Shown here one piece after another: positions 1 to 64,000 of a DNA stretch of 64,000 bases; within the stretch, counting starts at the first letter, position 1, and each line of letters starts with the position of its first letter. The position numbers and the translations under genes are program-made. The stretch is from Victivallis vadensis (GTDB taxonomy: Bacteria; Verrucomicrobiota; Lentisphaeria; Victivallales; Victivallaceae). Location: the NCBI RefSeq assembly GCF_003096415.1, contig NZ_QEKH01000013.1, positions 62,001-126,000 on the forward strand, written 5' to 3'. The notes under the pieces were generated by a model, which worked only from the letters and a program-made list of their open reading frames with translations, was not told where the DNA came from and searched no databases.

Positions 1-219
1 CTTTGGAGTCCACACATAGGACCCCAGGTTGTCGGCCATCATCTGGAGCATCTCCTGCTTCGTGAACAAACCGTAATTCTCGATCACCTCCATCAGCGGC
101 TTGCCGGAGCGCTCGACTTCCTCGACCACATCGTGGAGCTGCTCACGCAGCTGCGGATGGACGCTCGCACGTTCGTTGACCAGAAGGTCGATCAGGGCTG
201 AACTTTCAATATCAAGCAT
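1..219 (-). CDS. Second GspE/PilB-type ATPase, N-terminal fragment (runs off the window)
   Basis: The first 73 residues of a protein read leftward from an ATG at 219 and continue past the window edge. The fragment is helical and charged and contains a KPLMEVIENYGLFTK segment followed by an MLQMMADNLG helix. This resembles the N-terminal MshEN-type domain of type II secretion/type IV pilus ATPases and parallels residues 10-70 of the upstream PilB. It starts 15 bases after the pilB stop, so the two are probably co-transcribed. The ATPase core lies outside the window, so family membership is inferred from this domain and from position only. A tandem pair of PilB-like ATPases would be compatible with a pilus or pseudopilus system. 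Confidence 0.6.
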   Translation of the reverse strand, partial: MLDIESSALIDLLVNERASVHPQLREQLHDVVEEVERSGKPLMEVIENYGLFTKQEMLQMMADNLGSYVWTPK

Positions 220-234
220 TTTTCTACCCGTGCC

Positions 235-1959
235 TCAGTTTTCATCCATCAAAGTAACGAAGATCACCTCTTCCAGCGTCGAGATGCCGGCTTCGGCTTT
301 GCGCATCGCATCCTCGCGCAGCGAACGCATTCCCGCCAGACGGGCCGCTTCGCGGATCACGCCGGTGGATTCATTCGCGAAGATCAGCCGTGCCATGTCT
401 TCGGTCACCTGGAAAATTTCATAAATACCGATACGCCCCTTGTAGCCGGTGTTGCCGCACCGCTTGCATCCGGCCCCCTTGTAAAACTGGTGATTGGCCA
501 GATACTCGTCGGAAAGGCGGAGCATCTTGATCTCCGACTTGGTCGGCGTGTACGGCTGCTTGCACTCCGGGCAGATCCGGCGCAGCAGCCGCTGCGCCAT
601 CACCGCCCGCAACGCGGTCGCCACCAGAAACGGCTTCACTCCCATGTCCACCAGTCGGGTGATCGCACCCGGGGCGTCGTTGGTGTGCAGCGTACTGAAC
701 ACCAGGTGGCCGGTAAGCGCCGCGTTGATCGCGATTTCAGCGGTTTCCAAGTCGCGGATCTCACCGACCATGATGATATTCGGCGCCTGGCGGAGCATGG
801 AGCGCAGCGCCGCGGAAAAGGTCATATCCACATGCCGGTCCACCTGCACCTGGTTGATGCCGGCGAGCTGGTATTCAACCGGGTCCTCCACCGTGATCAG
901 CTTGCGGCTGGTGGTGTTGATCGTATTCAGGAACGCGTACAGCGAAGTGGTCTTGCCGGAACCGGTCGGGCCGGTCACCAGAAAGATGCCGTCCGGATAG
1001 TTGATGATCCTGTTGACCATTTCAAGGTCGTCCGCATAGAAGCCGAGCTTCGGAATGTCGAGCTGGATGCTCGCCTTGTCCAGAATACGCATGACGATAC
1101 TCTCGCCGTGGGTGGTCGGAATCGACGACACGCGCAGGTCGATATCCTTATCCCCGACCGTCACCTGGATGCGCCCGTCCTGCGGAATCCGCTTTTCGGT
1201 AATGTCCAGCCGGGCCATGATCTTCACGCGGCTGGTGAAGTTCGCCTGCATGAATTTCGGCGGGCCGTCCACCTCGCGCAGCGCGCCGTCCACCCGGTAG
1301 CGGACGCGGTAGCGCTTTTCCATCGGTTCGAGGTGAATATCCGACGCTTTCATCTTGTAGGCGTCGATGATCAGCATCGTGACCAGGCGGATGATCGGAG
1401 CGTTTTCGTCGTCGTCGGCTTCGGCGTCCCCCAACGCGCTGGTGTTCTCGCCGTTTTCGATGATCATGTCGGCATCGCCGATCGCGTTGTCGTCGACATA
1501 ATGCTTGACCTGCTCGGATTCATCCGCATAGTGCTTCAGAATCTGTTTCTCGATCTGGCTCTGCGGCGCGACCACCGCATCGACGTCTCCGCCGAGAATA
1601 TAGCGAATCGTATCGAGCGTCTCCATATCGGAGGGGTCGCTCATCGCGACGGTCAGGATGTTGTCGTGCTTCGCGACCGGCACCACCCGGTAGTGCTGCA
1701 CCACGTCGGGGCCGAGCGCATCGATCACCCCCTGCGGAATATCGAAGCTGGAAATATCGACCAGCTCCATTCCGTACTGTTGCGCAAGCATCGCGAGCAG
1801 CTCCTGCTCCTGAATCACGCCGTTTTTCTTCAGAATATCGACGGCGTCCGTCAATCCGCCGGTCGTCTCCGCTTCCTCGCGGGCTTTTGCCACCTGCTCC
1901 GGCGTCACCATGCCGTATTCTTCGAGCAGACTGAGCACGTATTCGGTATCTCTGGCCAA
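235..1959 (-). CDS. pilB: Type IV pilus assembly / type II secretion ATPase (PilB/GspE)
   Basis: Cytoplasmic hexameric ATPase that powers pilus or pseudopilus extension. The 574-residue length is normal. The N-terminal MshEN-like domain (about 1-150) is followed by the ATPase core with a Walker A motif GPTGSGKTTS near residue 330, an Asp box, and a Walker B/His region containing MVGEIRDLETAEIA near 395. A four-cysteine zinc site (CPEC, then CKRCG) near 465-505 is typical of PilB/GspE. The reading frame opens with TTG at 1959, with a GGGGG stretch about 7 bases upstream; an internal ATG at about 1911 is possible. The protein is relevant to the four prepilin-like proteins elsewhere in the window, although no prepilin peptidase or PilC is seen here. 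Confidence 0.93.
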   Translation of the reverse strand: MARDTEYVLSLLEEYGMVTPEQVAKAREEAETTGGLTDAVDILKKNGVIQEQELLAMLAQQYGMELVDISSFDIPQGVIDALGPDVVQHYRVVPVAKHDNILTVAMSDPSDMETLDTIRYILGGDVDAVVAPQSQIEKQILKHYADESEQVKHYVDDNAIGDADMIIENGENTSALGDAEADDDENAPIIRLVTMLIIDAYKMKASDIHLEPMEKRYRVRYRVDGALREVDGPPKFMQANFTSRVKIMARLDITEKRIPQDGRIQVTVGDKDIDLRVSSIPTTHGESIVMRILDKASIQLDIPKLGFYADDLEMVNRIINYPDGIFLVTGPTGSGKTTSLYAFLNTINTTSRKLITVEDPVEYQLAGINQVQVDRHVDMTFSAALRSMLRQAPNIIMVGEIRDLETAEIAINAALTGHLVFSTLHTNDAPGAITRLVDMGVKPFLVATALRAVMAQRLLRRICPECKQPYTPTKSEIKMLRLSDEYLANHQFYKGAGCKRCGNTGYKGRIGIYEIFQVTEDMARLIFANESTGVIREAARLAGMRSLREDAMRKAEAGISTLEEVIFVTLMDEN

Positions 1960-2068
1960 ACCTCTACCCCCGGTAACTGTGTGCCGACCCGGTTCCGGTG
2001 ATGCGGATCGGCGAATTCCAATTTAAAATTTACTCTTACTGAGAAGTTAATACTTCGGAGCCGAAAAT

Positions 2069-3271
2069 TCAAGCGACAGACACGATATCTGCGACGATTT
2101 TTTCGATTACCTCCGGATATCCCGGAATTTTCAGCTCCTCCGCCTCCGCCAGCGGTTCCGGGACCGCCGTCGAAGGCTGGCTCGGCGCGAACACCGTACA
2201 GCTGTCCGGCACCTGCACGTTGGAGAGCTCCAGCGTGCCGATCTCCCCGGCAATCCGGATCGATTCGAGCTTGTCCGCCCCGACCAGCGGACGCAGCACC
2301 AGCATATCGACCGCCCGGTTGATCGTATTCATGTTCACGATGGTCTGGCTGGCGACCTGTCCGACCGCCTCGCCGGTCACCAGCGCGCGGCAGCCGGTGT
2401 TTTTCGCGACCTGTTCGGCGATCCGCAGCATCGCACGCCGGTAGAGCACGGTGCGGAACCGTTCATTGCAGTTGTCGCGGATCAGCTTCTGCATCGGCGC
2501 GAGGTTGCACAAGTGCAGTACGCCATGCTGCTGGAACGTATTCAGATGCTCAGCAATCCCCCTGACCTTATCCACCGTTTCCGGCGGCGTATAGGGCGCG
2601 CTGTGGAAGGTGATGAAGTCGGTCGGGCAGCCGCGCTTCATGATCTGCCACGCCGCCACCGGTGAATCGATCCCTCCGGAAAGCAGGGTCAGCACCTTCG
2701 GGTTACTGCCGACCGGCAAGCCGCCGGGACAGGGATACTGGTGCCAGAAAAGCGCCGCGAATTCGTCGCGCACCTCGCAGCCCAGCGTCACTTCGGCGTG
2801 CTTCAGGTCGATCCTGAACCTGCCGTCGCCGAACTTCTTCGCCAGACTGGTCACCAGGTCGATTTCAATCTCCTGCGAGCGGAACGGAAACCGTTTGTTG
2901 CTGCGGCGGGCGCGCACCCGGAAGGTCACGCACTCTTTTTCCGCCAGCACCGGCCCGAGTTCTTCGGGAGCCATCTCCAGCGCGGCGCGGCGGATCGCAT
3001 CCATATCCACCGGCAGCCGGACCACCGGGGAAAAGGATTCCAGCCCGAAGGTTCCGGCGATGCGCGGCCGGATCGCATCCAGCTCCTCCGCCGAAAATGC
3101 GCCGCCATCGGCGCGGTCGATCCAGATGCGCCCCCGCACCCGGTGAACCCTGCAGATTCCGAGCTCTTTAAGCTGGTGTTTGAGATTATCCACCAGGCAC
3201 CGCTCGAACATATTGCGGTTGTTGCCTTTGGTGGCGATTTCGTGATAGCGGCAGATGATGCAGTTGTACAT
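2069..3271 (-). CDS. thiI: tRNA 4-thiouridine synthase ThiI
   Basis: ThiI uses ATP to activate U8 of tRNA for thiolation and can also pass sulfur to the thiazole of thiamine. The 400-residue protein shows a ferredoxin-like plus THUMP N-terminal half (RYHEIATKGNNR at the start, FRVRARRSNKRFPFRSQEI near 120-140) and then the PP-loop ATP-pyrophosphatase motif LLSGGIDSPVAAW near residue 195. It lacks the C-terminal rhodanese domain found in enterobacterial ThiI, as in many other bacteria, so a separate sulfur carrier is presumably used. It is divergent from rsmE across a 140-base spacer containing the rsmE promoter. Confidence 0.93.
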   Translation of the reverse strand: MYNCIICRYHEIATKGNNRNMFERCLVDNLKHQLKELGICRVHRVRGRIWIDRADGGAFSAEELDAIRPRIAGTFGLESFSPVVRLPVDMDAIRRAALEMAPEELGPVLAEKECVTFRVRARRSNKRFPFRSQEIEIDLVTSLAKKFGDGRFRIDLKHAEVTLGCEVRDEFAALFWHQYPCPGGLPVGSNPKVLTLLSGGIDSPVAAWQIMKRGCPTDFITFHSAPYTPPETVDKVRGIAEHLNTFQQHGVLHLCNLAPMQKLIRDNCNERFRTVLYRRAMLRIAEQVAKNTGCRALVTGEAVGQVASQTIVNMNTINRAVDMLVLRPLVGADKLESIRIAGEIGTLELSNVQVPDSCTVFAPSQPSTAVPEPLAEAEELKIPGYPEVIEKIVADIVSVA

Positions 3272-3335
3272 GGAAACGAGATACTCCGTTGATTCAAAAC
3301 AAAAAAATCCGCTTCAAAGATAGCCTCCCGACCGC

Positions 3336-3364
3336 TAAAATTCAAATCAGAACATTGAATTTTA
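3336..3364. promoter_or_regulatory. Perfect 10-bp inverted repeat overlapping the rsmE -35
   Basis: The arms taaaattcaa (3336-3345) and ttgaatttta (3355-3364) are exact inverse copies separated by 9 bases. The right arm contains the -35 hexamer of the predicted rsmE promoter. It could be an operator; no regulator is known. Confidence 0.4.
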
Positions 3365-3383
3365 ACGGTTTACAGGTTAGATT
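3355..3383 (+). promoter_or_regulatory. Sigma-70-type promoter for rsmE
   Basis: TTGAAT (3355-3360) and TAGATT (3378-3383) are separated by 17 bases. Transcription would begin near 3390, which favours the ATG at 3412 over the one at 3391 as the rsmE start. Confidence 0.55.
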
Positions 3384-3411
3384 ATCAAAAATGGAGATGT
3401 GGATACGGATC

Positions 3412-4101
3412 ATGCACAGTTTTTTCTGCAACACACTGGGAAAGGCCGGCGAACCGGTCGAACTGGCGAAGCGCGAAAGCGATCACCTGTTCAAGACGCT
3501 GCGCGCCGCTCCCGGCGACACCGTCGAACTGCTGGACGGGCGCGGCGGACGCGCGCTCGCGACGGTGCAGCCGGGACGGGTGCTGCTGACCGTCTCCCGG
3601 GAACAGGTCCCGGAGCCGGAAACCGGACTGCTGCTTTATACCGCCGTGCCGCGCAAGGCCAAATTCGACACGCTGCTCAAGCAGGCCGCCGAACTCGGAG
3701 TGCGGGAGATCCGCCTGCTGCTCTGCGAGCGTTCCGTCGCGGCCCCGGAGGGGAGCGACCGCTGGGAAACGCTGCTGCAGGAGGGGTGCAAGCAATCCGG
3801 GAATCCGTTCCTGCCGAAGATTGCGCCGCCGGTAAAGCTGGCCGCCGCGCTGGCGGAATTTTCCGGAACCGGTTACTTCGGCGCAGTGGAAAATCCCGGC
3901 GCCGAGGCGCCCCGGCCCGCCGCCGGAAACGTCGCATGGTTCGTCGGCCCGGAAGGGGGCTTCACCGCCGCCGAGGAGGAGGCGATGGCGCACGCGAACA
4001 TCCATGCGCTGAACCTCGGCCCCTATGTGCTCCGGCTGGAAACCGCCGCCGTCTGCGGGCTGGCGGTACTCCGCCGGATGATCACGGAGGCGGGCCGATG
4101 A
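3412..4101 (+). CDS. rsmE: 16S rRNA m3U1498 methyltransferase RsmE
   Basis: SPOUT-family methyltransferase that modifies U1498 of 16S rRNA. The 229-residue protein starts MHSFFCNT, like the MHRFF start of the family, which is why the ATG at 3412 was chosen rather than in-frame upstream ATGs at 3289 and 3391. The C-terminal trefoil-knot motifs are present: WFVGPEGGFTAAEEE near 178-192 and LNLGPYVLRLETAA near 203-216. The stop codon overlaps the start of the next gene in ATGA, so the two are translationally coupled. Confidence 0.93.
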   Translation: MHSFFCNTLGKAGEPVELAKRESDHLFKTLRAAPGDTVELLDGRGGRALATVQPGRVLLTVSREQVPEPETGLLLYTAVPRKAKFDTLLKQAAELGVREIRLLLCERSVAAPEGSDRWETLLQEGCKQSGNPFLPKIAPPVKLAAALAEFSGTGYFGAVENPGAEAPRPAAGNVAWFVGPEGGFTAAEEEAMAHANIHALNLGPYVLRLETAAVCGLAVLRRMITEAGR

Positions 4102-4781
4102 AATATGGACTCCTTTTCGCAATCCTGCTGCTGTTCGCGACCGGCTGCGGCCAGAGCGATCCGGCCCGACACCCGATGATGCTCAAGGGCGACCAGTACC
4201 GCAAAGAGGGCAACTTCGAGCTCGCCGAGAAATTTTACCTGAAATTCGTGGAGCAGCGCCCCGATTCGGCGCTCGGCCACCGGACGCTGGCCACGTTGTA
4301 CGATGAATCGCTGGCCGATCCGGCGGCGGCGCTCTACCATTACAATATGTTCCTGCGCCTCGACCCGCATTCGCCGGACCGGGAGCTGATCGAGGGCTAC
4401 CGCAGGCTCGCCCGAGCCAAGCTGCTGCGCGCCCTGACCCGCGAGGAGCTGCCGACGCCGCCGGACGACGAGCTGGCGATGCTCCGGAAAGAAAATAAGG
4501 TGCTGCGCGACCGGCTGGATTCGCTCAAGCGGCTGCTGCTCAACCAGCAACGCGCCATTGCACAGTTGAAAAGCGCGGCGGCCGCACCACAGCCGCCGCC
4601 GGTTCCGCAAGTTCCGGGCGAGCGCAGTTATACTGTTCAACCGGGAGACACACCGGGTAAAATCGCCCGACAGTTCTACGGTTCCGCCAATAAATACCGG
4701 ATCATCATGGAAGCGAACAACCTCGGCAGCAGTACCGGGCTGCGGGTCGGGCAGGTGCTGAAAATCCCCGCTTCGGAATAG
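4098..4781 (+). CDS. Lipoprotein with TPR-like region, coiled coil and LysM domain
   Basis: A 227-residue protein with an N-terminal lipoprotein signal (MKYGLLFAILLLFATGC, lipobox Cys near residue 17). Residues 25-85 read like two TPR units (DQYRKEGNFELAEKFYLKF; ALYHYNMFLRLDPHSPDRE). Residues 110-160 form a charged coiled coil with a Pro/Ala linker. The last 55 residues are a LysM domain (SYTVQPGDTPGKIARQFYG, ending VGQVLKIP) that binds peptidoglycan. It is probably attached to a membrane and bridges to the wall. It overlaps rsmE by 4 bases and is followed 13 bases later by a second lipoprotein. Exact function unknown. Confidence 0.85.
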   Translation: MKYGLLFAILLLFATGCGQSDPARHPMMLKGDQYRKEGNFELAEKFYLKFVEQRPDSALGHRTLATLYDESLADPAAALYHYNMFLRLDPHSPDRELIEGYRRLARAKLLRALTREELPTPPDDELAMLRKENKVLRDRLDSLKRLLLNQQRAIAQLKSAAAAPQPPPVPQVPGERSYTVQPGDTPGKIARQFYGSANKYRIIMEANNLGSSTGLRVGQVLKIPASE

Positions 4782-4794
4782 AGGAGAACAAACA

Positions 4795-5352
4795 ATGAAA
4801 CCAATGCGATTGCTGATGCTGCCGATGCTCGTTCTGGGGCTGGGCGGCTGCGTGCTGATGGGACCGAGTTACACGGAGCCGGTCGACTTCGACCTCGGGG
4901 TTCCGGCGGCGGAAGCGGTCAAACCGGCGGCGTTGCCGATCCGGTTCGGGGTGTTCCGCAACCTGTCCGGCTCCAACCGGGGATTTCTGGTGCGCGAAAG
5001 CGGCGACCGGCTCTCTTCCGACGAATACAACCGCTGGCTGCTGAGCCCGGAGCTGCTGTTGCAGCGGCGAATCCGCACCGAACTGCCGGACCCGGCGGGA
5101 GAGATGGGAAAAAGCGTGCGCCTGAATGCGACGATCTACCGGTTTGAATTCGACCGGGCGCGGCATACCGCGGTTTTGAGTGTGGAGTTTTCGGGGAAAG
5201 CCGGGGATGTGACGGAACGGACTTCGCAGCTCACGTACGAAACACCGTATGAGGGGGATGCACCGGAGGCGGCGGCGAAAGCGATGGCGGTAAATGCCGA
5301 AAAAGCGGCGCAAGCGGTAAGGGAACTGATCGCTTCCCTCTCAAAAAAATAA
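4795..5352 (+). CDS. Lipoprotein, possibly PqiC/ABC-transport auxiliary type
   Basis: A 185-residue protein with a clear lipoprotein signal (MKPMRLLMLPMLVLGLGGC, Cys at 19). The mature part has short beta strands, the phrase SSDEYNRWLLSPELLLQRRI near 70-90, and alternating strands near 105-150. This pattern resembles the auxiliary lipoproteins (PqiC-like, DUF330-like) of MlaD/PqiB transporters, in which an RW pair precedes a helix; the assignment is tentative. No MCE or ABC partner is adjacent. The last codons and the stop fall inside the first copy of a 30-base direct repeat, so the C-terminus may have been re-made by repeat insertion. The upstream neighbour is a LysM lipoprotein, suggesting an envelope role. 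Confidence 0.6.
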   Translation: MKPMRLLMLPMLVLGLGGCVLMGPSYTEPVDFDLGVPAAEAVKPAALPIRFGVFRNLSGSNRGFLVRESGDRLSSDEYNRWLLSPELLLQRRIRTELPDPAGEMGKSVRLNATIYRFEFDRARHTAVLSVEFSGKAGDVTERTSQLTYETPYEGDAPEAAAKAMAVNAEKAAQAVRELIASLSKK

Positions 5353-5401
5353 ATAAAAAAGAACAGGCGACCTCAAAAAATAAATAAAAAAAGAACAGGC
5401 G
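5340..5401. repeat. Tandem 30-bp A-rich direct repeat
   Basis: Copies at 5340-5369 and 5372-5401 share ctcaaaaaa...taaat...gaacaggcg and differ only in A-run lengths. The first copy contains the stop codon of the upstream lipoprotein gene; the second leads straight into the GC-rich palindromic repeat region. Confidence 0.75.
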
Positions 5402-6209
5402 GCTTGCCGCCGTCGCCACCGGCAGCTTGCCGGACGCGGTCCAGCGGCGGAACGCTGGTCGCAGTGCGGAGGACCGCGCAGGTGCGGCCCGGAGCACAGC
5501 GAAATGCAAGATCCGCGAATGCGGACCGCAACCGGAACAGTACCGCTCGGCGGAGCGCACGACAGTTTCAAATGAGCGAAGCAAGTTTGAAACTGTCGGT
5601 TCTGAGCGCGGAGCCGCCGCAAGGGGCGGCAACGGTTGTTTATAATTGAAGATACGGCCACGCGGGGGCATGAGCCTCCCACGACGTGAAGCGCCTTTGG
5701 AATACTTTAAACCGGGTAAACTTTTTAAGTGGCGAAGAAAACAGTCTTACAGGAAACCGGTGCTGGAAGTATGAGTTCATTGGGGTTGGGGGTAGTGACA
5801 CTCAGAAGGAAGTATTTATACTGTCAGATAAATCAGTCAGACAGGGAAAAAAACGGCAAAGTTGCAGAACTCAGCATCGCTTTTCGGTAGCCGTAAAGGT
5901 GATGGCGGCGGCAACGCGCTTACCGCCGGAAACAAAAATTCGCGTTGCTTATTTTTGATTCCGGCAAGCGCTTTTGCGCGGGTGGTATCGTTGCGGTTGC
6001 GGTCCGCATTCGCGGACCTTGCATTTCGTCTGCTTCTGAGCTGCGCAGGCGCAGCTCGACAGCAGCCGACCAGCGTTCCGCCGCTGGACCGCGTCCCCGT
6101 AGCACGGGGCGGCGACGCCGCTAAAGCGGCTGTTATTTTAGATTTTTATTTTTGGGAGAGCTGGACCGCGTCCGGCAAGCTGCCGGTGGCGTAAGCCGCC
6201 TTTGGCGGA
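5398..6209. repeat. Intergenic element bounded by long mosaic inverted repeats
   Basis: This stretch of about 900 bases before thyX has no convincing gene. The left arm (5412-5540) reappears inverted in the right arm (5980-6192). Matching blocks include ccaccggcagcttgccgg with its flanks at 5417-5444 against 6163-6191, the block at 5438-5460 against 6069-6095, and a block of about 38 bases at 5499-5536 against 5995-6035 with two or so mismatches. Small perfect hairpins are embedded: 5398-5411, 5419-5433, 5561-5597 (12-bp stem gacagtttcaaa, 13-base loop), 6117-6130, 6172-6186 and 6197-6209. The core (about 5640-5950) is richer in A+T. It looks like a REP/MITE-type composite; no transposase is present. 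Confidence 0.7.
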
Positions 6210-6258
6210 TTTATTTTTGTTTTTTATTTTTTCATTTTTAATCATAGGAGAAAGTTTC

Positions 6259-6954
6259 ATGGAACACCTCAACGTCCCCCCCGCCAATCATGTCAAAGTC
6301 CTCGACGGCCAGGGCTGGGTCGGCCTGATCGACCACCTCGGCAGCGAAGCCACCATCGTCAACGCCGCCCGCGTCTCCTTCGGCAAGCTCAAGTCCAGCA
6401 TGGACGAGCGCGACGTGAAGCTGCTCGACTACCTGATCGACAACCGCCACACCAGCCCGCTGGAGCATGTGGTGTTCACGTTCAGCGTACACTGCCCGCT
6501 GTTCATCCGCGGCCAGTGGCACCGTCACCGCACCTGGAGCTACAACGAAATCTCCCGCCGCTACACCGAGATCGACATGGAGTTCTACACCCCCGGCACG
6601 CTGCGCCGCCAGTCCGAAAACAACCGGCAGGCCTCCTTCCTCGATCCGGATTTCAAGGGCGACGACCTCAAGGCGCAGATCGACGCCCACAACCGGGCCA
6701 GCCTCGCCCTCTATGAGAAACTGCTCGGCGCCGGCGTCTGCCGCGAACAGGCCCGCGGCGTGCTGCCGCAGAATATGATGGTCACTTTCTGGGGAACCGT
6801 CGACCTCTCCAATCTGCTCCACTTCCTCGAACTGCGCGACAGCGACCACGCCCAGGCCGAAATCCGCGAATACGCCGAAGCGATCAAGAAGCTGATCAAG
6901 CCGATCGTGCCGAATGTGGCCGCCTATTACGAGAAGAAAGGCCAGGTCTGGTAA
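6259..6954 (+). CDS. thyX: Flavin-dependent thymidylate synthase ThyX
   Basis: ThyX makes dTMP from dUMP with methylene-tetrahydrofolate, FAD and NADPH, in place of ThyA. The 231-residue protein carries the signature RHRxxSxNExSxR as RHRTWSYNEISR at residues 89-100. The ATG at 6259 was chosen because it follows an AGGAG at 6246-6250 with 8-base spacing; the frame is open farther upstream to 6202 through repeat-derived sequence that is not expected to be coding. The pdxA start follows the thyX stop directly, so the two probably share a transcript. Confidence 0.96.
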   Translation: MEHLNVPPANHVKVLDGQGWVGLIDHLGSEATIVNAARVSFGKLKSSMDERDVKLLDYLIDNRHTSPLEHVVFTFSVHCPLFIRGQWHRHRTWSYNEISRRYTEIDMEFYTPGTLRRQSENNRQASFLDPDFKGDDLKAQIDAHNRASLALYEKLLGAGVCREQARGVLPQNMMVTFWGTVDLSNLLHFLELRDSDHAQAEIREYAEAIKKLIKPIVPNVAAYYEKKGQVW

Positions 6955-6955
6955 T

Positions 6956-7894
6956 ATGAATACGCTCCCGGTCATCGCGATCACCATGGGGGACCCCGCC
7001 GGAATCGGCCCCGAACTCGCCGTTCGGGCCGCCGACGATTTCCGCTGGTCGGACCGCTGCCGCTTCGTGATCTACGGCGAACCCTCCATCCTCGCCGAAG
7101 CGGCAAGACGGTGGACCCACGGACGGCTTCCCGAAGTCGTTTCAGCCGGGACGCTCCCGTTCGCCGAGCTGGAAATCGGCAAGGCCGCCGCCCGCTGCGG
7201 CAAGCTCGCCTACGACGCGCTGACCCTAGCCACACAGGATGCGATCGCCGGCAAAGTCGCCGCGATCGTAACCGCCCCGATGAACAAGTATTCGGTGAAC
7301 CTCGCCGGAATCCCCTTCACCGGCCACACCGAGCGCATCGCCGAACTCTGCGGCTGCCGCGACTTCGTGATGATGCAGTCCTCCGGCAGGCTGCGCGTGG
7401 TATTCGTGACCACCCATATCGCACTGGCGGAAGTCCCCCGGCAGGTCACGCCCGGCCGGATTGTGACCGTCGCGAAGCTGCTCGACGAAGTGATCCGGCG
7501 CGAGGGCGTGCCGCATCCGAAGCTCGCCGCCGCCGCGATCAATCCCCACGCCGGCGAAAACGGCTGCATGGGAACCGAAGATGAAACCGTCACCAAGCCC
7601 GCCCTCGCCGCGCTGCGTGAACAAAGAATCGATATCGACGGTCCCTTTCCCCCCGATACGCTGTTCATCGAATCCACCCGCGAGCGTTACGACGGGATCG
7701 TTTCGATGTATCACGACCAGGGGCACATCCCCTTCAAGATGCTTGCGTTCAATTCGGGGGTGAACTCCACGCTCGGACTGCCGATCGTCCGTACCAGCCC
7801 CGACCACGGCACCGCCTTCGACATCGCCTGGCGCGGCGTCGCCGATCCGGGCAGCTTCTACGCCGCCATCGACACGGCCATCCGCCGCGCGTAA
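6956..7894 (+). CDS. pdxA: 4-hydroxythreonine-4-phosphate dehydrogenase PdxA
   Basis: NAD-dependent oxidation of 4-phosphohydroxy-threonine in DXP-dependent pyridoxal 5'-phosphate synthesis; the product is used by PdxJ, which is also encoded in this window (51751-52470). The 312-residue protein shows ITMGDPAGIGPE near the N-terminus, the metal site region FTGHTERIAE near 125, and the C-terminal signatures YHDQGHIPFK and GLPIVRTSPDHGTAFDIA. The ATG at 6956 abuts the thyX stop (TAATATG). The gene faces the symporter gene across a repeat-filled spacer. Confidence 0.96.
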   Translation: MNTLPVIAITMGDPAGIGPELAVRAADDFRWSDRCRFVIYGEPSILAEAARRWTHGRLPEVVSAGTLPFAELEIGKAAARCGKLAYDALTLATQDAIAGKVAAIVTAPMNKYSVNLAGIPFTGHTERIAELCGCRDFVMMQSSGRLRVVFVTTHIALAEVPRQVTPGRIVTVAKLLDEVIRREGVPHPKLAAAAINPHAGENGCMGTEDETVTKPALAALREQRIDIDGPFPPDTLFIESTRERYDGIVSMYHDQGHIPFKMLAFNSGVNSTLGLPIVRTSPDHGTAFDIAWRGVADPGSFYAAIDTAIRRA

Positions 7895-7932
7895 CTTTAC
7901 CCCGTGCCGGAACGTGCCTCCGGCGCCGGGTA

Positions 7933-7969
7933 CGGTTTTGAATTTTTGCTGCGTAAAAATTCAAAACCG
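7933..7969. terminator. 15-bp hairpin after pdxA
   Basis: Perfect stem cggttttgaattttt (7933-7947) with its complement at 7955-7969 and a 7-base loop. It lies 38 bases after the pdxA stop. There is no U-tract after it, so termination is only one possibility. Confidence 0.4.
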
Positions 7970-7997
7970 GGGGTATTAATAATGGGTTGCGTGAGGC

Positions 7998-8261
7998 CTA
8001 TCGGCCATTTGCCGCACCGGCACGTTGCCGGTCGTGATCCAACGGTGAAACCGTCGGCCGTCGGAGACAGTCACGGCAGCGGCAGCTTGCCGCCGCGAAG
8101 CGCCCAGCTGCCGGAGCCTGATTGCAAATCAGGCCGCGTAGCACACAAGGTCTGCCGACCGACAGGGCGGACAGACCCGCCTGCCTTCAAAACGGCAGGC
8201 TTTCCCCACGGCTCACCTCCGAAGGCCAAGGGGTAGAGTGAAATCTATCGGTCATTTACCG
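7998..8261. repeat. Dispersed structured repeat, copy A (between convergent genes)
   Basis: The stretch between pdxA and the symporter gene has no coding sequence. It contains the REP-like hairpins accggca-cgt-tgccggt (8016-8032) and gcggca-gct-tgccgc (8079-8093), a stem-loop gcctgatt-gca-aatcaggc (8116-8134) and a stem-loop gcctgcc-ttcaaaac-ggcaggc (8179-8200). The last two and the sequence between them recur at about 85% identity at 13257-13340 (copy B). A 17-base direct repeat ctatcggYcatttRccg occurs at 7998-8014 and 8245-8261; the second copy supplies the last codon and the stop of the symporter gene. Confidence 0.7.
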
Positions 8262-9743
8262 TTGGGTCCAGACGGTGAGGCCGTCGAGGTTCCTGCGGTT
8301 GGGAAGCAGCCACGAGAGCGGCCACGCGATCAGCGCGAGAATACCGTTCACAAGGATACTGGTCCAGTAGGAGTGGAACGGCATCCGGATCACGCCGAAC
8401 GACGAAAGCATCATCAGCACATTGAAGCAGAGGGCGATCACAAGCCCGGTGAGCAGCGCGCCGTTCCCGACCCGGCGCGTGAAGAATCCGAGCAGATAGA
8501 TGCTCAGCAGCCCGCCGCCGAAAAGCGACGCGAGAATGATGGTCATATCGTTGATGCTCTCTTTGGGGATGTAATGAATTCCGACCGCGCCGCCGATCAT
8601 GCCGGCCGACACCAGCAGCGACACGGCTTTTGCGAAACGGAGCGCCTCACTGTCGGTTTTACCCTTGCCGAACCGTTTGTAGAAATCGACGGTGCCGATG
8701 GTCGCGATGCTGTTGATCGAGCTGGAGAGCGAACTCATCGCCGCCGCGAAACAGGCCGCAACGATCCCTCCGGCCACGAAGGGCGGCAACTCCGCGAAAA
8801 TGAAGTGCGGCAGCACCTGGTCGGCGGCCAGCCCGGCGACGGTTTCGTCACTGAACACATGGTAGAACGCAAAGAGGCAGACGCCGAGGAAGAAGAAACT
8901 TCCCCACGTCGGCAGGCTCATGAAGATGCACAGCAGCGTCGCCTTGCGCGCTTCACGGGTGGATTTCGCGGCGATGTAACGCTGGATCACATTCTGGTTG
9001 CTGGAATATTCGGTCATGAAGCCGACGATGCCGACCAGCAGCGTGACCAGAAAAGTGCGGTCGTTCAGCGCGAAGCTCATCGGGCCGAGGCTGAATTTGT
9101 GATACTCCATGCCGATGTCGAAAATCTGCGCAAAGCCTCCGGGCATCTTGAATGCGATCAGGGTAAAGCAGAGCACACCGCCTCCGAGCAACAGGATCGT
9201 CTGCACCACATCGGTCCAGATCACCGCCTCGAAGCCGCCGAATACGGTATAGCCGCCGACTACGATTCCGGTGACCGCGATGATCGCAAAAAGCGGGAAA
9301 CCGGTCATCTCCGCCATCGGCAGCGCGATCAGGTACAGGATGGTCGCAAGCCGGACGAACTGCAGGATGATGAAGCTGACCGCCGCATAACAGCGCACAC
9401 CGCTGCCGTAGCGCGCTTCGAGATACTCGAATGCGCTGGTCATCCTGCCGCGCCGGAAGAACGGGATGAAGAAGTAATAGGCCATCCCCGCCGCCGCCAG
9501 AATGCCGAGCGACTGCGCGAACTGCCGGAAATCCAGCGCATAGGCCGCCGCCGGCAGCGCCAGAAAAGTCACCGAACTGATCGAGGTGCCGAGCATCGAC
9601 AGCCCGACCGCCCAGCCGGGAAAAGAGCGGTTGCCGAGGAAGTAGTCCTCGGTACTTTTGTTTTTCCGGGCGAAGTAGACGCCCATCAGCGCCATCGCGA
9701 CGAAATAGAGCACCAGTGCCAGCAGGTCTCCGAGTCTGAACAT
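8256..9743 (-). CDS. Sodium:solute symporter (SSS/SLC5 family)
   Basis: Inner-membrane Na+-coupled uptake carrier of 495 residues with about 13 hydrophobic segments. The first two segments flank the family signature region (MGVYFARKNKSTEDYFLGNRSFPGW, near 20-45), followed by SMLGTSISSVTFLALPAA, where the small/hydroxyl residues of the sodium site lie. It is the third gene of a minus-strand set after a prepilin-like gene and a secreted sialidase. That position suggests uptake of the sugar released by the sialidase, and SSS members that carry sialic acid are known; the substrate is inferred, not shown. The gene's end lies inside a copy of a 17-base repeat. Confidence 0.88.
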   Translation of the reverse strand: MFRLGDLLALVLYFVAMALMGVYFARKNKSTEDYFLGNRSFPGWAVGLSMLGTSISSVTFLALPAAAYALDFRQFAQSLGILAAAGMAYYFFIPFFRRGRMTSAFEYLEARYGSGVRCYAAVSFIILQFVRLATILYLIALPMAEMTGFPLFAIIAVTGIVVGGYTVFGGFEAVIWTDVVQTILLLGGGVLCFTLIAFKMPGGFAQIFDIGMEYHKFSLGPMSFALNDRTFLVTLLVGIVGFMTEYSSNQNVIQRYIAAKSTREARKATLLCIFMSLPTWGSFFFLGVCLFAFYHVFSDETVAGLAADQVLPHFIFAELPPFVAGGIVAACFAAAMSSLSSSINSIATIGTVDFYKRFGKGKTDSEALRFAKAVSLLVSAGMIGGAVGIHYIPKESINDMTIILASLFGGGLLSIYLLGFFTRRVGNGALLTGLVIALCFNVLMMLSSFGVIRMPFHSYWTSILVNGILALIAWPLSWLLPNRRNLDGLTVWTQR

Positions 9744-9767
9744 GGTTGTTTCTCCGATCAGATAGTG

Positions 9768-11483
9768 TTACCGTTCCAGTGCTGCCGGATCGAGCACCAC
9801 GTGTTTGATCCGAACGCGGTTCCAGGTGTAGATCACGTGGATTTTGCCGTCTTCGGCCTGAATCACCGACGGATAGGAATATTCGCCGGGTCCGTCCTCC
9901 AGGATCAGCGCGGGCTTCCACTCCTTCCCGTCCGATGAAACCGCGACGTTCAGCGGAGTCCGCTTGCCGCCCCAGCGCCCATCCGGCGTTTCGGCGTGGT
10001 TGTAGACCAGCAGGAACCGCCCGTCCTTCAATTCAACCGCATCGAAGCCGGAGTTGTTGCTCGGCAGGGAAATCATCTTCAGCGCCGACCAGCTCCGCCC
10101 GTTGTCATGCGACCAGTTTTCGGCGAGATGCTTTTCGCCCATCGTGCGGTAGAGCGCCTGCAGCACGCCGTTGCCGTGGCGCAGCAGGGCCGGCTGGATC
10201 ACGCCCCTGAATTTTTCCGGATTGTCGAAACGGACGACCTTCCAAGTTTTGCCGAGATCAGGCGTATATTCCATTTTATCGCCCCCGGCGGGGCAGTAGA
10301 TGGTGCCGTCCTCCAGCTCCACGGGCTTGTTTTTACTCGGTCCGTGGAGCCTGCCGCCCGGATAATGCGGGGCGCTCCATGTCCTGCCGCCGTCGTCCGA
10401 AGTCAAATAGGCGCAGTCCCAATGTTCAAACGGGCGGCCGTACTTGTAGAATAAAAAGAGCTTTCCCGAGGAGTGGCGGAAGAGCAGCGGATTCCAGAGC
10501 TGGTAATAGACGCCGTCCCGATAGAGCCGCTGCACGGTTTCGACCGGCCTGGACCAGCGCCCGCCGGAATAACGGGCCGTCCAGATTCCGACGTCAAGGT
10601 GCCCCTCGCAGGTGCCGCCGAACCATGCCGCCAGCAGTTCACCGTTGCCGAGGTCCGCGACCGTCGCGGCGTGGCACTCCGGAGTCGGCGGCTCCTGATA
10701 GACGAACTCCATGCGTTCGATGCCGGGCAGGTGTGTGCCGGTCATGTCCGCCGGAGCAGGATCGACCGCGCCGGGTTCGTCCAGCGCGCGGGTCACGTCG
10801 GAAACGGCAGCCGAAGCAATCGTTCCGTCGAAGTACTGCCCGGATTTGCCCGGCCCCCGCTCAAGGCCGCCGACAGTCAGCGCCCCGGAGGTGTCGGAGA
10901 GCGGAGTGAAAGCGCCGCTGGCCCGGGTCACGACTCCGTTCAGCCGGACTTGCAGATTGTACAGTGTGCGCGCCGAGTCGGCGGTCGCGTCCGCCATGTT
11001 CCACTCGCCGGGACGGACCCGGTTCCTGCTGACGACGTTCACGGTTTTGCCGCCGCGGTTCCGGATGCGCAGCGCGACCTTTCCCTCTCCGGTCAGGAAC
11101 AGTTGATAGCCGAAGTCGGTTCCCGGATCGGTCTTGCGCAGCAGCACCGCGTGACGGATGGTTTCCGGCCGGAACCGCACCGCCAGATTCAGCGATGCCA
11201 GCCCGTTTTTGCCGTTGTCATGGCCGGTCAGCGACGGCTGGTCCGCAATCCGCAGATAGGCGCCGCAGTCGTCCGCCGCGTCGCGGTTGCGGAATTGAAC
11301 GCCCTCCCGGAGCGCCAGCCGGGAGGCATCCCCGGAGGCGGCCGCCGGAATTCCGGCGACTTCGTCCGGGGCCGGGAGCCGGGACGCTCCCGAGAACTGC
11401 CACTCCGCAACGCCGAGCGCGCCGAGCCGCAGGGTGTTCAGGATCAGAAGAATAAGGGAAACGGTTTTACAGAGAATTTTCAC
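9768..11483 (-). CDS. Secreted sialidase-like protein (LamG-like domain plus BNR/Asp-box propeller)
   Basis: The 571-residue protein starts at a GTG (11483) preceded by AAAGGA; the open frame extends to 12044 but that part overlaps the prepilin gene. It has a signal peptide of about 24 residues (VKILCKTVSLILLILN). Residues 30-215 look like a concanavalin A/LamG-like jelly roll (SLNLAVRFRPETIRHAVLLR). Residues 225-571 form a BNR six-bladed propeller with Asp boxes TSDDGGRTWSAP, YTPDLGKTWKV, SHDNGRSWSAL and SSDGKEWKPA. Such enzymes cleave terminal sialic acid or related sugars outside the cytoplasm. It sits 23 bases after the prepilin gene and 24 before the symporter, which suggests one operon. 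Confidence 0.85.
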   Translation of the reverse strand: MKILCKTVSLILLILNTLRLGALGVAEWQFSGASRLPAPDEVAGIPAAASGDASRLALREGVQFRNRDAADDCGAYLRIADQPSLTGHDNGKNGLASLNLAVRFRPETIRHAVLLRKTDPGTDFGYQLFLTGEGKVALRIRNRGGKTVNVVSRNRVRPGEWNMADATADSARTLYNLQVRLNGVVTRASGAFTPLSDTSGALTVGGLERGPGKSGQYFDGTIASAAVSDVTRALDEPGAVDPAPADMTGTHLPGIERMEFVYQEPPTPECHAATVADLGNGELLAAWFGGTCEGHLDVGIWTARYSGGRWSRPVETVQRLYRDGVYYQLWNPLLFRHSSGKLFLFYKYGRPFEHWDCAYLTSDDGGRTWSAPHYPGGRLHGPSKNKPVELEDGTIYCPAGGDKMEYTPDLGKTWKVVRFDNPEKFRGVIQPALLRHGNGVLQALYRTMGEKHLAENWSHDNGRSWSALKMISLPSNNSGFDAVELKDGRFLLVYNHAETPDGRWGGKRTPLNVAVSSDGKEWKPALILEDGPGEYSYPSVIQAEDGKIHVIYTWNRVRIKHVVLDPAALER

Positions 11484-11506
11484 AATTCGGTTCCTTTCGC
11501 CGGGAA

Positions 11507-12283
11507 TTACCAGAAGTAGGGACGGCCGCCGCCGTGCTGATAGTGGCCGTCGGTGGCGGCTTTCGGCCGCCGCCCGCGTTCCGTGACGGTCCACTTGCCG
11601 CTCTCGGTCCACGGAATCCAGCGCGCCGAGCCGTCGACGTGTGCCCGGTTGCCGCCGGTCATCATGCTCAGGAAGGTCAGGAACTCCAGCTTGCCGGTCA
11701 GGCGGCCGCCCGCGTGGTTGATCCGGGAGTCGGTCCGGCCCTCCATCCAGATATTCTGGTCGGCCACCATCACGTCGCCGGGCTTGGACTTGGTGAGCTT
11801 CTGCCGCGCCCCGGAACGCGGCGGACCTTCCATCCAGTAGCCGTAGGGCTGGTCGCAGAGCGCGCCGATGTAGAGCATGTCCACCTCCCAGTATTCGGCG
11901 GGGGTGTCCGCCGTCCCGTAGCGGCGCTCGTTCTTCACGACGTCGAGCGTGGTCACCGATGCCGGGCAGACGCCGAGCTTCAGCAGCGTATTCACGGAAC
12001 CGGCATAACGGGCGAGCGGCTCCACGAAAGAACCGCGTTCCCACGAATACGGCAGATGCGAGTTCGGCTGCGAACGCACGAACGGCAGCATGTCGCCGCT
12101 GTCCCCGGCGTACATCAGCAGCGCGTTGTTCAGTTCACGGGTCTGCCCGAGGCAGGACGTCCGTTTCGCCCGGTCCCGCGCCTTGTTCAGCGCGGGCAGC
12201 AGCATGGCCGCGAGAATCGCGATCACGGCTATTACCACGAGCAGCTCAATGAGGGTAAAATGTGTGTTTCGGCCAATCGTCAT
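11507..12283 (-). CDS. Prepilin-type (pseudopilin-like) protein
   Basis: A 258-residue protein with the type IV pilin/pseudopilin N-terminus [18 protein letters not shown] at residues 8-25, ending in LLPALNKARDRAK, and a large soluble domain. Glu5 of the mature numbering is present but the -1 residue is His, not Gly. A C-terminal HVDGSARWIPW segment resembles the H-X9-DG proteins of Lentisphaerota/Planctomycetota without an exact spacing match. The ATG at 12283 lies 8 bases after GGGAGG; an ATG at 12289 is too close to that site. It is the first gene of the operon with the sialidase and symporter. Role unknown; possibly surface attachment or glycan handling. Confidence 0.85.
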   Translation of the reverse strand: MTIGRNTHFTLIELLVVIAVIAILAAMLLPALNKARDRAKRTSCLGQTRELNNALLMYAGDSGDMLPFVRSQPNSHLPYSWERGSFVEPLARYAGSVNTLLKLGVCPASVTTLDVVKNERRYGTADTPAEYWEVDMLYIGALCDQPYGYWMEGPPRSGARQKLTKSKPGDVMVADQNIWMEGRTDSRINHAGGRLTGKLEFLTFLSMMTGGNRAHVDGSARWIPWTESGKWTVTERGRRPKAATDGHYQHGGGRPYFW

Positions 12284-12331
12284 TGTCATAACCTCCCGAT
12301 GCCTGGTTACGGAAATTCCATGTCTGCTTAT

Positions 12332-12360
12332 ATTATACCGGAAAACTTTTTCCGCACCAA
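12332..12360 (-). promoter_or_regulatory. Promoter with palindromic spacer for the prepilin-sialidase-symporter operon
   Basis: On the minus strand TTGGTG (12355-12360) and TATAAT (12332-12337) are 17 bases apart. The spacer contains the palindrome cggaaaa-ct-ttttccg at 12339-12354, exactly between the two hexamers, a position where a bound repressor or activator would act directly on RNA polymerase. Confidence 0.55.
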
Positions 12361-12363
12361 GTG

Positions 12364-12392
12364 TTGACAATATCACTTTTATCGGTTATTAT
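12364..12392 (+). promoter_or_regulatory. Near-consensus sigma-70 promoter for the AraC-type gene
   Basis: TTGACA (12364-12369), 17-base spacer, TATTAT (12387-12392). It is back to back with the minus-strand promoter, 4 bases away. Confidence 0.7.
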
Positions 12393-12424
12393 AGTACAAA
12401 TCTACTTTTTTGAAAGGGCCGGAG

Positions 12425-13195
12425 ATGCCGGAAGTCGAATTTTCTTACGCAGGGTTCCACGCCAGCACCCGCAGCACGCCGCTGCATCGCCACAATGGAA
12501 CCGAACTGGTCTATATCGTCGAGGGCGAATGCGAAAACCGCATCCCGTTCCGGGACCGGAAAATCGCGGCGGGTGAACTCCTGATCATCCCGCCCGAACT
12601 GGAGCACCGCCAGATCGATCTCGGCTTCGTGCGCACCTTTTATGTGGTCTTTGAAGCCAAGCCGGGAGTTTTCCGCAACGACCTGCGCTCGATCGACGTG
12701 CGCTCCGACCGGTTCGTCCGCAGTTGGATGGAACAACTGGTGCTGCTCTATCAGGAACAGGCACTCGACCAGTGCCGCCTCCTGCTGCCGGCGCTGCTGG
12801 CCCGGATCACCCGGCTGGAAGGAAGCATCGACGGCACCGCCGAAATTCCCGCCGGACTCGCCGCTGCGATCCGTTTCATCACCTACCACTTCCACCGGGA
12901 ACTGGCGATCCGAGAAATCGCGGCGTCAAACGGGATGAGCCCGAGCTACTTCAACGCGCTGTTCCACAAGCACATGCAGGTCAGTCCGGCGGAATACATC
13001 AAAAAACTGCGCATGGGCCACGCCCGTCAACTGCTCCGCAACAGCCGCCTGACCATCTCTGAAATCGGGGAACAGTGCGGCTACCGCAACGCCTATTACT
13101 TCTGCCGGATCTTCCGTAAAGTCCACGGCTGCACGCCCGGCGAATACCGCGCCCTGCCGCGCCGCGAATACGACGTGAAATTCCTCGCTCCGTGA
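12425..13195 (+). CDS. AraC-family transcriptional regulator
   Basis: 256 residues: an N-terminal cupin sensor (STPLHRHNGTELVYIVEGECE near 18-38, IPPELEHRQI near 60) and a C-terminal double HTH (LAIREIAASNGMSPSYFNALFHKHMQVSPAEYIKKLRM near 165-202; LTISEIGEQCGYRNAYYFCRIFRKVHGCTPGEYR near 213-246). The ATG at 12425 is preceded by AAAGGG; a TTG at 12410 is less likely. It is divergent from the prepilin-sialidase-symporter operon with a shared 140-base control region, so it probably controls that operon in response to a sugar. Confidence 0.93.
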   Translation: MPEVEFSYAGFHASTRSTPLHRHNGTELVYIVEGECENRIPFRDRKIAAGELLIIPPELEHRQIDLGFVRTFYVVFEAKPGVFRNDLRSIDVRSDRFVRSWMEQLVLLYQEQALDQCRLLLPALLARITRLEGSIDGTAEIPAGLAAAIRFITYHFHRELAIREIAASNGMSPSYFNALFHKHMQVSPAEYIKKLRMGHARQLLRNSRLTISEIGEQCGYRNAYYFCRIFRKVHGCTPGEYRALPRREYDVKFLAP

Positions 13196-13388
13196 CCGGC
13201 TCCGGGCATACGGGGCGTGCCTCCGGCCGCCGGAGGCGCTTCGCTCAGCTACCGGTGCCTGATTGCAAATCAGGCCGCGTGGCGCACAAGGTCTGCCGCC
13301 CGCAGGAAGGACAGGCCCGCCTGCCTTCAAAACGGCAGGCTTCCCCAGGCGAATCGCCTCCGACTGCCTGTCACGGGATCACACCGGA
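13196..13388. repeat. Dispersed structured repeat, copy B (between convergent genes)
   Basis: The sequence directly after the AraC stop carries a perfect hairpin gcctccgg-ccg-ccggaggc (13219-13237), then the two conserved stem-loops seen in copy A: gcctgatt-gca-aatcaggc (13257-13275) and gcctgcc-ttcaaaac-ggcaggc (13319-13340). Copies A and B have the same orientation, and both fill a spacer between convergent genes, which fits a 3'-end/termination or REP-type role. Confidence 0.7.
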
Positions 13389-14189
13389 TCACCGACCTGA
13401 ATATTTGAACGGGACACCGTCAGTATTGATTTTCACATTTTCGGCGTGTCCGTCCAGAAAACCGACCTGATTCGAGGAGTTGTGCCTGCCCTCGTTGATC
13501 GACCAGGCCCGGTAATCGAAATTGCTGACGGAATCTCCGAAACAGTTGTAATCGTAAATTCCGCCTTTGCTGCGGCGTGCATCGGCGATCACAAAAGTCA
13601 TGCTCGGCTGCCAGCACCGGGACTCCTTTTCCAGATACTCGACCAGCCCCCAGGTGTTATAGCCGTAGCTGTAGTTCGTTTTCCGGTTCGGAGCAGTGGG
13701 ACATAGAAACACCTTCGCCTCGCGCCGGATCAGATCGGTCGAACCGTCCCACTCCTTCCAGTCGCCGGAAATGCCGCAGTACGGTGCGAGCTTCTGGAAC
13801 AAATGCAATCCAAGATTCTCCCAATCCCTCCAATTTGAATTGCCCTTGCTGAAAAACACTCCGTCGTTATCTCCGAGATACATATTGTTCGCAAATATGA
13901 TCTGTTTGACGTTGCTCATGCAACTCGCCGCACGCGCCCGTTCGCGGGCCTGATTCAGTGCGGGCAGCAGCATCGCCGCCAGAATTGCAATAATAGCTAT
14001 TACAACGAGCAGCTCAATAAGGGTGAAATGGCGCCTCTTCCGGGGGGCCGGGGGGGCGAAGCCCACCAGCGGGATAAGTAGGAGCGAAGCGACGCACATC
14101 CCGTTACTCGGCGGCGGCACCTTGCCGCCCAGAATTGCGATGATCGCTATTACAACGAGCAGCTCAATTAAAGTAAAATTTCTTTTCAT
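13389..14189 (-). CDS. Prepilin-type H-X9-DG protein with a duplicated leader and in-frame insertion
   Basis: 266 residues in one open frame. The first 20 residues ([20 protein letters not shown]) are a complete prepilin leader with its own ribosome site (AAAGGAG before the ATG at 14189). About 33 residues of Pro/Gly-rich insertion follow, then a second leader [20 protein letters not shown] with [14 protein letters not shown] and the normal soluble domain. The C-terminus has H-X9-DG ([12 protein letters not shown]). The DNA copies are at 14130-14184 and 13978-14036, and the insert ends with a REP-type hairpin (14113-14129). Translation through the insert would place two hydrophobic helices at the N-terminus. 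It could be a living oddity or a recently disrupted gene; the soluble domain looks intact. Confidence 0.8.
14113..14129. repeat. REP-type hairpin inside the prepilin gene
   Basis: ggcggca-cct-tgccgcc, a 7-bp stem with a 3-base loop at the junction of the duplicated leader. It has the same architecture as the hairpins at 5419, 6172, 8016 and 8079. Confidence 0.65.
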
Positions 14190-14210
14190 GGATCACTCCT
14201 TTCGCTGTGA

Positions 14211-17200
14211 TTACCTCATTAAATCCACAATCGGATCGCCGCCGGCGATGCCGTTTACTTTCCCGGTGTCGTCGCCCGTATAAAGCGGAGCGGAGACGGG
14301 GCGGTCGAATACGGTCCGCCCGGCCTTCTCATCCTGCTCCGCCTGTTCGAGTTTCGCCGCGGTGATGAACAACGCCGAATCAAGCTCCGCCTGCGTCAGC
14401 CTGGCGACGGGCCTGCCCGCGAGCCTGTTCACGATATTCAGCAGCAACTGGGCGTTGCCGCCCAATTCAAGGTTCAGCGGGCGCAGGAACCAGCCGTCGC
14501 CGATCCAGATGACCTTGCCCTTGCCGAACGGAAATTCCGCCAGAAGCGGTTTGCCGGGCGCGGTCGAACTCTCCGGCGCTTTCAGCAGCACCCGGGCCTC
14601 CTCCGGCAGTTTTGTAAGCCAGGTCGCGGCGGAGGTCACGAAACTCTCCACATGCTCCGTGACGGGGTCCGCCGTGAAGTCGCGGCAGGTCACGCGCAAC
14701 TTGTCCGCCGGAGGCGGCGCGTCACTTTTATTGTAAAGCACTCCGCCCAGACCGGCTTCCGCAAGTCCCAGCCCTTCGAGCAGCTGCGGATTGCGCCCGT
14801 CGACGTGATAGTTCAGAAATGCGTTGCCGCAGACCAGCAGCGCACCGCCGTTCCGCACGAAATCGAGGATTTTCCGCGGCTCGGACAATCGGAAAGTCCG
14901 GTTCTGCAAAAGCAGCACGTCGACGCCGTCGAGCGAACTTCCGTTGCGAAACAACTTCACATTGAAACCGTGGTCCGCCAGCAGCCGGTACGCAGTCGGC
15001 GCGATTCCGACCGCACCGTCGATGGTGCTGCCGCTGACCGGAGCGACCGCAACGGTCGGCCGGCCCGGTTTCTCCGGGGCGACGCGCCAGAGTTCGTTCA
15101 GCATTGCAAGCCGGACCGGCGAGATGCCGGAAAGCGCCAGCGGTTCAACGTTTTCCGGTTCGAGCAAAAGCACCACCGGATCGTACTGGTTCAGCCGGAC
15201 CGGCCACGGCTTCGCCAGCTCCTCCGCGCTCCAGAGGGCCTTTCCCGACACGGAGGGGATCTTCCGCCCGGTCGAAGCGTTGCGCATCCGGTAATTCCCC
15301 GCCGGAAGCCCGGCGAGTTTCGCGAAGGCGGCGCCGTCCGGGTCGAAGTTCTGCAGGAACAGCACGTTCCTTCCCGCGCGGTCGCGGTACAAAACGGTCT
15401 CCACGCTGCCGGGCAGCGGGGTCCCCGGCAAAGAGTCCAGCTCGACCAGCGGCGCAACTCCGCTCTCCCGGAGCAGGCGGCCGGTCAGTTCCCGGACCGC
15501 CTCCGCCTTCAGCGTGCCGTTCAGGAAAAGGACGCGCCCCTTCCCGATTTTATGTTCGGCCAGCAGCGGCGTCCCGTCCGCATACGAAAGCACCGGAACT
15601 GCGCCGCACAGCTCAAGGGAGGCGCGGGTGGTTCCGTCGATCCGGCGCGGATGAGTGTTCACCGTGCCGATGCCGGGCAGAGTGCAGGAGGCCGGCGCGG
15701 TTTCACAGCCCAGGATTTTCACCCCGGTCAGCGCCGACGCATCGAGCGGCTCGTGGGTGTCGTCGTTCACGGTGAAGGAACCGTACTCCGCCAGCAGCGT
15801 GCCCCCTTGCTCCACGTAACGCCGCAACGCGGCGACGGCGGCGGGAGTGGAACGCAGATTCGAGGCGGCGATCAACGCGCGGTACGGCAGTTTCCCGTTT
15901 TCCAGATCGCCGTTGCGCAGCACGTCGACTCCGCCGCTGCGGGTGAACAGCGCGCCCGCATAGTACGGCATCAGGTCGGAAGTGGCCGGGCTGGTGATCG
16001 TTTCGAGGTAGTCCTTGTGCGTGAGGGCGCGCAGCGTTTCCAGCGGATAGATCATGCCGACCTGCGCCGGACGGCGGGCGGCGGGATCGAAAATGATGTC
16101 CGCGAGGTTTTCAAGCTCGGCTTTCACGCCGGGCAGGAAGCGGCTCGCCGGTTTCAGGAAATTCCCTTCGTAGCAGAGCATCACGCCGGAGGTGCCGCGG
16201 ATCGCCTGCGACCACAGGAAGCTGCGCAGATGGCGTTCCTCCACGCCGCACTTGAAATCCGGCACCAGCCGGGCCGTATTCACCGAAACGAAGCCGCGGA
16301 TTCCGCCGTAATAGGTGCCGTCGAGGAAATAACGGTTTTCAATCCGGACCGCAAGCACATTTTCCGGTTCAAGCGCATCCGTGATGTCGAAGGTGAAACT
16401 CGCATCGAAGCCGTCCGCCGAACCGATCTTCCGGCCGTTCAGCCAGAGTTCGGCCTTGTCCGCGAAGCCCTGCCCGTTCAGGTAAACGCGGCCCGGCGCC
16501 GGTTCGGCAACTTTGAACCCCGTCCGGTAAAGCCCGACCTGGCAGAGGCGGTAACCGTCGCTGCCCCACATCGCCGGAACGGTCACTTTTCCCCAGTCGC
16601 GGTCGTCGAATGCCTTTTCCCGCCAGCCCGCCGGTTCCGCCTGCGTCGCATCGAAAAATTTCCATTTGCGGTGCAGTCCGGCCAGATCGCTCTCGATCAG
16701 CTCCGTCTTGTGCGCGCCGCGGACATTCACGCTCAACGGCGCCTCGGCATTGAACACCGGTTTATCCGGCGAAAAGCCGCGCACCGCGTCGCTGAAAAAC
16801 AGCGGTTTGAGCACTCCGGCCAGATTGTGGAAGCTGCGGCTGCCGCCGGTTTCCGGATAGTTGATTCCGGCTTCGTGCGAATAGAAATCCGAAAAATCGG
16901 TCAGCATCTCCGGCCTGATGCCGATTCCGGTGTAGTCGAGCCAGAGATTCAGGTGGCTCTGCAGCGTGGAGTAGACCTTCGGATCGGGATCGAGCGCACG
17001 CATCTTCGCCATCAAAGAGCGGGAGGCCTGATAGCTGCGCTCCTCCTGGAACTTCTCCCAGTCCACCAGCAGATTCGGGTACATCCGCCCCTCGCGCGCC
17101 GCCAGCGTTTCGCGCGGAAGCGCCCCGTTTCTGCCGCCGTCGGCGACATAGCCGGGCGGGTTGACCTCGGCAAACGACCGGAACGCGGTTCCCCACGCCC

Positions 17201-18797
17201 GGTTCGCCTTTTCAATGGAACCGAATTTCTTCTCCATCGCCCGGCCGAACGCTTCGCGGCTGGTCCGGTGCGGATTGTTGTAGATCATCTCGTTGAACAG
17301 CTCATAGCAGAAAACCGGGTACTTCCGCGTATAGCGCATCCACGTTTTGAACATCTCCATATACATCGCCTCGCCCTGCGGGTGAAACGGATCATACGGC
17401 ACAAAGTGCCCGGCTTTGTAAACCTCGCTGAACTCCGGCAGCTTGCGCAGCTGGCTGTACTGCGGGTGCGCCTTGTGTTCGTGCCAGAAGCGGATTCCGT
17501 TGCCGAGGAAGCGGCGCATCACCGCCTCATACCACGGATTTTCGCTCCAGCTCACTTCAAGCCTGCCGTCGGGCAGCCGCCGCGGCGGGTAAAGCGTATA
17601 GATTTCATCCGCGTTGTAGATCATCACATCCACACCGAACATGCGCATCAGCCACGGCGGCCCTTCCACGTCGAGCTGCCAGCCGCCGAGCAGGAAGGTG
17701 CGGCGGCCATTGCGGGTGAACGCATTTCCGGCGATCCCGACATCCTGCGCGCCGGGATAATATGAATGGAATTTTTCTCCGGCGGGCTTCCACTCGATCG
17801 GCCTGATGGTGAAGCGGTCGGCCACGGAGGCCTCCTCCTTTTTCCGGGCGCCGAACCGCAGTTCCAGATCGGAAAGCTCCAGTTGCCTCGGCTTGCCGAA
17901 GCCGTTGAACCGCAACTGGGCGATGCCGGATGCGGAAAGCCTGCCGTCCGCCTTTTTCGCATTGCCGTAGGTGTAGAGGCGGAACGCCGACACCGGCAGG
18001 TTGAACCGCTTCGCCTCCTTTTCCAGCGTCACCGTCGTGAAGTGGATCTCTCCGTCGTTCTCGACCAGCATCACCTCCTGCTCCAGCGGAGTCTCTCCGG
18101 CGGCGAGCCGGGCCGTGAACGACACTCCGGCAAACTCGCCCGCGGGAAGCGGCAGCGAAGCGTGGCCGGGCTTCATCAGGTCGAGCAGGGCGCGGTCCCG
18201 GTCGAGCGGTTTCACGCCGACCTTGCCGGCCGGCCAGCAGTGCCATTCGGCGCTGCCGAACTCGACACTCTCCCGGACGGTGCCGTCGGGACTTTCTTCG
18301 GCATACACCAGTTCGAGACCGGCGATCTCGAATTTGCGCCCGGCGGGCCAGCCGTTGAAGCGGAGTCTCTCCACCGCCGCCGGATCGAGCCTGCCATCCT
18401 CGATTTTCGCTCCGCCGTAGGGATAGAGCCGCAGCGAATCAAGCCGGAACGAGTGGTTCCGCCACTCCGGTGCAAGCTCGATCTCGCGGAAAAAAATCTC
18501 GCCTCCCTTTTCCTGAACCATCACTTCGAGTTTCCCCACCCGGCTCTCCTGCAGTTTCCGGATGCGGAACCGGACCTCCCGCAGCACGCTGCCGGCCTTT
18601 TTTACCGGGAGCGAAAAGAAGCCGGTGTTGTTCAACTGGTCGAAAACAAGGGAATCCTCCGCCCCGGCAGCCACCTGGAGTTTGCCCGGCGGCCAGCACA
18701 GCCAACTCGCCAGCCCGGCGCCTTCCGCCGCCGCGGCCGGCAGGAACGGCAACGCACAGCAGAAAAGCGCGAAACTCATCCGAACTCTCATTTTCAT
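14211..18797 (-). CDS. Giant secreted beta-galactosidase-like glycoside hydrolase (GH42/GH2 mosaic)
   Basis: 1,528 residues starting at an ATG (18797) with GGGGGAA 4 bases upstream. A signal peptide covers about 28 residues. Two similar carbohydrate-binding-like domains follow (about 30-165 and 180-325; each contains SASGIAQLRFNG- or DPAAVERLRFNG-type phrases). A GH42-like barrel spans about 335-700, with YELFNEM near 500 supplying the Asn-Glu acid/base and FNAEAP near 684 as candidate nucleophile. Then come a GH2-type galactose-binding fold (YRTGFKVAEPAPGRVYLNGQGF, ELWLNGRKIGS) and C-terminal GATase-like domains typical of GH42 chains (GTLLAEYG; LLVCGNAFLNY). Predicted to cleave beta-galactosides outside the cytoplasm. 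The regulator gene directly upstream ends 17 bases away. Confidence 0.82.
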   Translation of the reverse strand: MKMRVRMSFALFCCALPFLPAAAAEGAGLASWLCWPPGKLQVAAGAEDSLVFDQLNNTGFFSLPVKKAGSVLREVRFRIRKLQESRVGKLEVMVQEKGGEIFFREIELAPEWRNHSFRLDSLRLYPYGGAKIEDGRLDPAAVERLRFNGWPAGRKFEIAGLELVYAEESPDGTVRESVEFGSAEWHCWPAGKVGVKPLDRDRALLDLMKPGHASLPLPAGEFAGVSFTARLAAGETPLEQEVMLVENDGEIHFTTVTLEKEAKRFNLPVSAFRLYTYGNAKKADGRLSASGIAQLRFNGFGKPRQLELSDLELRFGARKKEEASVADRFTIRPIEWKPAGEKFHSYYPGAQDVGIAGNAFTRNGRRTFLLGGWQLDVEGPPWLMRMFGVDVMIYNADEIYTLYPPRRLPDGRLEVSWSENPWYEAVMRRFLGNGIRFWHEHKAHPQYSQLRKLPEFSEVYKAGHFVPYDPFHPQGEAMYMEMFKTWMRYTRKYPVFCYELFNEMIYNNPHRTSREAFGRAMEKKFGSIEKANRAWGTAFRSFAEVNPPGYVADGGRNGALPRETLAAREGRMYPNLLVDWEKFQEERSYQASRSLMAKMRALDPDPKVYSTLQSHLNLWLDYTGIGIRPEMLTDFSDFYSHEAGINYPETGGSRSFHNLAGVLKPLFFSDAVRGFSPDKPVFNAEAPLSVNVRGAHKTELIESDLAGLHRKWKFFDATQAEPAGWREKAFDDRDWGKVTVPAMWGSDGYRLCQVGLYRTGFKVAEPAPGRVYLNGQGFADKAELWLNGRKIGSADGFDASFTFDITDALEPENVLAVRIENRYFLDGTYYGGIRGFVSVNTARLVPDFKCGVEERHLRSFLWSQAIRGTSGVMLCYEGNFLKPASRFLPGVKAELENLADIIFDPAARRPAQVGMIYPLETLRALTHKDYLETITSPATSDLMPYYAGALFTRSGGVDVLRNGDLENGKLPYRALIAASNLRSTPAAVAALRRYVEQGGTLLAEYGSFTVNDDTHEPLDASALTGVKILGCETAPASCTLPGIGTVNTHPRRIDGTTRASLELCGAVPVLSYADGTPLLAEHKIGKGRVLFLNGTLKAEAVRELTGRLLRESGVAPLVELDSLPGTPLPGSVETVLYRDRAGRNVLFLQNFDPDGAAFAKLAGLPAGNYRMRNASTGRKIPSVSGKALWSAEELAKPWPVRLNQYDPVVLLLEPENVEPLALSGISPVRLAMLNELWRVAPEKPGRPTVAVAPVSGSTIDGAVGIAPTAYRLLADHGFNVKLFRNGSSLDGVDVLLLQNRTFRLSEPRKILDFVRNGGALLVCGNAFLNYHVDGRNPQLLEGLGLAEAGLGGVLYNKSDAPPPADKLRVTCRDFTADPVTEHVESFVTSAATWLTKLPEEARVLLKAPESSTAPGKPLLAEFPFGKGKVIWIGDGWFLRPLNLELGGNAQLLLNIVNRLAGRPVARLTQAELDSALFITAAKLEQAEQDEKAGRTVFDRPVSAPLYTGDDTGKVNGIAGGDPIVDLMR

Positions 18798-18814
18798 AAT
18801 ATTCCCCCGTAAAC

Positions 18815-19897
18815 TCAATAGTTCATACTCGAACGCCGGACCAGCAAAGTCGGCTGGATCGTCTGCACGACCTGCGGCTGGTGCATATCCCGAATCTTGC
18901 GCATCAGAATCGCGAGCGCGGTCCGCAGCTGTTCGGCATGCGGCTGCCGGACCGACGTGAGCGGCAGCTCCAGCGCCCGCGACACCCAGTTGAATTCGTC
19001 GTACATGATCACCGCGACATCCTCCGGGATGCGCATCCCGCGTTCGCGCAGATAGTTGACCGTCGCCCAGGTCGCCCAGTCCCCGTAGATCAGCAGCGAA
19101 TCGAAACCGGCCCGTTCCGGCAGCTCCCGGCGGATGATTTCGGCGGTCGCTTTCTCGTCATACGGCACGATTTCGACGATCCGCTCCGGATCGGCCGAAA
19201 CTCCGGCCTTTTCCAGCGCCTCGAAAAAACCGCATATCTTGTTCCGGTTCATGTGCAGCGAAGTTTCCCCGCACAGAAAGAGCGGATTCCGGCGGCCGGA
19301 TTCAAGCAGGTGCTCCGTGGCGATCCCGGCGCCGGTCCGGTTGTCCACCGCGACGTAGGAGACACTCAGGTCGCCCTCCGGCTTTTCAAGCGCGACGAAC
19401 GGAATACCGACCCTGTTCAGGTCCTCCCCCTCCTCCCGCGACAACTGGAAGCCGATGATCAGCCCCGCGTAACTGGAAAGGTCCAGCTCGCTCCACGGAA
19501 ACGACTCCCGGCTTCTGACCTGATGGATCTCCGGCAGGAACCCCATTTTGCCGTCCTGAAACAACCCGGAGAGAATCCTGCTGTAAAACGGATCGTCCTC
19601 TCCCAAGGTTCCCTTGCCTTCCAGAAAGATCGCGACGCGGTAGCACACCGCCTGTTCCCGGCAGCCCGTCTCCCGCACATAAGTGCCGGAACCGCGCACC
19701 CGCTCGATGAACTTCAATTCCTCCAGCTTGCGCAGGCTGCTGCGGACGGTCGCCCGCGAACACGCATAATTCACGGCCAGTTCGCGTTCGGTCGGAATCC
19801 GGGTCCCGACCGGGAAATGCCCCTGTCGGATTGCCTCCTGCAGTTCCAGAAACAGAGAATCATTTTTATTCCGGCTGACCGCCGCATGTTTTATCAT
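18815..19897 (-). CDS. GntR-headed, LacI-type sugar-responsive regulator
   Basis: 360 residues. Residues 10-75 form a GntR winged helix (GTRIPTERELAVNYACSRATVRSSLRKLEELKFI) and residues 90-360 a periplasmic-binding-protein-like sensor of the LacI class (YAGLIIGFQLSREEGEDL; AVDNRTGAGIATEHLLESGRRNPLFL; DVAVIMYDEFNWVSRALELPLTSVRQP). This AraR-like arrangement is common for repressors of pentose and galactoside genes. The gene lies directly upstream of the giant hydrolase on the same strand, so it probably controls that enzyme and itself. A sigma-70-like promoter lies at 19934-19962. Confidence 0.9.
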   Translation of the reverse strand: MIKHAAVSRNKNDSLFLELQEAIRQGHFPVGTRIPTERELAVNYACSRATVRSSLRKLEELKFIERVRGSGTYVRETGCREQAVCYRVAIFLEGKGTLGEDDPFYSRILSGLFQDGKMGFLPEIHQVRSRESFPWSELDLSSYAGLIIGFQLSREEGEDLNRVGIPFVALEKPEGDLSVSYVAVDNRTGAGIATEHLLESGRRNPLFLCGETSLHMNRNKICGFFEALEKAGVSADPERIVEIVPYDEKATAEIIRRELPERAGFDSLLIYGDWATWATVNYLRERGMRIPEDVAVIMYDEFNWVSRALELPLTSVRQPHAEQLRTALAILMRKIRDMHQPQVVQTIQPTLLVRRSSMNY

Positions 19898-19933
19898 GAA
19901 CCGTATCCTTTCGTTTTGATCATCACGTTATAT

Positions 19934-19962
19934 ATTATGACAATATTTTTGAACAAAGTCAA
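19934..19962 (-). promoter_or_regulatory. Promoter of the GntR/LacI-type regulator
   Basis: On the minus strand TTGACT (19957-19962), a 17-base spacer and CATAAT (19934-19939). Three direct ATTGGT boxes (plus-strand accaat at 19995, 20004 and 20015) lie 33-58 bases upstream of the -35 and may be a regulator site. Confidence 0.6.
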
Positions 19963-20100
19963 TACCATATTGTAAAAAAATGAATAAATATACAACCAAT
20001 TAAACCAATATAGTACCAATTTACAAAAGAAAATCCTCCGCTTTTTTCGGCAGGGAAAAATGACACAGGAAACTGCCCGCCGGACGGCGGAGTTACTCTT

Positions 20101-20973
20101 TCAGTACCGTCGGGAGCCGTTGGCGTCCGGAAAACAGATGTTCGCGAAAATCCGGTGCGTCCTGCGGTATTCCAGCGGCGTCTCCCCGTAAAACCGCCGG
20201 AACGCCGGGAAAAAGCCGCTCAGCGAGCCGAAACCGCACTGGTATGCAATCTGCGTGATCGTCAGGTCGCTGCCGGAGAGCAGCCGGGCGGCGTAGTCGG
20301 CGCGGGCCCGGTTTACCGCCTCGCTCGGCGTGACGCCGGCAAAGCGCCTCAGCTCGCGCGCGACATGTTCCGGCGTGCGCCCGGCGAGAACCGCCAGCGC
20401 CCGGCTGCCGAGCTTCAGGTGCTCCGGCTGCCGTTCCAGCTCCGCAGCCGCCTCCTGCAGCCATGCCGGGCAGCGGCGGTACGGATTCGCCAGCATCGTG
20501 GAAAGTTCGCCGACCAGATTCATCAGGAAACGGTCGAGGGCAAGCCGCGATTCAGGATTGTTCCGCAGTCCCGCCGCGCCGCGGTCGAGCCACTCGAACA
20601 GCGACTCCGACAAGGGTATCATGATCGGCTGCCGGTTGTCGCTGCCGAAATAGTAGCGGAACTCCTCGTAACGGGCGGTCAGCTCCCCGATGATTTCAGC
20701 CGGAAATGCGAGATTGTAGAATTGCAGCGGCTGCCGGCTGGCCCCGGTCACCCGGTGGCGGTCGTGCGGCCGGATCCAGACCAGGTCGCCGTGCCGGAGG
20801 CGGCTCCGTTCCCCGTTGACCTCGTGTTCCGCCTCGCCGGAGAGAATCCAGAAAATTTCGTGGAAATCGTGCCGGTGCTCCTCGATCTCTCCGCCAGTCG
20901 GCAAATGGTGTTTGAACAGCTTCAGGATGGAGGAGGAACGGAAGCTGAGCGTTTCCCAATGCAGGATCTTCAT
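20101..20973 (-). CDS. AraC-family transcriptional regulator
   Basis: 290 residues. The N-terminal cupin (GGEIEEHRHDFHEIFWILSGEAEHEV near 26-51 and HGDLVWIRPHDRHRV near 60-75) is a sugar sensor fold. The C-terminal AraC HTH pair is present (LAVLAGRTPEHVARELRRFAGVTPSEAVNRAR; LTITQIAYQCGFGSLSGFFPAFRRFYGETPLEYRR). It is divergent from the BNR gene at 21203 with a 229-base spacer, so it may activate the 21.2-26.9 kb operon. The stop is 203 bases from the GntR/LacI-type gene; that spacer holds only the promoter already listed. Confidence 0.92.
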   Translation of the reverse strand: MKILHWETLSFRSSSILKLFKHHLPTGGEIEEHRHDFHEIFWILSGEAEHEVNGERSRLRHGDLVWIRPHDRHRVTGASRQPLQFYNLAFPAEIIGELTARYEEFRYYFGSDNRQPIMIPLSESLFEWLDRGAAGLRNNPESRLALDRFLMNLVGELSTMLANPYRRCPAWLQEAAAELERQPEHLKLGSRALAVLAGRTPEHVARELRRFAGVTPSEAVNRARADYAARLLSGSDLTITQIAYQCGFGSLSGFFPAFRRFYGETPLEYRRTHRIFANICFPDANGSRRY

Positions 20974-21143
20974 AATGATTTTTCCGCCATATTGTGAATA
21001 AACAGACAGCCCGCCAGATCCGGGCTATTCCCCGTACTGCCAGCAGAATATACTTCATGCGACGCCAGAATGCAAATCCGTTGAAATATCAAAATAATGG
21101 AATAAATCCGGAGAATTCCGGAAGCTTTTCCCCAAAACGGTGG

Positions 21144-21149
21144 TATAAT
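21144..21149 (+). promoter_or_regulatory. -10 element of the 21.2-26.9 kb operon
   Basis: TATAAT sits 54 bases before the BNR gene. No good -35 is seen 16-18 bases upstream, as expected if an AraC-type activator is needed. A near-palindromic tccggagaattccgga lies about 25-40 bases upstream. Confidence 0.4.
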
Positions 21150-21202
21150 TATAACGTGACAGGAGCTGCCGGACGCGGCACGAATGTAAAAAGGAAATTG
21201 AA

Positions 21203-22366
21203 ATGACCGATGTTGACAAACTGAATTCACCGCTGCTCGCGCCGTGTTTTCTGCCGGGAGCCTCCGATGAGCCGTCCCGTTTTCAGGGGATTCCCGGCGT
21301 GGAGGTGACGCCCGGCGGGAACCGCTTCGCCGTCTGGTACGGCGGCGGCGACGGGGAAGGCCCCGAAAACTACCTGATGGTGGCGCGCTGCACGCCGCAG
21401 CTTCCCGGCGAATGGCCGGTCGTGCTGCGCGTAGATCATCCGGGGCGGGAAATCCGCTGTTTCGACGCCGGGCTGTGGCTCGATCCCGCCGGAAATCTCC
21501 GGCTCTTCTGGAGCCAGTCGCGCTGCCGGGAGACCGGCAAGGATGTCTCCGACGGCGTCAACGGCGTCTGGCAGAGCGTCTGCGCCGCGCCGGACGCCCC
21601 GGTTCTCTCATGGAGCCGCCCGGAACGGATCTGCGACGGAATCATGCTGAACAAGCCGACGGTCGCGGCGAACGGCGACTGGCTGCTGCCGGTCTCCGTC
21701 TGGGGTGACGGAACCGGCGGAGGGCGCCTCCCCGAATCGCTGCGCGCATATTCGGGGGCGAATCTCTTCGTATCGGAAGACGGCGGCAGAAGTTTCCACC
21801 GCCGGGGCCTTGTCCGGGTGGAGGAGGGCCGGATCTTCGATGAACATCTCTTCGTCGAACGGCGCGACGGGTCGCTGCTGATGCTGATCCGCACGCTCTA
21901 CGGCATCGCGGAAGCCGTCTCCGCCGACGGCGGCCGGAGCTGGACGCCTCCGCGCCGTTCCCGGTTGCGAGGCCCAGGCTCCCGCTTCGCGCTGCGGCGG
22001 CTGAAATCCGGGGCGCTGCTGCTGGTCAACCACCGGTGTGACGGCCCTTTCAGCCCGGTCCGCGAAAAACTGGAGGCCTGCCTTTCGGACGACGACGGCG
22101 CAAGCTGGACGCCGGGCATGATGATCGACCCGCGCACCGGCGTTTCCTACCCGGATTTCGCCCAGCAGAGCGACGGAACGATCCTCTGCGTCTACGACCG
22201 CGACCGGTACGGCGCAGGCGAAATCCTGCTCGCGGAATTCACCGAGGCGGATCTCCGGGCGGGAAGCCTCCCGCATCCGCCGCGCGTGATCCATTCATTG
22301 TCCGGCCGGCCGGAAACCGCTGCCCATCAAACTATGAACAAACAGGAAATGGAGTTGGTACCATGA
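21203..22366 (+). CDS. Sialidase-like BNR/Asp-box protein, cytoplasmic
   Basis: 387 residues with no signal peptide, starting at an ATG after AAAAGGAAA. A propeller with Asp boxes is visible: [24 protein letters not shown] and [11 protein letters not shown], plus the opening [21 protein letters not shown]. The family includes exo-sialidases and other retaining or inverting enzymes acting on terminal acidic sugars; the substrate cannot be read from the sequence. It is the first gene of a set continuing with a prepilin, GH51, a KDG kinase and an aldolase. The next gene overlaps its stop by 4 bases (ATGA). Confidence 0.8.
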
Positions 22367-23085
22367 GAAAATTTTCCCTGGCGGAACCGTCCGCCCTGTC
22401 CGGGCTTCGTTCTTTCCCCGTTTTTGCCCGGTTCACCCTGATCGAGCTACTCGTAGTGATTGCAATCATTGCGATCCTCGCGGGGATGCTGCTGCCGGCG
22501 CTGAATCAGGCAAGGGAACGCGCCAAGGCGATCAGTTGCAAATCGAACCTGAAACAGATCGGCACGACCATCCTGATGTACACCGGCGACTTCAAAGACC
22601 GCCTGCCGGAAACCACGCAGGCGGGCAGGTCGTGGGAACACTGGCTGATCAAGGGAGGCTACATCCCGGAATCCGACGACATCAAACTGGTGCGCTGCCC
22701 GAAAGACGCAATCGTCAGGACCGCGACGGAGTTCCCGCCGAAGAGCTACCGCTGCAACGGCTACCTCTGGTCCGACGCATCGACCTGTCTGCAGGGGGCG
22801 GTCAACCGGGTCCGCAACAAGCCGACCCAGTTGATTTCGCTGACGTGCCAGCCGGATGCGGCGATGCAGTGTTTCCGCAACAGCAAATCGATCGAATTCG
22901 GTTTCTCGGTCGCCTCCGGCACTTCCGACGGACAGTGGACGCACGGCGGCGCATTCGGCACTTATTTGTTTCTCGGCGGCAACGTCGACAACATCATGTT
23001 CCGGATCGACGACGACCTGAACCTCGGCGGCAGCAAGGTCCTCTGGAACCGCCACTGGAACGCCAAAGACGCGCCGACCATGTAA
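22363..23085 (+). CDS. Prepilin-type protein
   Basis: 240 residues with a longer-than-usual leader: [17 protein letters not shown] begins at residue 25, preceded by RSFPVFAR, so the -1 residue is Arg rather than Gly. [13 protein letters not shown] follows, then a soluble domain. Near the C-terminus [15 protein letters not shown] resembles H-X9-DG with one extra residue and Asp replaced. It is translationally coupled to the sialidase-like gene (ATGA) and followed by a secreted GH51. It matches the other prepilin genes of the window in placement next to a glycan enzyme. Confidence 0.85.
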
Positions 23086-23104
23086 CCCTCAGGAAAGATT
23101 TCCC

Positions 23105-25171
23105 ATGAACTACAGACTGTTTTCCCTGATCGCGGCGCTGGCCGCACTCCTCCCGGCCGGAGCCGGCACTCCCCGCATCACGGTCGACGCCGGGAAAAGC
23201 GCCGGACCGGTCAACCCGCTGGTCTTCGGAGCGAACATCGAAGCGGCCGACGACCGGGGGATTTTCGACCGCCCCCTGAATGCGCCGATCAATCCGCACG
23301 CGGTCGCGCAGGGCGAAGGGACCTGGGACCCGGCGGCGAACCGGCCCCATCCGAACATCGTGTGCAAACTCCGCGAAATGCGCATCGGCATGATGCGCTA
23401 TCCGGGCGGCTGCCTCGCGCACAACTACAACTGGAAGCAGGCGGTCGGACCACTTTCGGAACGGCCCGACTGGAAGTTCGGCATCGACGAGTACATCCGG
23501 CTCTGCCGGGCGCTCGGCGCCGAGCCGATCATCACGATGACCGACTACGCGCTGCCGGCGGAGGAGCTGCCGGAACACATGGCCGAACTGGTGGAGTACC
23601 TGAACGCCCCCGCGACGCCGGAACACCCATGGGCGATGAAGCGCGCGAAGTGGGGGAATCCAGAACCGTACTGCGTCCGCTACTTCGAGCTTGGCAACGA
23701 GAGCAGCCACGGCAGCCACAACCTCGTGCCGCGCCGCCACTACACGCCGGAGGAGTACGCCGCCTACTTCCGCTCCTGTGCCGCGGCGATGCGCCGGGTC
23801 GATCCGGCCGTGCGGCTCGGGATCGTGATGGAGCCGGGAACCGGCGAACAGTACGATTCGCCGTGGAACCGCACCGTGCTTGAACAGGCCGGAAAGGAGG
23901 CGGATTTCGTGGTGCTCCACTTCTATGCGCCGCGCATCGCGGACCAGACGCCGCAGCAGGCGCTGGCCGCCGTCCTCGCCTACGGCGATCAGGTAGAATT
24001 CCGGCTGAAGCAGTACCGGGAGCAGGCCCGCGCCCTGACCGGCAGGGAACTGCCGCTGGCGATGACCGAATTCAACATCGGTTCGACCGGCAACAAGCCG
24101 TATCCGTGGCGGTTCAGCTTCCTCGCCGGGCTGATGAACGCCGACCTGCAGCGCATCTGGCTGAAGCCGGAAAACGGCATCCTGTGCGCGAACTACTGGC
24201 AGGTGGTCAACGGCTACTGGGGCAGTTTCCGCAGCAACGAAAAAGGTGAAATCACCCTCCGGCGCGCTCCGGTTTCCTTCTTTGAAACCTGGGGCGGCTA
24301 TACCGGCAGCGAACTTGTGCAGACTGCCGTTGCGGATGCGCCGCGCCTCGACGCGGCTCCGGTTCCGGGTCTCGCAGTGTCGCGGGGCGGGCGGCTCCTC
24401 CTGCCGGAACCCGCCGGGGAGGCAAAGCCGGGCGCGATCTCCGGGAAACACTTCCCGGCCGGAATCGCACTGGCCGCGGCGGGAAAGGATTCGCTGACGA
24501 TCCGGTTCGACGGATTCGACGGCAAAAGCGCCTATCCTGAATTCGCCGAACTGCCGCGCCCGGCACAGATCCCCGCCGGAGATGCTTTCCGCTATCTGAT
24601 CTCATTCGAGGCGAAATATACGCCGGACCGGCCGGGAGAACGCCCGTCGGGAGCGTTCGGCCTGGGCATGGTCGACAGCCGCGGCTGGGAGAAAACCGCC
24701 TCCGCCGTTTCGATTTCCGGCATTCAGGCCGCAACGCAGTGGAAGCGATTCACCGGCAGCTATCAGGTGCTGCCCGACACTCCGGGAAGCAAAGTGCTGT
24801 TCCGTGTGGAAGGCGTTTCTGCTCCGCTCTCCGGCACGGTCGAAATCCGCAACCTGCGCTTTGCGCTCGAAACCCAGCCGGTGTTCCCGGCCTACCGCAC
24901 CCTGACGGCGCTCGCCAGCCGCAGCGCCGACGGCGGCACCCTCTATCTGACGGTATTCAATAAAGATCCGCAAAAGCCGGTCCGGGCGGAGGTGAAGCTG
25001 GAAAACTTCGACGCCGCAGCCGGTTCCGGTGTCGTGCTGGCCGCCGCGGCCCCGGAGACCGCAGCCGATACGATTCCGCGCCCGGTCGCGGTGAAACCGG
25101 CCTCCGGCAGCTTCGTTCACGAGTTTCCGGCGGCGTCGATGACCGCGCTGAAGTTCCGGCGCAACCGATAA
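23105..25171 (+). CDS. Secreted alpha-L-arabinofuranosidase (GH51-like)
   Basis: 688 residues with a signal peptide (MNYRLFSLIAALAALLPAGAG). The barrel shows GH51 hallmarks: NPLVFGANIE near 36, MMRYPGGCLAHNYNWK near 98-113, FELGNES with the acid/base Glu199, and MTEFNIG with the nucleophile Glu322. Residues after about 420 form a beta-sandwich with a carbohydrate-binding-type domain. It releases terminal arabinofuranose from arabinan, arabinoxylan or pectin side chains. A downstream sugar-acid kinase and aldolase in the same direction, 20 bases away, suggest a joint pectin-like substrate. GH51 and the related GH clan A families are hard to separate by eye. Confidence 0.85.
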   Translation: MNYRLFSLIAALAALLPAGAGTPRITVDAGKSAGPVNPLVFGANIEAADDRGIFDRPLNAPINPHAVAQGEGTWDPAANRPHPNIVCKLREMRIGMMRYPGGCLAHNYNWKQAVGPLSERPDWKFGIDEYIRLCRALGAEPIITMTDYALPAEELPEHMAELVEYLNAPATPEHPWAMKRAKWGNPEPYCVRYFELGNESSHGSHNLVPRRHYTPEEYAAYFRSCAAAMRRVDPAVRLGIVMEPGTGEQYDSPWNRTVLEQAGKEADFVVLHFYAPRIADQTPQQALAAVLAYGDQVEFRLKQYREQARALTGRELPLAMTEFNIGSTGNKPYPWRFSFLAGLMNADLQRIWLKPENGILCANYWQVVNGYWGSFRSNEKGEITLRRAPVSFFETWGGYTGSELVQTAVADAPRLDAAPVPGLAVSRGGRLLLPEPAGEAKPGAISGKHFPAGIALAAAGKDSLTIRFDGFDGKSAYPEFAELPRPAQIPAGDAFRYLISFEAKYTPDRPGERPSGAFGLGMVDSRGWEKTASAVSISGIQAATQWKRFTGSYQVLPDTPGSKVLFRVEGVSAPLSGTVEIRNLRFALETQPVFPAYRTLTALASRSADGGTLYLTVFNKDPQKPVRAEVKLENFDAAAGSGVVLAAAAPETAADTIPRPVAVKPASGSFVHEFPAASMTALKFRRNR

Positions 25172-25191
25172 AACCAACAGGGAGTTGATCT

Positions 25192-26289
25192 ATGAATAAA
25201 AATTATATCGCGGGTTTCGGCGAGGTGATGCTGCGGCTCTGCCCGCCGGGAAGGAAACGGTTCGCCCAGAGCCTGCCGGGCCCTCTTGAAGCGACTTACG
25301 GCGGCGGCGAGGCGAATGTCTGCGCTTCGCTGGCCATGCTCGGCGCGAAAGCCCGCTGCCTGACCGCGCTGCCGCCGAATCCGGTCGCCCAGGCGTTCGC
25401 GGCGGAACTGCGCGGCCTCGGCGTCGACACGACCCGGATCAACTGGAAACCGCGGGGACGCATGGGAGTCTACTACGCCGAACACGGCGCGGCACAGCGC
25501 GGCTCGAACGTGGTGTACGACCGGGAGGGGTCGACGATCGCGCTGCTCACCCCGGAGGAGTACGACTTCGACGCGATGCTCGAAGACGTGGGTCACTTGC
25601 ACCTCACCGGAATCACGCACGCCCTCAGCGAAAACGCCTGCCGTTCGACGCAGGCGCTGGCGGAGGCGGCGGCGGCGCGGGGCGTGACCATCTCCTGCGA
25701 CCTGAACTTCCGCAAAAAACTCTGGAACTGGCGCCCCGGCACCGCCCCGAAAGAGCTGGCCGCCGAGTGCATGGGCAAACTTGTGCCGCTGGCCGACTGG
25801 CTCATCTGCAACGAGGAGGACGCCGCCGATGTGTTCGGCATCCGCTCCGAGGCGACCGAAGTCGAGGCGGGCAAACTGAACGCCGCCGGCTACCGGGAGG
25901 TCGCGAAGCGGCTGCTCGAACGTTTCCCGAAGGTGTCGAAAGTCGCGGTGACGCTGCGCGAAAGCGTCTCCGCCGACCACAACAACTGGGGGGCGATGCT
26001 CTTCGACCGCGAAGCCGGAGCCTTTTTCGCCCCGCTCGACGCGGCGGGAAACTATGCGCCGTATGAGATCCGCGACATCGTCGACCGCTTCGGCGGCGGC
26101 GACTCCTTCGGCGCGGCGCTGATCTACGCGCTTTACAGCGATGAGTACGCCGAACCGCAAACGGCGATCCGCTTCGCCGCCGCGGCGAGCTGCCTGAAGC
26201 ACTCCATCCCCGGCGACTACAACTACAGCTCCCGGCAGGAGGTCGCCGCGCTGATGAACGGCTCCGGTTCGGGCCGGGTGGCGAGGTGA
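25192..26289 (+). CDS. kdgK: 2-keto-3-deoxygluconate kinase (PfkB family)
   Basis: 365-residue ribokinase-fold sugar kinase. The start GFGEVMLRLCPPG with YGGGEANVCASLAMLGA near 38-55, DREGSTIALL near 107 and CDLNFRKKLW near 170 match KDG kinases. The anion-hole/catalytic loop is FGGGDSFGAALIYAL near 300-314 (usually GAGD; here Gly replaces Ala). It phosphorylates 2-keto-3-deoxygluconate (or the galacto epimer) from uronate or galactonate breakdown. The adjacent aldolase gene completes the step to pyruvate and glyceraldehyde-3-phosphate. Confidence 0.85.
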   Translation: MNKNYIAGFGEVMLRLCPPGRKRFAQSLPGPLEATYGGGEANVCASLAMLGAKARCLTALPPNPVAQAFAAELRGLGVDTTRINWKPRGRMGVYYAEHGAAQRGSNVVYDREGSTIALLTPEEYDFDAMLEDVGHLHLTGITHALSENACRSTQALAEAAAARGVTISCDLNFRKKLWNWRPGTAPKELAAECMGKLVPLADWLICNEEDAADVFGIRSEATEVEAGKLNAAGYREVAKRLLERFPKVSKVAVTLRESVSADHNNWGAMLFDREAGAFFAPLDAAGNYAPYEIRDIVDRFGGGDSFGAALIYALYSDEYAEPQTAIRFAAAASCLKHSIPGDYNYSSRQEVAALMNGSGSGRVAR

Positions 26290-26293
26290 TGCG

Positions 26294-26905
26294 ATGACGT
26301 TTCAGGAACAGGCCCGACGCTGCCCCGTGGTGGCGATCCTGCGCGGCATCACGCCGGAGGAGATGCTCCCCGTCTGTGAAGCACTGCGCACAGCCGGAAT
26401 CCGGCTGCTCGAAGTCCCCCTGAATTCACCGGACGCGCTGGAGAGCATCCGGCACGCGGCGGCGAAGTACCATGCCGCAGGCGAACTGCTCGCCGGAGCC
26501 GGCACGGTCCTCACTGCGCAAAATGTCCGCGACGTGGCGGCGGCGGGAGGCCGCTTCATCATTTCGCCGGATGCGAATCCCGAAGTGATCCGCGAGACCA
26601 AGCGGCTCGGCCTCGTGTCGATTCCGGGCTTTTTCACCGCGACCGAAGCCTTCACCGCGCTGCGCGCGGGCGCGGACTACCTGAAGTTCTTCCCCGCCGG
26701 GAAACTCGGCCCGGGCTATGTCAAAGACCTCAAAGCGGTCATCAAAGCCCCGATCCTTGCGGTCGGCGGGGTCGACACGGACAACATCGCGGCGTTTCTG
26801 GACGTCTGCGCCGGAGTCGGAATCGGTTCGGCGCTGTACAAGCCGGGAAAAACACCCGCCGAAATCGAGCAGGCGGCAGCGGTGTACGCCGCCGCCGTCC
26901 GTTAA
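26294..26905 (+). CDS. dgoA: 2-dehydro-3-deoxy-6-phosphogalactonate / KDPG aldolase
   Basis: 203-residue class I aldolase. It reads like DgoA over its whole length: VVAILRGITPEEML, LLEVPLNSPDALESI with Glu40, AGAGTVLTAQNV, TATEAFTALRAGADYLKFFPAGKLGP with the Schiff-base Lys131, and APILAVGGVDTDNI. PLNSP favours the galactonate-type (DgoA) over classical Eda, but both activities are possible. It begins 4 bases after kdgK ends. Its stop codon overlaps the stop of the convergent rhamnosidase in a TTAA tetramer. Confidence 0.88.
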   Translation: MTFQEQARRCPVVAILRGITPEEMLPVCEALRTAGIRLLEVPLNSPDALESIRHAAAKYHAAGELLAGAGTVLTAQNVRDVAAAGGRFIISPDANPEVIRETKRLGLVSIPGFFTATEAFTALRAGADYLKFFPAGKLGPGYVKDLKAVIKAPILAVGGVDTDNIAAFLDVCAGVGIGSALYKPGKTPAEIEQAAAVYAAAVR

Positions 26906-28482
26906 CCGGCGACGACCTCCACCCCCTCCGGAGCGTCGATCTCCGGCCTGCCGGAGCGGCTCGCCGCCACCCGGACCGGGCCGAACGGCGTCGGCACGCT
27001 GCCCTCGGCGAAGTCGAGGCCGCACAGTTCCGGGCTGACCGCCACTTTGCGGCCGCCGGGTTCGAGGAACTTCACGCCGAGCACCCGTTCGCTCAGGAAC
27101 GGCGTCGGCCCCGCCGCCCAGCCGTGGCACAGGCTGTGGCGCAATCCCCGGTAGCAGTACTTGCCGAAATCGGCGTGCAGGTCGTCTTTGCCCGGCACCG
27201 GCAGTTCCGAAATCGGCGAGGTGTTCTTCAGCCAGTCGAGGTCGAAATCCTCCCAGAAAGTGGTCGCGCCGTAATCCAGCATCCCGCCCCAGAAGCGGCG
27301 GATCAGCTCCAGCGCCGGAGCGGTCGGCTGCGCCAGAAGCATGTAGTAGCCGTAGAAGGTGCTGACGCCGCGGAACGGATCGCGCGCCAATACGTCGGAA
27401 CGGTCCGCGATTCCGCTCAACGTCAGCATCGCGGCCGCCGCCTTGCTGTCGCCGCAGTCGGGCACGTGACCCATCATCCGCCGCGCGAACTCCAGCGGGC
27501 GGGAAGCGTCGATGCCGAGCGCGCCGCAGAGCTTCGCGCCGCACTGGAATGCGCGGCACAGCAGCCCCTGCAGCCCGGCGTGCATCGCGACCGGATTGTC
27601 GTTGTTCGGCCAGTCGAGGAAGCGGCGCGGCGGCACCATTTCGGAGCCGTCCTGATTCACATACTCCTCCAGTTGCCGCAGCAGGCCGGTCAGGTACTCC
27701 CGCTGTTCCTGTAAATAGACGAGGTCGCCGCGATGCAGATAGTATTCGTACTGGTTGACGATCCACCACAGAGAATAGCTGGTGATGTTGTTCATCACCC
27801 GCGGCAGCGGCGTGTGGTCCCGCACGAAGTCGAGGCTGGCCGGAATCAGCGACACATCGTCGAATACCGACAGAATGCCGCAGATTTCCGGGTGGAGATC
27901 CCCCATCCAGACCAGCCGGTCGCGTTTGGCGCCGTCGTAGATGTAATCCTGCATATTCAGCAGCAGCGTGTAGGCGCCGGTTTCCCAGATCCGGTTCAGC
28001 CGTTCGTCGGAGCAGCGGAAGGAGCCGCCGCGCTTCAGGTCGCGGTACAGCGCGACCGCGAGCACGTTCATCAGTTCGAGCTTCGCGTCGAGCGCGTCGA
28101 TCCGCACGAAGCGGAATGCGGTGTTGCCGTATTCGAGCATCCCCATCGCCGGAACCTGCAGTTCGGTGTCGTGAATCGCGTGATCCTGATTCGGCGCTCC
28201 CATCGCCTCGCTCGCCGACTCTCCGAACCGAAGCCGGATGCGCCCCGCGCCGGAGCGGTTCACGATCCGCACCCCGCCGTGCAGTTCAACGCCGAAGTCG
28301 AGCAACAGCGCGCCGCCGGGCTGCAGAATGCAGAGACGTTCGGAACCCGAAATGGAGGGCTGGATCGCCGGATTGCCCGGCAGGATTTCCGCGTTTTGCG
28401 CCTGTTCCGCCAGCATCACGCGGTGCACCGGCAGATATTCCCGAATCCGGGCGTCCCGGATCGCATTTTTATAAATCGACAT
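26902..28482 (-). CDS. Alpha-L-rhamnosidase-like protein (GH78)
   Basis: 526 residues without a signal peptide, starting MSIYKN at an ATG (28482) after GGGAG; a TTG two codons earlier is less likely. The N-terminal beta-sandwich (LLDFGVELHGGVRIVNRSGAGRIRLRFGES near 60-90) and (alpha/alpha)6 part with LLNMQDYIYDGAKRDRLVWMGDLHPE near 180-205 match GH78 rhamnosidases, where acidic residues in DGxxRDRxxWxGD take part in catalysis. It is shorter than many family members. Likely cytoplasmic cleavage of rhamnosides from pectin side chains or glycosides. Divergent from an AraC gene that is its likely regulator; its 3' end overlaps dgoA. Confidence 0.82.
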   Translation of the reverse strand: MSIYKNAIRDARIREYLPVHRVMLAEQAQNAEILPGNPAIQPSISGSERLCILQPGGALLLDFGVELHGGVRIVNRSGAGRIRLRFGESASEAMGAPNQDHAIHDTELQVPAMGMLEYGNTAFRFVRIDALDAKLELMNVLAVALYRDLKRGGSFRCSDERLNRIWETGAYTLLLNMQDYIYDGAKRDRLVWMGDLHPEICGILSVFDDVSLIPASLDFVRDHTPLPRVMNNITSYSLWWIVNQYEYYLHRGDLVYLQEQREYLTGLLRQLEEYVNQDGSEMVPPRRFLDWPNNDNPVAMHAGLQGLLCRAFQCGAKLCGALGIDASRPLEFARRMMGHVPDCGDSKAAAAMLTLSGIADRSDVLARDPFRGVSTFYGYYMLLAQPTAPALELIRRFWGGMLDYGATTFWEDFDLDWLKNTSPISELPVPGKDDLHADFGKYCYRGLRHSLCHGWAAGPTPFLSERVLGVKFLEPGGRKVAVSPELCGLDFAEGSVPTPFGPVRVAASRSGRPEIDAPEGVEVVAG

Positions 28483-28515
28483 GGCCAACTCCCTGTTTTT
28501 GTTGCATTATTATCA

Positions 28516-28521
28516 ATTATA
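28516..28521 (-). promoter_or_regulatory. -10 element of the rhamnosidase gene
   Basis: TATAAT on the minus strand, about 35 bases before the rhamnosidase ATG, with no good -35, which would suit activation by the divergent AraC protein. Confidence 0.4.
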
Positions 28522-28542
28522 CCGTATTTTTTCCAAAAAACC

Positions 28543-28571
28543 TTGATAATCCGATCACAGAATGGTATATT
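28543..28571 (+). promoter_or_regulatory. Promoter of the AraC-type gene at 28593
   Basis: TTGATA (28543-28548), a 17-base spacer and TATATT (28566-28571), about 22 bases before the start codon. Confidence 0.55.
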
Positions 28572-28592
28572 TCGCTGAAATCAGGAGAAAAC

Positions 28593-29480
28593 ATGGATCA
28601 ATTCCCCGGCAAAGCGCCGCATTTCATCACGTCGGACCATCATTTCCACCGGGATATGCCGGTCGCGCTGCGCATCCGGGATTATTCGGAAAATTCCGAT
28701 CTGCTTCACAGCCATGAGTTTCACGAACTGGTGCTGGTGCTCGGCGGCAGCGGGCTGCACGTGTTGCAGGAACGCAGCTACCCGATCTATCCCGGAGATG
28801 TGTTCCTGATCAAGCCGCGCCAGGTGCACGGCTACCGGAATTTGAAAAAACTCAATATCGCGAACTTCCTCTATCTGCCCGACCGGCTCGCCGCGGAACT
28901 GGACCAGCTCAAATCGCTGCTGGGCTACTATGTGTTCTTCGAGAGCGATCCGCTGCTGGCCGGGCGCGCCCGTTACAAAAACCGGCTGACGCTGGAGGCG
29001 GAACGGTTCAACCAGGCGCGCGAACTGACGCTCAGGATGCGGCGCGAACAGCAGCGGCAGACGCCCGGCTGGGAGTTGATGTCCCGGCTGCTTTTCCTGC
29101 AGTTGATGCTGCTGATCTGCCGCACTTTCTCCAAAAGTGAAACCACCGGCTCGGAGGAGACGATGAAAATCGGACGCATCCTCCGCTATTTCGAGGAGAA
29201 CTATGCCCGGCCGGTCGCGCTGGCGGAAGTCGCCCGCCACTGCGGCTGCTCGGTCCCGACGCTGACCCGCTTTTTCCGGGAGGCGATGGACGACAGCCCG
29301 ATCGACTACCTGAACCGCCTGCGGCTGGACAAGGCGGCGGAGCTCCTGCGCAGCTCCCGGCTTCCGGTCACGGAAATCGCCCGGAAAACCGGATTCTGCG
29401 ACAGCAATTACCTGACCAAATGCTTCACTCGCCGCTTCGCGCTTTCGCCGCGCGCCTACCGGCAGATGAACTCCGAATGA
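28593..29480 (+). CDS. AraC-family transcriptional regulator
   Basis: 295 residues. The frame is open from 28116, but the ATG at 28593 follows AGGAGAAAAC and gives the normal AraC length. The N-terminal cupin (DLLHSHEFHELVLVLGGSGLHVLQE near 40-64; YPGDVFLIKPRQVHGYRN) is followed by HTH motifs (VALAEVARHCGCSVPTLTRFFREAMDDSPIDYLNRLRL; LPVTEIARKTGFCDSNYLTKCFTRRFALSPRAYR). It is divergent from the rhamnosidase gene, and RhaS/RhaR-like control by rhamnose is a natural guess, though not shown. Confidence 0.92.
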   Translation: MDQFPGKAPHFITSDHHFHRDMPVALRIRDYSENSDLLHSHEFHELVLVLGGSGLHVLQERSYPIYPGDVFLIKPRQVHGYRNLKKLNIANFLYLPDRLAAELDQLKSLLGYYVFFESDPLLAGRARYKNRLTLEAERFNQARELTLRMRREQQRQTPGWELMSRLLFLQLMLLICRTFSKSETTGSEETMKIGRILRYFEENYARPVALAEVARHCGCSVPTLTRFFREAMDDSPIDYLNRLRLDKAAELLRSSRLPVTEIARKTGFCDSNYLTKCFTRRFALSPRAYRQMNSE

Positions 29481-29594
29481 AAAACTTGCTTTTTCTGTGC
29501 TTTTTCGCTCCGGGGACTGTAAAAATGCGCGGGAGATGTTATATTTCTTTTATGATAATATCAATGCCCGAATGCGAGGAAATGATTTCCGCTT

Positions 29595-32144
29595 ATGATT
29601 GAACGCCGCTGGCTGGAACAGGCCGATGAAAATGGAGTCATCACCCGGATCGCCTATTTCGACAACGAAGCGGCCGGTCAACCGGTGCTGCTGATCCACG
29701 GATTCGCGGAATTTTCCTGCACCTGGGAACCGGTGCTGGAGTACCTGCCGCCGGATTTCCGCTACATCCGGCTGGATGTGAAGGGCTTCGGGTATTCGTC
29801 CAAGAACGATCCGGACCGGCTGTCGCTGTTCGACTTCACCCGCAGCACCGCCGACTTCATCCGTTCGCTGGACCTGAAGGATCTGGTGCTGATCGGCCAT
29901 TCGATGGGCGGGGCGATCTCCTCGCTGATCCTGAACTACTCCGACGTGCGCAGCCGGGTCGACAAACTGGTCCTGATCGACAGCGCCGGCATGTTCGAAC
30001 AGGTGCCGGCCTTCATCGAAACTCTGGCCGCGATGTCGCACGACAATCCGCTGCTGCGCTTCGCCAACGAGGATTTGATGGCCTATCTGATCATGCAGCA
30101 GGCCTATGCCAGCGAGATGAAGATCAGTCAGGAGCTGGTCGGAGCCTATGCCGAAGCGATGCGGCTGCCCGGTTCGCGCGAATGCGTGATCGCGGCGGCC
30201 AGACAGTTTCTGATTCCGAATGTGCCGGCTTTTCAGCAGGATCTGCGCAAGCTGCGGCTGCCGACTCTGATCATCTGGGGCGCACAGGACCGGATTATCC
30301 CGATGGAAGACGGTGAAAAATTCCACGACTGCATCGCCGGTTCACGGTTGGAGGTGCTGCCCGAATGCGGCCATTCGCCGCAGGAGGAGTGCCCGGAGGA
30401 AACCGGCAGGCTGATCGCCGATTTCCTGCTGGACGCTCCCCCGGCGCCCGCGCCGGAAACGTCAACGGAACTGCTGCCGGCGAAGGCGGCCGCCCCGGTG
30501 GTGGAATCCCGGTCGCTGCGGGAGCGTTCGATGGATCAGCTGCGCCAGTTGCGCGACGTCTACAAACTCCGGATGACCCGGCTGGTCGACCGCTGGAGCT
30601 TCGGCACGATCTTCCTGCTCGGCTTCATCAAGGTGCTGCAACTGCTGAAAAAGCTCGGCATGAGGGCCGAGGAGAACGGCTGGCGCAAGGCGACCGGCAT
30701 TTTCCTGCGCAGTGAATACTCCAAATTCGTGCTCTCCTGCTTCCGGTTGAACTATTATCACGGCAGCCGCCCCGACAATCCGGTTTCGGCCCGGCTGGAG
30801 CTGATTCACCATCTCGGCGAATACATCCGCAATCACAGCCAGCTTCACTGGTCGGCCAGCCCCGGCTGGTTCCGGCTGGGACGGCGCAAGGTCTGGTTCA
30901 CGGATGTGGCGGAGGCGTTCTACGACCGCACCGGCGAGCTGCTGTGGATCGAAATGCACTTCGACCCGGGGCGTGAAAATTTCCAGCTCCTCGACACGGA
31001 GGCGGTCAAGGCGGTGATGCGCGAAGCCGTCCGGCTGATCAACAACCTGCGCCGCCACGACAGCAAGGAGGTCAGCCGCCGGTTTTCGACCCGGCTCCGG
31101 CGCTGGGCCCGCAAAGTGCCCGGCTACAGCTATGCCGCGAGATTCGAGCTCAAGAACCTGGTGGAGCGGCTGCTGACCGCAACCTTTATCCACTGCGAAT
31201 TCCTGCCGGACGATCCGGTTGCGCTGAACGCCAGACGGCTGGCCACGCCCAATCTGCGCAAATACCGCAATCCCGGCTGGGGGCTGCTGAATGTGATCGC
31301 GCGCTTCACGCCGGATTTCCGGGAAGTCGACCTCTGGATGCAGTACCACCACGTGCCGGTCGACGGCATGCCGATGCAGGAACTGCTCGCCGACCTGAAA
31401 CACAACTGGGGGAACTTCGGGACGCTGCCGTTCCCGCCCGCCGGAAGCCCGGCGGCGAAACCGGAGGTGCAGTACGCGGGCAACCGGCTGTTCCGCTGCC
31501 GCTTCTTCGTGGACTTCGAGCCGCTGCTGGCGCTGCGCCGGGAGCTGAATGAAAAGTACGCCACGCTGATGGAAGGCCCCGCCACGGTCGCCGGAATGAT
31601 CATCTGGGGAATGGCCCAGCACCGCTTCTTCCGCAACGGCAAGATGCTCTTTCCGGTCGACACCGACCTCGAAGGGCGCAATCCGGCGGAGCGGGAACTG
31701 AGTCTGGTCTTTATCCGGGCGGGGCGCTACTTCGACCGCAACAATCCGCTGAGCTGGTTCATCAACTTCCAGAAAGAGTTCAACCGCCGCCTGTGGCGCA
31801 CCCGGCGCGGTGAAAGCGAGAGCTACGAGCTGCTGGAGCTCTATTCGATGATCCACCCGCTGTTCTACCAGATCGGCCACCGGCTGATGCCGGAGGCGAT
31901 GAGCGAATTCGTCGGTTCGATGGGCATTTCGATCCTGCGCGACTCGGAAATCTTCATCAGTCCGCTGAGCGACCTCCAGATCAACGGCTTCATGACCATC
32001 AGCAACCTGACCCAGCCGACCGAGGACGGCAAAACCGCCGGGGCGGTCTGCGCCTGCGGCACCCGCGACCAGATTCGCTTCTACCGCGAGGCGATGGAAA
32101 ATCTCGCCGCCGGCTACCGCTCTTTCCTGCAGCCGCGCGTGTAG
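29595..32144 (+). CDS. Alpha/beta-hydrolase fused to an HHxxxDG acyltransferase-like domain
   Basis: 849 residues. Residues 1-280 are a complete alpha/beta hydrolase: oxyanion motif HGF at 35-37, nucleophile elbow GHSMGG with Ser103, Asp232 in WGAQDRI, His260 in ECGHSPQE. A Pro/Ala linker (281-305) leads to a 545-residue C-terminal part with an amphipathic or membrane-associated helix near 340-360 (FGTIFLLGFIKVLQLLKK). It then carries HHVPVDG at 585-591, the active-site motif of the chloramphenicol-acetyltransferase/condensation/wax-ester synthase superfamily. No typical DFGWG is seen. No signal peptide. It stands alone between an AraC gene and a convergent beta-helix gene. A role in acyl transfer to lipid or glycan followed by hydrolysis, or the reverse, is an inference. 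The start follows GAGGA by 13 bases. Confidence 0.75.
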   Translation: MIERRWLEQADENGVITRIAYFDNEAAGQPVLLIHGFAEFSCTWEPVLEYLPPDFRYIRLDVKGFGYSSKNDPDRLSLFDFTRSTADFIRSLDLKDLVLIGHSMGGAISSLILNYSDVRSRVDKLVLIDSAGMFEQVPAFIETLAAMSHDNPLLRFANEDLMAYLIMQQAYASEMKISQELVGAYAEAMRLPGSRECVIAAARQFLIPNVPAFQQDLRKLRLPTLIIWGAQDRIIPMEDGEKFHDCIAGSRLEVLPECGHSPQEECPEETGRLIADFLLDAPPAPAPETSTELLPAKAAAPVVESRSLRERSMDQLRQLRDVYKLRMTRLVDRWSFGTIFLLGFIKVLQLLKKLGMRAEENGWRKATGIFLRSEYSKFVLSCFRLNYYHGSRPDNPVSARLELIHHLGEYIRNHSQLHWSASPGWFRLGRRKVWFTDVAEAFYDRTGELLWIEMHFDPGRENFQLLDTEAVKAVMREAVRLINNLRRHDSKEVSRRFSTRLRRWARKVPGYSYAARFELKNLVERLLTATFIHCEFLPDDPVALNARRLATPNLRKYRNPGWGLLNVIARFTPDFREVDLWMQYHHVPVDGMPMQELLADLKHNWGNFGTLPFPPAGSPAAKPEVQYAGNRLFRCRFFVDFEPLLALRRELNEKYATLMEGPATVAGMIIWGMAQHRFFRNGKMLFPVDTDLEGRNPAERELSLVFIRAGRYFDRNNPLSWFINFQKEFNRRLWRTRRGESESYELLELYSMIHPLFYQIGHRLMPEAMSEFVGSMGISILRDSEIFISPLSDLQINGFMTISNLTQPTEDGKTAGAVCACGTRDQIRFYREAMENLAAGYRSFLQPRV

Positions 32145-32154
32145 CTGCTTCGGG

Positions 32155-34488
32155 TCAGGGAGCCTGTTCCGTTACGACCGTATTGCCGTAGACCTGCAAA
32201 TCCCTGACCGAATCCGGGGCGTAGGAAACGCCGGGATCCGGGACGTGCGGCGACGCGATATAGCGGTTGCCGACGATGCGGACATTCTCCGAATGGGTCA
32301 CGTGGAACCCGGCCCGGTAGGACAGCGGCTTTTTCCGCGCGGTGGGATTCACGAACGTGTTGTTGCGGAAGGTCACATTCCCCGCGGAGCTGATGAAAGC
32401 GACCAGCCCGAAGCTGTCCTTGAAGAGATTGTTTTCAAACAGGATGTCCGAAAGGATCGGGTAAGCGGTGCGTTCCGTCGACGGGTCCGTCCTGAGATAG
32501 ACCCCCAGATAGATATCACGCGCCTTGCCGTCATTGCCGACGTCGCGCGGGTTCACGGAATCGAACCGGTTGTTCCGTATCACGATGTTGCCGGCGCCGT
32601 ATCCCTCGCTCCAGGAATTCAGAGTATAGCCGGTTTCGATCTTGATCGCTCCCATCTCATTATGCCGGAAATGGTTGTCCTCCACCGTGACATCCCGCGC
32701 CAGAAGCAGGAGTCCCCGGGCGCGGTTGTCATGAAAGAAATTGTTGCGTATGATCAGGTTGCGCGTTCCGTAATTCCGGTTGAAAAGGATGAAGCCTCCG
32801 GCCTGCGGCGCCGGAAGCTCCTCCGCGAAGGAAAGCTCATACCGGCCGGCGGCCGCGTCGACGGCCCGGACTTCCCGGACCGTGGCCGTGAAGCCGGAGG
32901 GGGAGTAGTCGCCGTGGCGCAGCTCAACCGGATCGCCCACCCGGAAAGTATCCTGCCGGGCGTTGCGGGTCACGAGGGTATGAGCGCCGGATCTCTCGGC
33001 GAATCCGGTGTTGTCGTGCGCATTCAGGCAGTCGTCGGCGCCGTAGCTGAATTCGCAGTTCTCCATTTTGAAAAAGCCGCGCGAGCGCGAAATATGGCAG
33101 TGATCCGCCGTACAGGTGATCATGCGGCGGGAAACTCCTGCCGGAGGGGCGATATTGACCCGTCGGAACTGCCAGTACTGCTGAATGCCGCCGACGGTGA
33201 AAGCATGGCCCGCGCAGGAATGGATGTCAATATCCTCCAGAGAGAGATGGCGGTTGTCCGCCATCACAAAGCAATTCATATCGTAGTAATAATGCTGCAT
33301 CCGGAAAAGCTGCCCTTCGCGGAACCGGCCGAGCCCGCCCTTCTGACGGAGCCGCAGCACATTGCCGGACAGCCATTCGGTGTCGGGCCGGTTGCGGCCG
33401 GCAAAGAATTCAAAGCCGCGGTCGAAACCTCCCTCGACGCCGACCGACCGGGTCGCCGGGTCGAAGCTGCTGACGATCGCAACGCGCAGATCCCGGCGGG
33501 GGAACCGGTCGTATTCGACGAACCGGAAGTCCACGAACTCCTCCGCCGCCTGCGCCACCTCGACCAGACTGGCAAGCGGGTCCTTCTCCCAATCCCAATC
33601 CACCTTGAAGTTGCGCAACACGACCCGCTCGCACTGCCGGATGAGGAAATTCGGCTCCCGCTTTTTGCAGTAGACAAAGGTTGCCCCGCCGCCGTCGAAG
33701 ACGAAATCCCGCAGGCCGTCGAACAGGACGGCGGCGTCGGCCGTCATGCGATAGGTTCCCGGCGGAACCCGAAGCCGGGCCGCTCCGGCGGCGCGACAGT
33801 GCGCGATGGCCCGGTTCAGGGCGGCGGTGTTGTCGGGGGCGGCCGGATTCAGACCGAACTCCGCGGCATCGACGATGGCTCCCGCCGGATTATCGGGCCG
33901 GTCTACCTCGAACTCCCGCGCCCCGGCCGGAATCCGCCAATCGTTCCGGCCGGCTGGCGCCAGATTCCGCTGAATCGGGATAAAGCCGTCCTGCGTCCCC
34001 TCCGCCAGCTTGAAGTCGGTGATCTCTCCTTTCAGGCGACGGAAAGCATGAATCTGAAAAGCGTAGTCTTCCGCCTCCGTCCCGGCCCGGAACCGCAGAG
34101 TGACCGGCCGGAACTCCGTCCGGCCGCCCTCGTTGTGCCGCAGGGAATCCAGTGAAGCATCAGCGGCGGAGACGGGGCGGCAGAGAAAATGGAAAAAACG
34201 GCGCGCCGCATCCGGCTCCTCAACCCTGCAGCGGAAAGTGGCCACATAATTTCTTCCCGGTTTCAGAATCCCGGCTTTGGTGCGGAACAGCCAGTTCCAG
34301 TCATTCGCGGCCCGGGTGGTGTCGATCCGCAGCGTGTCCCGGTCGGGAGAGAGCTGCACAAAAAGCCCGTTCAGGGTAAAAGAAGAGGAAGCGCCAAAGC
34401 CTTCCTGAAGGACCGCCGCATCAGCCGCCGGCGCCGCAAATACAAAGGCCGCCGCAACCGGCAGCGCGGCCAGCAGGATTCTGAACAT
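32155..34488 (-). CDS. Secreted right-handed beta-helix protein (polysaccharide-active, GH110-like)
   Basis: 777 residues starting at an ATG (34488) six bases after GGAGGG. Signal peptide of about 23 residues (MFRILLAALPVAAAFVFAAP). A beta-sandwich N-terminus (about 25-170) is followed by a parallel beta-helix with RVPPGTYRMTADAAVLFDGL near 240, RNFKVDWDWEKDP near 300, and a run of turns such as NLIIRNNFFHDNRARGLLLL and DVTVEDNHFRHNEMGAIKIE. NFKVDWD and GADDCLNAHDN recall GH110 alpha-1,3-galactosidases, but pectate-lyase-type enzymes share this fold. Probably an exported enzyme acting on a complex glycan. Convergent with the hydrolase-acyltransferase gene (10-base gap). Confidence 0.75.
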   Translation of the reverse strand: MFRILLAALPVAAAFVFAAPAADAAVLQEGFGASSSFTLNGLFVQLSPDRDTLRIDTTRAANDWNWLFRTKAGILKPGRNYVATFRCRVEEPDAARRFFHFLCRPVSAADASLDSLRHNEGGRTEFRPVTLRFRAGTEAEDYAFQIHAFRRLKGEITDFKLAEGTQDGFIPIQRNLAPAGRNDWRIPAGAREFEVDRPDNPAGAIVDAAEFGLNPAAPDNTAALNRAIAHCRAAGAARLRVPPGTYRMTADAAVLFDGLRDFVFDGGGATFVYCKKREPNFLIRQCERVVLRNFKVDWDWEKDPLASLVEVAQAAEEFVDFRFVEYDRFPRRDLRVAIVSSFDPATRSVGVEGGFDRGFEFFAGRNRPDTEWLSGNVLRLRQKGGLGRFREGQLFRMQHYYYDMNCFVMADNRHLSLEDIDIHSCAGHAFTVGGIQQYWQFRRVNIAPPAGVSRRMITCTADHCHISRSRGFFKMENCEFSYGADDCLNAHDNTGFAERSGAHTLVTRNARQDTFRVGDPVELRHGDYSPSGFTATVREVRAVDAAAGRYELSFAEELPAPQAGGFILFNRNYGTRNLIIRNNFFHDNRARGLLLLARDVTVEDNHFRHNEMGAIKIETGYTLNSWSEGYGAGNIVIRNNRFDSVNPRDVGNDGKARDIYLGVYLRTDPSTERTAYPILSDILFENNLFKDSFGLVAFISSAGNVTFRNNTFVNPTARKKPLSYRAGFHVTHSENVRIVGNRYIASPHVPDPGVSYAPDSVRDLQVYGNTVVTEQAP

Positions 34489-34582
34489 CTGATTCCCTCC
34501 CTGAAATAAAAACATTGACTTCCCCGGATATACCATGAATCAAACCGCCTCCCCGGTCAAGCGGAAAAGCGAAAAAAACGGC

Positions 34583-34614
34583 AAAAAAAAATCCCCCGGA
34601 CCGAAGCCCGGAGG
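34583..34614 (-). terminator. Rho-independent terminator after the LysM gene
   Basis: A 9-bp stem closed by a TTCG tetraloop (34593-34614), followed on the minus strand by a run of nine T (34583-34591). It ends the coaE-rho-ftsB-like-LysM unit. Confidence 0.85.
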
Positions 34615-34636
34615 AGAGGTTTCATCGCGAACCGGA

Positions 34637-35755
34637 TCATTCCGCGGGAATGAAGATCACGCTGCCCTTGCGAAGCGTGTTGTCCTTGGGCAGTTCAGGA
34701 TTGAGCTGCTTCAGAACGCTGACCGTGGTGTTGTATTTCTTCGCGAAGTCTTCCAGCGAAATCTGGTCGTCGGTGATCTCAAACAACTGCGAATTGCCGG
34801 TCACGACCTCGTTCGGTTTCTCCGTGACGGGAACAACCGGATTTTCCGTCACAGCCGGAACCACAGGCGCGCCGTTGTCCGCCGGCGGAATCTCCGGAGT
34901 GCGATTAACCTCGGCGCTCTGGGCGTCCTTAAGCAGGTCATCGATACTGGTTTCCTGTTTCGGCGGCGTCGGCTGCACCGGCTTGGTGCTTACCGTATTG
35001 ACGGAACCGCCCCTGCCCGGAACGACCAGCTTCTGGCCGATCTGAAGACGGCGGGTCGCCTCGTCGGAAAGATTGTTGGCGTTCTGCAGATCGCGCGACC
35101 GGATGCCGAGCTTTTTGGCGATCCCCGGAATCGTGTCCCCGGCCTTTACCGTGTAGGTGCCGTCGGCGGCAACCGGCGCGGCGGAACCCGGTTTGACCGG
35201 GGCGACGCCTTTTCTGCCTTTCGTCACACTCTTTTCACTGGTCTTTACGGAAGTCACCGGCTTGCCACCGGTCGGAATCACCAGCTTCCGGCCGGGGCGG
35301 ATCCGTTTGGCGCTGTTGAGGTCGAGTCCGTTCGCCTTAAGCATCGCGGAAAGGCTGACGCCGTGCGCATTGGCGATTTTGCCGACCGTATCGCCCGCTT
35401 TGACCACATAGGTGCCGCCGGCGGCCGCGGTAACCGGCGCGGAACTGACTCCACCGCTCGAAGTCACCCCGGTCATCGGCTTGTAGACGGGCAGTTTCAC
35501 AGCCTCTTTAGGCTGCGTTTTGGGAGCGGCCGGAACCGGCACGGGCGGAGGTAGCTCATTGACCGTGGGCTGCGGCTGGACAACCGGAGGCTGCCGGGTG
35601 AACTCATCCATCGGAGTTTCGCCGCCGGCTGCAGGCGCGTACTGGCGTTCATTCATCACGGTGCTGGAGCAGCCGCCGGAGACCAGAAGGCCGCCCAGAA
35701 CGGCGATATGCAGAACGGCAACGCCGACCAGAATCACATACATATTTTTTTTCAC
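34637..35755 (-). CDS. Membrane-anchored protein with three LysM domains
   Basis: About 372 residues. An N-terminal hydrophobic segment (MYVILVGVAVLHIAVLGGLLVSGGC) may be a lipoprotein signal or an anchor. A Pro-rich stretch is followed by three LysM units: GTYVVKAGDTVGKIANAHGV near 115, GTYTVKAGDTIPGIAKKLGI near 198, and a diverged third, LFEITDDQISLEDFAKKYNT, near 320; each ends in a KLVIP- or VIFIP-type strand. The start is uncertain: TTG at 35761, GTG at 35755 (best spaced from AAAGGG) or ATG at 35743. It likely binds peptidoglycan. It is the last gene of a unit with rho and an FtsB-like gene. Confidence 0.85.
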   Translation of the reverse strand: MKKNMYVILVGVAVLHIAVLGGLLVSGGCSSTVMNERQYAPAAGGETPMDEFTRQPPVVQPQPTVNELPPPVPVPAAPKTQPKEAVKLPVYKPMTGVTSSGGVSSAPVTAAAGGTYVVKAGDTVGKIANAHGVSLSAMLKANGLDLNSAKRIRPGRKLVIPTGGKPVTSVKTSEKSVTKGRKGVAPVKPGSAAPVAADGTYTVKAGDTIPGIAKKLGIRSRDLQNANNLSDEATRRLQIGQKLVVPGRGGSVNTVSTKPVQPTPPKQETSIDDLLKDAQSAEVNRTPEIPPADNGAPVVPAVTENPVVPVTEKPNEVVTGNSQLFEITDDQISLEDFAKKYNTTVSVLKQLNPELPKDNTLRKGSVIFIPAE

Positions 35756-35862
35756 TGCCAAATCCCTTTCCTGAGATAAAAACTGACGGTTCGCGGTTGA
35801 ATTTCCCTTGGTATTTATAATATATAAATAACAATGCGCAAATGCAACGGCGGAATGTCAAA

Positions 35863-36174
35863 TTATTTCGCTTTTTCCGGGACCTGATAACGGATCACAC
35901 TTTCGTTGTCTCCGACCAGGCCGAACTTCTCGCGGGCGACCTTCTCCACCGCCTCCGGGGAACGCTTGAGATCGGCGACCTCGGTGTTCAGGCGCGCCGA
36001 CTCCTCCCTGCGGTCATTGAGCCGGGCGTTGAGGTCGTTGAGCTCGGTCTGCTTCTTCCGGTAATCCTGATAGACCGGCCACAGCATGATCGCCGCGGCG
36101 GCCACCACCAGCAGGACCACGAGAAAGAGCAGATACGCCGACACCGTCGAATTTTTTTTACGCAGGTCCGCCAT
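35863..36174 (-). CDS. FtsB/DivIC-like septum formation initiator
   Basis: 103 residues: a short cytoplasmic start (MADLRKKNSTVSAY), one transmembrane helix (LLFLVVLLVVAAAAIMLWPV, near 15-34) and a coiled coil (QTELNDLNARLNDRREESARLNTEVADLK). It ends with the DivIC/FtsB-type motif EAVEKVAREKFGLVGDNESVIRY. Such proteins form a complex with FtsL and FtsQ at the division septum. The ATG at 36174 is preceded by AAAGGGAA; the open frame extends to 36330 but only through the rho 3' end. It sits 29 bases after rho. Confidence 0.8.
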   Translation of the reverse strand: MADLRKKNSTVSAYLLFLVVLLVVAAAAIMLWPVYQDYRKKQTELNDLNARLNDRREESARLNTEVADLKRSPEAVEKVAREKFGLVGDNESVIRYQVPEKAK

Positions 36175-36203
36175 AATCGTTTCCCTTTCGAGTTGCCGGA
36201 AAA

Positions 36204-38117
36204 TCAGTTGTTCCCGGGTTGAAGCGTCAACAGAAATTCGATGTTGGTCTTGACCTTCTTCAGGCGGCCGAGCAGCAATTCCATCGCTTCCGCCGGCGGA
36301 ACGCCGTTGATCGCCTTGCGCAGGATCCACACCTTGTTGAGTTCATCCGGATGGAGCAGCAGCTCCTCTTTGCGGGTGCCCGATTTTTCCACATTGATCG
36401 CCGGGTAGATGCGCCGGTCGGAAACGTTGCGGTCGAGGTGCAGTTCCATATTGCCGGTGCCTTTGAACTCCTCGAAGATCACGTCGTCCATGCGGCTGCC
36501 GGTTTCCACCAGCGCGGTCGCGATGATGGTCAAACTGCCGTGGTTCTCGATGTTGCGCGCCGCTCCGAAGAACCGCTTCGGCTTGTGCAGCGCGGTCGCG
36601 TCCACACCGCCGGTCAGGATCTTGCCGCTGTGCGGCTGCAGCGTGTTGTAGGCGCGGGCGAGACGGGTGATGCTGTCGAGCAGGATCACCACATCCTGTT
36701 TGTATTCGACCATGCGCTTGGCCTTTTCGATCACCATTTCGGCGACCTGAACGTGCCGCTCCGGCGGCTCGTCGAAGGTGGAGCTGACCACTTCGGCGTC
36801 GACGCTGCGCATCATGTCGGTGACTTCCTCGGGGCGTTCGTCGATCAGCAGAATGATCAGCTTGACCTCCGGGTTGTTGGCGCGGATACTGTTCGCGATT
36901 TTCTGGAGCAGCACGGTCTTTCCGGTGCGAGGCGGAGCGACGATCAGGCCGCGCTGTCCTTTGCCGATCGGCGTGACCAGGTCGACGATCCGGGTGGAAT
37001 AATCCGCAGGATCGCGCTCCAGCACCAGCCGCTGGGTCGGGAAGTAGGGGACCAGGCTGTTGAAGGGGATGATCTCCTTCTTGCGTTCGGGCGAGTCATT
37101 GTTGATGCTCTCGACCTTCAGCATCGCGAAAAAGCGTTCCTTTTCGCGCGGGGTACGGATCTGGCCGGCGATGAAGTCGCCGGTTTTCAGCGCGAAACGC
37201 TTGATCTGCGACGGCGACAGATAGATGTCCTCGGAACAGGGCAGATAGCTGTAGGAGGGCGACCGCAGGAAGCCGAAACCGTCCGGCAACACTTCGAGGT
37301 AGCCGGAGCCGAACATCTGGCCGCATTTTTCCGCATTGGCCCGCAGAATCTCGCACACCAGCGTCGACTTATCCAGCGCGCCGATGCCCTCGATGCCGAG
37401 TTCGGCCCCCATCACGGCAAGCTCCTGCATCGACTTTTCCTGAAGCTCGCTGATGTTCAGCGAGGGACCGATATGATCGCGCTGCGGCTCTTCGCGCTGT
37501 TCATCGCGCGGCTCACGGTTATTATAATTTTCACGCGGTTCACGGTTGCCGTTATAGTTTTCGCGCGGTTCGCGGTTGCCGTTATAATTTTCGCGAGGCT
37601 CGCGGTTGTTGTAGTTTTCCCGCTTATTGTAATTTTCGCGTTTGTTGTTTTCGCGCGGCTCACGGTTGCCGTTCTCCTGGAATTCCCGGGGTTGGCGGTT
37701 TTCACGGTTGTTATTGTCGCGATTGTTGTTTTCGCGACGGGGGCGCCCACGGCGGGGAGCCGCCTGACCGTTCTCCTCCGCGGAGTTCTCCTGACGTTTG
37801 CGGACCGGCGTTTCGCGGGCGGGTTCCGAAAGCTCCTCCAGCAGAAGTTCGCGCATCACCGCATCGGAGGTCGCCGCTACTTCAGCCTGCTGGTCGGCCG
37901 GAGCGGCAACCGGTTCCGCAGCCGCAGCGGCGGGAACCGCTTCCGGCTCCGGGATGAACGGCAGGTCGGCAGTCAGTTTTTCGGCGGATTCCGTCTCGCT
38001 TTTTTCCGCGGGAGCAGTCTTGGCTTTGGGTTTGCGGCCGCGGCGTTTCGGGGCTGCGGGCTGTGAAGTTTCGCTTCCGGCCTCGCCGGCCGGAAGAAGT
38101 TCGGTGATTTCATCCAT
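36204..38117 (-). CDS. rho: Transcription termination factor Rho with long disordered N-terminal extension
   Basis: 637 residues against about 420 for ordinary Rho. Residues from about 223 form the normal protein: the N-terminal helix bundle ([22 protein letters not shown]), the RNA-binding fold ([15 protein letters not shown]), P-loop [15 protein letters not shown] near 400, [11 protein letters not shown] and the ring-forming end ([24 protein letters not shown]). Residues 1-222 are disordered: an acidic/Ala region, two AT-hook-like motifs (RRGRKPK near 26, RRGRPRR near 122), then an Asn/Arg/Glu-rich tract with tandem [10 protein letters not shown] decapeptides near 172-200. The gene follows coaE by 7 bases and precedes the FtsB-like gene. 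Extended Rho proteins are known in several phyla. Confidence 0.96.
37516..37680 (-). repeat. Tandem short repeats coding for [10 protein letters not shown]-type units in Rho
   Basis: Several degenerate 30-39-base units coding for RENYN and NREPREN. Nearby units differ mainly at third codon positions, so the amino-acid pattern appears to be kept while the DNA drifts. They are in frame and part of the rho reading frame. Confidence 0.8.
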
Positions 38118-38124
38118 GTTTTCG

Positions 38125-38718
38125 TTACCTTAATTGTAATTGACTGATAAGCAGATCGATCTGGCGTTCAAGCTCTTCGCGGCTGCTGTTGTTGATCAAT
38201 GCATAGTCCGCGCGCTCCAGCTTCACGTCGGAAGCCAGCTGCCGGTCTTCCCGCTGCCGGATCTCGGCGGCGGTAAAGCCGCGCGCGGCGGTCAGCCGGG
38301 CATGGCGGACCTCTTTTGCCGCCCAGACGGCAACCGTCGCGTCAAACCACGATTCATACCGTTCTTCATAGAGCAGCGGAACCTCGACCGCTCCATTCAG
38401 TTCACGTTCTTTCCACGAGCCGGTCAGCGTCCTCAGTTTCTCTCCGAGCCGCGGGTAGATCAACCGGGTCAGTTCGGCCAGTTCTCCCGGATCCGAAAAG
38501 ACGATTTTCCCCAACGCGCGGCGATTTACACCGCCGGTGGCGTCAAGCACCTGTTTTCCCCAGCGTCCGGTCAGAGCCGAGAGAAACGACGGATCGCGTT
38601 CCTGATAGAATTCATGACAAAGCTGATCGGCATCGGCGGTTTGCCAGCCCCGTGCGGCAAAATGCGACAGGACGGCACTTTTACCGCAGCCGAACGCGCC
38701 GGTAATTCCCAAAATCAT
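38125..38718 (-). CDS. coaE: Dephospho-CoA kinase
   Basis: Last step of coenzyme A synthesis (ATP-dependent phosphorylation of the 3'-hydroxyl of dephospho-CoA). 197 residues of P-loop kinase fold: [24 protein letters not shown] at the start (Walker A GAFGCGKS), [10 protein letters not shown] near 30, VEVPLLYEE near 112-120 and the LID segment [19 protein letters not shown] near 157-175. The first gene of the unit leading to rho; no strong ribosome site is seen. Confidence 0.93.
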
Positions 38719-38877
38719 AAAAATAAAAACTTCTCTCGCGTCCTCGGCTGCCGATGATACCGCCGCCGTGGAGTGGCTTATTGAATTGCTTGGAAATAGG
38801 ATTTGAAAAGATTTTATTTTAACTTAACTTGAAATCTCCATTTTGCAAGTGCATCTTAAAAGAAATTCAGTAATTTT

Positions 38878-39450
38878 ATGGATTGTGCCATGCAGCAAAA
38901 AATATTGTCCCGCAGTGTGATCGGCGCCGGAAAGTTTCTGGTGCTGAAAGATTTGTCCTTCCAGGACGACCGGGGGCGCCTCCGCCACTGGGAAGCCGTG
39001 GACCGTGACGGCGAGGCTTCCGCCGTATTCATCATCGCCCGGATCGTGCCGGATGACGAGATTCTTTTCGTGCGCCAGTTCCGCCCGCCGACGGGCAGGC
39101 TGATGCTGGAATTCCCCGCCGGTCTGATCGATCCGGGCGAAACGCCCGCAGAAACCGCAGTCCGCGAGCTTTACGAAGAGACCGGTTATCACGGGAAAGT
39201 GCTCTCCGTCTCATTGCCCGGCTACAGTTCCCCCGGGCTTACCGGCGAAGCGATTTCACTGGTGACCATGGAAGTCGACGGAGACGCTCCCCGGAACCGG
39301 AATGCGACTCCGCATCCGGAAGACAGCGAGTGCATCGAGTGTTTCCGGGTTTCCCGCACTCATCTGGCCGAATTCGTGAAACGTCAGGAATCCGAAGGAG
39401 TCGGCATCGACTCCAAAATCTACACGATGATCGTCGCGCTGCAACTCTGA
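38878..39450 (+). CDS. Nudix hydrolase, ADP-ribose pyrophosphatase type
   Basis: 190 residues (or 186 from a second ATG at 38890; neither start has a good ribosome site). The Nudix box is complete: GLIDPGETPAETAVRELYEETGY, with Glu residues for the metal. The surroundings, VRQFRPPTGRLMLEFPAG before it and YSSPGLTGEAISLVTME after, are typical of ADP-ribose/NDP-sugar pyrophosphatases (NudF/NudE-like). It cleaves nucleoside diphosphate sugars to limit their build-up. It is transcribed alone, divergent from coaE. Confidence 0.9.
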   Translation: MDCAMQQKILSRSVIGAGKFLVLKDLSFQDDRGRLRHWEAVDRDGEASAVFIIARIVPDDEILFVRQFRPPTGRLMLEFPAGLIDPGETPAETAVRELYEETGYHGKVLSVSLPGYSSPGLTGEAISLVTMEVDGDAPRNRNATPHPEDSECIECFRVSRTHLAEFVKRQESEGVGIDSKIYTMIVALQL

Positions 39451-39638
39451 ATTCCTCGTCCAGGAAAGCAGCAGTTCAAAGGACCCGGAGGGTAGTGAGC
39501 ACGGGATCGGCGCTTTTCGAATAGCTCCGGGGGAGATGTCGCGCACCTCTCCCGGTTCCCCTCGCCGGCGCCTGAGAACTTATCCCCCAATAAGCCGCCC
39601 CGTCCTGATTTGCGGCGGGCCGGCAGCGGGCGCCCCGC

Positions 39639-40352
39639 TCACTTGTTTTCGGAACGCACGGTGCCGTTGCGGCCGTAGCGGTGACAGGCCTGCAAATAGG
39701 AAACCGCGTCTTCGGCGGAGTCGACCAGGTGATAAAGCCCCTGATCAAACTCGGAAATCATCCCCGCCGAGACGAGGGTTTCCTTGATCCAATGCAGGAA
39801 GCCGTTCCAGAACTTCTTGCCTACGAGGATGACCGGAATCGGGTTGATCTTGCGGGTCTGGATCATGGTCAGCACTTCCGCAAGCTCATCCAGCGTGCCG
39901 AAGCCGCCGGGAAACACGATCACTCCGCTCGCGTACTTCAGAAAGCAGACTTTGCGGATGAAAAAGTAGCGGAACGACAGCGAATCAGTCTGATACTCAT
40001 TCGGATGCTGCTCCATCGGCAGTTCGATATTGAGACCGATCGCCCGGCCGCCCGCCTCTTTGGCTCCGCGGTTGGCGGCCCCCATGATGCCCGGGCCGCC
40101 GCCGGTGATCACGCCGTAGCCGGCTTTGACCAGCATCGCGCCGGTCTGCCGGGCGGCCTGATAATCCGGAGAATCCTCCGGAGTCCGGGCGGAACCGAAC
40201 ACCGCCACCAGATTGTCCGGCATCCGGCTCATCGTTTCAAAAGATTCGACAAACTCGGACATGATGCGCAGAATGCGCCAGGAGTCCACCGGCATAAAGT
40301 CGGTATTGGCATAGTATCCCCCCCCGGGATGGGGTTCAAATTGTTCACTCAT
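39639..40352 (-). CDS. LOG-family (TIGR00730-type) phosphoribohydrolase-like protein
   Basis: 237 residues with the Rossmann-like LOG signatures VFGSARTPEDSPDY near 50-63, ITGGGPGIMGAANRGAKEAGG near 81-101 and the hallmark PGGFGTLDELAEVLTM near 148-163. Family members remove ribose-5-phosphate from nucleoside monophosphates (cytokinin-activating LOG in plants; bacterial roles are less clear). Starts after GAGGAGA. The 188-base spacer to the Nudix gene is GC-rich with some pairing potential but no feature I can name. Confidence 0.88.
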   Translation of the reverse strand: MSEQFEPHPGGGYYANTDFMPVDSWRILRIMSEFVESFETMSRMPDNLVAVFGSARTPEDSPDYQAARQTGAMLVKAGYGVITGGGPGIMGAANRGAKEAGGRAIGLNIELPMEQHPNEYQTDSLSFRYFFIRKVCFLKYASGVIVFPGGFGTLDELAEVLTMIQTRKINPIPVILVGKKFWNGFLHWIKETLVSAGMISEFDQGLYHLVDSAEDAVSYLQACHRYGRNGTVRSENK

Positions 40353-40444
40353 AATCCATATCTCCTCAATTCTTGAAATATCTCACCGTGGAGATGAATA
40401 TAGCCGTAATTGAACGGCCTGTCAAGTCAATTTACTTTTGAGAC

Positions 40445-40473
40445 TTGAAAAATTCGGATCATTGAATTATAAT
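40445..40473 (+). promoter_or_regulatory. Promoter of the Ser/Pro-rich protein gene
   Basis: TTGAAA (40445-40450), a 17-base spacer and a consensus TATAAT (40468-40473), about 30 bases before the start codon. Confidence 0.7.
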
Positions 40474-40503
40474 AACAGCAAACACGCGAACCGGGAGGTC
40501 GTC

Positions 40504-41202
40504 ATGATGAAACCATGCTTATTTCTGCTGGCCGCAGCCTGCTGCGGAGTACTGGCCGCCGGAGAAACTCCGGAACCGCCCGCCCCGCCCTGGGGCAAAC
40601 TGATCCTGGGGCCGGACACCACCGTCCCGGAAGTGATCGGCCATGTGATGCCGCACCATGTCCCGGCCGTGCTCTCCTCGGATTCTTCCGCGGCGCTCCG
40701 CGCCAACCTGGCCGGAGCGGTACCGGCGGGGGATCTGGTGCTTTCCCCGAAAGGCGGCAAAGACGCCTCCATGCTGATCCGCAGCGGCTCCACCGTGATC
40801 TACAATGATCCGAAGACGGGAACCACCTTCAATTCGACCGACGGCAAACCGGGAATTCCGATGTTCCTTCACAATGCCAAAGGAGAAGTGGTCGGACCGG
40901 TGGCCGTCTCGCCCGACGCCGGTTCCGCCCATTCCGCAATGCCGAAAAATCCGGAAAGCAGCTCAAAACCGGTAAGCCGACAGGTCTCCCCGGTTCCGGA
41001 CACCTCATCGCGGCGCACGTTCAGCAATATGCCGGAAAAGCCGGATACAGCTCCGTCCCCGGCGGAAGAAAAGCCGTCGCCGCGTACTCCGTCGCCATAT
41101 ATCAGCAACTCTCCGTCGCCGCACAGTTCGATGCCGTCGTCGCCGTCGGGAAGCAGTTCCGGTTCAAGGCCGTTCCGCGCACCGTCACCATACATCAAAT
41201 AG
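40504..41202 (+). CDS. Secreted Ser/Pro-rich protein of unknown function
   Basis: 232 residues starting at an ATG 5 bases after GGGAGG. The signal peptide is MMKPCLFLLAAACCGVLAAG. Residues 25-130 form a possible compact domain (PPWGKLILGPDTTVPEVIGHVMPHHVPAVL; SMLIRSGSTVIYNDPKTGTTFNSTDG). The last 100 residues are low in complexity, with recurring SPSP/APSPYI phrases (TPSPYISN, FRAPSPYIK at the very end), resembling a surface linker. I recognise no family. It has its own strong promoter, followed by a convergent glycosyltransferase-like gene 12 bases away. Confidence 0.65.
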   Translation: MMKPCLFLLAAACCGVLAAGETPEPPAPPWGKLILGPDTTVPEVIGHVMPHHVPAVLSSDSSAALRANLAGAVPAGDLVLSPKGGKDASMLIRSGSTVIYNDPKTGTTFNSTDGKPGIPMFLHNAKGEVVGPVAVSPDAGSAHSAMPKNPESSSKPVSRQVSPVPDTSSRRTFSNMPEKPDTAPSPAEEKPSPRTPSPYISNSPSPHSSMPSSPSGSSSGSRPFRAPSPYIK

Positions 41203-41214
41203 CGGCGGCCCGAA

Positions 41215-42864
41215 TCAGATCAGCGGAGCGGGCTGCGCCTTGCGTTCCCGCTTCACTCCTTTCCACAAAGAGAGGCGGTGGTTGCGGTAGGAGTAATCCG
41301 GCGGCAGCAGGTTGCTCCAGCTGCGGTCCGGATACTGCGGAAATTCGGTGCTGATCAAATAAACCGTCTCCTGATCCTCCGGCAGTTCTTCCAGACTCTG
41401 AAGCTTCACCACTTTCGCGCCGGAGTAGAAAAGTTCTCCGTAAAGGTCAAGGATATTGCTTTTGTACAACGTGCCGCCCGGCTGTCCGTCGAGCGCCCGC
41501 CGGATCGTGGTTCCGAACTCCCGCTTCACCTCCTCCTGCGCCCGGTAGGGATGCATCACAATCCCATAGAAAATCCCGGCCGCCGCCGTAGTCGTCAGCA
41601 AAATCAGCCAGACCGGCTGGGTTTTGCGGGAGTAGTGCAGAAATACGGTCAGCGAAAGCAATACGGCCACGGCCACCAGCGCCGTCAGCCGGAATTCGGG
41701 GGCGAGCCGGAAATCCAGCGTATTGTTCAAACTGATGAACCAGCTCAGCCACCGTTCCGGCGCGAAGCAGATGCCGCCGACCGCCAGCGCCAGCCCCACC
41801 GTGAAATATTCGCAGAAAACCAGCAGTTTGCGGACCTTGATCCCATAGCGGCGGATTCCGAGTTCGTAATTGATTCCGACCAGGATCGACAGCGGCCCGA
41901 GCAAATAGAAAATCTCACGCGGCTCTCCCTGCGGCAGCAGCCACAGCAGCGCCAGCGTCGCAAAGGTCAGCGTCCGCAGATAACGGCTGAAAATCGGCGT
42001 CGTATCCAGCGCCTGAAGCGCCACGCAAAACGGCATCCATGCGATCAGCGCCCACGGCAGCAGCCGGACCGGCAGCATCACCGGAAAAAGCAGCACCTCA
42101 CTGATATAATCCCACAGCGTCGAATCCGCCCAGCCCAGATACTGAAACGGCACCCGGTGCGACATCAGCCAGAATGGAGCCCCCCAGACCAGCACCGCCG
42201 CCGCCAGCAATGCCACACCCACCGGAAATCCGGGTTTCCTGAACTTCGACTTCACCGACAGAGGCCGGCGGAAGAAGAACATCGGAAATACGAAATACAG
42301 AATGATCAGGAAGCCGCCGGTGAAAAAACCCATCGCCAGCAGCGCCGAACCGACGATCCACGCCGCATTCCAGTTGGTCTGCCGGATGCCGAACTGAAAG
42401 AACAGCAACTGCGCCGACAACAGAAAAAAAGCGTTGGTCGTGGTCGGATATCCCTCGATCCCCTTCTCCAGCGCCAGAAACGTGCCGATGTACATCGCGG
42501 CGGCCACCAGGCCGGCCCGGTAGGAGCGTTCGCTGGCTGCCGCGAAGTAGACGATCACCGCCGTCGCGGCCATCATCAGCACGGACAGAAAACGGAGTGA
42601 AAACTCCATCGGCATGCCCAGCACCTTCTGAAAAACCGAAGCCATCGCCGGAAAGAACGGAAATACATTCTGGATTGCGACGCCGTGCGCGGTCACCATC
42701 GGCATGGAGGGGTCGAATTCCGTCGCCGAAACCGCATACAGCCCTTCGAGGCGGAAAAGCTCCCGGTCGCCGAGCAGCCACGGCTGATAAATGGCGATGA
42801 AGGCCGCGATCAGAATGATGACCCCGGCCCAGCGCGGTATTGATTTTTCCGAATAGATTCCCAT
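41215..42864 (-). CDS. Integral-membrane glycosyltransferase-like protein (ArnT/PMT, GT-C fold)
   Basis: 549 residues from an ATG at 42864 (the open frame extends upstream to 42948). About 11-13 hydrophobic segments with a short periplasmic loop after the first helix (LLGDRELFRLEGLYAVSATEF), in the place where GT-C enzymes carry their acidic DxE/Glu motif. WFISLNNTLDFRLAPEFR and a soluble C-terminal domain (IRRALDGQPGGTLYKSN) follow. Related to undecaprenyl/dolichyl-phosphate-sugar transferases that modify lipid A or envelope glycans. Donor and acceptor unknown. Its start lies 73 bases after the metallophosphoesterase stop on the same strand, so co-transcription is likely. Confidence 0.75.
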   Translation of the reverse strand: MGIYSEKSIPRWAGVIILIAAFIAIYQPWLLGDRELFRLEGLYAVSATEFDPSMPMVTAHGVAIQNVFPFFPAMASVFQKVLGMPMEFSLRFLSVLMMAATAVIVYFAAASERSYRAGLVAAAMYIGTFLALEKGIEGYPTTTNAFFLLSAQLLFFQFGIRQTNWNAAWIVGSALLAMGFFTGGFLIILYFVFPMFFFRRPLSVKSKFRKPGFPVGVALLAAAVLVWGAPFWLMSHRVPFQYLGWADSTLWDYISEVLLFPVMLPVRLLPWALIAWMPFCVALQALDTTPIFSRYLRTLTFATLALLWLLPQGEPREIFYLLGPLSILVGINYELGIRRYGIKVRKLLVFCEYFTVGLALAVGGICFAPERWLSWFISLNNTLDFRLAPEFRLTALVAVAVLLSLTVFLHYSRKTQPVWLILLTTTAAAGIFYGIVMHPYRAQEEVKREFGTTIRRALDGQPGGTLYKSNILDLYGELFYSGAKVVKLQSLEELPEDQETVYLISTEFPQYPDRSWSNLLPPDYSYRNHRLSLWKGVKRERKAQPAPLI

Positions 42865-42937
42865 GGCGTCATTTAATATAAGGCCGCCACCGTCAACTTG
42901 CAACCGCAAACCGCGGAAATCTTGGGCGGCAATCGCC

Positions 42938-43741
42938 TCAGAGCGCAATCGTGCGGAACCGGAAGGGCCCGCCGGCCGGATCGCAGTCGACTTCGACCAT
43001 GCTGCCGTTGCGGGTCACGGAACCGGCGCAGCTCTCGCCGCGTCCCCTTTCATCGACCTTCAGATAGGGCCGGTGGACATGGCCGCACAGCGACAGGTCG
43101 ATTTTACCCTCTTTCATCAGTTCCAGAATCCGTTTCTGCCCGAACAGCCGGTGACGCATCCGCAGGATCGGATGCTCCTCGAACATCGGATAGTGCGACA
43201 GCAGCACCCGCGGTCCCCGTTTCGGCGCGGAACAGACCCGGTCCAGATACTCCGAATCGCGCGGATCGACGAAGCCCCATGAGCAGAGCAGATTGGAGGG
43301 GCGGCTGCAGTTCAGCAGCAGGAACTCCACGCCCGCGTACTCCCGCACCAGCGGCAGTTCGGCGAATCTGTAGTCGCCGCGCGACAGGTATTCGACCATC
43401 TCATTGACCGCGCGCACACACTTCGGCCGCTTCACGTAACAGTCGTGGTTGCCGGGCAGATAGAGCAGCGGAATCGAGGAGTCGCGCAGCGGCTGCAGGA
43501 TCGGCCGCACCTGCTCGAACTCCCCCGGCTGGCCGGTGCTGGTCAGGTCGCCGGTGCAGACCGCCACATCCGGCTTCACGTCGAGGATATAGTCGACCGC
43601 TTTTTTCAGCTTGGACATGTCGTGCCGGAACTGGCGGCGGAATCTGTAGTTGAACACGCCGACCCAGCGTTTGTCGACATAGGCGAGCCAATCCTCGGCC
43701 GGACCGCCGGCATGCGGATCGGAAAAATGGATGATCTTCAT
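42938..43741 (-). CDS. Calcineurin-like metallophosphoesterase
   Basis: 267 residues with all metal-site motifs: FSDPHAGG (Asp8, His10), VAVCTGDLTSTGQ near 60, LYLPGNHDCY near 93, LLSHYPMFEE near 178 and CGHVHRPYL near 216. Members include UDP-2,3-diacylglucosamine hydrolase (LpxH-like) and cyclic-nucleotide phosphodiesterases; here the layout is of the general cytoplasmic type. Adjacency to the envelope glycosyltransferase gene could mean a lipid or glycan role. Weak ribosome site before the ATG at 43741. Confidence 0.88.
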   Translation of the reverse strand: MKIIHFSDPHAGGPAEDWLAYVDKRWVGVFNYRFRRQFRHDMSKLKKAVDYILDVKPDVAVCTGDLTSTGQPGEFEQVRPILQPLRDSSIPLLYLPGNHDCYVKRPKCVRAVNEMVEYLSRGDYRFAELPLVREYAGVEFLLLNCSRPSNLLCSWGFVDPRDSEYLDRVCSAPKRGPRVLLSHYPMFEEHPILRMRHRLFGQKRILELMKEGKIDLSLCGHVHRPYLKVDERGRGESCAGSVTRNGSMVEVDCDPAGGPFRFRTIAL

Positions 43742-43817
43742 CGGAAATCCCGTATTAGCTGACTGTCTTTTTCCATAAGATACCCGCCGCGCGGAGTTCT
43801 GTCAAGGCGCAAAGCGG

Positions 43818-44567
43818 CTATTTCAGCTGCCAGACCCGGCGGTTGATCCTCTCGCAGCAGCCGGGGAACCAGCGCGCGAACACGATCGCGAACCAATACC
43901 AGCCGGGATAAACCAGCTCCCGCTTCCGCTTCCGGTATGCGTTGAACACTTTCCGCGCGAAAACCTCCGCGCTGGAGCTGGTCCGGCCCGGCGTCTCCGG
44001 CGGCTTGCGCCCGCCGAGGGCCCGGCTTGAAAATCCGGTGTCCACCCGCCCCGGACACACATTCAGCACATGCACGCCGCGCCCGGCCACCTCCATCTGA
44101 AGCGTGACCGAAAACATCCGCAACGCCGCCTTCACCGCATTGTACGCCCCCATGCACGCCACCGGGATATAAGCCGCCGCGCTGGAAATATTGATCACCG
44201 CTCCCCGCGCCGCCGCCACACAGCCGAGCAGCTCCTTCGTCAGCGCGACCGGCGCGAGAAAATCCAGTTCCACCTCCCGCCGCAGCTCCGCGTCGGAAAG
44301 CTCCTCCCAGGTCGCGTAAGAGCCGATCCCGGCATTGTTGACCAGCACGTCCACCGCTCCGAAGCGCGTTTCGATCTCCTTCGCCGCCGCCCGCAGCTCC
44401 TCCGGATCGGTCAGATCGGCCGCGATGAACTCATCGGCCAGCCCCTGTGCCGGAGCTTTCCGGCACAGAGCCACGACATGAAAACCGTTCCGGCGGAACT
44501 CCGCGGCCATCGCCGCCCCGAGCCCGCTGGAAGCCCCGGTGATCACCGCTGTCTTTTTATGTTCCAT
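43818..44567 (-). CDS. Short-chain dehydrogenase/reductase
   Basis: 249 residues. Classical SDR motifs: TGASSGLGAAMA (cofactor loop) near 10-20, VLVNNAGIGS near 79, the active-site Ser in ISSAAAY near 132 and YNAVK (Tyr/Lys) near 145. The C-terminal RRELVYPGWYWFAIVFARWFP-like stretch suggests membrane association. Of several in-frame starts, the ATG at 44567 gives the usual beginning (MEHKKTAVITG). Substrate unknown; the C-terminal type resembles sphingoid- or lipid-modifying SDRs. Confidence 0.87.
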   Translation of the reverse strand: MEHKKTAVITGASSGLGAAMAAEFRRNGFHVVALCRKAPAQGLADEFIAADLTDPEELRAAAKEIETRFGAVDVLVNNAGIGSYATWEELSDAELRREVELDFLAPVALTKELLGCVAAARGAVINISSAAAYIPVACMGAYNAVKAALRMFSVTLQMEVAGRGVHVLNVCPGRVDTGFSSRALGGRKPPETPGRTSSSAEVFARKVFNAYRKRKRELVYPGWYWFAIVFARWFPGCCERINRRVWQLK

Positions 44568-44721
44568 CCGTTGCATTTCCGTAGTTGACTTCATCATCTT
44601 CATAAGATATCCCCGGCCGCGGCCAAAATCAAGCACCGCCGTTTTTGCGGGGGTTTTATTCCCTTTTTGTAAAATTCATACCGGATTTCACAAAAAAAGT
44701 ACAATTTCTTCTATCCGGATA

Positions 44722-44750
44722 TTGACAAACGGGAACTTTTGATCCATAAT
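44722..44750 (+). promoter_or_regulatory. Promoter of the LacI-prepilin-beta-helix unit
   Basis: Consensus TTGACA (44722-44727), a 17-base spacer and CATAAT (44745-44750). Confidence 0.7.
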
Positions 44751-44758
44751 AAAAGAAA

Positions 44759-44778
44759 CAATCAAAACGTTTTGATTG
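44759..44778. promoter_or_regulatory. LacI-family operator: perfect 20-bp palindrome
   Basis: caatcaaaacgttttgattg reads identically on both strands, with the central CG usual for LacI/PurR-type operators. It begins 8 bases after the -10, over the expected start of transcription, directly in front of a LacI-family gene; self-repression is the natural reading. Confidence 0.8.
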
Positions 44779-44801
44779 ATATATGAAATCCAGTTGGGAT
44801 C

Positions 44802-45797
44802 ATGACGAAAAAAACGACAATCATCGATGTGGCGAAGGCGGTCGGAGTTTCTCCGAGCACCGTTTCGCATGCGATCAGCGGCAAGCGCGAAATCAGCACG
44901 GCGGTCAAGCAGCGGATTTTTGAAAAGATCCGGGAGCTGGACTACCGGCCGAACTTCTTCGCACAGGCGATGAAGAACAGCTCCACCCGGCTGATCGGCA
45001 TCGTCGCGGACGAGTGCCGCAATCCCGGCCCGGCGCTGCTGATCGACACGCTGACCGCCGAACTGGCCCGCCACTCCTACGAGGCGGTGGTCGGGCTGAC
45101 CGGACTGAACCTCGAAAAGGGACGGGAAATGCTGCGCCGTTTTTCGACCGGACTGGTGGACGGCATCATCAATCTGCTGCCGCAGATCGATTCCAACGAG
45201 GCGGAGCTGCTGTGCGGCACGGTTCCGGTGGTCACCCATCTGCGCGACAAGGCCGCCCCGCTGCGGCTCGACTACGAAGGGATGACCCGCGAACTGCTGG
45301 AATACCTCTGGAGCAACGGCCACCGCCGGATCGGTTATATCGCATCGCGCACTCGGCTTTACGGACTGCCCGACCCTTCCATCTCAGTCTACGCCGCCTT
45401 CATGGAGAGCCGCCGCGAACCGCACACCTCCCGGCTGATCTTCGAAGGGGAGGATTCGATCGAAAGCGGCATTGCCGGAGCCGAAGCGATCTTCAGCCGG
45501 GAGCGGGTCAGCGCCATCTTCACCGGCAACGATCAGATGGCGTTCGGCGTCTACCGCTGGGCTTTTGAAAAGAGGCTTTCCATCCCGGAGGAACTTTCGG
45601 TGGTCGGTTTCGACGATGTGCCGCAGGCCGCGACAGTCATTCCGCCCCTGACCACCTTCCGCTTCCCGGTGCGGGAGGTCGCGGAACACGCAGTCCGGCT
45701 GCTGCTGGCCAAACAGCAGAAAACCTTCCGGCCCGAAGAGAGCCGAACCTTGCACATGCAGATGACAGTCCGCAACTCGGTTACCGTAAAATCATAA
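44802..45797 (+). CDS. LacI-family transcriptional regulator
   Basis: 331 residues with the LacI helix-turn-helix at the start ([27 protein letters not shown], hinge [15 protein letters not shown]) and a periplasmic-binding-protein-like sensor ([73 protein letters not shown]). It is the first gene of a unit with a prepilin and two beta-helix proteins, and a palindromic operator lies at its own promoter. It should sense the sugar released by the glycan enzymes. Confidence 0.93.
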
Positions 45798-45811
45798 CAG
45801 GAGATCCACAT

Positions 45812-46489
45812 ATGAAACGAATTTTTACATTAATTGAGCTGCTCGTGGTGATAGCGATCATCGCCATACTCGCGGCGATGCTGCTGCCCGCGCTGAACCA
45901 GGCTCGTGACAAGGCGCAGGCCATCAAATGCGTCAGCAACCTGAAGCAGATCGGAGTCGCCCATCTCGGATACGCGCAGGACAATCAGGACTGGGCCACC
46001 AGCCCGCGCGCCAACCATTTCGGCAACGGGCGCTGGTATTTCGGAGTCATCCCCTATCTCTCCTCCATTGATACGACCATCAACAAGGGAAATTTCAATT
46101 TCAACGACGGCGGCGGCGGAGCGGCGGCGGCCGGGCGCATCAACAATGTGCTGAAGTGCCCCAGAGCACGCCGCACCCATGCGTACGACGGCGGCACCTA
46201 CCGCGCCTTCAACTACGTCTACGATACCGCTTTCGTCGAGGAGTTCAACGGCCGTTCTTCCACTCAGGCAAACGGATGGTCGTTCAAGATCACCAAGCTG
46301 AAGCGCCCCACCATTGCGCCGCAACTGACCGACGGCTGGGATAATTTTGAATTTACGACCGCCAATATGTCGACCCGGGTTGACTACCCGCACTCCAACA
46401 CGACCAACGTGCTGTACTATGACGGCCATTCCGCCCGCGCGCCGATGGCGCCGCTGACCAGTGAATTTGTCCGGGGGATCGAAAAATGA
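45812..46489 (+). CDS. Prepilin-type H-X9-DG protein
   Basis: 225 residues: [37 protein letters not shown] at the start, -1 residue Ile, Glu5 retained, then a soluble domain with a Gly-rich insert ([11 protein letters not shown] near 90) and the C-terminal motif [14 protein letters not shown], which fits H-X9-DG exactly. It follows lacI by 14 bases after AGGAG and overlaps the next gene's ATGA, so it is translated with a secreted beta-helix protein. Confidence 0.88.
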
Positions 46490-47982
46490 AATTCCGCCGC
46501 CTCTTTTGTTCTACCGTACTGCTGCTGGGAGGGATCATAATGAATGCCGCGGTCATCGACGTGACGAAGTTCGGAGCGAAAAACGACGGCTCCGGCGACA
46601 ACGCCGCCGCGCTGGACGCGGCCGTGCGCGAACTCAAAGCCCGGAACGGCGGCGAGCTTTACTTCCCCTCCGGCGAATACCGGATCACCACCCGGCGGCG
46701 CGCCGCACTGCTGCTGGACGGCCTCTCCGACGTCACGATCCGCTTCGCCCCCGGCGCGGTGCTGCTGATGGACAACCTGCAAAAGGACGGCAAAGGCGGC
46801 GGCCACGGCGTCGTGGTCCGCGGCCCCGCCGCCAACATCCGGCTCGAAAACGTCCATGTGAAGTGGGCGGTCAAGGCGAGCTCGCGCAGTTCCGGCGACG
46901 CGTTCCGGTTCGAGGGCTTCCCCGACGACGCGAAAACCATCTCCCGCATTTACCTGCTGAACTGCACCGGTGAGAACAGCCCGCAGACCGGCGCGGTGTT
47001 CATGGGCTGCTCCGATATTTTCGTGAACAACTTCAGCCCGGTGAACACCTGGGCGGACGGGCTGCACTTCAACGCCTGCCGCCGGGTCAGCGTCGACGGG
47101 GTGCGCGGCATCGGCAACGGCGACGACACGCTCGCCTTCGTGACCTACTACGCGGAAAAGTTCACCGGCCAAACCGGCACCGTGTTCTCCTTTCCCGACC
47201 TGAACGAGTGGTGCAACTCCGACAGCAACGCGGTCAACATCACTTCGCACGGCGGGCACGCCAACGGGATGCGCATCTCCGGCGGGTTCAACATCAACAT
47301 CTCCAATATCGCGGTTTCCGGGAAATGGGCGGGCATCCAGCTCGACGCGGCCCGCGCCACCACGGAGAGCCGCGCGGTCGGCTGGGGCTACCTCGCCTCG
47401 CGCAATATCAACATCTCCAACGCCTCGATCCGCGACTGCGACATGGGACTGATCGTGCGCAGTCTGAACATCCTGCCCGACGCCCCCGCCGAAAACTGGG
47501 AGTTCGCGCTGAATGTCAACAATTTGAATGTCAGCCGGATCAAAGGGCTCGGCATCGACATCCAGAGCGTCGCCGGCGTGACCCTCTCCAACGTCCGTTC
47601 CGACAGCCGGATCAGGCTGCGGAACCTGCGCGGCCGCATCGCTTTCGCCAACCTCTCCCTGACCGGCGCGCCGCTGGAACTGCTCGGCATTCAGGGCAGC
47701 AGATTCTTCGGCTACGAGCACAATATGGAGCCGAAACCGGTCGAAGCCGCCTCCCCCGCCGAAGTCGCCGCCGGGAACCTGCACCTGACCGGGCTTGACC
47801 TGCGCAACGCCCCGCTGTCGATCGACCGGATCGCCGGGCTGACGCTGACCGACAGCCGCACCGACTCCGCCGTCACGATCCGGACCAGCCGCGACGTGGA
47901 GCTGCGCGGCTTCCGTACTGCGGCGGCTCCGGCGGTCGCCGACAGTGAAACCATCCACCTCAACGGAGTTCTCCTCAAATGA
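46486..47982 (+). CDS. Secreted pectate-lyase-superfamily beta-helix protein (tandem copy 1)
   Basis: 498 residues, signal peptide ([21 protein letters not shown]). The opening [43 protein letters not shown] is the classic start of pectate lyase 3-type/GH28-like beta helices. Repeated coils follow ([48 protein letters not shown]). WADGLH and GNGDDTLAF are acidic candidate sites. The next gene is a paralog with the same order of motifs. Probably cleaves or binds a plant-type polysaccharide outside the cytoplasm; enzyme class unknown. Confidence 0.78.
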
Positions 47983-49628
47983 AATTCGCCTGCACCCTTC
48001 TCTGCGCCTCGCTGCCCGCGGCCACGCTGCTTGCCGGGCTTGACGTCAAAACCTTCGGTGCCGCCGGGGACGGCGTCGCCGACGACTCCGCCGCACTTCG
48101 CAAAGCGGCCGAACGCCTGAAAGCCGACGGCGGCGGCACCCTCGATTTCCCGGCGGGAACCTACCGGATCGGCACCCGGCGCGGCGGCCCGGTATTCGAC
48201 GGCGTCAGCAACGTCAGGATCAACTTCGCCCCCGGTGCGGTGCTGCTGATGGACAACCTCGAAGCCGACGGCAACGGCGGCGGCCACGGCCTCACCTTCC
48301 GCGCTCCCGCCGAAAACATCGAACTGTACAACGTCAGCATCGTCTGGAAAAACAGGCCCAGACGCCGCAGCATGGGCGACGGCCTGCGCTTCGAGGGGTT
48401 CCCGCAGGAGGGCAAAACCCTGCGCAGCATCCGGCTTGAAAACTGCCGGGTCGAAGCCTCCGCCCAGACCGGAGCCGTGCTGATGGGCTGCTCCGACGTG
48501 ACGGTCAGGAATTTCACGGTCAAAAACAGCTGGGCGGACGGGCTGCACTTCAACGCCTGCCGCAACGTGACGGTCGACGGAGTGACCGGCGAGGAGACCG
48601 GCGACGACACACTCGCGTTCGTGACCTATTACGCGCCGGAATTCACCGGCAAAACTGGCACCGTGTTCTCTTTGCCCGATCTCGGCGAATGGAACAATTC
48701 CAATTCGAGCGCGGCCAACATCCGTTCCGCCGGGGGCCGCGCCAACGGCATCCGGATCGCGGGAGCGAAAGACCTGAAAATTTCCAATGTCGAAGTCGAA
48801 GGCAAAAGCTCCGGCATCATCGTCGACGCCGGAGCCGTCGGAGCGCGCCACAAGTGGCAGTACCTCGCCGGCCGCGGCATCGAAATCCGTGACGTGAAGC
48901 TCAGGAACTGCGACACCGGCTTCTACGTCTGGCAGTTCAACGCCGGACTGGACGATCCCAGGTTCGCCGGATTCGACGTGAAGTGCGAAAACTTCGCCAT
49001 CTCCGGCTGCCGCAACGACAGCGTCCACCTGAGCGGCGTCTCCGGCGTCCGGCTGAAGAATTTCCGCACCGACGGCTGCCGCTGGCGGTTCCGCACCTTC
49101 CGCGACTGCGCCGTGGAACAAGCGGCGATCGCGGGAGCGCCTTTCCTGCTGATCGGCGACGACGCCCCGGTCAAGCCGGAGGAGTCCGCCCGGCTCGCGG
49201 CGAACCGCACCCGGCTGGACGGCGTGGCCCTGACCGGCGGCATGCTGGAGATCCAGAAGTGCCGCGGCCTCGACCTGCGGAAGGTCGACATCACCGGAAC
49301 TCCGGCCGGAGCCGTCTTCGTGCGCCAGACCTTCGACAGCTCTTTCCGGGAGTTCAAACTGGCCGGAATCAACCGGGAAAACAAACCCGGCACCTTCGCG
49401 ATCCGGCTGCTGCAGAGCCGCGGCCTGCAGTGGAACCAGGTCGAAGTCACGGCAGCGCACCCGCTTGCCGCCGTGTTTGAAATCGGCGGCGGCAACGCCA
49501 AGCTCCGCAGCGGCGATATCACCGTCGAAAACCTCGCCGCCGTTCCTGAACCGACTCCGCCGGTACGGTTTCAGGGCGGACCGTTCGCGCCGGAAAACTG
49601 CACCGTTTCATCGCCCTCCTCCGATTAA
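47979..49628 (+). CDS. Secreted pectate-lyase-superfamily beta-helix protein (tandem copy 2)
   Basis: 549 residues, coupled to copy 1 through ATGA. Signal peptide ([20 protein letters not shown]), then LDVKTFGAAGDGVADDSAALRKAAERLKADGGGTLDFPAGTYRIG. It shares with copy 1 [77 protein letters not shown] and so on. It is longer by about 50 residues at the C-terminus. Copies of this kind usually act on related linkages of one polymer. A strong terminator follows. Confidence 0.78.
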   Translation: MKFACTLLCASLPAATLLAGLDVKTFGAAGDGVADDSAALRKAAERLKADGGGTLDFPAGTYRIGTRRGGPVFDGVSNVRINFAPGAVLLMDNLEADGNGGGHGLTFRAPAENIELYNVSIVWKNRPRRRSMGDGLRFEGFPQEGKTLRSIRLENCRVEASAQTGAVLMGCSDVTVRNFTVKNSWADGLHFNACRNVTVDGVTGEETGDDTLAFVTYYAPEFTGKTGTVFSLPDLGEWNNSNSSAANIRSAGGRANGIRIAGAKDLKISNVEVEGKSSGIIVDAGAVGARHKWQYLAGRGIEIRDVKLRNCDTGFYVWQFNAGLDDPRFAGFDVKCENFAISGCRNDSVHLSGVSGVRLKNFRTDGCRWRFRTFRDCAVEQAAIAGAPFLLIGDDAPVKPEESARLAANRTRLDGVALTGGMLEIQKCRGLDLRKVDITGTPAGAVFVRQTFDSSFREFKLAGINRENKPGTFAIRLLQSRGLQWNQVEVTAAHPLAAVFEIGGGNAKLRSGDITVENLAAVPEPTPPVRFQGGPFAPENCTVSSPSSD

Positions 49629-49648
49629 AATCTGGTCATCCGGGGATG

Positions 49649-49690
49649 AAAAAACGGTTCCGCGGCAGTATAGTACCGGAACCGTTTTTT
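49649..49690. terminator. Strong bidirectional terminator hairpin
   Basis: A 14-bp perfect stem (49649-49662 with 49677-49690) with a 14-base loop and A-run/T-run ends. It closes the lacI-prepilin-beta-helix unit 20 bases after its last stop. Confidence 0.9.
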
Positions 49691-49710
49691 TCATGGGAGG
49701 ATTCTGTGAC

Positions 49711-50124
49711 ATGTGGAAATATTACGCGCTGCTCTCCGCCGTGTTCGCGGCGCTGACCGCCATTCTGGCCAAGGTCGGCGTCCGGGATATCGACTCCAAC
49801 CTCGCCACCGCGATCCGGACCACGGTGATCCTCGCGATCACGTGGGGAGTCGTGTTTGCCACCGGCATCGGCGGCAAGCTCCGGGAGCTGACCGGACACA
49901 ATCTGCTCTTTCTGGTCCTCTCCGGCATCGCGACCGGCCTGTCATGGCTCTTCTACTTCAAGGCGCTGCAGACCGGCGACGCCTCCAGAGTCGCGCCGAT
50001 CGACAAGCTCAGCGTCGCGATCACGATCTTCCTCGGCATCGTCGTGCTGCACGAACAGGTCAGCTGGAATGTGATCGTCGGCGGGCTGCTGATCGTCGGC
50101 GGTTCGCTGGTGCTCCTGCTTTAG
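49711..50124 (+). CDS. Half-size EamA/DMT-type membrane transporter
   Basis: 137 residues, about four to five transmembrane helices (MWKYYALLSAVFAALTAILA; LATAIRTTVILAITWGVVFA; LLFLVLSGIATGLSWLFYFKALQTG; AITIFLGIVVLHEQVSWNVI; LLIVGGSLVLLL). YFKALQTGDASRVAPIDKLS matches the EamA domain, normally present twice in a full transporter, so this one probably forms dimers. The ATG at 49711 is 10 bases after GGGAGG. Its stop codon overlaps that of convergent murJ (TTAG). Confidence 0.82.
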   Translation: MWKYYALLSAVFAALTAILAKVGVRDIDSNLATAIRTTVILAITWGVVFATGIGGKLRELTGHNLLFLVLSGIATGLSWLFYFKALQTGDASRVAPIDKLSVAITIFLGIVVLHEQVSWNVIVGGLLIVGGSLVLLL

Positions 50125-51743
50125 AGCTTCTCCGTTTTTTTCCGGCGGCGCACGATGTCGAAGAACTCGCGCGGCTCGGCGGCGCGCAGCAGGAAGCTTG
50201 CGCCGAAGTAGAGGCCGCCGAAAAGAGCCATCAGCGCCACGAAGGCCGGAAACTCCCCGAACCACGGCAACTCCAGCATCCGGCGCAACTGCGGATACAG
50301 GAAATACAACCCGACGCCGACCGCTCCGGCCAGCAGCAGCGAACGCAGCCCGGTCAGCAGCATCAGCCGCCCCTGCAGATTGAAGCCCTCCCGGTGCAGC
50401 AGCGTGATCAGAATCGTGTTGTTCAGCATCGACGCGAGCACCGTAGAGAGTGCTATGCCGCCCTGTTTCAGCGTCCACATCAGACAGAGGTTCAGGATGA
50501 TGTTGCACGCGATGGAGACCAGCGAGGAGTAGAGCGGAATCTTCATCATCTTGCGCGCATAGTAGACCGGCAGCACCACCTTGAGCACGCAGAACGACGG
50601 AATCCCGGCGCCGTAGAAAATCGCCACATAGCGGGTCGCCTCCAGATCGCTTTCGGTGTAATTGCCGCCGAGGCAGAGCATCCGGATCAGCGGCTGCCAG
50701 AAGAGCATCACCAGCACCGCCATCGGAATGCACACGAAGTAGACGTGGCGCAGGCTGAACACCAGATCCTCCGCCAGCTCCTCGCGGCTGCCCCGCGCGG
50801 CGGCCTGCGCCATATTGGCCATCAGCACCGAACCGAGCGCGAGCGCGAAAATGCCGATCGGCAGGTCGACGATCCGGTCCACGTTGTTCAGCGCCGGAAC
50901 CGCCTGCGGCCCGAGCCAGATCGCCAGCATCCGGTCCACCAGAAAACTGATCTGCAGCGCCGCGCCGCCGATCATGCCGGGCAGCACCAGCTTCCAGAGC
51001 TGTTTCAGGATCGCGCAGTCCCGGAAGCTCTCCCGCTTCAGCGACGGGAAGCGGCCGTGATACCACAGCAGCAGCAGCATCAACACCAGCTGCAGCGCCC
51101 CCGAACCGAGCACCAGAAACGACAGCACATTCAGGAATTGCGGCAATCCGGCGGGCGGAATCGCCCGATAGTATCCCCAGCCCAGCCCGCCGATCAGGAA
51201 GAAATTCAGCAGCAGCGCCCCCAGTGCGGGCAGCACGAACTCCTTGCGGGTATTCAACACCGCGCCGACCACGCCGACCAGACAGATGAAGAATGCGTAC
51301 GGCATCAGCAGCGGCAGGATCGCCAGCACCAGCTGCATGCGCTCCGTCGCAAGCAGCGGAAACATCGCCGCACCGGTTTCGGAGCGGGCGAAAGCGCGCA
51401 GCCCGAGCGCCCCTCCGGCGATCAGTGCGACCACCAGCGCGAGAATCAGGCTCAGCACCGCAAAGACCACGCCGAGGTCGCGCCGCACCTTGTCGGGGCC
51501 GTGCTCCGCCTCCGCCTGCGCGACCAGCGGAATCAATGCGGTTCCGAGCGCCCCCTCCCCCAGCAGCCGCCGGAAGAGGTTCGGGATCGAAAAGGCGAGA
51601 AACCACGCGCTCGCGACGCTGCCGCCGCCGAGCACCCGCGCCTCGAACATCACACGGACCAGTCCGAGCGCCCGGCTCAGCAGCGTCGCGAACGCCACCC
51701 CCAGCGAACTTTTCAGGAATCCGGTCTGCCGTGCGTGAGCCAT
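50121..51743 (-). CDS. murJ: Lipid II flippase MurJ
   Basis: 540 residues, about 14 transmembrane helices, MOP superfamily. The N-terminal signature SRALGLVRVMFEARVLGGG and FSIPNLFRRLLGEGALGTALIPL near 52-74 are typical of MurJ, which moves the peptidoglycan precursor lipid II across the inner membrane. The next helices hold the conserved basic residues of the central cavity. It follows pdxJ by 7 bases at the end of the ribD-ribE-unknown-pdxJ run. Confidence 0.93.
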   Translation of the reverse strand: MAHARQTGFLKSSLGVAFATLLSRALGLVRVMFEARVLGGGSVASAWFLAFSIPNLFRRLLGEGALGTALIPLVAQAEAEHGPDKVRRDLGVVFAVLSLILALVVALIAGGALGLRAFARSETGAAMFPLLATERMQLVLAILPLLMPYAFFICLVGVVGAVLNTRKEFVLPALGALLLNFFLIGGLGWGYYRAIPPAGLPQFLNVLSFLVLGSGALQLVLMLLLLWYHGRFPSLKRESFRDCAILKQLWKLVLPGMIGGAALQISFLVDRMLAIWLGPQAVPALNNVDRIVDLPIGIFALALGSVLMANMAQAAARGSREELAEDLVFSLRHVYFVCIPMAVLVMLFWQPLIRMLCLGGNYTESDLEATRYVAIFYGAGIPSFCVLKVVLPVYYARKMMKIPLYSSLVSIACNIILNLCLMWTLKQGGIALSTVLASMLNNTILITLLHREGFNLQGRLMLLTGLRSLLLAGAVGVGLYFLYPQLRRMLELPWFGEFPAFVALMALFGGLYFGASFLLRAAEPREFFDIVRRRKKTEKL

Positions 51744-51750
51744 CGCGGAA

Positions 51751-52470
51751 TCAGAACCGGTAAGGCTTCATCAGTTCGATCATCTCGCGGACGGCCTGCT
51801 CCATGCCGACCATGATCGCGCGCCCGACGATGGAGTGGCCGATGTTCAGTTCGCACAAATGCGGCACTTCCAGAATGCCGTCGATGTTTTCGTAGTCGAT
51901 GCCGTGGCCGGCGTTGACCCGGATGCCGAGCTTATGGGCATACTCCGCCGCCTTCTTCAGCCGTTCCAGCTCGGCGGCGCGGGCGGCTCCGGCGGTGTTG
52001 GAATAGGTGCCGGTGTGCAACTCCACATAGTCGGCGCCGGCCTTCGCGGCCGCGTCGAGCTGAGCAAGGTCGGGATCGATGAAAAGGCTGACCACGATGC
52101 CCGCCGCCTTCAGGGTTTCGACCGCCCTGCCGACCTTTTCCAGCTGCCCGGCGACGTCGAGGCCGCCCTCGGTGGTCAGCTCCTGCCGCTTTTCCGGCAC
52201 CAGACAACTGCTGTGAGGCCTGAGTTCCAGCGCGATGCGGACCATCTCGTCGGTGACCGCCATCTCCATATTCAGCCGCCGCACCTGTTTCGCCAGCAGC
52301 GCCAGATCGGCGTCCTGCATATGACGGCGATCCTCGCGCAGGTGCGCGGTGATGCCCCACGCCCCGGCTTTTTCGGCGAGCATGGCGGCCTCCAGCGGCT
52401 CCGGCTTCGCGGCCATGCGGGCCTGGCGGACCGTCGCGACATGATCGATATTCACTCCGAGATTCAGCAT
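51751..52470 (-). CDS. pdxJ: Pyridoxine 5'-phosphate synthase PdxJ
   Basis: Condenses 1-deoxyxylulose 5-phosphate with the product of PdxA to pyridoxine 5'-phosphate. 239 residues starting LNLGVNIDHVATVRQAR, with AWGITAHLREDRRHM near 44-58, CLVPEKRQELTTEGGLDV near 96-113, SLFIDPD near 139, ADYVELHTGTYSN near 156-168 and VNAGHGIDYEN near 196. The ATG at 52470 lies 8 bases after GGAGGG, inside the 3' end of the upstream gene. pdxA is also in this window, 45 kb away. Confidence 0.97.
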   Translation of the reverse strand: MLNLGVNIDHVATVRQARMAAKPEPLEAAMLAEKAGAWGITAHLREDRRHMQDADLALLAKQVRRLNMEMAVTDEMVRIALELRPHSSCLVPEKRQELTTEGGLDVAGQLEKVGRAVETLKAAGIVVSLFIDPDLAQLDAAAKAGADYVELHTGTYSNTAGAARAAELERLKKAAEYAHKLGIRVNAGHGIDYENIDGILEVPHLCELNIGHSIVGRAIMVGMEQAVREMIELMKPYRF

Positions 52471-53288
52471 AATAACAACCCTCCTTCTTCCTCTTCGGGT
52501 ATTGCAACTTCCTGTTTTCCCAGCAGCGGAGCGGCCATATTGACCAGACTTTTCAACTGCCGTTCCTCGCCGTTGAACCACGCGGGAGCCAGAATCACCC
52601 GCCGCGGCCCCGGCAGCAGCTCGCCGGACTCCTTCAAAACCCGGTTCACCGCCTCAAAATCCACCTGGCGCCGTTCCGCCATCGAAAATTCCAGCCGCCA
52701 GAGCTCATTGCAGAACCGCAGCGGCTTCAACGCCTCTTTATTCAGCCGCGCCATCCCCGGTTCCAGCGGATGCAGCTCCAGCGCGAACGCCACCGCGGGG
52801 CAGAGACAACTCCGGCGGAATTCGACGAACCGCGACAACTCCGGCTTTCCCGGCTCCGGCGGCAGCCGCAGCGAAAACCGCAGCGTCAGGCGGAACTCCG
52901 CCAGAATTCCCCAGCACGCCCGCAGCAGCCGCATCAGCTCCGCGGCATACCGGGCGTCGCCGAACGCCGTTTCCAGATCGAACGACACGCCGATCTCCTG
53001 CGCCTTCAACTCCGCCGCCCGGCGGCAGCGCGCCCGGAAGAGCTTCGTGAACTCCAATTGCAGCGCCAGTTTCTGGGTCGGCACCAGCCGCGCCAGCTCC
53101 GGCGGCACCAGATCGTGTACCGACAGCGCCAGCCGGTCGGGAGCGAACCGGTTGACCCGGCGGCGCGCCGTGCTGCTGTCGAGCATCTCGCCGGAGAATT
53201 CCAGTTCCCGGAACTCCGGCGGCAGATGGTCGGGCAGCGCCAGCAGCGCCCCTTCGCGATCGATGCCGATGCCGAGCCGGACCGTCAT
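52464..53288 (-). CDS. Protein of unknown function coupled to ribE and pdxJ
   Basis: 274 residues, no signal peptide or membrane helix; I recognise no family. Predicted short beta strands recur every 25-30 residues (RLGIGID, LEFSGEML, RLALSVHD, LQLEFTKLF, IGVSFDLE, RLTLRFSLRL, FALELHP, WRLEFSM), which is the pattern of a (beta/alpha)8 barrel. It has three Cys in the middle (CRRAAE, ACWG, SCLC) and an acidic tail (PEEEEGGLLLC). It overlaps the ribE end by 4 bases and the pdxJ start by 7, so it is translated with both and likely serves cofactor metabolism or a linked task. Confidence 0.6.
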   Translation of the reverse strand: MTVRLGIGIDREGALLALPDHLPPEFRELEFSGEMLDSSTARRRVNRFAPDRLALSVHDLVPPELARLVPTQKLALQLEFTKLFRARCRRAAELKAQEIGVSFDLETAFGDARYAAELMRLLRACWGILAEFRLTLRFSLRLPPEPGKPELSRFVEFRRSCLCPAVAFALELHPLEPGMARLNKEALKPLRFCNELWRLEFSMAERRQVDFEAVNRVLKESGELLPGPRRVILAPAWFNGEERQLKSLVNMAAPLLGKQEVAIPEEEEGGLLLC

Positions 53289-53935
53289 AGGAACCCGGCC
53301 TCCCGCAGGGTGTCCATCGAAATCGACGACTCCCGGCGCTCCGGCGCACCGGAACGGAATTCCAGCTGCCGGATCACATATTTGCCGATCACGTCGCCTT
53401 CGAGATTCACCGTCGAACCCGGCTCCCGGTCGGCCAGCGCGGTATCGCTGCGCGTGACCGGAATCAGGTGCACGGTAAAATGAGTTTCCCCGACTTCCAC
53501 CACCGTCAGCGACACGCCGTCGATCGCGACGCTGCCCTTTTCGACCACTTCGCGGGCCAGCGATGCGGGCAACGTCAGCTTCAACTCATAGTCGCCGTCG
53601 GCGCGCTTCGAATACGAGATCACCTCGGCGGTCGCGTCGACGTGGCCGGAGACGATATGGCCGCCCAGCCGGTCGCCGAGCCGCAGCGCCCGCTCCATAT
53701 TGAGCTTCGCGCCGACCGGCAGGAGTCCGAGATTGGTCCGCTTCAACGTTTCGGAGAGGGTGTAGAACTCCAGCGTCCCGTCCGGCAGCTCCCGTTCCAG
53801 CGTCAGGCAGCAGCCGTTCACGGCGACGCTTTCGCCGTACCTCAGCGCCTCCAGCTTCTTCGCCGGACGGATGCGAAGCCGTTCCGCGCCGCGCCCGCAA
53901 AGGGTTCCCACTGTTTCGACCAGACCGGTAAACAC
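53285..53935 (-). CDS. ribE: Riboflavin synthase, alpha subunit type
   Basis: Dismutates two 6,7-dimethyl-8-ribityllumazine molecules to riboflavin. 216 residues with the duplicated lumazine-binding fold: MFTGLVETVGTL at the start, ESVAVNGCCLTLE near 42-54, TLKRTNLGLLPVGAKLNMERAL near 74-95, GGHIVSGHVDATAEV near 101-115, GSVAIDGVSLTVVEV near 142-156 and LGDRLGG between. It is 3 bases from ribD and overlaps the next, unknown gene. Confidence 0.95.
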   Translation of the reverse strand: MFTGLVETVGTLCGRGAERLRIRPAKKLEALRYGESVAVNGCCLTLERELPDGTLEFYTLSETLKRTNLGLLPVGAKLNMERALRLGDRLGGHIVSGHVDATAEVISYSKRADGDYELKLTLPASLAREVVEKGSVAIDGVSLTVVEVGETHFTVHLIPVTRSDTALADREPGSTVNLEGDVIGKYVIRQLEFRSGAPERRESSISMDTLREAGFL

Positions 53936-53938
53936 CTG

Positions 53939-54979
53939 CTATTCCTCCAAATATCCGGATATCGCGATATCCTCGCCGTAATGGGTGACCTTGACCCGGT
54001 GCAGCTGCTGCGCAAGCGCCATCGAATCGGGATTGTCGCCGCCCAGCACCGGACGGCTGTCCCGCCCGCCAAGCAGCTTCGGAGCGATATGGAACTCCAC
54101 ATAATCGACCGCCCACGCCTGCAACGCGGAGGCCGCCAGTTCGCCGCCCCCCTCGATCAGCAGACAGGTGATCTCGCGTTTGCCGAGTTCGTCGAGCAGC
54201 CGTCCCCAGTCCTCCTCGCTTTCCAGCCGGACCAGTTCGGCGTTGCCGTCGGGAAAATACTCCTCAAGCTCCTCCTCGTCCATGCTGCGGCTGGCGATCA
54301 GCCGCAACGGCTGGCACGGCCAGGAGTCAGGTTCGCGCACGGTCAGCAGCGGACGGTCCTGCCGGACGGTTTCGCCGCCGACCATGATCGCGTCGCTGAG
54401 CCGCCGGAGCTGCTGCACCCGCCGCCGCGCGTCGGGGCCGGTGATCCACTTGGATTCGCCGTCGGCGGTCGCGATCTTGCCGTCCAATGTCATCGCCATT
54501 TTCAGGATCACGAAGGGGCGGCCGGTGGTGATCCACTTGAAGAACGGCCGGTTGATCTCGCCGCAGGCGGCACGCTCGACGCCGACGGTGACCTGAATGC
54601 CCGCCTCTTCGAGCAGCTGGACGCCGCGCCCGGCATGTTTCGGATTCGGGTCCAGCGAACCGATCACCACCCGGCTGATGCCGGCGGCCCTGATCGCATC
54701 GGTGCAGGCCGGAGTGCGGCCCACCGTCGAACACGGTTCAAGCGTCACATAGATGGTGGCGCCCTTCGCGTCAAGCCCGTGCTTTTCCACATCGATCAAC
54801 GCGTTGATTTCGGCATGCGGCTCCCCGGCTTTGCAGTGATAGCCGCGCCCGATGATCTCGCCGTCGCGGACGATCACCGCGCCGACCATCGGATTCGGAC
54901 TGGTCAGGCCCCATCCCATTCTGGCCAGGGCCAGCGCCTCCAGCATAAACTTCTGGTCACATCTGACAGACTCGCTCAT
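53939..54979 (-). CDS. ribD: Bifunctional riboflavin deaminase/reductase RibD
   Basis: 346 residues. The N-terminal cytidine-deaminase fold has the zinc site PHAEINAL near 54-61 (His, Glu) and LEPCSTVGRTPACTDAIR near 82-99. The C-terminal reductase half begins RPFVILKMAMTLDGKIATADGESKWITGPDARRRVQ near 150-190. It carries out the deamination and NADPH reduction steps of riboflavin synthesis. In order ribD-ribE; ribH is two genes upstream, after nusB and ftsY. No ribBA is seen in the window. Confidence 0.96.
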   Translation of the reverse strand: MSESVRCDQKFMLEALALARMGWGLTSPNPMVGAVIVRDGEIIGRGYHCKAGEPHAEINALIDVEKHGLDAKGATIYVTLEPCSTVGRTPACTDAIRAAGISRVVIGSLDPNPKHAGRGVQLLEEAGIQVTVGVERAACGEINRPFFKWITTGRPFVILKMAMTLDGKIATADGESKWITGPDARRRVQQLRRLSDAIMVGGETVRQDRPLLTVREPDSWPCQPLRLIASRSMDEEELEEYFPDGNAELVRLESEEDWGRLLDELGKREITCLLIEGGGELAASALQAWAVDYVEFHIAPKLLGGRDSRPVLGGDNPDSMALAQQLHRVKVTHYGEDIAISGYLEE

Positions 54980-55021
54980 ATCCCTCGTTTGGTTCAGTTC
55001 CTGTATCGGACGCTTGCCGCG

Positions 55022-55951
55022 TCACTTGCTCTCTTCGCCGAACAACGCTCCGGCGTAGTATTCCGCACTGAAAGGCTGCAGATCCTCCGGCTGCTCGCCG
55101 AAACCGATGAAGAAGGTCGGCAGCTCGAATTCCTGATGCAGCGCCACCACCATGCCGCCCTTGCCGGTGCCGTCCAGCTTGGTCAGCACCAGACCGGTCA
55201 CGCCGGTGGTCTTCGTAAATTCGCGGGCCTGGTTCACCACGTTGCCGCCCAGACTCGCATCCACGGTCAGCCACACCTCGTGCGGCGCGCCGGGATAGAC
55301 CTTTTCAATCGAACGGCGGATTTTCGCAAGCTCGTCCATCAGCCCTTTCTGGTTGTGCTGCCGCCCGGCGGTGTCGATCAGCAGGAAATCCGCGCCGCGC
55401 GCCAGCGCCGCCTGCGTCGCGTCGAACGCCACACTGGCCGGGTCCGCGCCGTGCTTCGCCGAAACCACCTGACAGCCGGTCCGCTCGCCCCACAACTGGA
55501 GCTGTTCGACCGCCGCCGCCCGGAAAGTGTCGCAGGCGGCCAGGATCACTTTCTTATTCTCCGCCTTGAGCCGCGCGGCCAGCTTGCCGATCGTGGTGGT
55601 CTTGCCGCTGCCGTTCACGCCGACCATCAGGATCACGGTCGGCTTGCCCTCCGGCGCGAAGTTGACCGGGCGGACGCGGGAGTTCAGAATCGTCGTCACC
55701 GTCTCCATCGCCACCTTGACCAGATCGGCGTCGGTCGCAATTTCGCCGCGCTCATACCGGTCCCGGATGTCGCCGACGATCCGCAGCGAGGCCGGCACCC
55801 CGAAATCCGCCTGGATCAACATCGCTTCGAGGTCGTCGAAGGAGGCCGCGCCGTGCGCCTTGATCCCGGTGAACATCCCGGCGATCGTGCGCGTCACTTT
55901 GGTAGTGGTCTTCTCCAGCCCCCGCTTGAAGATGGAAAAAATCGATTTCAT
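55022..55951 (-). CDS. ftsY: Signal recognition particle receptor FtsY
   Basis: 309 residues; only the NG domains are present with no acidic A domain, starting MKSIFSIFKRGLEKT at the ATG 55951 (an upstream TTG is less likely). The GTPase carries VNGSGKTTTIGKLAARLK (P-loop, near 106), LAACDTFRAAAVEQL, DTAGRQHNQKGLMDEL near 198 and TKLDGTGKGGM near 255. It recruits SRP-ribosome complexes to the membrane. Placed after ribH-nusB, a common housekeeping pairing. Confidence 0.96.
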   Translation of the reverse strand: MKSIFSIFKRGLEKTTTKVTRTIAGMFTGIKAHGAASFDDLEAMLIQADFGVPASLRIVGDIRDRYERGEIATDADLVKVAMETVTTILNSRVRPVNFAPEGKPTVILMVGVNGSGKTTTIGKLAARLKAENKKVILAACDTFRAAAVEQLQLWGERTGCQVVSAKHGADPASVAFDATQAALARGADFLLIDTAGRQHNQKGLMDELAKIRRSIEKVYPGAPHEVWLTVDASLGGNVVNQAREFTKTTGVTGLVLTKLDGTGKGGMVVALHQEFELPTFFIGFGEQPEDLQPFSAEYYAGALFGEESK

Positions 55952-55976
55952 CTGCAATCCCCCGTATAAAAATCCG

Positions 55977-56489
55977 TCACTCCGCCGCAGGCTTCCTTTT
56001 ATCGCCGCGGGGCGAACGCTTCAAAGTGTCCTTGACACCGTTCAATACACCGTTGATGAAGTTTCCGGCCGCTTCGCCGGAGTAGTCGCGGGCGATCTCC
56101 ACCGCCTCGTCGATGCTGACCACCGGAGGGACCTCCTCCTCGTACAGCATCTCGGCGACCGCGATCCGCATGATATTGCGGTCGACCACCGAAAGCCGGT
56201 CCCACTCCCAGTTCTCCGAACGGGCCTGAATCGTCGCGTCGATCTCCTCTTTGTGGACCGCCACATTGTTGTAAAGCTGCTGCGCGTATTCGCGCCCCTT
56301 GCGGGCCAGCCGGTTTTCCTGCAGCGCGTGCTGCTCACGCACCTCCTCGAAGAACTGGCCGAACGTCGCCGCCGAGGGCAGCTCATCGCGCATGTCGCAG
56401 CGGAACAGATACTGCATCGCCAACTCGCGCCCCAGCCGCTTCGCATGGGGTTTGAAACCGGCCTGATCGTTAACTTCGTCGTCGAACAT
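55977..56489 (-). CDS. nusB: Transcription antitermination protein NusB
   Basis: 170 residues, all-alpha NusB fold: RELAMQYLFRCDMRD near 21, RNIMRIAVAEMLYEEEVPPVVSIDEAVEIARDYSGEAAGNFINGVLNGV near 109-155, the last being the family signature. It binds boxA RNA with S10. It has an N-terminal extension of about 15 residues and a basic tail (KRSPRGDKRKPAAE). It starts 8 bases after ribH; ribH-nusB is a common bacterial gene pair. Confidence 0.94.
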   Translation of the reverse strand: MFDDEVNDQAGFKPHAKRLGRELAMQYLFRCDMRDELPSAATFGQFFEEVREQHALQENRLARKGREYAQQLYNNVAVHKEEIDATIQARSENWEWDRLSVVDRNIMRIAVAEMLYEEEVPPVVSIDEAVEIARDYSGEAAGNFINGVLNGVKDTLKRSPRGDKRKPAAE

Positions 56490-56497
56490 ATACAGCC

Positions 56498-56983
56498 TTA
56501 CCGGATCGCTTTATTCAGGTTGGCCATTTCGATCGCCGCCAGCGCCGCATCCACACCCTTGTTTCCGGCTTTGGTGCCGCTGCGTTCGATCGCCTGTTCG
56601 AGGTTCTCGGCGGTGATCATCCCGTAGGTGACCGGCACGCCGAACTCCAGTCCGAGCTGGGCGAGGCACTTCGCGACTTCGGAGTTGATGTATCCGGCAT
56701 GGGCGGTCGCCCCCTGGATCACCACGCCGAGCGCGAGGATCGCGTCGTACTTTTCGGTCCTGAGCATCTTCTTGATCGCAAACGGGATCTCATAGGAGCC
56801 CGGCACGTAGGCGACCGAAACATCGTTCGCGTCGCCGCCGTGGCGCACGATCGCATCCATCGCGCCGTCCAGCAATTTGCTGACGAAGAAGTCGTTGAAC
56901 CGCGCGCACACGATCCCGAACTTGAGCCCCCGGGCCTCCAGGCTGCCTTCAAACACCGTACCGGCAGATTTGTTATTCGCCAT
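56498..56983 (-). CDS. ribH: 6,7-dimethyl-8-ribityllumazine synthase
   Basis: 161 residues. Motifs of the family: FGIVCARFNDFFVSKLLDGAMD near 22-43, YVPGSYEIPFAIKKML near 60-75, ALGVVIQGATAHAGYI near 85-100 (with His as catalytic residue), VPVTYGMITAENLEQAIERSG near 116-136. It forms the lumazine substrate of RibE. First gene of the unit continuing with nusB, ftsY, ribD and ribE. A 145-base spacer with a strong hairpin separates it from pheT. Confidence 0.95.
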   Translation of the reverse strand: MANNKSAGTVFEGSLEARGLKFGIVCARFNDFFVSKLLDGAMDAIVRHGGDANDVSVAYVPGSYEIPFAIKKMLRTEKYDAILALGVVIQGATAHAGYINSEVAKCLAQLGLEFGVPVTYGMITAENLEQAIERSGTKAGNKGVDAALAAIEMANLNKAIR

Positions 56984-57055
56984 ATTCAGTATTCCTTCCC
57001 AATCTTATATGTGAATTTCCGTTCTTTCACCGTATCCCCGCCATCCGCACTCAAC

Positions 57056-57092
57056 GCCGGCCCGGCGGATTCCATCATCCGCCGGAGCCGGC
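57056..57092. other. Strong hairpin in the pheT-ribH spacer
   Basis: gccggcccggcggat at 57056-57070 pairs with its near-complement ending at 57092 (one mismatch, about 15 bp, short loop). There is no U-tract on either strand, so it may be a processing or Rho-linked structure rather than a simple terminator. Confidence 0.55.
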
Positions 57093-57128
57093 ATTGCTCC
57101 GAATCACAGGAATTATTCCAAACGCTTT

Positions 57129-59528
57129 TCAGCGCAATTCCACTTTCAGCTCCTTCGCAAGCTTCTCGCGCAGCTTTTCAAAGCGCGAATTGACTTCGGC
57201 GTCGGTCAGCGTCCGCTCCGCGTTGCGGAAGGTCAACTGGTACGCCATGCTCTTTTTATGCTCCGCCTTGAGCTTGTCGTCGACGAAGATGTCGAAGAGC
57301 CGCACCGATTCGAGGTCCGCCGGCTTGCTGCGCCGGATGAATTCGAGGATCGCGCCGTGTTCCAGTTTTTCGTCCGCCACGAACGCGACGTCGCGGCTGG
57401 TCGCCGGGAACAGCGAGAACGGCACATAGTAGCTCCGGCCGTGGTCGGCGTTCACGATCACCTCCACGTCGAGCTGCGCCGCGAACACCGGATAGGAGGT
57501 CCGCCATCCTCTGGTCAGGTCCGCCGCGAGTTCGCCGAAGTGACCGGCCTTCTTTCCTTCGATCCACACCTCGGCCGCACGGCCGGGACGGAACCGGGCG
57601 TCGTCCGCCGCCACGAATTTATAGCGTTTCACATTCGCCAGCTCGAACAGCGACTCCAGCGCCCCCTTGAGGTCGTAGAAGTCGTACTCTTCCTTAAGCT
57701 CCGCCGAATACCGTTCCGGCTGCCGCAGGCCCGAAAGCGCCATGCACAGCTCGAACCGCTCCTCCGGGAACAGCTCCGCATTCCCGCAGAACACCTTGCC
57801 GACTTCAAACAGCCGCAGGTTCAGATTGCGGCGGGAGATGTTGCGCTCGATCGTGCCGAGCATTTCGCCGAGCAGCCCCGGCCGCAGCACCGCCAGCTCC
57901 AGGCTCAGCGGATTCTTCAGCTCGATCAGGTCCTCGCGCCGGAAGCGGCGATCCGCCAGCGCCGAATTCACATTGACCATGCTGTAATGCATACACTCGT
58001 AGAAACCGAGGTCGATCACCCGGTCCCGCAGGGTCTGGAGCGCCTGATAGGCGTCCTCGCGGATCGAGCCGCACATCTTCGCGGCGACCGGAATTTCAGG
58101 AATCCGGTCCAGCCCGTTGATCCGCGCCACCTCCTCGGCGAGGTCCGCCTCGCGCTCCAGATCGAGCCGGAACAACGGGGCAGTCACGGTGCAGCCTCCG
58201 GAAGTCACATCGTCCACTTTCAAATGGAGCTTGCGGAAGATGTCCGCGATCCGCTCGTTGGAGACCTCCGCGCCGATCAGACTGCGGATGCGGTCGAAAC
58301 GGCACGGGATCACCTTTTCGGCGGGACGGCCGGAGTTCACATCGACCTTTTCGGAAGCCAGTTCGCCGCCGGCGGTCGCCAGGATCAGCTGCACCGCGCG
58401 GTCGCTGGCCAGAGAAGCCATGTCGTAATCCACGCCGCGCTCATAACGGTAGCTCGAATCACTGGAAATGCCCAGCTCGCGGCTGGTCGCCCGGATGTTC
58501 GACGGGAAGAACACCGCGCTTTCCAGCAGTACGTCGGTGGTCGCTTCGGTCACGCCGGAGTATTCGCCGCCCATCACGCCCGCCAGCGCCATCGGCTTGA
58601 CCGCGTCCGCGATCACCAGATGGCGCTCCTGCAGCGTCAGGGTCTTGCCGTCCAGCGTGGTGATCTCTTCGCCCGGCTTCGCCCGGCGCGCGACCACGCG
58701 TTTGCCCTCCAGTTTATCGAGGTCGAACGCGTGCAGCGGCTGTCCCAGCTCCATCAGCACGAAGTTGGTCACGTCGACCACGTTATTGATCGAACGCAGC
58801 CCGATGCTTTCCAGCCGCTCCACCAGCCACTTCGGGCTGGGGCCGACCTTCACGTTTCTGATCACGCGGCCGATATAGCGCCGGCAGAGGTCCGGGGCTT
58901 CGACGGTCACCAGACCGGGAGCCGGGATGTCGCACTCCGGTACCGTGATCTCCGGCAGTTTCGCCGGAGTATCCAGCAGACAGGAGACATCGCGCGCCAC
59001 GCCCCACATTGACAGCCAGTCGGGGCGGTTCGGCGTGACTTCGACCTCGATCCGGGTGTCGCCGGGGAACAGGGTTTCGACCGGCGTGCCGAGCTTCAGC
59101 GACGAATCAAGGATCATCAGCCCTTCGTGATTGTCCGAAAGCCCCAGCTCCTTTTCGCTGCACATCATCCCCATCGACTCGACGCCGCGCAGCTTGGATT
59201 TCTTGATCTTGAAATCCCCTTCCGGGGTATGGAACACCGTGCCGATGGTCGCCACGGGCACCACATTGCCCGCGTCGCAGTTCGGAGCGCCGCAGACGAT
59301 CTGAATCGGCTCGCCCTGCCCGACATCCACCCTGCAGACCGACATGTGGTCCGAATCCGGGTGCGGTTTGCGTTCGAGAATCCTGCCGACCACCACGCCG
59401 GCCGGAACGGTACCGGCGGATTCGACCGCCTCCACCTCAATACCAGCCATCGTCAGTTTGTCGCAGAGCGTCGGGATATCGCAGTCGATCGCGACGTATT
59501 GGGCCAGCCAGTTACGGGAAATATCCAT
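57129..59528 (-). CDS. pheT: Phenylalanyl-tRNA synthetase beta subunit
   Basis: 799 residues, normal for the long bacterial PheT. N-terminal MDISRNWLAQYVAIDCDIPTLCDKLTMAGIEVEAVE; a tRNA-binding (EMAP-like) domain near 40-150 (LERKPHPDSDHMSVCRVDVGQ; MGMMCSEKELGLSDNHEGLMIL); B3/B4 editing region near 210-380 (CRRYIGRVIRNVKVGPSPKW); B5 domain near 405-470; and the anticodon-binding FDX-ACB domain at the end (YYVPFSLFPATSRDVAFVADEKLEHGAILEFIRR). It forms an (alpha-beta)2 enzyme with PheS, 19 bases upstream. Confidence 0.97.
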   Translation of the reverse strand: MDISRNWLAQYVAIDCDIPTLCDKLTMAGIEVEAVESAGTVPAGVVVGRILERKPHPDSDHMSVCRVDVGQGEPIQIVCGAPNCDAGNVVPVATIGTVFHTPEGDFKIKKSKLRGVESMGMMCSEKELGLSDNHEGLMILDSSLKLGTPVETLFPGDTRIEVEVTPNRPDWLSMWGVARDVSCLLDTPAKLPEITVPECDIPAPGLVTVEAPDLCRRYIGRVIRNVKVGPSPKWLVERLESIGLRSINNVVDVTNFVLMELGQPLHAFDLDKLEGKRVVARRAKPGEEITTLDGKTLTLQERHLVIADAVKPMALAGVMGGEYSGVTEATTDVLLESAVFFPSNIRATSRELGISSDSSYRYERGVDYDMASLASDRAVQLILATAGGELASEKVDVNSGRPAEKVIPCRFDRIRSLIGAEVSNERIADIFRKLHLKVDDVTSGGCTVTAPLFRLDLEREADLAEEVARINGLDRIPEIPVAAKMCGSIREDAYQALQTLRDRVIDLGFYECMHYSMVNVNSALADRRFRREDLIELKNPLSLELAVLRPGLLGEMLGTIERNISRRNLNLRLFEVGKVFCGNAELFPEERFELCMALSGLRQPERYSAELKEEYDFYDLKGALESLFELANVKRYKFVAADDARFRPGRAAEVWIEGKKAGHFGELAADLTRGWRTSYPVFAAQLDVEVIVNADHGRSYYVPFSLFPATSRDVAFVADEKLEHGAILEFIRRSKPADLESVRLFDIFVDDKLKAEHKKSMAYQLTFRNAERTLTDAEVNSRFEKLREKLAKELKVELR

Positions 59529-59547
59529 TTGTCAAAGTTCCTCTCTG

Positions 59548-60567
59548 TCAGAACTGTTCGAGGAAGCGAACATCGTTTTCATACAAAAGGCGAAGGTCGG
59601 GAATCCGGTAGCGGAGCATCGCAAGACGCTCGATGCCCATGCCGAACGCGTAACCGCTCCAGACTTCCGGATCGTAGCCGACATTCTTCAGCACCGCCGG
59701 GTCAACCATGCCCGCCCCGGCGATCTCGATCCAGCCGGAGTGCTTGCAGACCGGGCATCCCTTGCCGCCGCACATGATACAGCTGAAATCGTACTCGACC
59801 GACGGCTCGGTAAACGGGAAGAAGTGCGGCCGCAGCCGGATCTTCACCTTCGGGCCGTACATCTCGGTCGCGAAGGTCTGCAGTATGCTCTTCAAGTCCG
59901 CCATCGACACGCCCTTGTCGATGTAAAGCCCCTCGATCTGGTGGAAGTTCATGCCGTGGGTCGCATCCGGGGTGTCGCGGCGGAACACGCGGCCGGGAGC
60001 CACGATCCGCACCGGCGGCTCGTGCGATTCCATCACCCGGATCTGCACCGGGCTGGTCTGGGTGCGCAGGATGCGGCCGTCGTTGAAGTAGAAAGTATCC
60101 TGCGGGTCGCGCGACGGATGGTCCTGCGGCGTATTCAGCGCGTCGAAGTTGTGGAAGATGTCCTCGATTTCCGGCCCTTCCGCGACGATGAAGCCCATGC
60201 GGCGGAAGATCGCCACGCACTCGTCGGCCAGCATCGTGATCGGATGCTTGCGGCCGGTTTTCCAGCGGCGGCCGGGCAGCGACAGGTCGATCGCCTCTCC
60301 GGACCCGCCGTCGGCGGAGGCGAGCCGGGCGGTCGCCGCGTCGATCAGCTCCTGGACCTTGTTGCGGCCCGTATTGAAAGCGCGGCCGGTATCCTTGCGC
60401 TCCTCCGGCGGGACACTGCCCATCTCCTTGGAGAGGGCCGGGAACAGGCCGTTGCGCCCGAGGTAATCGATTCGGATCTGCTCGACGGCCGCGGCGTCGG
60501 CAGCCGCGGCGGCCTTCGCCCCGGCTTCGGCCAGCGCCTGATTGATTTTCTCAATAATCGTATTCAT
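59548..60567 (-). CDS. pheS: Phenylalanyl-tRNA synthetase alpha subunit
   Basis: 339 residues, class II catalytic subunit. N-terminal coiled coil (1-90), then HPITMLADECVAIFRRMGFIVAEGPEIEDIFHNFDALNTPQDHPSRD (motif 1), GRVFRRDTPDATHGMNFHQIEGLYIDKGVSMADLK (motif 2) and AFGMGIERLAMLRYRIPDLR (motif 3). The CIMCGGKGCPVCKHSGW insert is a usual four-Cys element. It follows a terminator after rplT and a 150-base leader with no obvious T-box or Phe-rich leader peptide. Confidence 0.97.
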   Translation of the reverse strand: MNTIIEKINQALAEAGAKAAAAADAAAVEQIRIDYLGRNGLFPALSKEMGSVPPEERKDTGRAFNTGRNKVQELIDAATARLASADGGSGEAIDLSLPGRRWKTGRKHPITMLADECVAIFRRMGFIVAEGPEIEDIFHNFDALNTPQDHPSRDPQDTFYFNDGRILRTQTSPVQIRVMESHEPPVRIVAPGRVFRRDTPDATHGMNFHQIEGLYIDKGVSMADLKSILQTFATEMYGPKVKIRLRPHFFPFTEPSVEYDFSCIMCGGKGCPVCKHSGWIEIAGAGMVDPAVLKNVGYDPEVWSGYAFGMGIERLAMLRYRIPDLRLLYENDVRFLEQF

Positions 60568-60734
60568 AAAAACTCATCAACTTTGGTTTGACAACACACT
60601 CTTCCGGAACCGGCATACCGCCGCGGAGGGCACGGGAAACCCGGAAAACCGCACGGCCTTCCACGTTTTCAGTACCTTCAGCGGCGGCAGCTAAATCGCT
60701 TCACTTCCACATTCCGCATCCTGTTTCCTCCGAA

Positions 60735-60785
60735 ACAAAACAAAAACAGCTTGAAAGCGGTGAAAAAGGTCACCATTTTCAAGCT
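60735..60785 (-). terminator. Rho-independent terminator after rplT
   Basis: A 10-bp outer stem (cagcttgaaa and its complement) with an inner GGTGA/TCACC stem spans 60747-60785, followed on the minus strand by a T-rich tract (60735-60746). It separates infC-rpmI-rplT from pheS-pheT. Confidence 0.85.
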
Positions 60786-60807
60786 GTCAGCTCAAACGGT
60801 TTGAGTC

Positions 60808-61158
60808 TTAGGCCTGGGTGACTTTTTCCACCAGGGCCTTGAACTCCGCCGGCTCATTGACCGCGAGATCGGCCAGAACCTTGCGGTTCAGCTCGATGTT
60901 CGCCTTCTTCAGGCCGTTCATGAACTGGCTGTAGTTCACATTCAGCGCGCGGCAGGCGGCGTTGATGCGCACGATCCACAGACCGCGGTACTGCTGCTTC
61001 TTCTGCTTGCGGCCCTTGTAGGCATGGACCAGCGCCTTGTCAACCGCATCGTAAACGGTACGGATGTTCTTGCTGCTGTTGCCATAGAAACCCTTGGCCA
61101 TCTCCAAAGTGCGTTTGCGGCGCTTGCGGGACGGAACGGCATACGTAACTCTTGACAT
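60808..61158 (-). CDS. rplT: 50S ribosomal protein L20
   Basis: 116 residues, starting [53 protein letters not shown], the typical L20 beginning, and carrying the family signature [23 protein letters not shown] as [39 protein letters not shown]. An early assembly protein that binds 23S rRNA domain II and, in some bacteria, its own mRNA. 24 bases after rpmI. Confidence 0.98.
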
Positions 61159-61182
61159 TCTCTATTTCCTCCGTCTTCTGGA

Positions 61183-61383
61183 TTACAGGCCGTAAGGCAG
61201 CGCGGCCTTGATACGACGCATTTCAGTGGATTTTACGGCTCCATCCTGACGGAGGCGGCGACGACGCTTCGCGTTCTTGGCGGACTTCAGGTGACGGCCG
61301 CCGGCCTTGTGGTGGCGGAACTTGCCGGTACCGGTCTCTTTGAGACGCTTCGCGGCGCATTTTCTGGTTTTCAGCTTCGGCAT
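61183..61383 (-). CDS. rpmI: 50S ribosomal protein L35
   Basis: 66 residues, basic: PKLKTRKCAAKRLKETGTGKFRHHKAGGRHLKSAKNAKRRRRLRQDGAV. The pattern PKxKTxxxAAKRxKxTGxGKxxxxxAGxxHL is diagnostic. Standard infC-rpmI-rplT order, 76 bases after infC. Confidence 0.98.
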   Translation of the reverse strand: MPKLKTRKCAAKRLKETGTGKFRHHKAGGRHLKSAKNAKRRRRLRQDGAVKSTEMRRIKAALPYGL

Positions 61384-61459
61384 TGTTCTTTTCCTTTATG
61401 GATTTGTTTGTTTCCGCCGAGCCGGTCAATGCACCACCGGCTGCGGCGTATCGCATCCC

Positions 61460-61975
61460 TCAATTATTCTTGGGAGCGAAGTTCACCGAGATATTTCTCC
61501 CCAGCATCTTCGGCTTTCCGTCGGCGTCCGCCGCCGGAGCCAGCGCTTCCATGACCTGATCCATCAGCTTGTACGCCAAGTCCTGATGGGCCATCTCACG
61601 TCCGCGCAACGCCAGAGTGACTTTTAATCTACACCCCTTTTCCAAAAAGTCAAGGGCGTGCTTTAACTTTGTCTCATAATCGTGATCGTCGATGTTCACA
61701 TGGAACTTGACTTCCTTCAGCTTCTGAGCGGCCTGATTCTTGCGCTGCGCCTTCAGGTTCTTTTTCTGCTCGTACTGAAGCTTGCCGAAATTCATGATCC
61801 GGACCACCGGCGGCGTCGCCCGGTCCGAAACCAGCACCAGATCCATGCCGTAATCCTGGGCCATCTCACGCGCCCGGGCATAGCTCACCACATCCAGCTG
61901 CTCGCCTTCCGGTCCGATCAGGCGGACCTCCGGGGCAGTGAACGTACGATCGTTGGGTTTCAACAGCTTAGCGAT
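61460..61975 (-). CDS. infC: Translation initiation factor IF-3 (non-AUG start)
   Basis: 171 residues when started at the ATC at 61975. The N-terminal domain (NDRTFTAPEVRLIGPEGEQLDVVSYARAREMAQDYGMDLVLVSDRATPPVVRIMNFGKLQYEQKK) and C-terminal domain (LKEVKFHVNIDDHDYETKLKHALDFLEKGCRLKVTLALRGREMAHQDLAYKLMD) are classic. There is no ATG in frame: a TGA stop lies at 61991, and GGAGGG (61984-61989) is followed 8 bases later by ATC, giving IAKLLKPNDR, which matches the usual start. A TTG at 61963 is 20 bases from the site. Rare start codons are known to allow IF-3 self-control. Confidence 0.95.
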   Translation of the reverse strand: MAKLLKPNDRTFTAPEVRLIGPEGEQLDVVSYARAREMAQDYGMDLVLVSDRATPPVVRIMNFGKLQYEQKKNLKAQRKNQAAQKLKEVKFHVNIDDHDYETKLKHALDFLEKGCRLKVTLALRGREMAHQDLAYKLMDQVMEALAPAADADGKPKMLGRNISVNFAPKNN

Positions 61976-61983
61976 AACAATAC

Positions 61984-61989
61984 CCTCCC
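61984..61989 (-). promoter_or_regulatory. infC ribosome binding site
   Basis: GGAGGG on the minus strand; 8 bases to the ATC at 61975 and only 2 to an in-frame ATT at 61981-61979. The spacing is why ATC is preferred as the start. Confidence 0.7.
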
Positions 61990-62068
61990 TTCAAACTCTC
62001 TCTGTACCGGCGTTGCCGCCCGGGCCGGACGGCGACGCCTCTCTTACCTGCTTTTTATTTACTATAAC

Positions 62069-63799
62069 TTAAATGATTTTATTGTCAACCTCGAAACGCA
62101 TTTTTTCAACCAATTGGTCGAGCGTCATCGTGCCGAGTTCACCTTCACGCCGGTTCCGCACCGCCATCGTGCCGTCCGCGGCCTCGCGCTCGCCGACGAC
62201 CAGCATGTACGGAATCCGCTCCTTGCGGGCGTCCTTGATCTTCGCACCGAGGCTGGCCGCCTTCACGTCCACCTCGACCCGGAACCCCTTCAGCCGCAGC
62301 TCCTTCTTGAGCGCCATCGCCGCGTCATGCTGCCTGTCGGAGACCGGCAGGATGCGCGCCTGCTCCGGCGCCAGCCACAGCGGGAACGCCCCCGCGTACT
62401 GTTCGATCAGGATGCCGAAGAAGCGCTCCAGCGACCCCATCAGCGCACGATGCACCATATAGGGCCGGTGCTTTTTGCCGTCCTCGCCGATGTAGGTCAT
62501 GTCGAACCGCTCCGGCAGATTGAAGTCGAACTGGATCGTCGCGGTCTGCCATTCGCGGCCGATCGCGTCCTTGACCTTCAGGTCGATCTTCGGGCCGTAG
62601 AATGCGCCGCCGCCCTCATCGACCTCGCACTCCAACCCGAGCTTGTCGATCGCTTTGCGCAGCGAAACCAACGCCTTTTCCCACCGCTCCGGCTCGCCGA
62701 CCGCCTTGGCGGGCCGGGTCGACAGATACGGCTTGATCTCGGTGAAACCGAAGCTCTTCCAGATGTAGAGGCTGAAGCGGAGCACCTCCGCGATCTCATC
62801 CTCGATCTGCTCCGGAGTACAGATGATGTGCGAATCGTCCTGAGTGAAGCCGCGCACCCGCAGCAGGCCGTGCAGCGCGCCGGATTTCTCATAGCGGTAG
62901 ACCGTGCCCAGCTCCGCCCAGCGCAGCGGCAGTTCCCGGTAGGAGCGCAGCCGCGACTGGTAGACCTCGATGTGGAACGGACAGTTCATCGGCTTCACAT
63001 AGTAGTCCTTCTCGTCGATCTGCATCGGCGAATACATGCCGTCCTTGTAGAACGACAAGTGGCCGCTGGTCTCCCACAGCACACTCTGGCCGATGTGCGG
63101 AGTGTACAGCAACTCGTAGCCGTTCTTGTAATGCTCTTCCTTCCAGAAAGTTTCAAAGGTGTGGCGGATGAACGCGCCTTTCGGGTGCCACAACACCAAC
63201 CCGGGGCCGACATTGTCGGAAAAACTGAACAGATCCAGCTCCACGCCGAGCTTGCGGTGGTCGCGTTTGGCCGCCTCCTCCTGCTGTTTCAGATAAGCTT
63301 GCAGATCCTCCTCGGAGGCGAACGCGGTGCCGTAGATCCGCTGCAGCATCTTGTTCTTCTCGTCGCCGCGGAAGTAGCTGCCCGCGATCGACAGCAGCTT
63401 CACCGCGCCGATCTCGCCGGAGTTCGCGACGTGCGGCCCGCGGCAGAGGTCGACGAAATCACCGGTCTTGTAAAAGGTGATCTTCGCATCTTCCGGGATG
63501 TCGGCCAGGCGTTCGAGTTTGTAGGTCTGCCCGGCTTCGGAAAGCATCTTCTCCGCATCGGCCCGGTTCATCTCAAAGCATTCAAACGGCAGCTTGCGGC
63601 CGATCAGCTTCTTCATCGCCTTTTCGATCGCCTTCAGGTCCTCGGTGACCAGCCGGTGCTCCATATCGAAGTCGTAATAAAAACCGTTCTCGGTGGAGGG
63701 CCCGATATCGAACTTCGCATCGGGGTAAAGCTGCTGCACCGCCGCCGCCATCACGTGCGCGGCACTGTGGCGGATCGTTTCCAAAGGATAGTTGCTCAT
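62069..63799 (-). CDS. thrS: Threonyl-tRNA synthetase lacking the TGS domain
   Basis: 576 residues from the ATG at 63799, against about 640 for the common form. It starts at once with the editing domain (TIRHSAAHVMAAAVQQLYPDAKFDIGP; RGPHVANSGEIGAVKLL), so the N-terminal TGS domain is absent. The class II core follows (LWHPKGAFIRHTFETFWKEEH; KPMNCPFHIEVYQ with zinc-binding Cys; RVRGFTQDDSHI motif 2; HRALMGSLERFFGILIE motif 3) and an anticodon-binding domain (ILPVSDRQHDAAMALKKELRLKGFRVEVD). The upstream 48 bases of open frame lack family similarity. TGS-less ThrS is known in some bacteria. Confidence 0.96.
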   Translation of the reverse strand: MSNYPLETIRHSAAHVMAAAVQQLYPDAKFDIGPSTENGFYYDFDMEHRLVTEDLKAIEKAMKKLIGRKLPFECFEMNRADAEKMLSEAGQTYKLERLADIPEDAKITFYKTGDFVDLCRGPHVANSGEIGAVKLLSIAGSYFRGDEKNKMLQRIYGTAFASEEDLQAYLKQQEEAAKRDHRKLGVELDLFSFSDNVGPGLVLWHPKGAFIRHTFETFWKEEHYKNGYELLYTPHIGQSVLWETSGHLSFYKDGMYSPMQIDEKDYYVKPMNCPFHIEVYQSRLRSYRELPLRWAELGTVYRYEKSGALHGLLRVRGFTQDDSHIICTPEQIEDEIAEVLRFSLYIWKSFGFTEIKPYLSTRPAKAVGEPERWEKALVSLRKAIDKLGLECEVDEGGGAFYGPKIDLKVKDAIGREWQTATIQFDFNLPERFDMTYIGEDGKKHRPYMVHRALMGSLERFFGILIEQYAGAFPLWLAPEQARILPVSDRQHDAAMALKKELRLKGFRVEVDVKAASLGAKIKDARKERIPYMLVVGEREAADGTMAVRNRREGELGTMTLDQLVEKMRFEVDNKII

Positions 63800-64000
63800 G
63801 ATTCTCTCGCTATAATGTAAACTGTAAAAAAACTTTTTGACCATCAACCAGACATTCCGGCCATTCGACCGGAATCACGCGATAGTGTCGCCCGCGTCGG
63901 TGACGCGGGGAAGACCTCTCAATACCACAACCATTGTCAACATCAGTACCGATTCCCTATGCAAACAATTCCGGCTGTTCCGGCGGAGGATCGATGATCT
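63800..64000 (-). other. thrS leader region
   Basis: The 201 bases upstream of thrS to the window edge hold a perfect 8-bp hairpin cccgcgtc-ggt-gacgcggg (63891-63909) and a 6-bp hairpin near 63855-63874. No coding sequence, T-box or convincing -35/-10 pair is seen. Confidence 0.4.

Follow-up and report, generated by a model that had tools for sequence, protein, structure and literature searches.

A window of 64,000 nucleotides from the genome of Victivallis vadensis contains a single reading frame whose product, a protein of 849 residues, begins as an α/β hydrolase and ends as a second region carrying an HHxxxDG motif, and the question raised by this locus is what a chain joining these two parts would do. 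In the initial annotation, made from the letters of the DNA, it was proposed that one chain could both transfer and remove an acyl group. The frame itself is intact and closed by a TAG stop codon, and its start codon is consistent with those of its homologues, which begin with MDERRY or MNERRY. The fusion described there is real, since 22 other sequences align with the protein along its full length, with identities of 37–71%. The Pro/Ala linker that had been noticed between the two parts is also present; the pLDDT of the model falls there to 24–37, and the sequence is variable among the homologues. The folded, CAT-like part of the C-terminal region begins at about residue 355–375. The coordinates of the features are collected in Table 1.

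Table 1. Positions, in the 64,000-nucleotide window, of the fusion gene and of the parts of its product.
Feature	Position in window	Strand	Basis or remark
Whole gene, 849 residues, fusion of α/β hydrolase and CAT-superfamily acyltransferase-like domain	29595..32144	+	Full-length homologues
N-terminal α/β hydrolase domain, residues 1–280	29595..30434	+	PF00561, triad census, ABHD6/6i8w profile matches
Codon of the hydrolase nucleophile, Ser103	29901-29903	+	Triad partners Asp232 and His260
Pro/Ala-rich linker, residues 281–317	30435..30545	+	Low model confidence; gappy alignment
C-terminal acyltransferase-like region, residues 318–849	30546..32141	+	CAT-superfamily fold; remote profile similarity to NRPS condensation domains
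Conserved hydrophobic helix, residues 336–354, FGTIFLLGFIKVLQLLKKL	30600..30656	+	Hydropathy; conserved W334, K346, and Q349
HHVPVDG motif, residues 585–591	31347..31367	+	51/51 homologues; strand–loop–helix in the model

The N-terminal domain is the better defined of the two in terms of known families. Residues 1–280 match PF00561 with an E-value of 3.7e-28 (99 bits, compared to a cut-off of 25.8), and this match, together with the conservation of the residues concerned, bears out the full catalytic triad that had been read from the sequence, with Ser103 in GHSMG, Asp232, and His260 in CGH. The triad is kept in nearly all fused homologues. Of the 22 aligned homologues with a residue at this position, 21 have the nucleophilic serine, the sole exception being L022, where it is replaced by phenylalanine, and the oxyanion HG is altered to GG or PG in L010, L030, L031, and L024. 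The top matches to the profile of the N-terminal family are ABHD6, a monoacylglycerol lipase (7ots, 5e-35), and a membrane phospholipase A (6i8w, 7e-33), which suggests that the substrate of this domain may be a lipid ester. The similarity to both enzymes is at the level of the superfamily only, with about 25% identity by Foldseek, and, unlike them, the domain described here is fused to an acyltransferase domain. The best NCBIfam match, PRK14875 (acetoin dehydrogenase E2), spans only residues 18–278, which belong to the hydrolase part, and an identity as an E2/lipoyl acyltransferase was rejected.

Of the two halves, for which separate profile searches had been suggested in the initial annotation, the hydrolase matches PF00561, and the C-terminal part matches no Pfam or NCBIfam family even at an E-value of 10; a sequence search of the PDB with the C-terminal part likewise gave no meaningful match. 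Condensation (PF00668) is matched by two of 23 homologues, with a best E-value of 0.0039, and is not matched by this protein at E ≤ 10. In a profile–profile comparison with NRPS condensation domains, for which the probability given by hhalign itself is low (9–10%), the family scores 33.7. The 30 column shuffles gave 12.6–25.3, the reversed profile gave 17.8, and two unrelated families, represented by the profile of the LCAT-like protein described below and that of the hydrolase, gave 17.9 and 21.2, respectively. A lenient alignment with the condensation domains extends over 364 columns, with HHxxxDG in register.

Since a Foldseek search with the full-length model listed hydrolases only, the C-terminal part was modelled alone. 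The AlphaFold model of residues 355–849, built from six sequences, has a mean pLDDT of 65.5 and a pTM of 0.65. Searched against the PDB, it gave 33 matches at E ≤ 0.001 with probabilities of 0.96–1.00, and all 33 belong to the CAT superfamily, including BAHD enzymes, the C, E, and Cy domains of NRPS, and choline acetyltransferase; no viral structure was matched at E ≤ 0.001. The motif lies in a loop, with pLDDT below 50, between strand 578–584 and the long helix 594–605, and such a strand–loop–helix position is where HHxxxDG is located in C domains (PMC11546977). The TM-scores to the fold matches are low, at about 0.2–0.4, with rmsd values of 10–18 Å over long alignments and poor packing of the lobes. 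In view of this lack of a clean superposition, the assignment to the superfamily rests on the agreement among the hits, the position of the motif, and the profile score. Residues ~355–849 are thus, with high confidence, a member of the CAT/HxxxD superfamily, in which they represent a new family, whereas any assignment to a subfamily is of low confidence. The acyltransferase-like character that had been proposed for this domain is upheld by these matches, and the structure prediction that had been advised places HHVPVDG in a CAT-like strand–loop–helix, in a model of modest confidence.

The CAT superfamily comprises, besides the NRPS C domains, the BAHD, PapA, WS/DGAT, and choline/carnitine acyltransferases, and what the family described here has in common with it is HxxxDG in a strand–loop–helix, the fold, and the in-register profile alignment. 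It differs from the other members in falling below every Pfam and NCBIfam cut-off, in the variability of the first histidine of the motif, and in conserved motifs of its own. Compared to the NRPS C domains, it has an extra conserved hydrophobic helix at its N terminus, and it is accompanied by neither a carrier protein nor an adenylation domain. A fragment of an NRPS was rejected, as there is no PF00668 match in this protein and no adenylation or carrier domain is fused to it; the earlier remark that this is not an ordinary NRPS piece remains valid, with PF00668 below its cut-off and the domain fused only to an α/β hydrolase or to nothing. A free-standing C domain is, in turn, used in a gut fatty acid amide pathway (PMC13142362), and the protein could be a stand-alone condensation enzyme that forms an amide or ester from a carrier-bound acyl group, with the hydrolase acting as a type II thioesterase. 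While PF00668 is the sole sequence-profile signal, and NRPS C and E domains are found among the fold matches, the BAHD enzymes outrank them in the fold search, a search of the genome of the window with PF00668 gave no match, and the only recurrent neighbour found is an LCAT-like gene. We consider such a condensation enzyme quite improbable.

The HHVPVDG motif is located where it had been reported, and His586, Asp590, and Gly591 are identical in 51 of 51 divergent homologues. The first histidine, at position 585, may be His, Asn, Ser, or Gln, so that the effective motif is HxxxDG. When the residues of the protein are shuffled, HHxxxDG arises in 27 of 20,000 draws, and this frequency, together with the invariance of the three residues, indicates that the motif is no chance event. 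The same invariance argues against a C-terminal domain that has the CAT fold and serves, non-catalytically, as a scaffold or regulator, in the manner of the X domain of NRPS, a member of the superfamily that functions in recruitment (PMC11546977); this appears extremely unlikely. Further conserved motifs of the family are Q583, M594-Q595-E596, ESYELLELY at residues 742–750, and SPLSDLQ at residues 789–795. Of the strongly hydrophobic helix that had been described, the helix itself is found, at residues 336–354, but its hydropathy is moderate, the mean Kyte–Doolittle value of this most hydrophobic stretch of the protein being 1.46. Residues W334, K346, and Q349 are conserved in 49–50 of 50 homologues. 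Due to the moderate hydropathy and the conserved lysine in its middle, this element resembles a monotopic or amphipathic helix more than a classic transmembrane segment, and it is likely to be membrane-associating.

A search with the C-terminal profile found a copy in 49 of the 149 class genomes sampled, all of them in one order, and, across the phylum, in 38 of 289 genomes, none of them outside Victivallales. No copy was detected in G001 and G006, two genomes that belong to the same genus. When 85,000 species genomes were scanned with patterns suited to close relatives only, all records returned belonged to Victivallales/Lentisphaeria. No match was found by tblastn in the plasmid and phage collections; an origin from either was rejected on the basis of this result and of the viral structure search mentioned above.

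Among the 50 sequences placed on the tree, 36 are fused, which makes this the commonest form, and 14 are without the hydrolase. The best tree contains five changes between the fused and unfused forms, at least four of them forced by starred branches, with one of the five hanging on the long-branched L119. The hydrolase-less copies retain the HxxxDG motif, and the acyltransferase half is always kept. Since no fewer than four separate clades lack it, the fused hydrolase is dispensable. Its repeated loss from a fused ancestor would be the simpler reading, although the tree leaves the direction of the changes unproved. These results bear directly on the possibility that the single chain is an exchange or editing enzyme, with two active sites that act on one and the same acyl group in turn. 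Both sites are intact here and in most fused homologues, and the prevalence of the fused form would agree with such a function; however, at least four clades without the hydrolase keep the acyltransferase, Ser103 and the oxyanion HG are altered in the homologues listed above, and the linker is variable and modelled with low confidence. An enzyme of this type seems unlikely, and the part of the initial annotation that treated transfer and removal in one chain as an essential unit found no support, as the hydrolase is absent in those clades and even its nucleophile is lost in L022. The fusion is nonetheless real, conserved, and unusual in detail, and it is built of known chemistries.

In the window, the gene is preceded by those of an arabinofuranosidase/GH39-like protein, a PfkB kinase, a KDPG aldolase, a rhamnosidase (on the opposite strand), and an AraC regulator, the last of which ends 114 bases before the fusion gene. 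Downstream are the genes of a β-helix protein (on the opposite strand), a LysM protein, and Rho. These neighbours are carbohydrate and housekeeping genes with no evident tie to the fusion gene, and the statement that it has no biosynthetic neighbours holds within the window. In a survey of neighbour families around the acyltransferase copies, no lipid, acyl-carrier, or glycosyltransferase genes were found to adjoin them consistently. Some of the apparently conserved neighbour families (2 and 9) resemble ORFs that run antisense to GC-rich genes.

One gene, encoding an LCAT-like serine hydrolase, adjoins the acyltransferase gene in many genomes; the two then share a strand, and the gap between them is very small or absent. 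Among the 149 genomes of the class, the partner is present in 45 and the acyltransferase in 49, with all 45 contained within the 49 and neither gene in the remaining 100, these being raw genome counts that include shared ancestry. The four genomes in which the acyltransferase has no detected partner are G002, G003, G043, and G020, the last of them with a partner fragment only. A comparison of coordinates places the two genes side by side, on one strand, in 20 of the 45 genomes and apart in more than half. In the genome of the window, the partner is encoded on another contig (G000:C22:4654-6129, corresponding to L090:1099-2574), which is why the window appears lonely. Neither the LCAT-like neighbour in related genomes nor its near-perfect co-occurrence with the acyltransferase had been noticed in the initial annotation.

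The partner encoded in the genome of the window consists of 491 residues, starts with a lipobox-like N terminus, and matches PF02450 with an E-value of 1.9e-8 (34.4 bits, compared to a cut-off of 21) over model positions 69–213 of 392. The alignment of the partner sequences shows invariant HG, Ser, Asp, and His residues in HG, HSMGG, GDGK, and HMG. A lipobox-like cysteine is found by pattern in nine of 13 partner sequences, and the partner is probably exported and lipoprotein-like in most of its members. It resembles the LCAT/PDAT family (PF02450) in that several members match above the cut-off and in the conserved Ser-Asp-His residues, whereas its bacterial origin, the putative lipobox in most members, and the partial coverage of PF02450 set it apart. 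Outside the order, a few genomes of the phylum, G298 and G238 among them, also contain LCAT-like relatives, but no acyltransferase adjoins these, and a partnership extending beyond the order was rejected.

With ABHD6-like and LCAT-like hydrolases as partners, both of them lipase-like, and with the superfamily and the HHxxxDG motif in common, the acyltransferase could be viewed as a WS/DGAT-like storage-lipid enzyme that makes wax ester or triacylglycerol from acyl-CoA, while the two hydrolases act on neutral lipid, mobilising or transacylating it in a PDAT-like manner. However, PF03007 (WS_DGAT_cat) has no match in the C-terminal region of this protein, on which ground membership in WS/DGAT was rejected, and a lipoprotein-like, probably exported partner would be ill-suited to cytosolic storage granules. 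PF03007 is also without a match in the sampled genomes, which shows little, as the control genomes are equally blank. A storage-lipid function of this kind is, in our judgement, improbable.

The reading that we favour, with confidence evenly poised, is that of a two-enzyme system of acyl-lipid assembly or remodelling in Victivallales, in which the 849-residue protein would be a cytosolic or inner-membrane-bound acyltransferase. It would use His586 as the general base and an acyl thioester of CoA or ACP as the donor, the acceptor being a hydroxyl or amine group on a membrane lipid or glycolipid, and helix 336–354, which is conserved, would retain it at the membrane. Once exported and anchored by its lipid, the LCAT-like protein would hydrolyse or trans-esterify the product outside the inner membrane, comparable to the action of Chp2 on the product of PapA3; the placement of the two enzymes on opposite sides is deduced solely from whether or not each has a signal sequence. 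The fused N-terminal hydrolase would have an accessory role, as an esterase or lysolipase for the trimming or proofreading of acyl chains, useful yet dispensable.

In mycobacteria, acylation of trehalose by PapA3 in the cytosol is followed by trans-esterification on the periplasmic side, where Chp2 acts on the product of PapA3 (PMC4183827). Both the pair of PapA3 and Chp2 (polyacyltrehalose) and the analogous case of Chp1 (sulfolipid) involve an acyltransferase and a separate, membrane-bound serine α/β hydrolase that trans-esterifies its product (PMC4183827). The PapA enzymes belong to the CAT superfamily. The comparison covers the pairing and the types of domains. In the Victivallales pair, the hydrolase is LCAT-like rather than cutinase-like, an extra hydrolase is fused to the acyltransferase, PKS, FadD, or MmpL neighbours do not recur, and identity with PapA is unsupported by the profile. 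We infer that the pair may work like PapA/Chp and make no claim that it is a PapA/Chp system. We can further speculate, although we consider it doubtful, that a lineage-specific pathway exists in which the acyltransferase builds a partly acylated lipid inside, the exported LCAT-like hydrolase completes it outside by transacylation, and the fused hydrolase edits it, yielding an undescribed envelope lipid.

A search of the literature found nothing on this fusion or on comparable acyltransferases of Lentisphaeria. Both chemistries are already known, and the acyltransferase family, as judged by this protein, lies outside Pfam and NCBIfam. Through its tight partnership with the LCAT-like protein, a protein that would otherwise be anonymous acquires a function that can be tested, and the fusion and the partner together point to undescribed lipid making or remodelling in Victivallales. 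The results also show that the conspicuous fusion can be dispensed with and that the gene to learn from is the unlinked one, located elsewhere in the genome. An acyl-lipid system dedicated to this task and restricted to a single order would offer a handle on the envelope lipids of Lentisphaeria, which include gut bacteria (Victivallis).

Several additional features of these loci were observed. The partner gene adjoins 12 of the 14 hydrolase-less copies (L055–L060, L062–L065, L116, and L117), compared to about nine of the 36 fused ones, a bias that may reflect either a clade effect or functional substitution. A BatA-like VWA-domain gene is found near the pair in L031, L089, L062, and L063, four loci in two lineages; as a general third neighbour it was rejected, as was the AraC family, present in three loci only. 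In G238, which is outside the order, broken and frameshifted LCAT-like copies (L127 8059-9081 and L126 7457-8808) lie near transposase-like ORFs and are not accompanied by the acyltransferase. In the window itself, the genes at 23105-28488, for the GH39/arabinofuranosidase-like protein, the PfkB kinase, the KDPG aldolase, and, on the opposite strand, an alpha-L-rhamnosidase, form a carbohydrate-use cluster, and the Rho factor encoded at 36204-38117 includes a long Asn/Arg/Glu-rich repeat insertion ahead of its RNA-binding domain.

Follow-up and report, generated by a model that had tools for sequence, protein, structure and literature searches.

A very probable AUC start codon for infC of Victivallis vadensis within a clade of AUH starts

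Introduction

Several bacteria are described as beginning infC, the gene for IF-3, at AUU or a similar codon. Self-control is stated for infC of Escherichia coli, which has an ATT start, and for that of Streptomyces, which has an ATC start (PMC5472188). An AUU start is given for Bacillus subtilis infC (PMC1805508), and an ATT start, stated as experimentally confirmed, for the Listeria gene (PMC13068326). Retapamulin profiling placed the start of Staphylococcus aureus infC at AUA, and self-control was called likely in that organism (PMC13009471). Changes in the level of IF-3 in E. coli alter expression from an AUH start (AUC, AUU or AUA), an effect abolished by AUG (references cited in PMC9845219 and PMC13009471). 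IF-3 is described as weighing the strength of the codon–anticodon pair and as lowering AUU/CAU (PMC10158994). Genes that prefer non-AUG starts were the subject of 2020 arXiv work cited in PMC9845219.

Here we consider infC in a stretch of 64,000 nucleotides from V. vadensis (hereafter the window), for which a preliminary description had proposed a start at AUC. A search for infC together with Victivallis found no paper in the literature collection covered. The dsg gene of Myxococcus xanthus, which encodes IF-3, reportedly starts at AUC and would in that case share both codon and gene with the window infC. The E. coli gene order thrS-infC-rpmI-rplT is the same as that in the window. E. coli infC resembles the window gene in having an AUH start (PMC5472188) but differs in that its codon is AUU rather than AUC, and its dependence on IF-3 has been shown, that of the window gene being putative. 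Streptomyces infC offers the identical start codon (ATC) in the same gene, although it belongs to a distant phylum and one of its infC promoters is SigR-dependent (PMC5472188). S. aureus infC likewise combines an AUH start with a strong Shine–Dalgarno (SD) sequence (PMC13009471) but uses AUA, a codon found in 16/73 genes of the window’s family. The preliminary description had held that AUU-like starts serve self-control of infC in several bacteria, in agreement with the printed accounts of E. coli (ATT) and Streptomyces (ATC), and had rightly called AUC a further example, but the Streptomyces ATC start is already published (PMC5472188). The AUC start of infC is not new, and the window gene adds one solid if unremarkable instance, now set in a clade-wide pattern.

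The infC locus and its start site

The product of the window infC scored 178.9 bits against NCBIfam TIGR00168 (cut-off 60), is the only hit to PF00707 in a genome of 5.2 Mb, and could be aligned over residues 9–168 with the best solved IF-3 structure. These three results confirm that the product is an IF-3, as the typical look of its IAKLLKPNDR start had suggested. Solved IF-3 structures match from residue 9 on and are therefore uninformative on the eight residues before it. Among named relatives, the nearest to be found was an uncultured Victivallis sp. (L032) at 86% identity. A search for a phage copy of the infC region returned no match.

On the minus strand between 57129 and 63847 the gene order is thrS, infC, rpmI, rplT, then pheS and pheT, with infC named by profile and its neighbours (thrS, rpmI, rplT, pheS, pheT) named from reading their translations, without a family search. 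E. coli ThrRS carries an N-terminal TGS domain, which the thrS product of the window (62069–63847, minus strand) apparently does not have when its translation is judged by eye.

The features of the infC start region are as follows.

61460..61975, minus strand: infC (IF-3), 171 codons from ATC plus the TGA stop, with TIGR00168, PF00707 and structure matches
61973..61975, minus strand: proposed start codon ATC (AUC), a site occupied by ATC, ATT or ATA in 97/97 genes
61983..61988, minus strand: Shine–Dalgarno GGAGGG, its GGAGG core separated from ATC by 8 bases by direct reading
61991..61993, minus strand: in-frame TGA closing the frame upstream of infC, six codons before ATC by direct reading
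61979..61981, minus strand: rejected rival start ATT, in frame, preceding ATC by two codons and separated from the GGAGG core by 2 bases
61961..61963, minus strand: rejected rival start TTG (Leu), four codons downstream of ATC and 20 bases from the GGAGG core

Read directly from 5′ to 3′, the minus strand runs TGA AGG GAG GGT ATT GTT ATC GCT AAG CTG TTG AAA CCC AAC GAT. This reading bears out the preliminary description in its particulars: the in-frame TGA just upstream, the perfect GGAGGG with ATC at 8-base spacing, and the distances of ATT and TTG from the GGAGG core. The absence of ATG and GTG from the 5′ end of infC, also claimed there, extends to TTG, none of the three being found among the in-frame codons between the upstream TGA and the ATC of the window infC (row L002). 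The window holds an infC orthologue with an in-frame AUH codon at a proper SD distance and no canonical start between that codon and the upstream stop.

Start codons in the family, order and class

Of the family’s 78 genomes that were searched, 73 yielded infC, among them that of the window. The other five (G012, G013, G022, G045 and G070, with listed completeness of 73, 87, 82, 90 and 86%, respectively) gave no infC match and were left out. Order, class and outside-class infC loci came from a phylum sample of 145 genomes. Repeat loci (L001, L155–L163 and L165) were not counted, and neither were nine named Lentisphaeria-type loci (L032–L040), which may duplicate genomes already in the set; all nine have ATT, ATC or ATA at the start column.

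Alignment of the infC 5′ end in related genomes, named in the preliminary description as a check on the start, showed AUH to be kept at the aligned position in 97/97 genes of the family, order and class. The family has ATC in 35 genes, ATT in 22 and ATA in 16 (73/73, no other codon), the order outside the family has ATC in 9, ATA in 5 and ATT in 4 (18/18), and the class outside the order has ATC in 3, ATT in 2 and ATA in 1 (6/6), for overall counts of ATC 47, ATT 28 and ATA 22. The uniform result in the family shows that the codon does not stand in the window by chance. ATG, GTG or TTG stands at this column in 0/97 of these infC genes. Within the genus, infC was found in 8/9 genomes, that of the window among them; six of these genes carry ATT, one (the window’s) ATC and one ATA, and for this reason the AUC of the window probably arose from AUU.

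Conservation of the protein sets in at the same site. The Ile-type codon present in 97/97 genes is followed by Ala at +1 in 91, Lys at +2 in 81 and Leu at +3 in 93, and at −1 and −2 the codon is free to vary across the 97 genes. When the seven start-capable codons were ranked in frame by their anti-SD pairing at 4–9 bases, the best pairing belonged to the column’s AUH codon in 73/73 family, 18/18 order and 5/6 class genes (96/97 in total), with 72/73 family genes clear by the cut-offs. The sole miss, L185 of the class, has its best pairing at another codon far upstream.

Closure of the reading frame is less uniform. The ten codons upstream include a stop in 55/73 family genes and 69/97 overall; they have none in 28/97, where the argument is consequently carried by conservation and not by frame closure. 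From the upstream stop to the site, the frame is free of ATG, GTG and TTG in 62/73 family genes. One of these codons does intervene in 18/97 genes (11/73 family, 6/18 order and 1/6 class), which may use a different start; in L141, L147 and L149, an ATG at codon −5 overlaps the SD.

Neighbouring genes served as controls. All 72 rpmI genes found among the 73 family loci start at ATG (72/72). Plain alignment gives ATG for 43 of the rplT genes, found in 47/73 loci, and the other four have ATG one codon on. The AUH start is special to infC compared with rpmI. A column holding only AUH, rival codons that are not kept as starts, and ATG at rpmI in every case together indicate that infC very probably starts at AUC in the window and at AUH in the clade, and this comparison takes the question about as far as sequence data allow. 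The AUC start first proposed from the window is in this way supported by the aligned codon (97/97), by SD pairing (96/97) and by the lack of conservation of the rival ATT and TTG.

infC starts outside the class

Start calls outside the class are rough because they were made by SD pairing only. Across the phylum outside the class, the 55/96 clear calls comprise ATT 27, ATC 14, ATA 3, TTG 7, CTG 2, GTG 2 and ATG 0, with some of the NTG calls (L231, L245, L275 and L277) doubtful by eye. Among 71 named loci, mostly Proteobacteria, 56 were clear: ATA 40, ATC 5, ATT 5, CTG 5 and TTG 1.

Individual lineages showed patterns of their own. By SD ranking, Rhodobacterales infC genes among loci L042–L111 have mostly ATA, and those of Roseomonas or Pseudoroseomonas have CTG in 7/8 loci and ATA in L108. 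All six sampled genomes of family f21 (L256, L259, L262, L264, L265 and L266) seemingly use a TTG start for infC, preceded by a good SD, a natural departure from AUH. Lineages f11 and f17 (L226, L230, L233, L234 and L241) lack a clear SD ahead of infC and seemingly start at ATG, with a loss of IF-3 self-control as a possible explanation. Since several lineages without an SD seemingly begin at ATG, AUH is not universal in the phylum.

Promoter and leader upstream of infC

Two further features lie upstream of infC.

62061..62088, minus strand: TTGACA-16-TATAGT, a sigma-70-like promoter with 11/12 consensus bases at the 3′ end of thrS, whose final codons it overlaps
62009..62039, minus strand: strong leader stem-loop found by folding, between the thrS-end promoter and the infC SD

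Promoter-like matches of at least 9/12 occurred in 53/73 family leaders, compared with a mean of 7.9 and a largest value of 17 in shuffles of two-base blocks; at a threshold of at least 10/12 the count was 39/73 (shuffled mean 1.4, largest 4). None was seen in the infC coding control stretches (0/73), and the leader stretch of L007, from the same genus, contained no promoter-like match. These results suggest that infC-rpmI-rplT probably has its own transcript.

The 73 family leaders fold better than their own shuffles (mean z −1.87), with 39/73 below −2 and 34 not. Control stretches 135–215 bases upstream, presumed to be the 3′ end of thrS, gave a mean z of −0.34 with 7/73 below −2, and infC coding DNA gave a mean of 0.02 with 1/73 below −2. 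In the window, a shorter stretch of the leader reached z −2.9, and a single fold of the leader plus gene start reached −0.39, which is no better than shuffles. Stem sequences are wholly different among close relatives (15 leaders compared), and the position of the stem-loop is kept.

The window contains no Rfam match at gathering score, and only chance-level matches (E 2–4.5) were returned for 61300–62200; an L20-type ribosomal-protein leader upstream of infC/rpmI was rejected on the lack of an Rfam match. An intrinsic terminator was likewise rejected, as neither of the two terminator-like sites in a scan of 60700–62400 lies at the stem-loop, and so was a repeated element, the stem-loop being a single copy in the window. 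Perhaps the stem-loop serves mRNA protection or ribosomal-protein control. A stacking of two controls on infC seems to us unlikely; in it, AUH would be read by IF-3, and the thrS-end promoter would make a short leader whose hairpin, fixed in position but not in sequence, would protect the mRNA or sense a ribosomal protein as an element of a non-Rfam kind.

Proposed self-control by IF-3 and alternative readings

We hold with high confidence that infC is translated from the AUC at 61973–61975, which most likely allows IF-3 to limit its own synthesis. Initiator fMet-tRNA, whose anticodon is CAU, would be positioned on AUC by the strong GGAGGG; pairing would be good at the first two bases only, with a mismatch at the third. 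Weakly paired 30S complexes of this kind would be destabilised by IF-3; because IF-3 would reject weak start pairing, it would repress its own gene. Abundant IF-3 would then lower its own synthesis and scarce IF-3 would raise it. The AUC start likely serves self-control by IF-3, and we infer both the use of fMet as initiating residue and the repression of the AUC start by IF-3 from E. coli and Streptomyces.

The same AUC start might have no regulatory meaning and be a frozen weak start upheld by the strong SD, a reading that agrees with ours on the start site and conflicts with it on feedback. The history of the codon bears on this point. On the best tree of 97 IF-3 proteins, built with the start codon excluded, exchanges among AUC, AUU and AUA require at least 17 changes (the parsimony minimum), none of them to ATG; the count depends on this best tree, in which 52/94 inner branches are well supported. 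Such frequent third-base changes imply that no single codon is required, which is a point for a frozen start, as is the putative nature of the IF-3 dependence of this AUC. Against it, 17 changes with none to ATG would arise with a chance of ~(2/3)^17, or ~0.001, if the other bases were equally likely, a rough figure from one tree, and distant bacteria repeatedly show non-AUG infC starts. On balance, we consider a frozen start quite improbable. This evolutionary avoidance of AUG at the infC start was observed only within the family, order and class.

An internal Ile codon would likewise avoid ATG, so this avoidance alone is no proof of a start. ATA makes up 22/97 codons at the site and 77/846 of the Ile codons inside these genes (Fisher p 0.00017, a value that is too small because the rows are related and not independent). 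By these counts, codon usage at the site is unlike that of ordinary internal Ile.

Initiation elsewhere in the frame is far less probable. A start at the in-frame ATT (61979–61981), with the product fMet-Val-Ile-Ala-Lys, would use the classical infC start codon, AUU (PMC5472188, PMC1805508), in frame after the TGA. However, the 2 bases that separate it from the GGAGG core are too few for normal initiation, 19 different codons occupy its column across the 73 family genes (ATT in 3 of them), and conservation of the protein is absent at −2 and −1; we regard this start as very improbable. Less credible still is the TTG at 61961–61963, which would leave the first four codons untranslated and give M-K-P-N-D-R: although it is the earliest canonical start codon of the frame and the choice of gene finders restricted to ATG/GTG/TTG, it lies 20 bases from the SD, its column varies among the 73 family genes (TTG 34, CTG 18, TTA 7, ATT 5, CTA 3, CTT 2, CTC 2, ATA 2), strong protein conservation already covers the preceding residues A-K-L, and the first ATG/GTG/TTG falls at least 11 codons into the gene in 50/97. 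Spacing and lack of conservation led us to reject both the ATT (−2) and the TTG (+4). A sequencing error creating the stop is very unlikely, as a stop stands at the same codon (−6) in 47/97 genes, the window’s included.

Implications

Translation of infC from AUC under the control of IF-3 would leave the general picture of IF-3 self-control unchanged. For annotation, gene finders restricted to ATG/GTG/TTG will trim four residues from IF-3 in this genome. With the 97-gene comparison, the Victivallis-like family and its order and class join the groups in which infC has an AUH start, and in this comparative test AUC, AUU and AUA interchange and AUG is absent.
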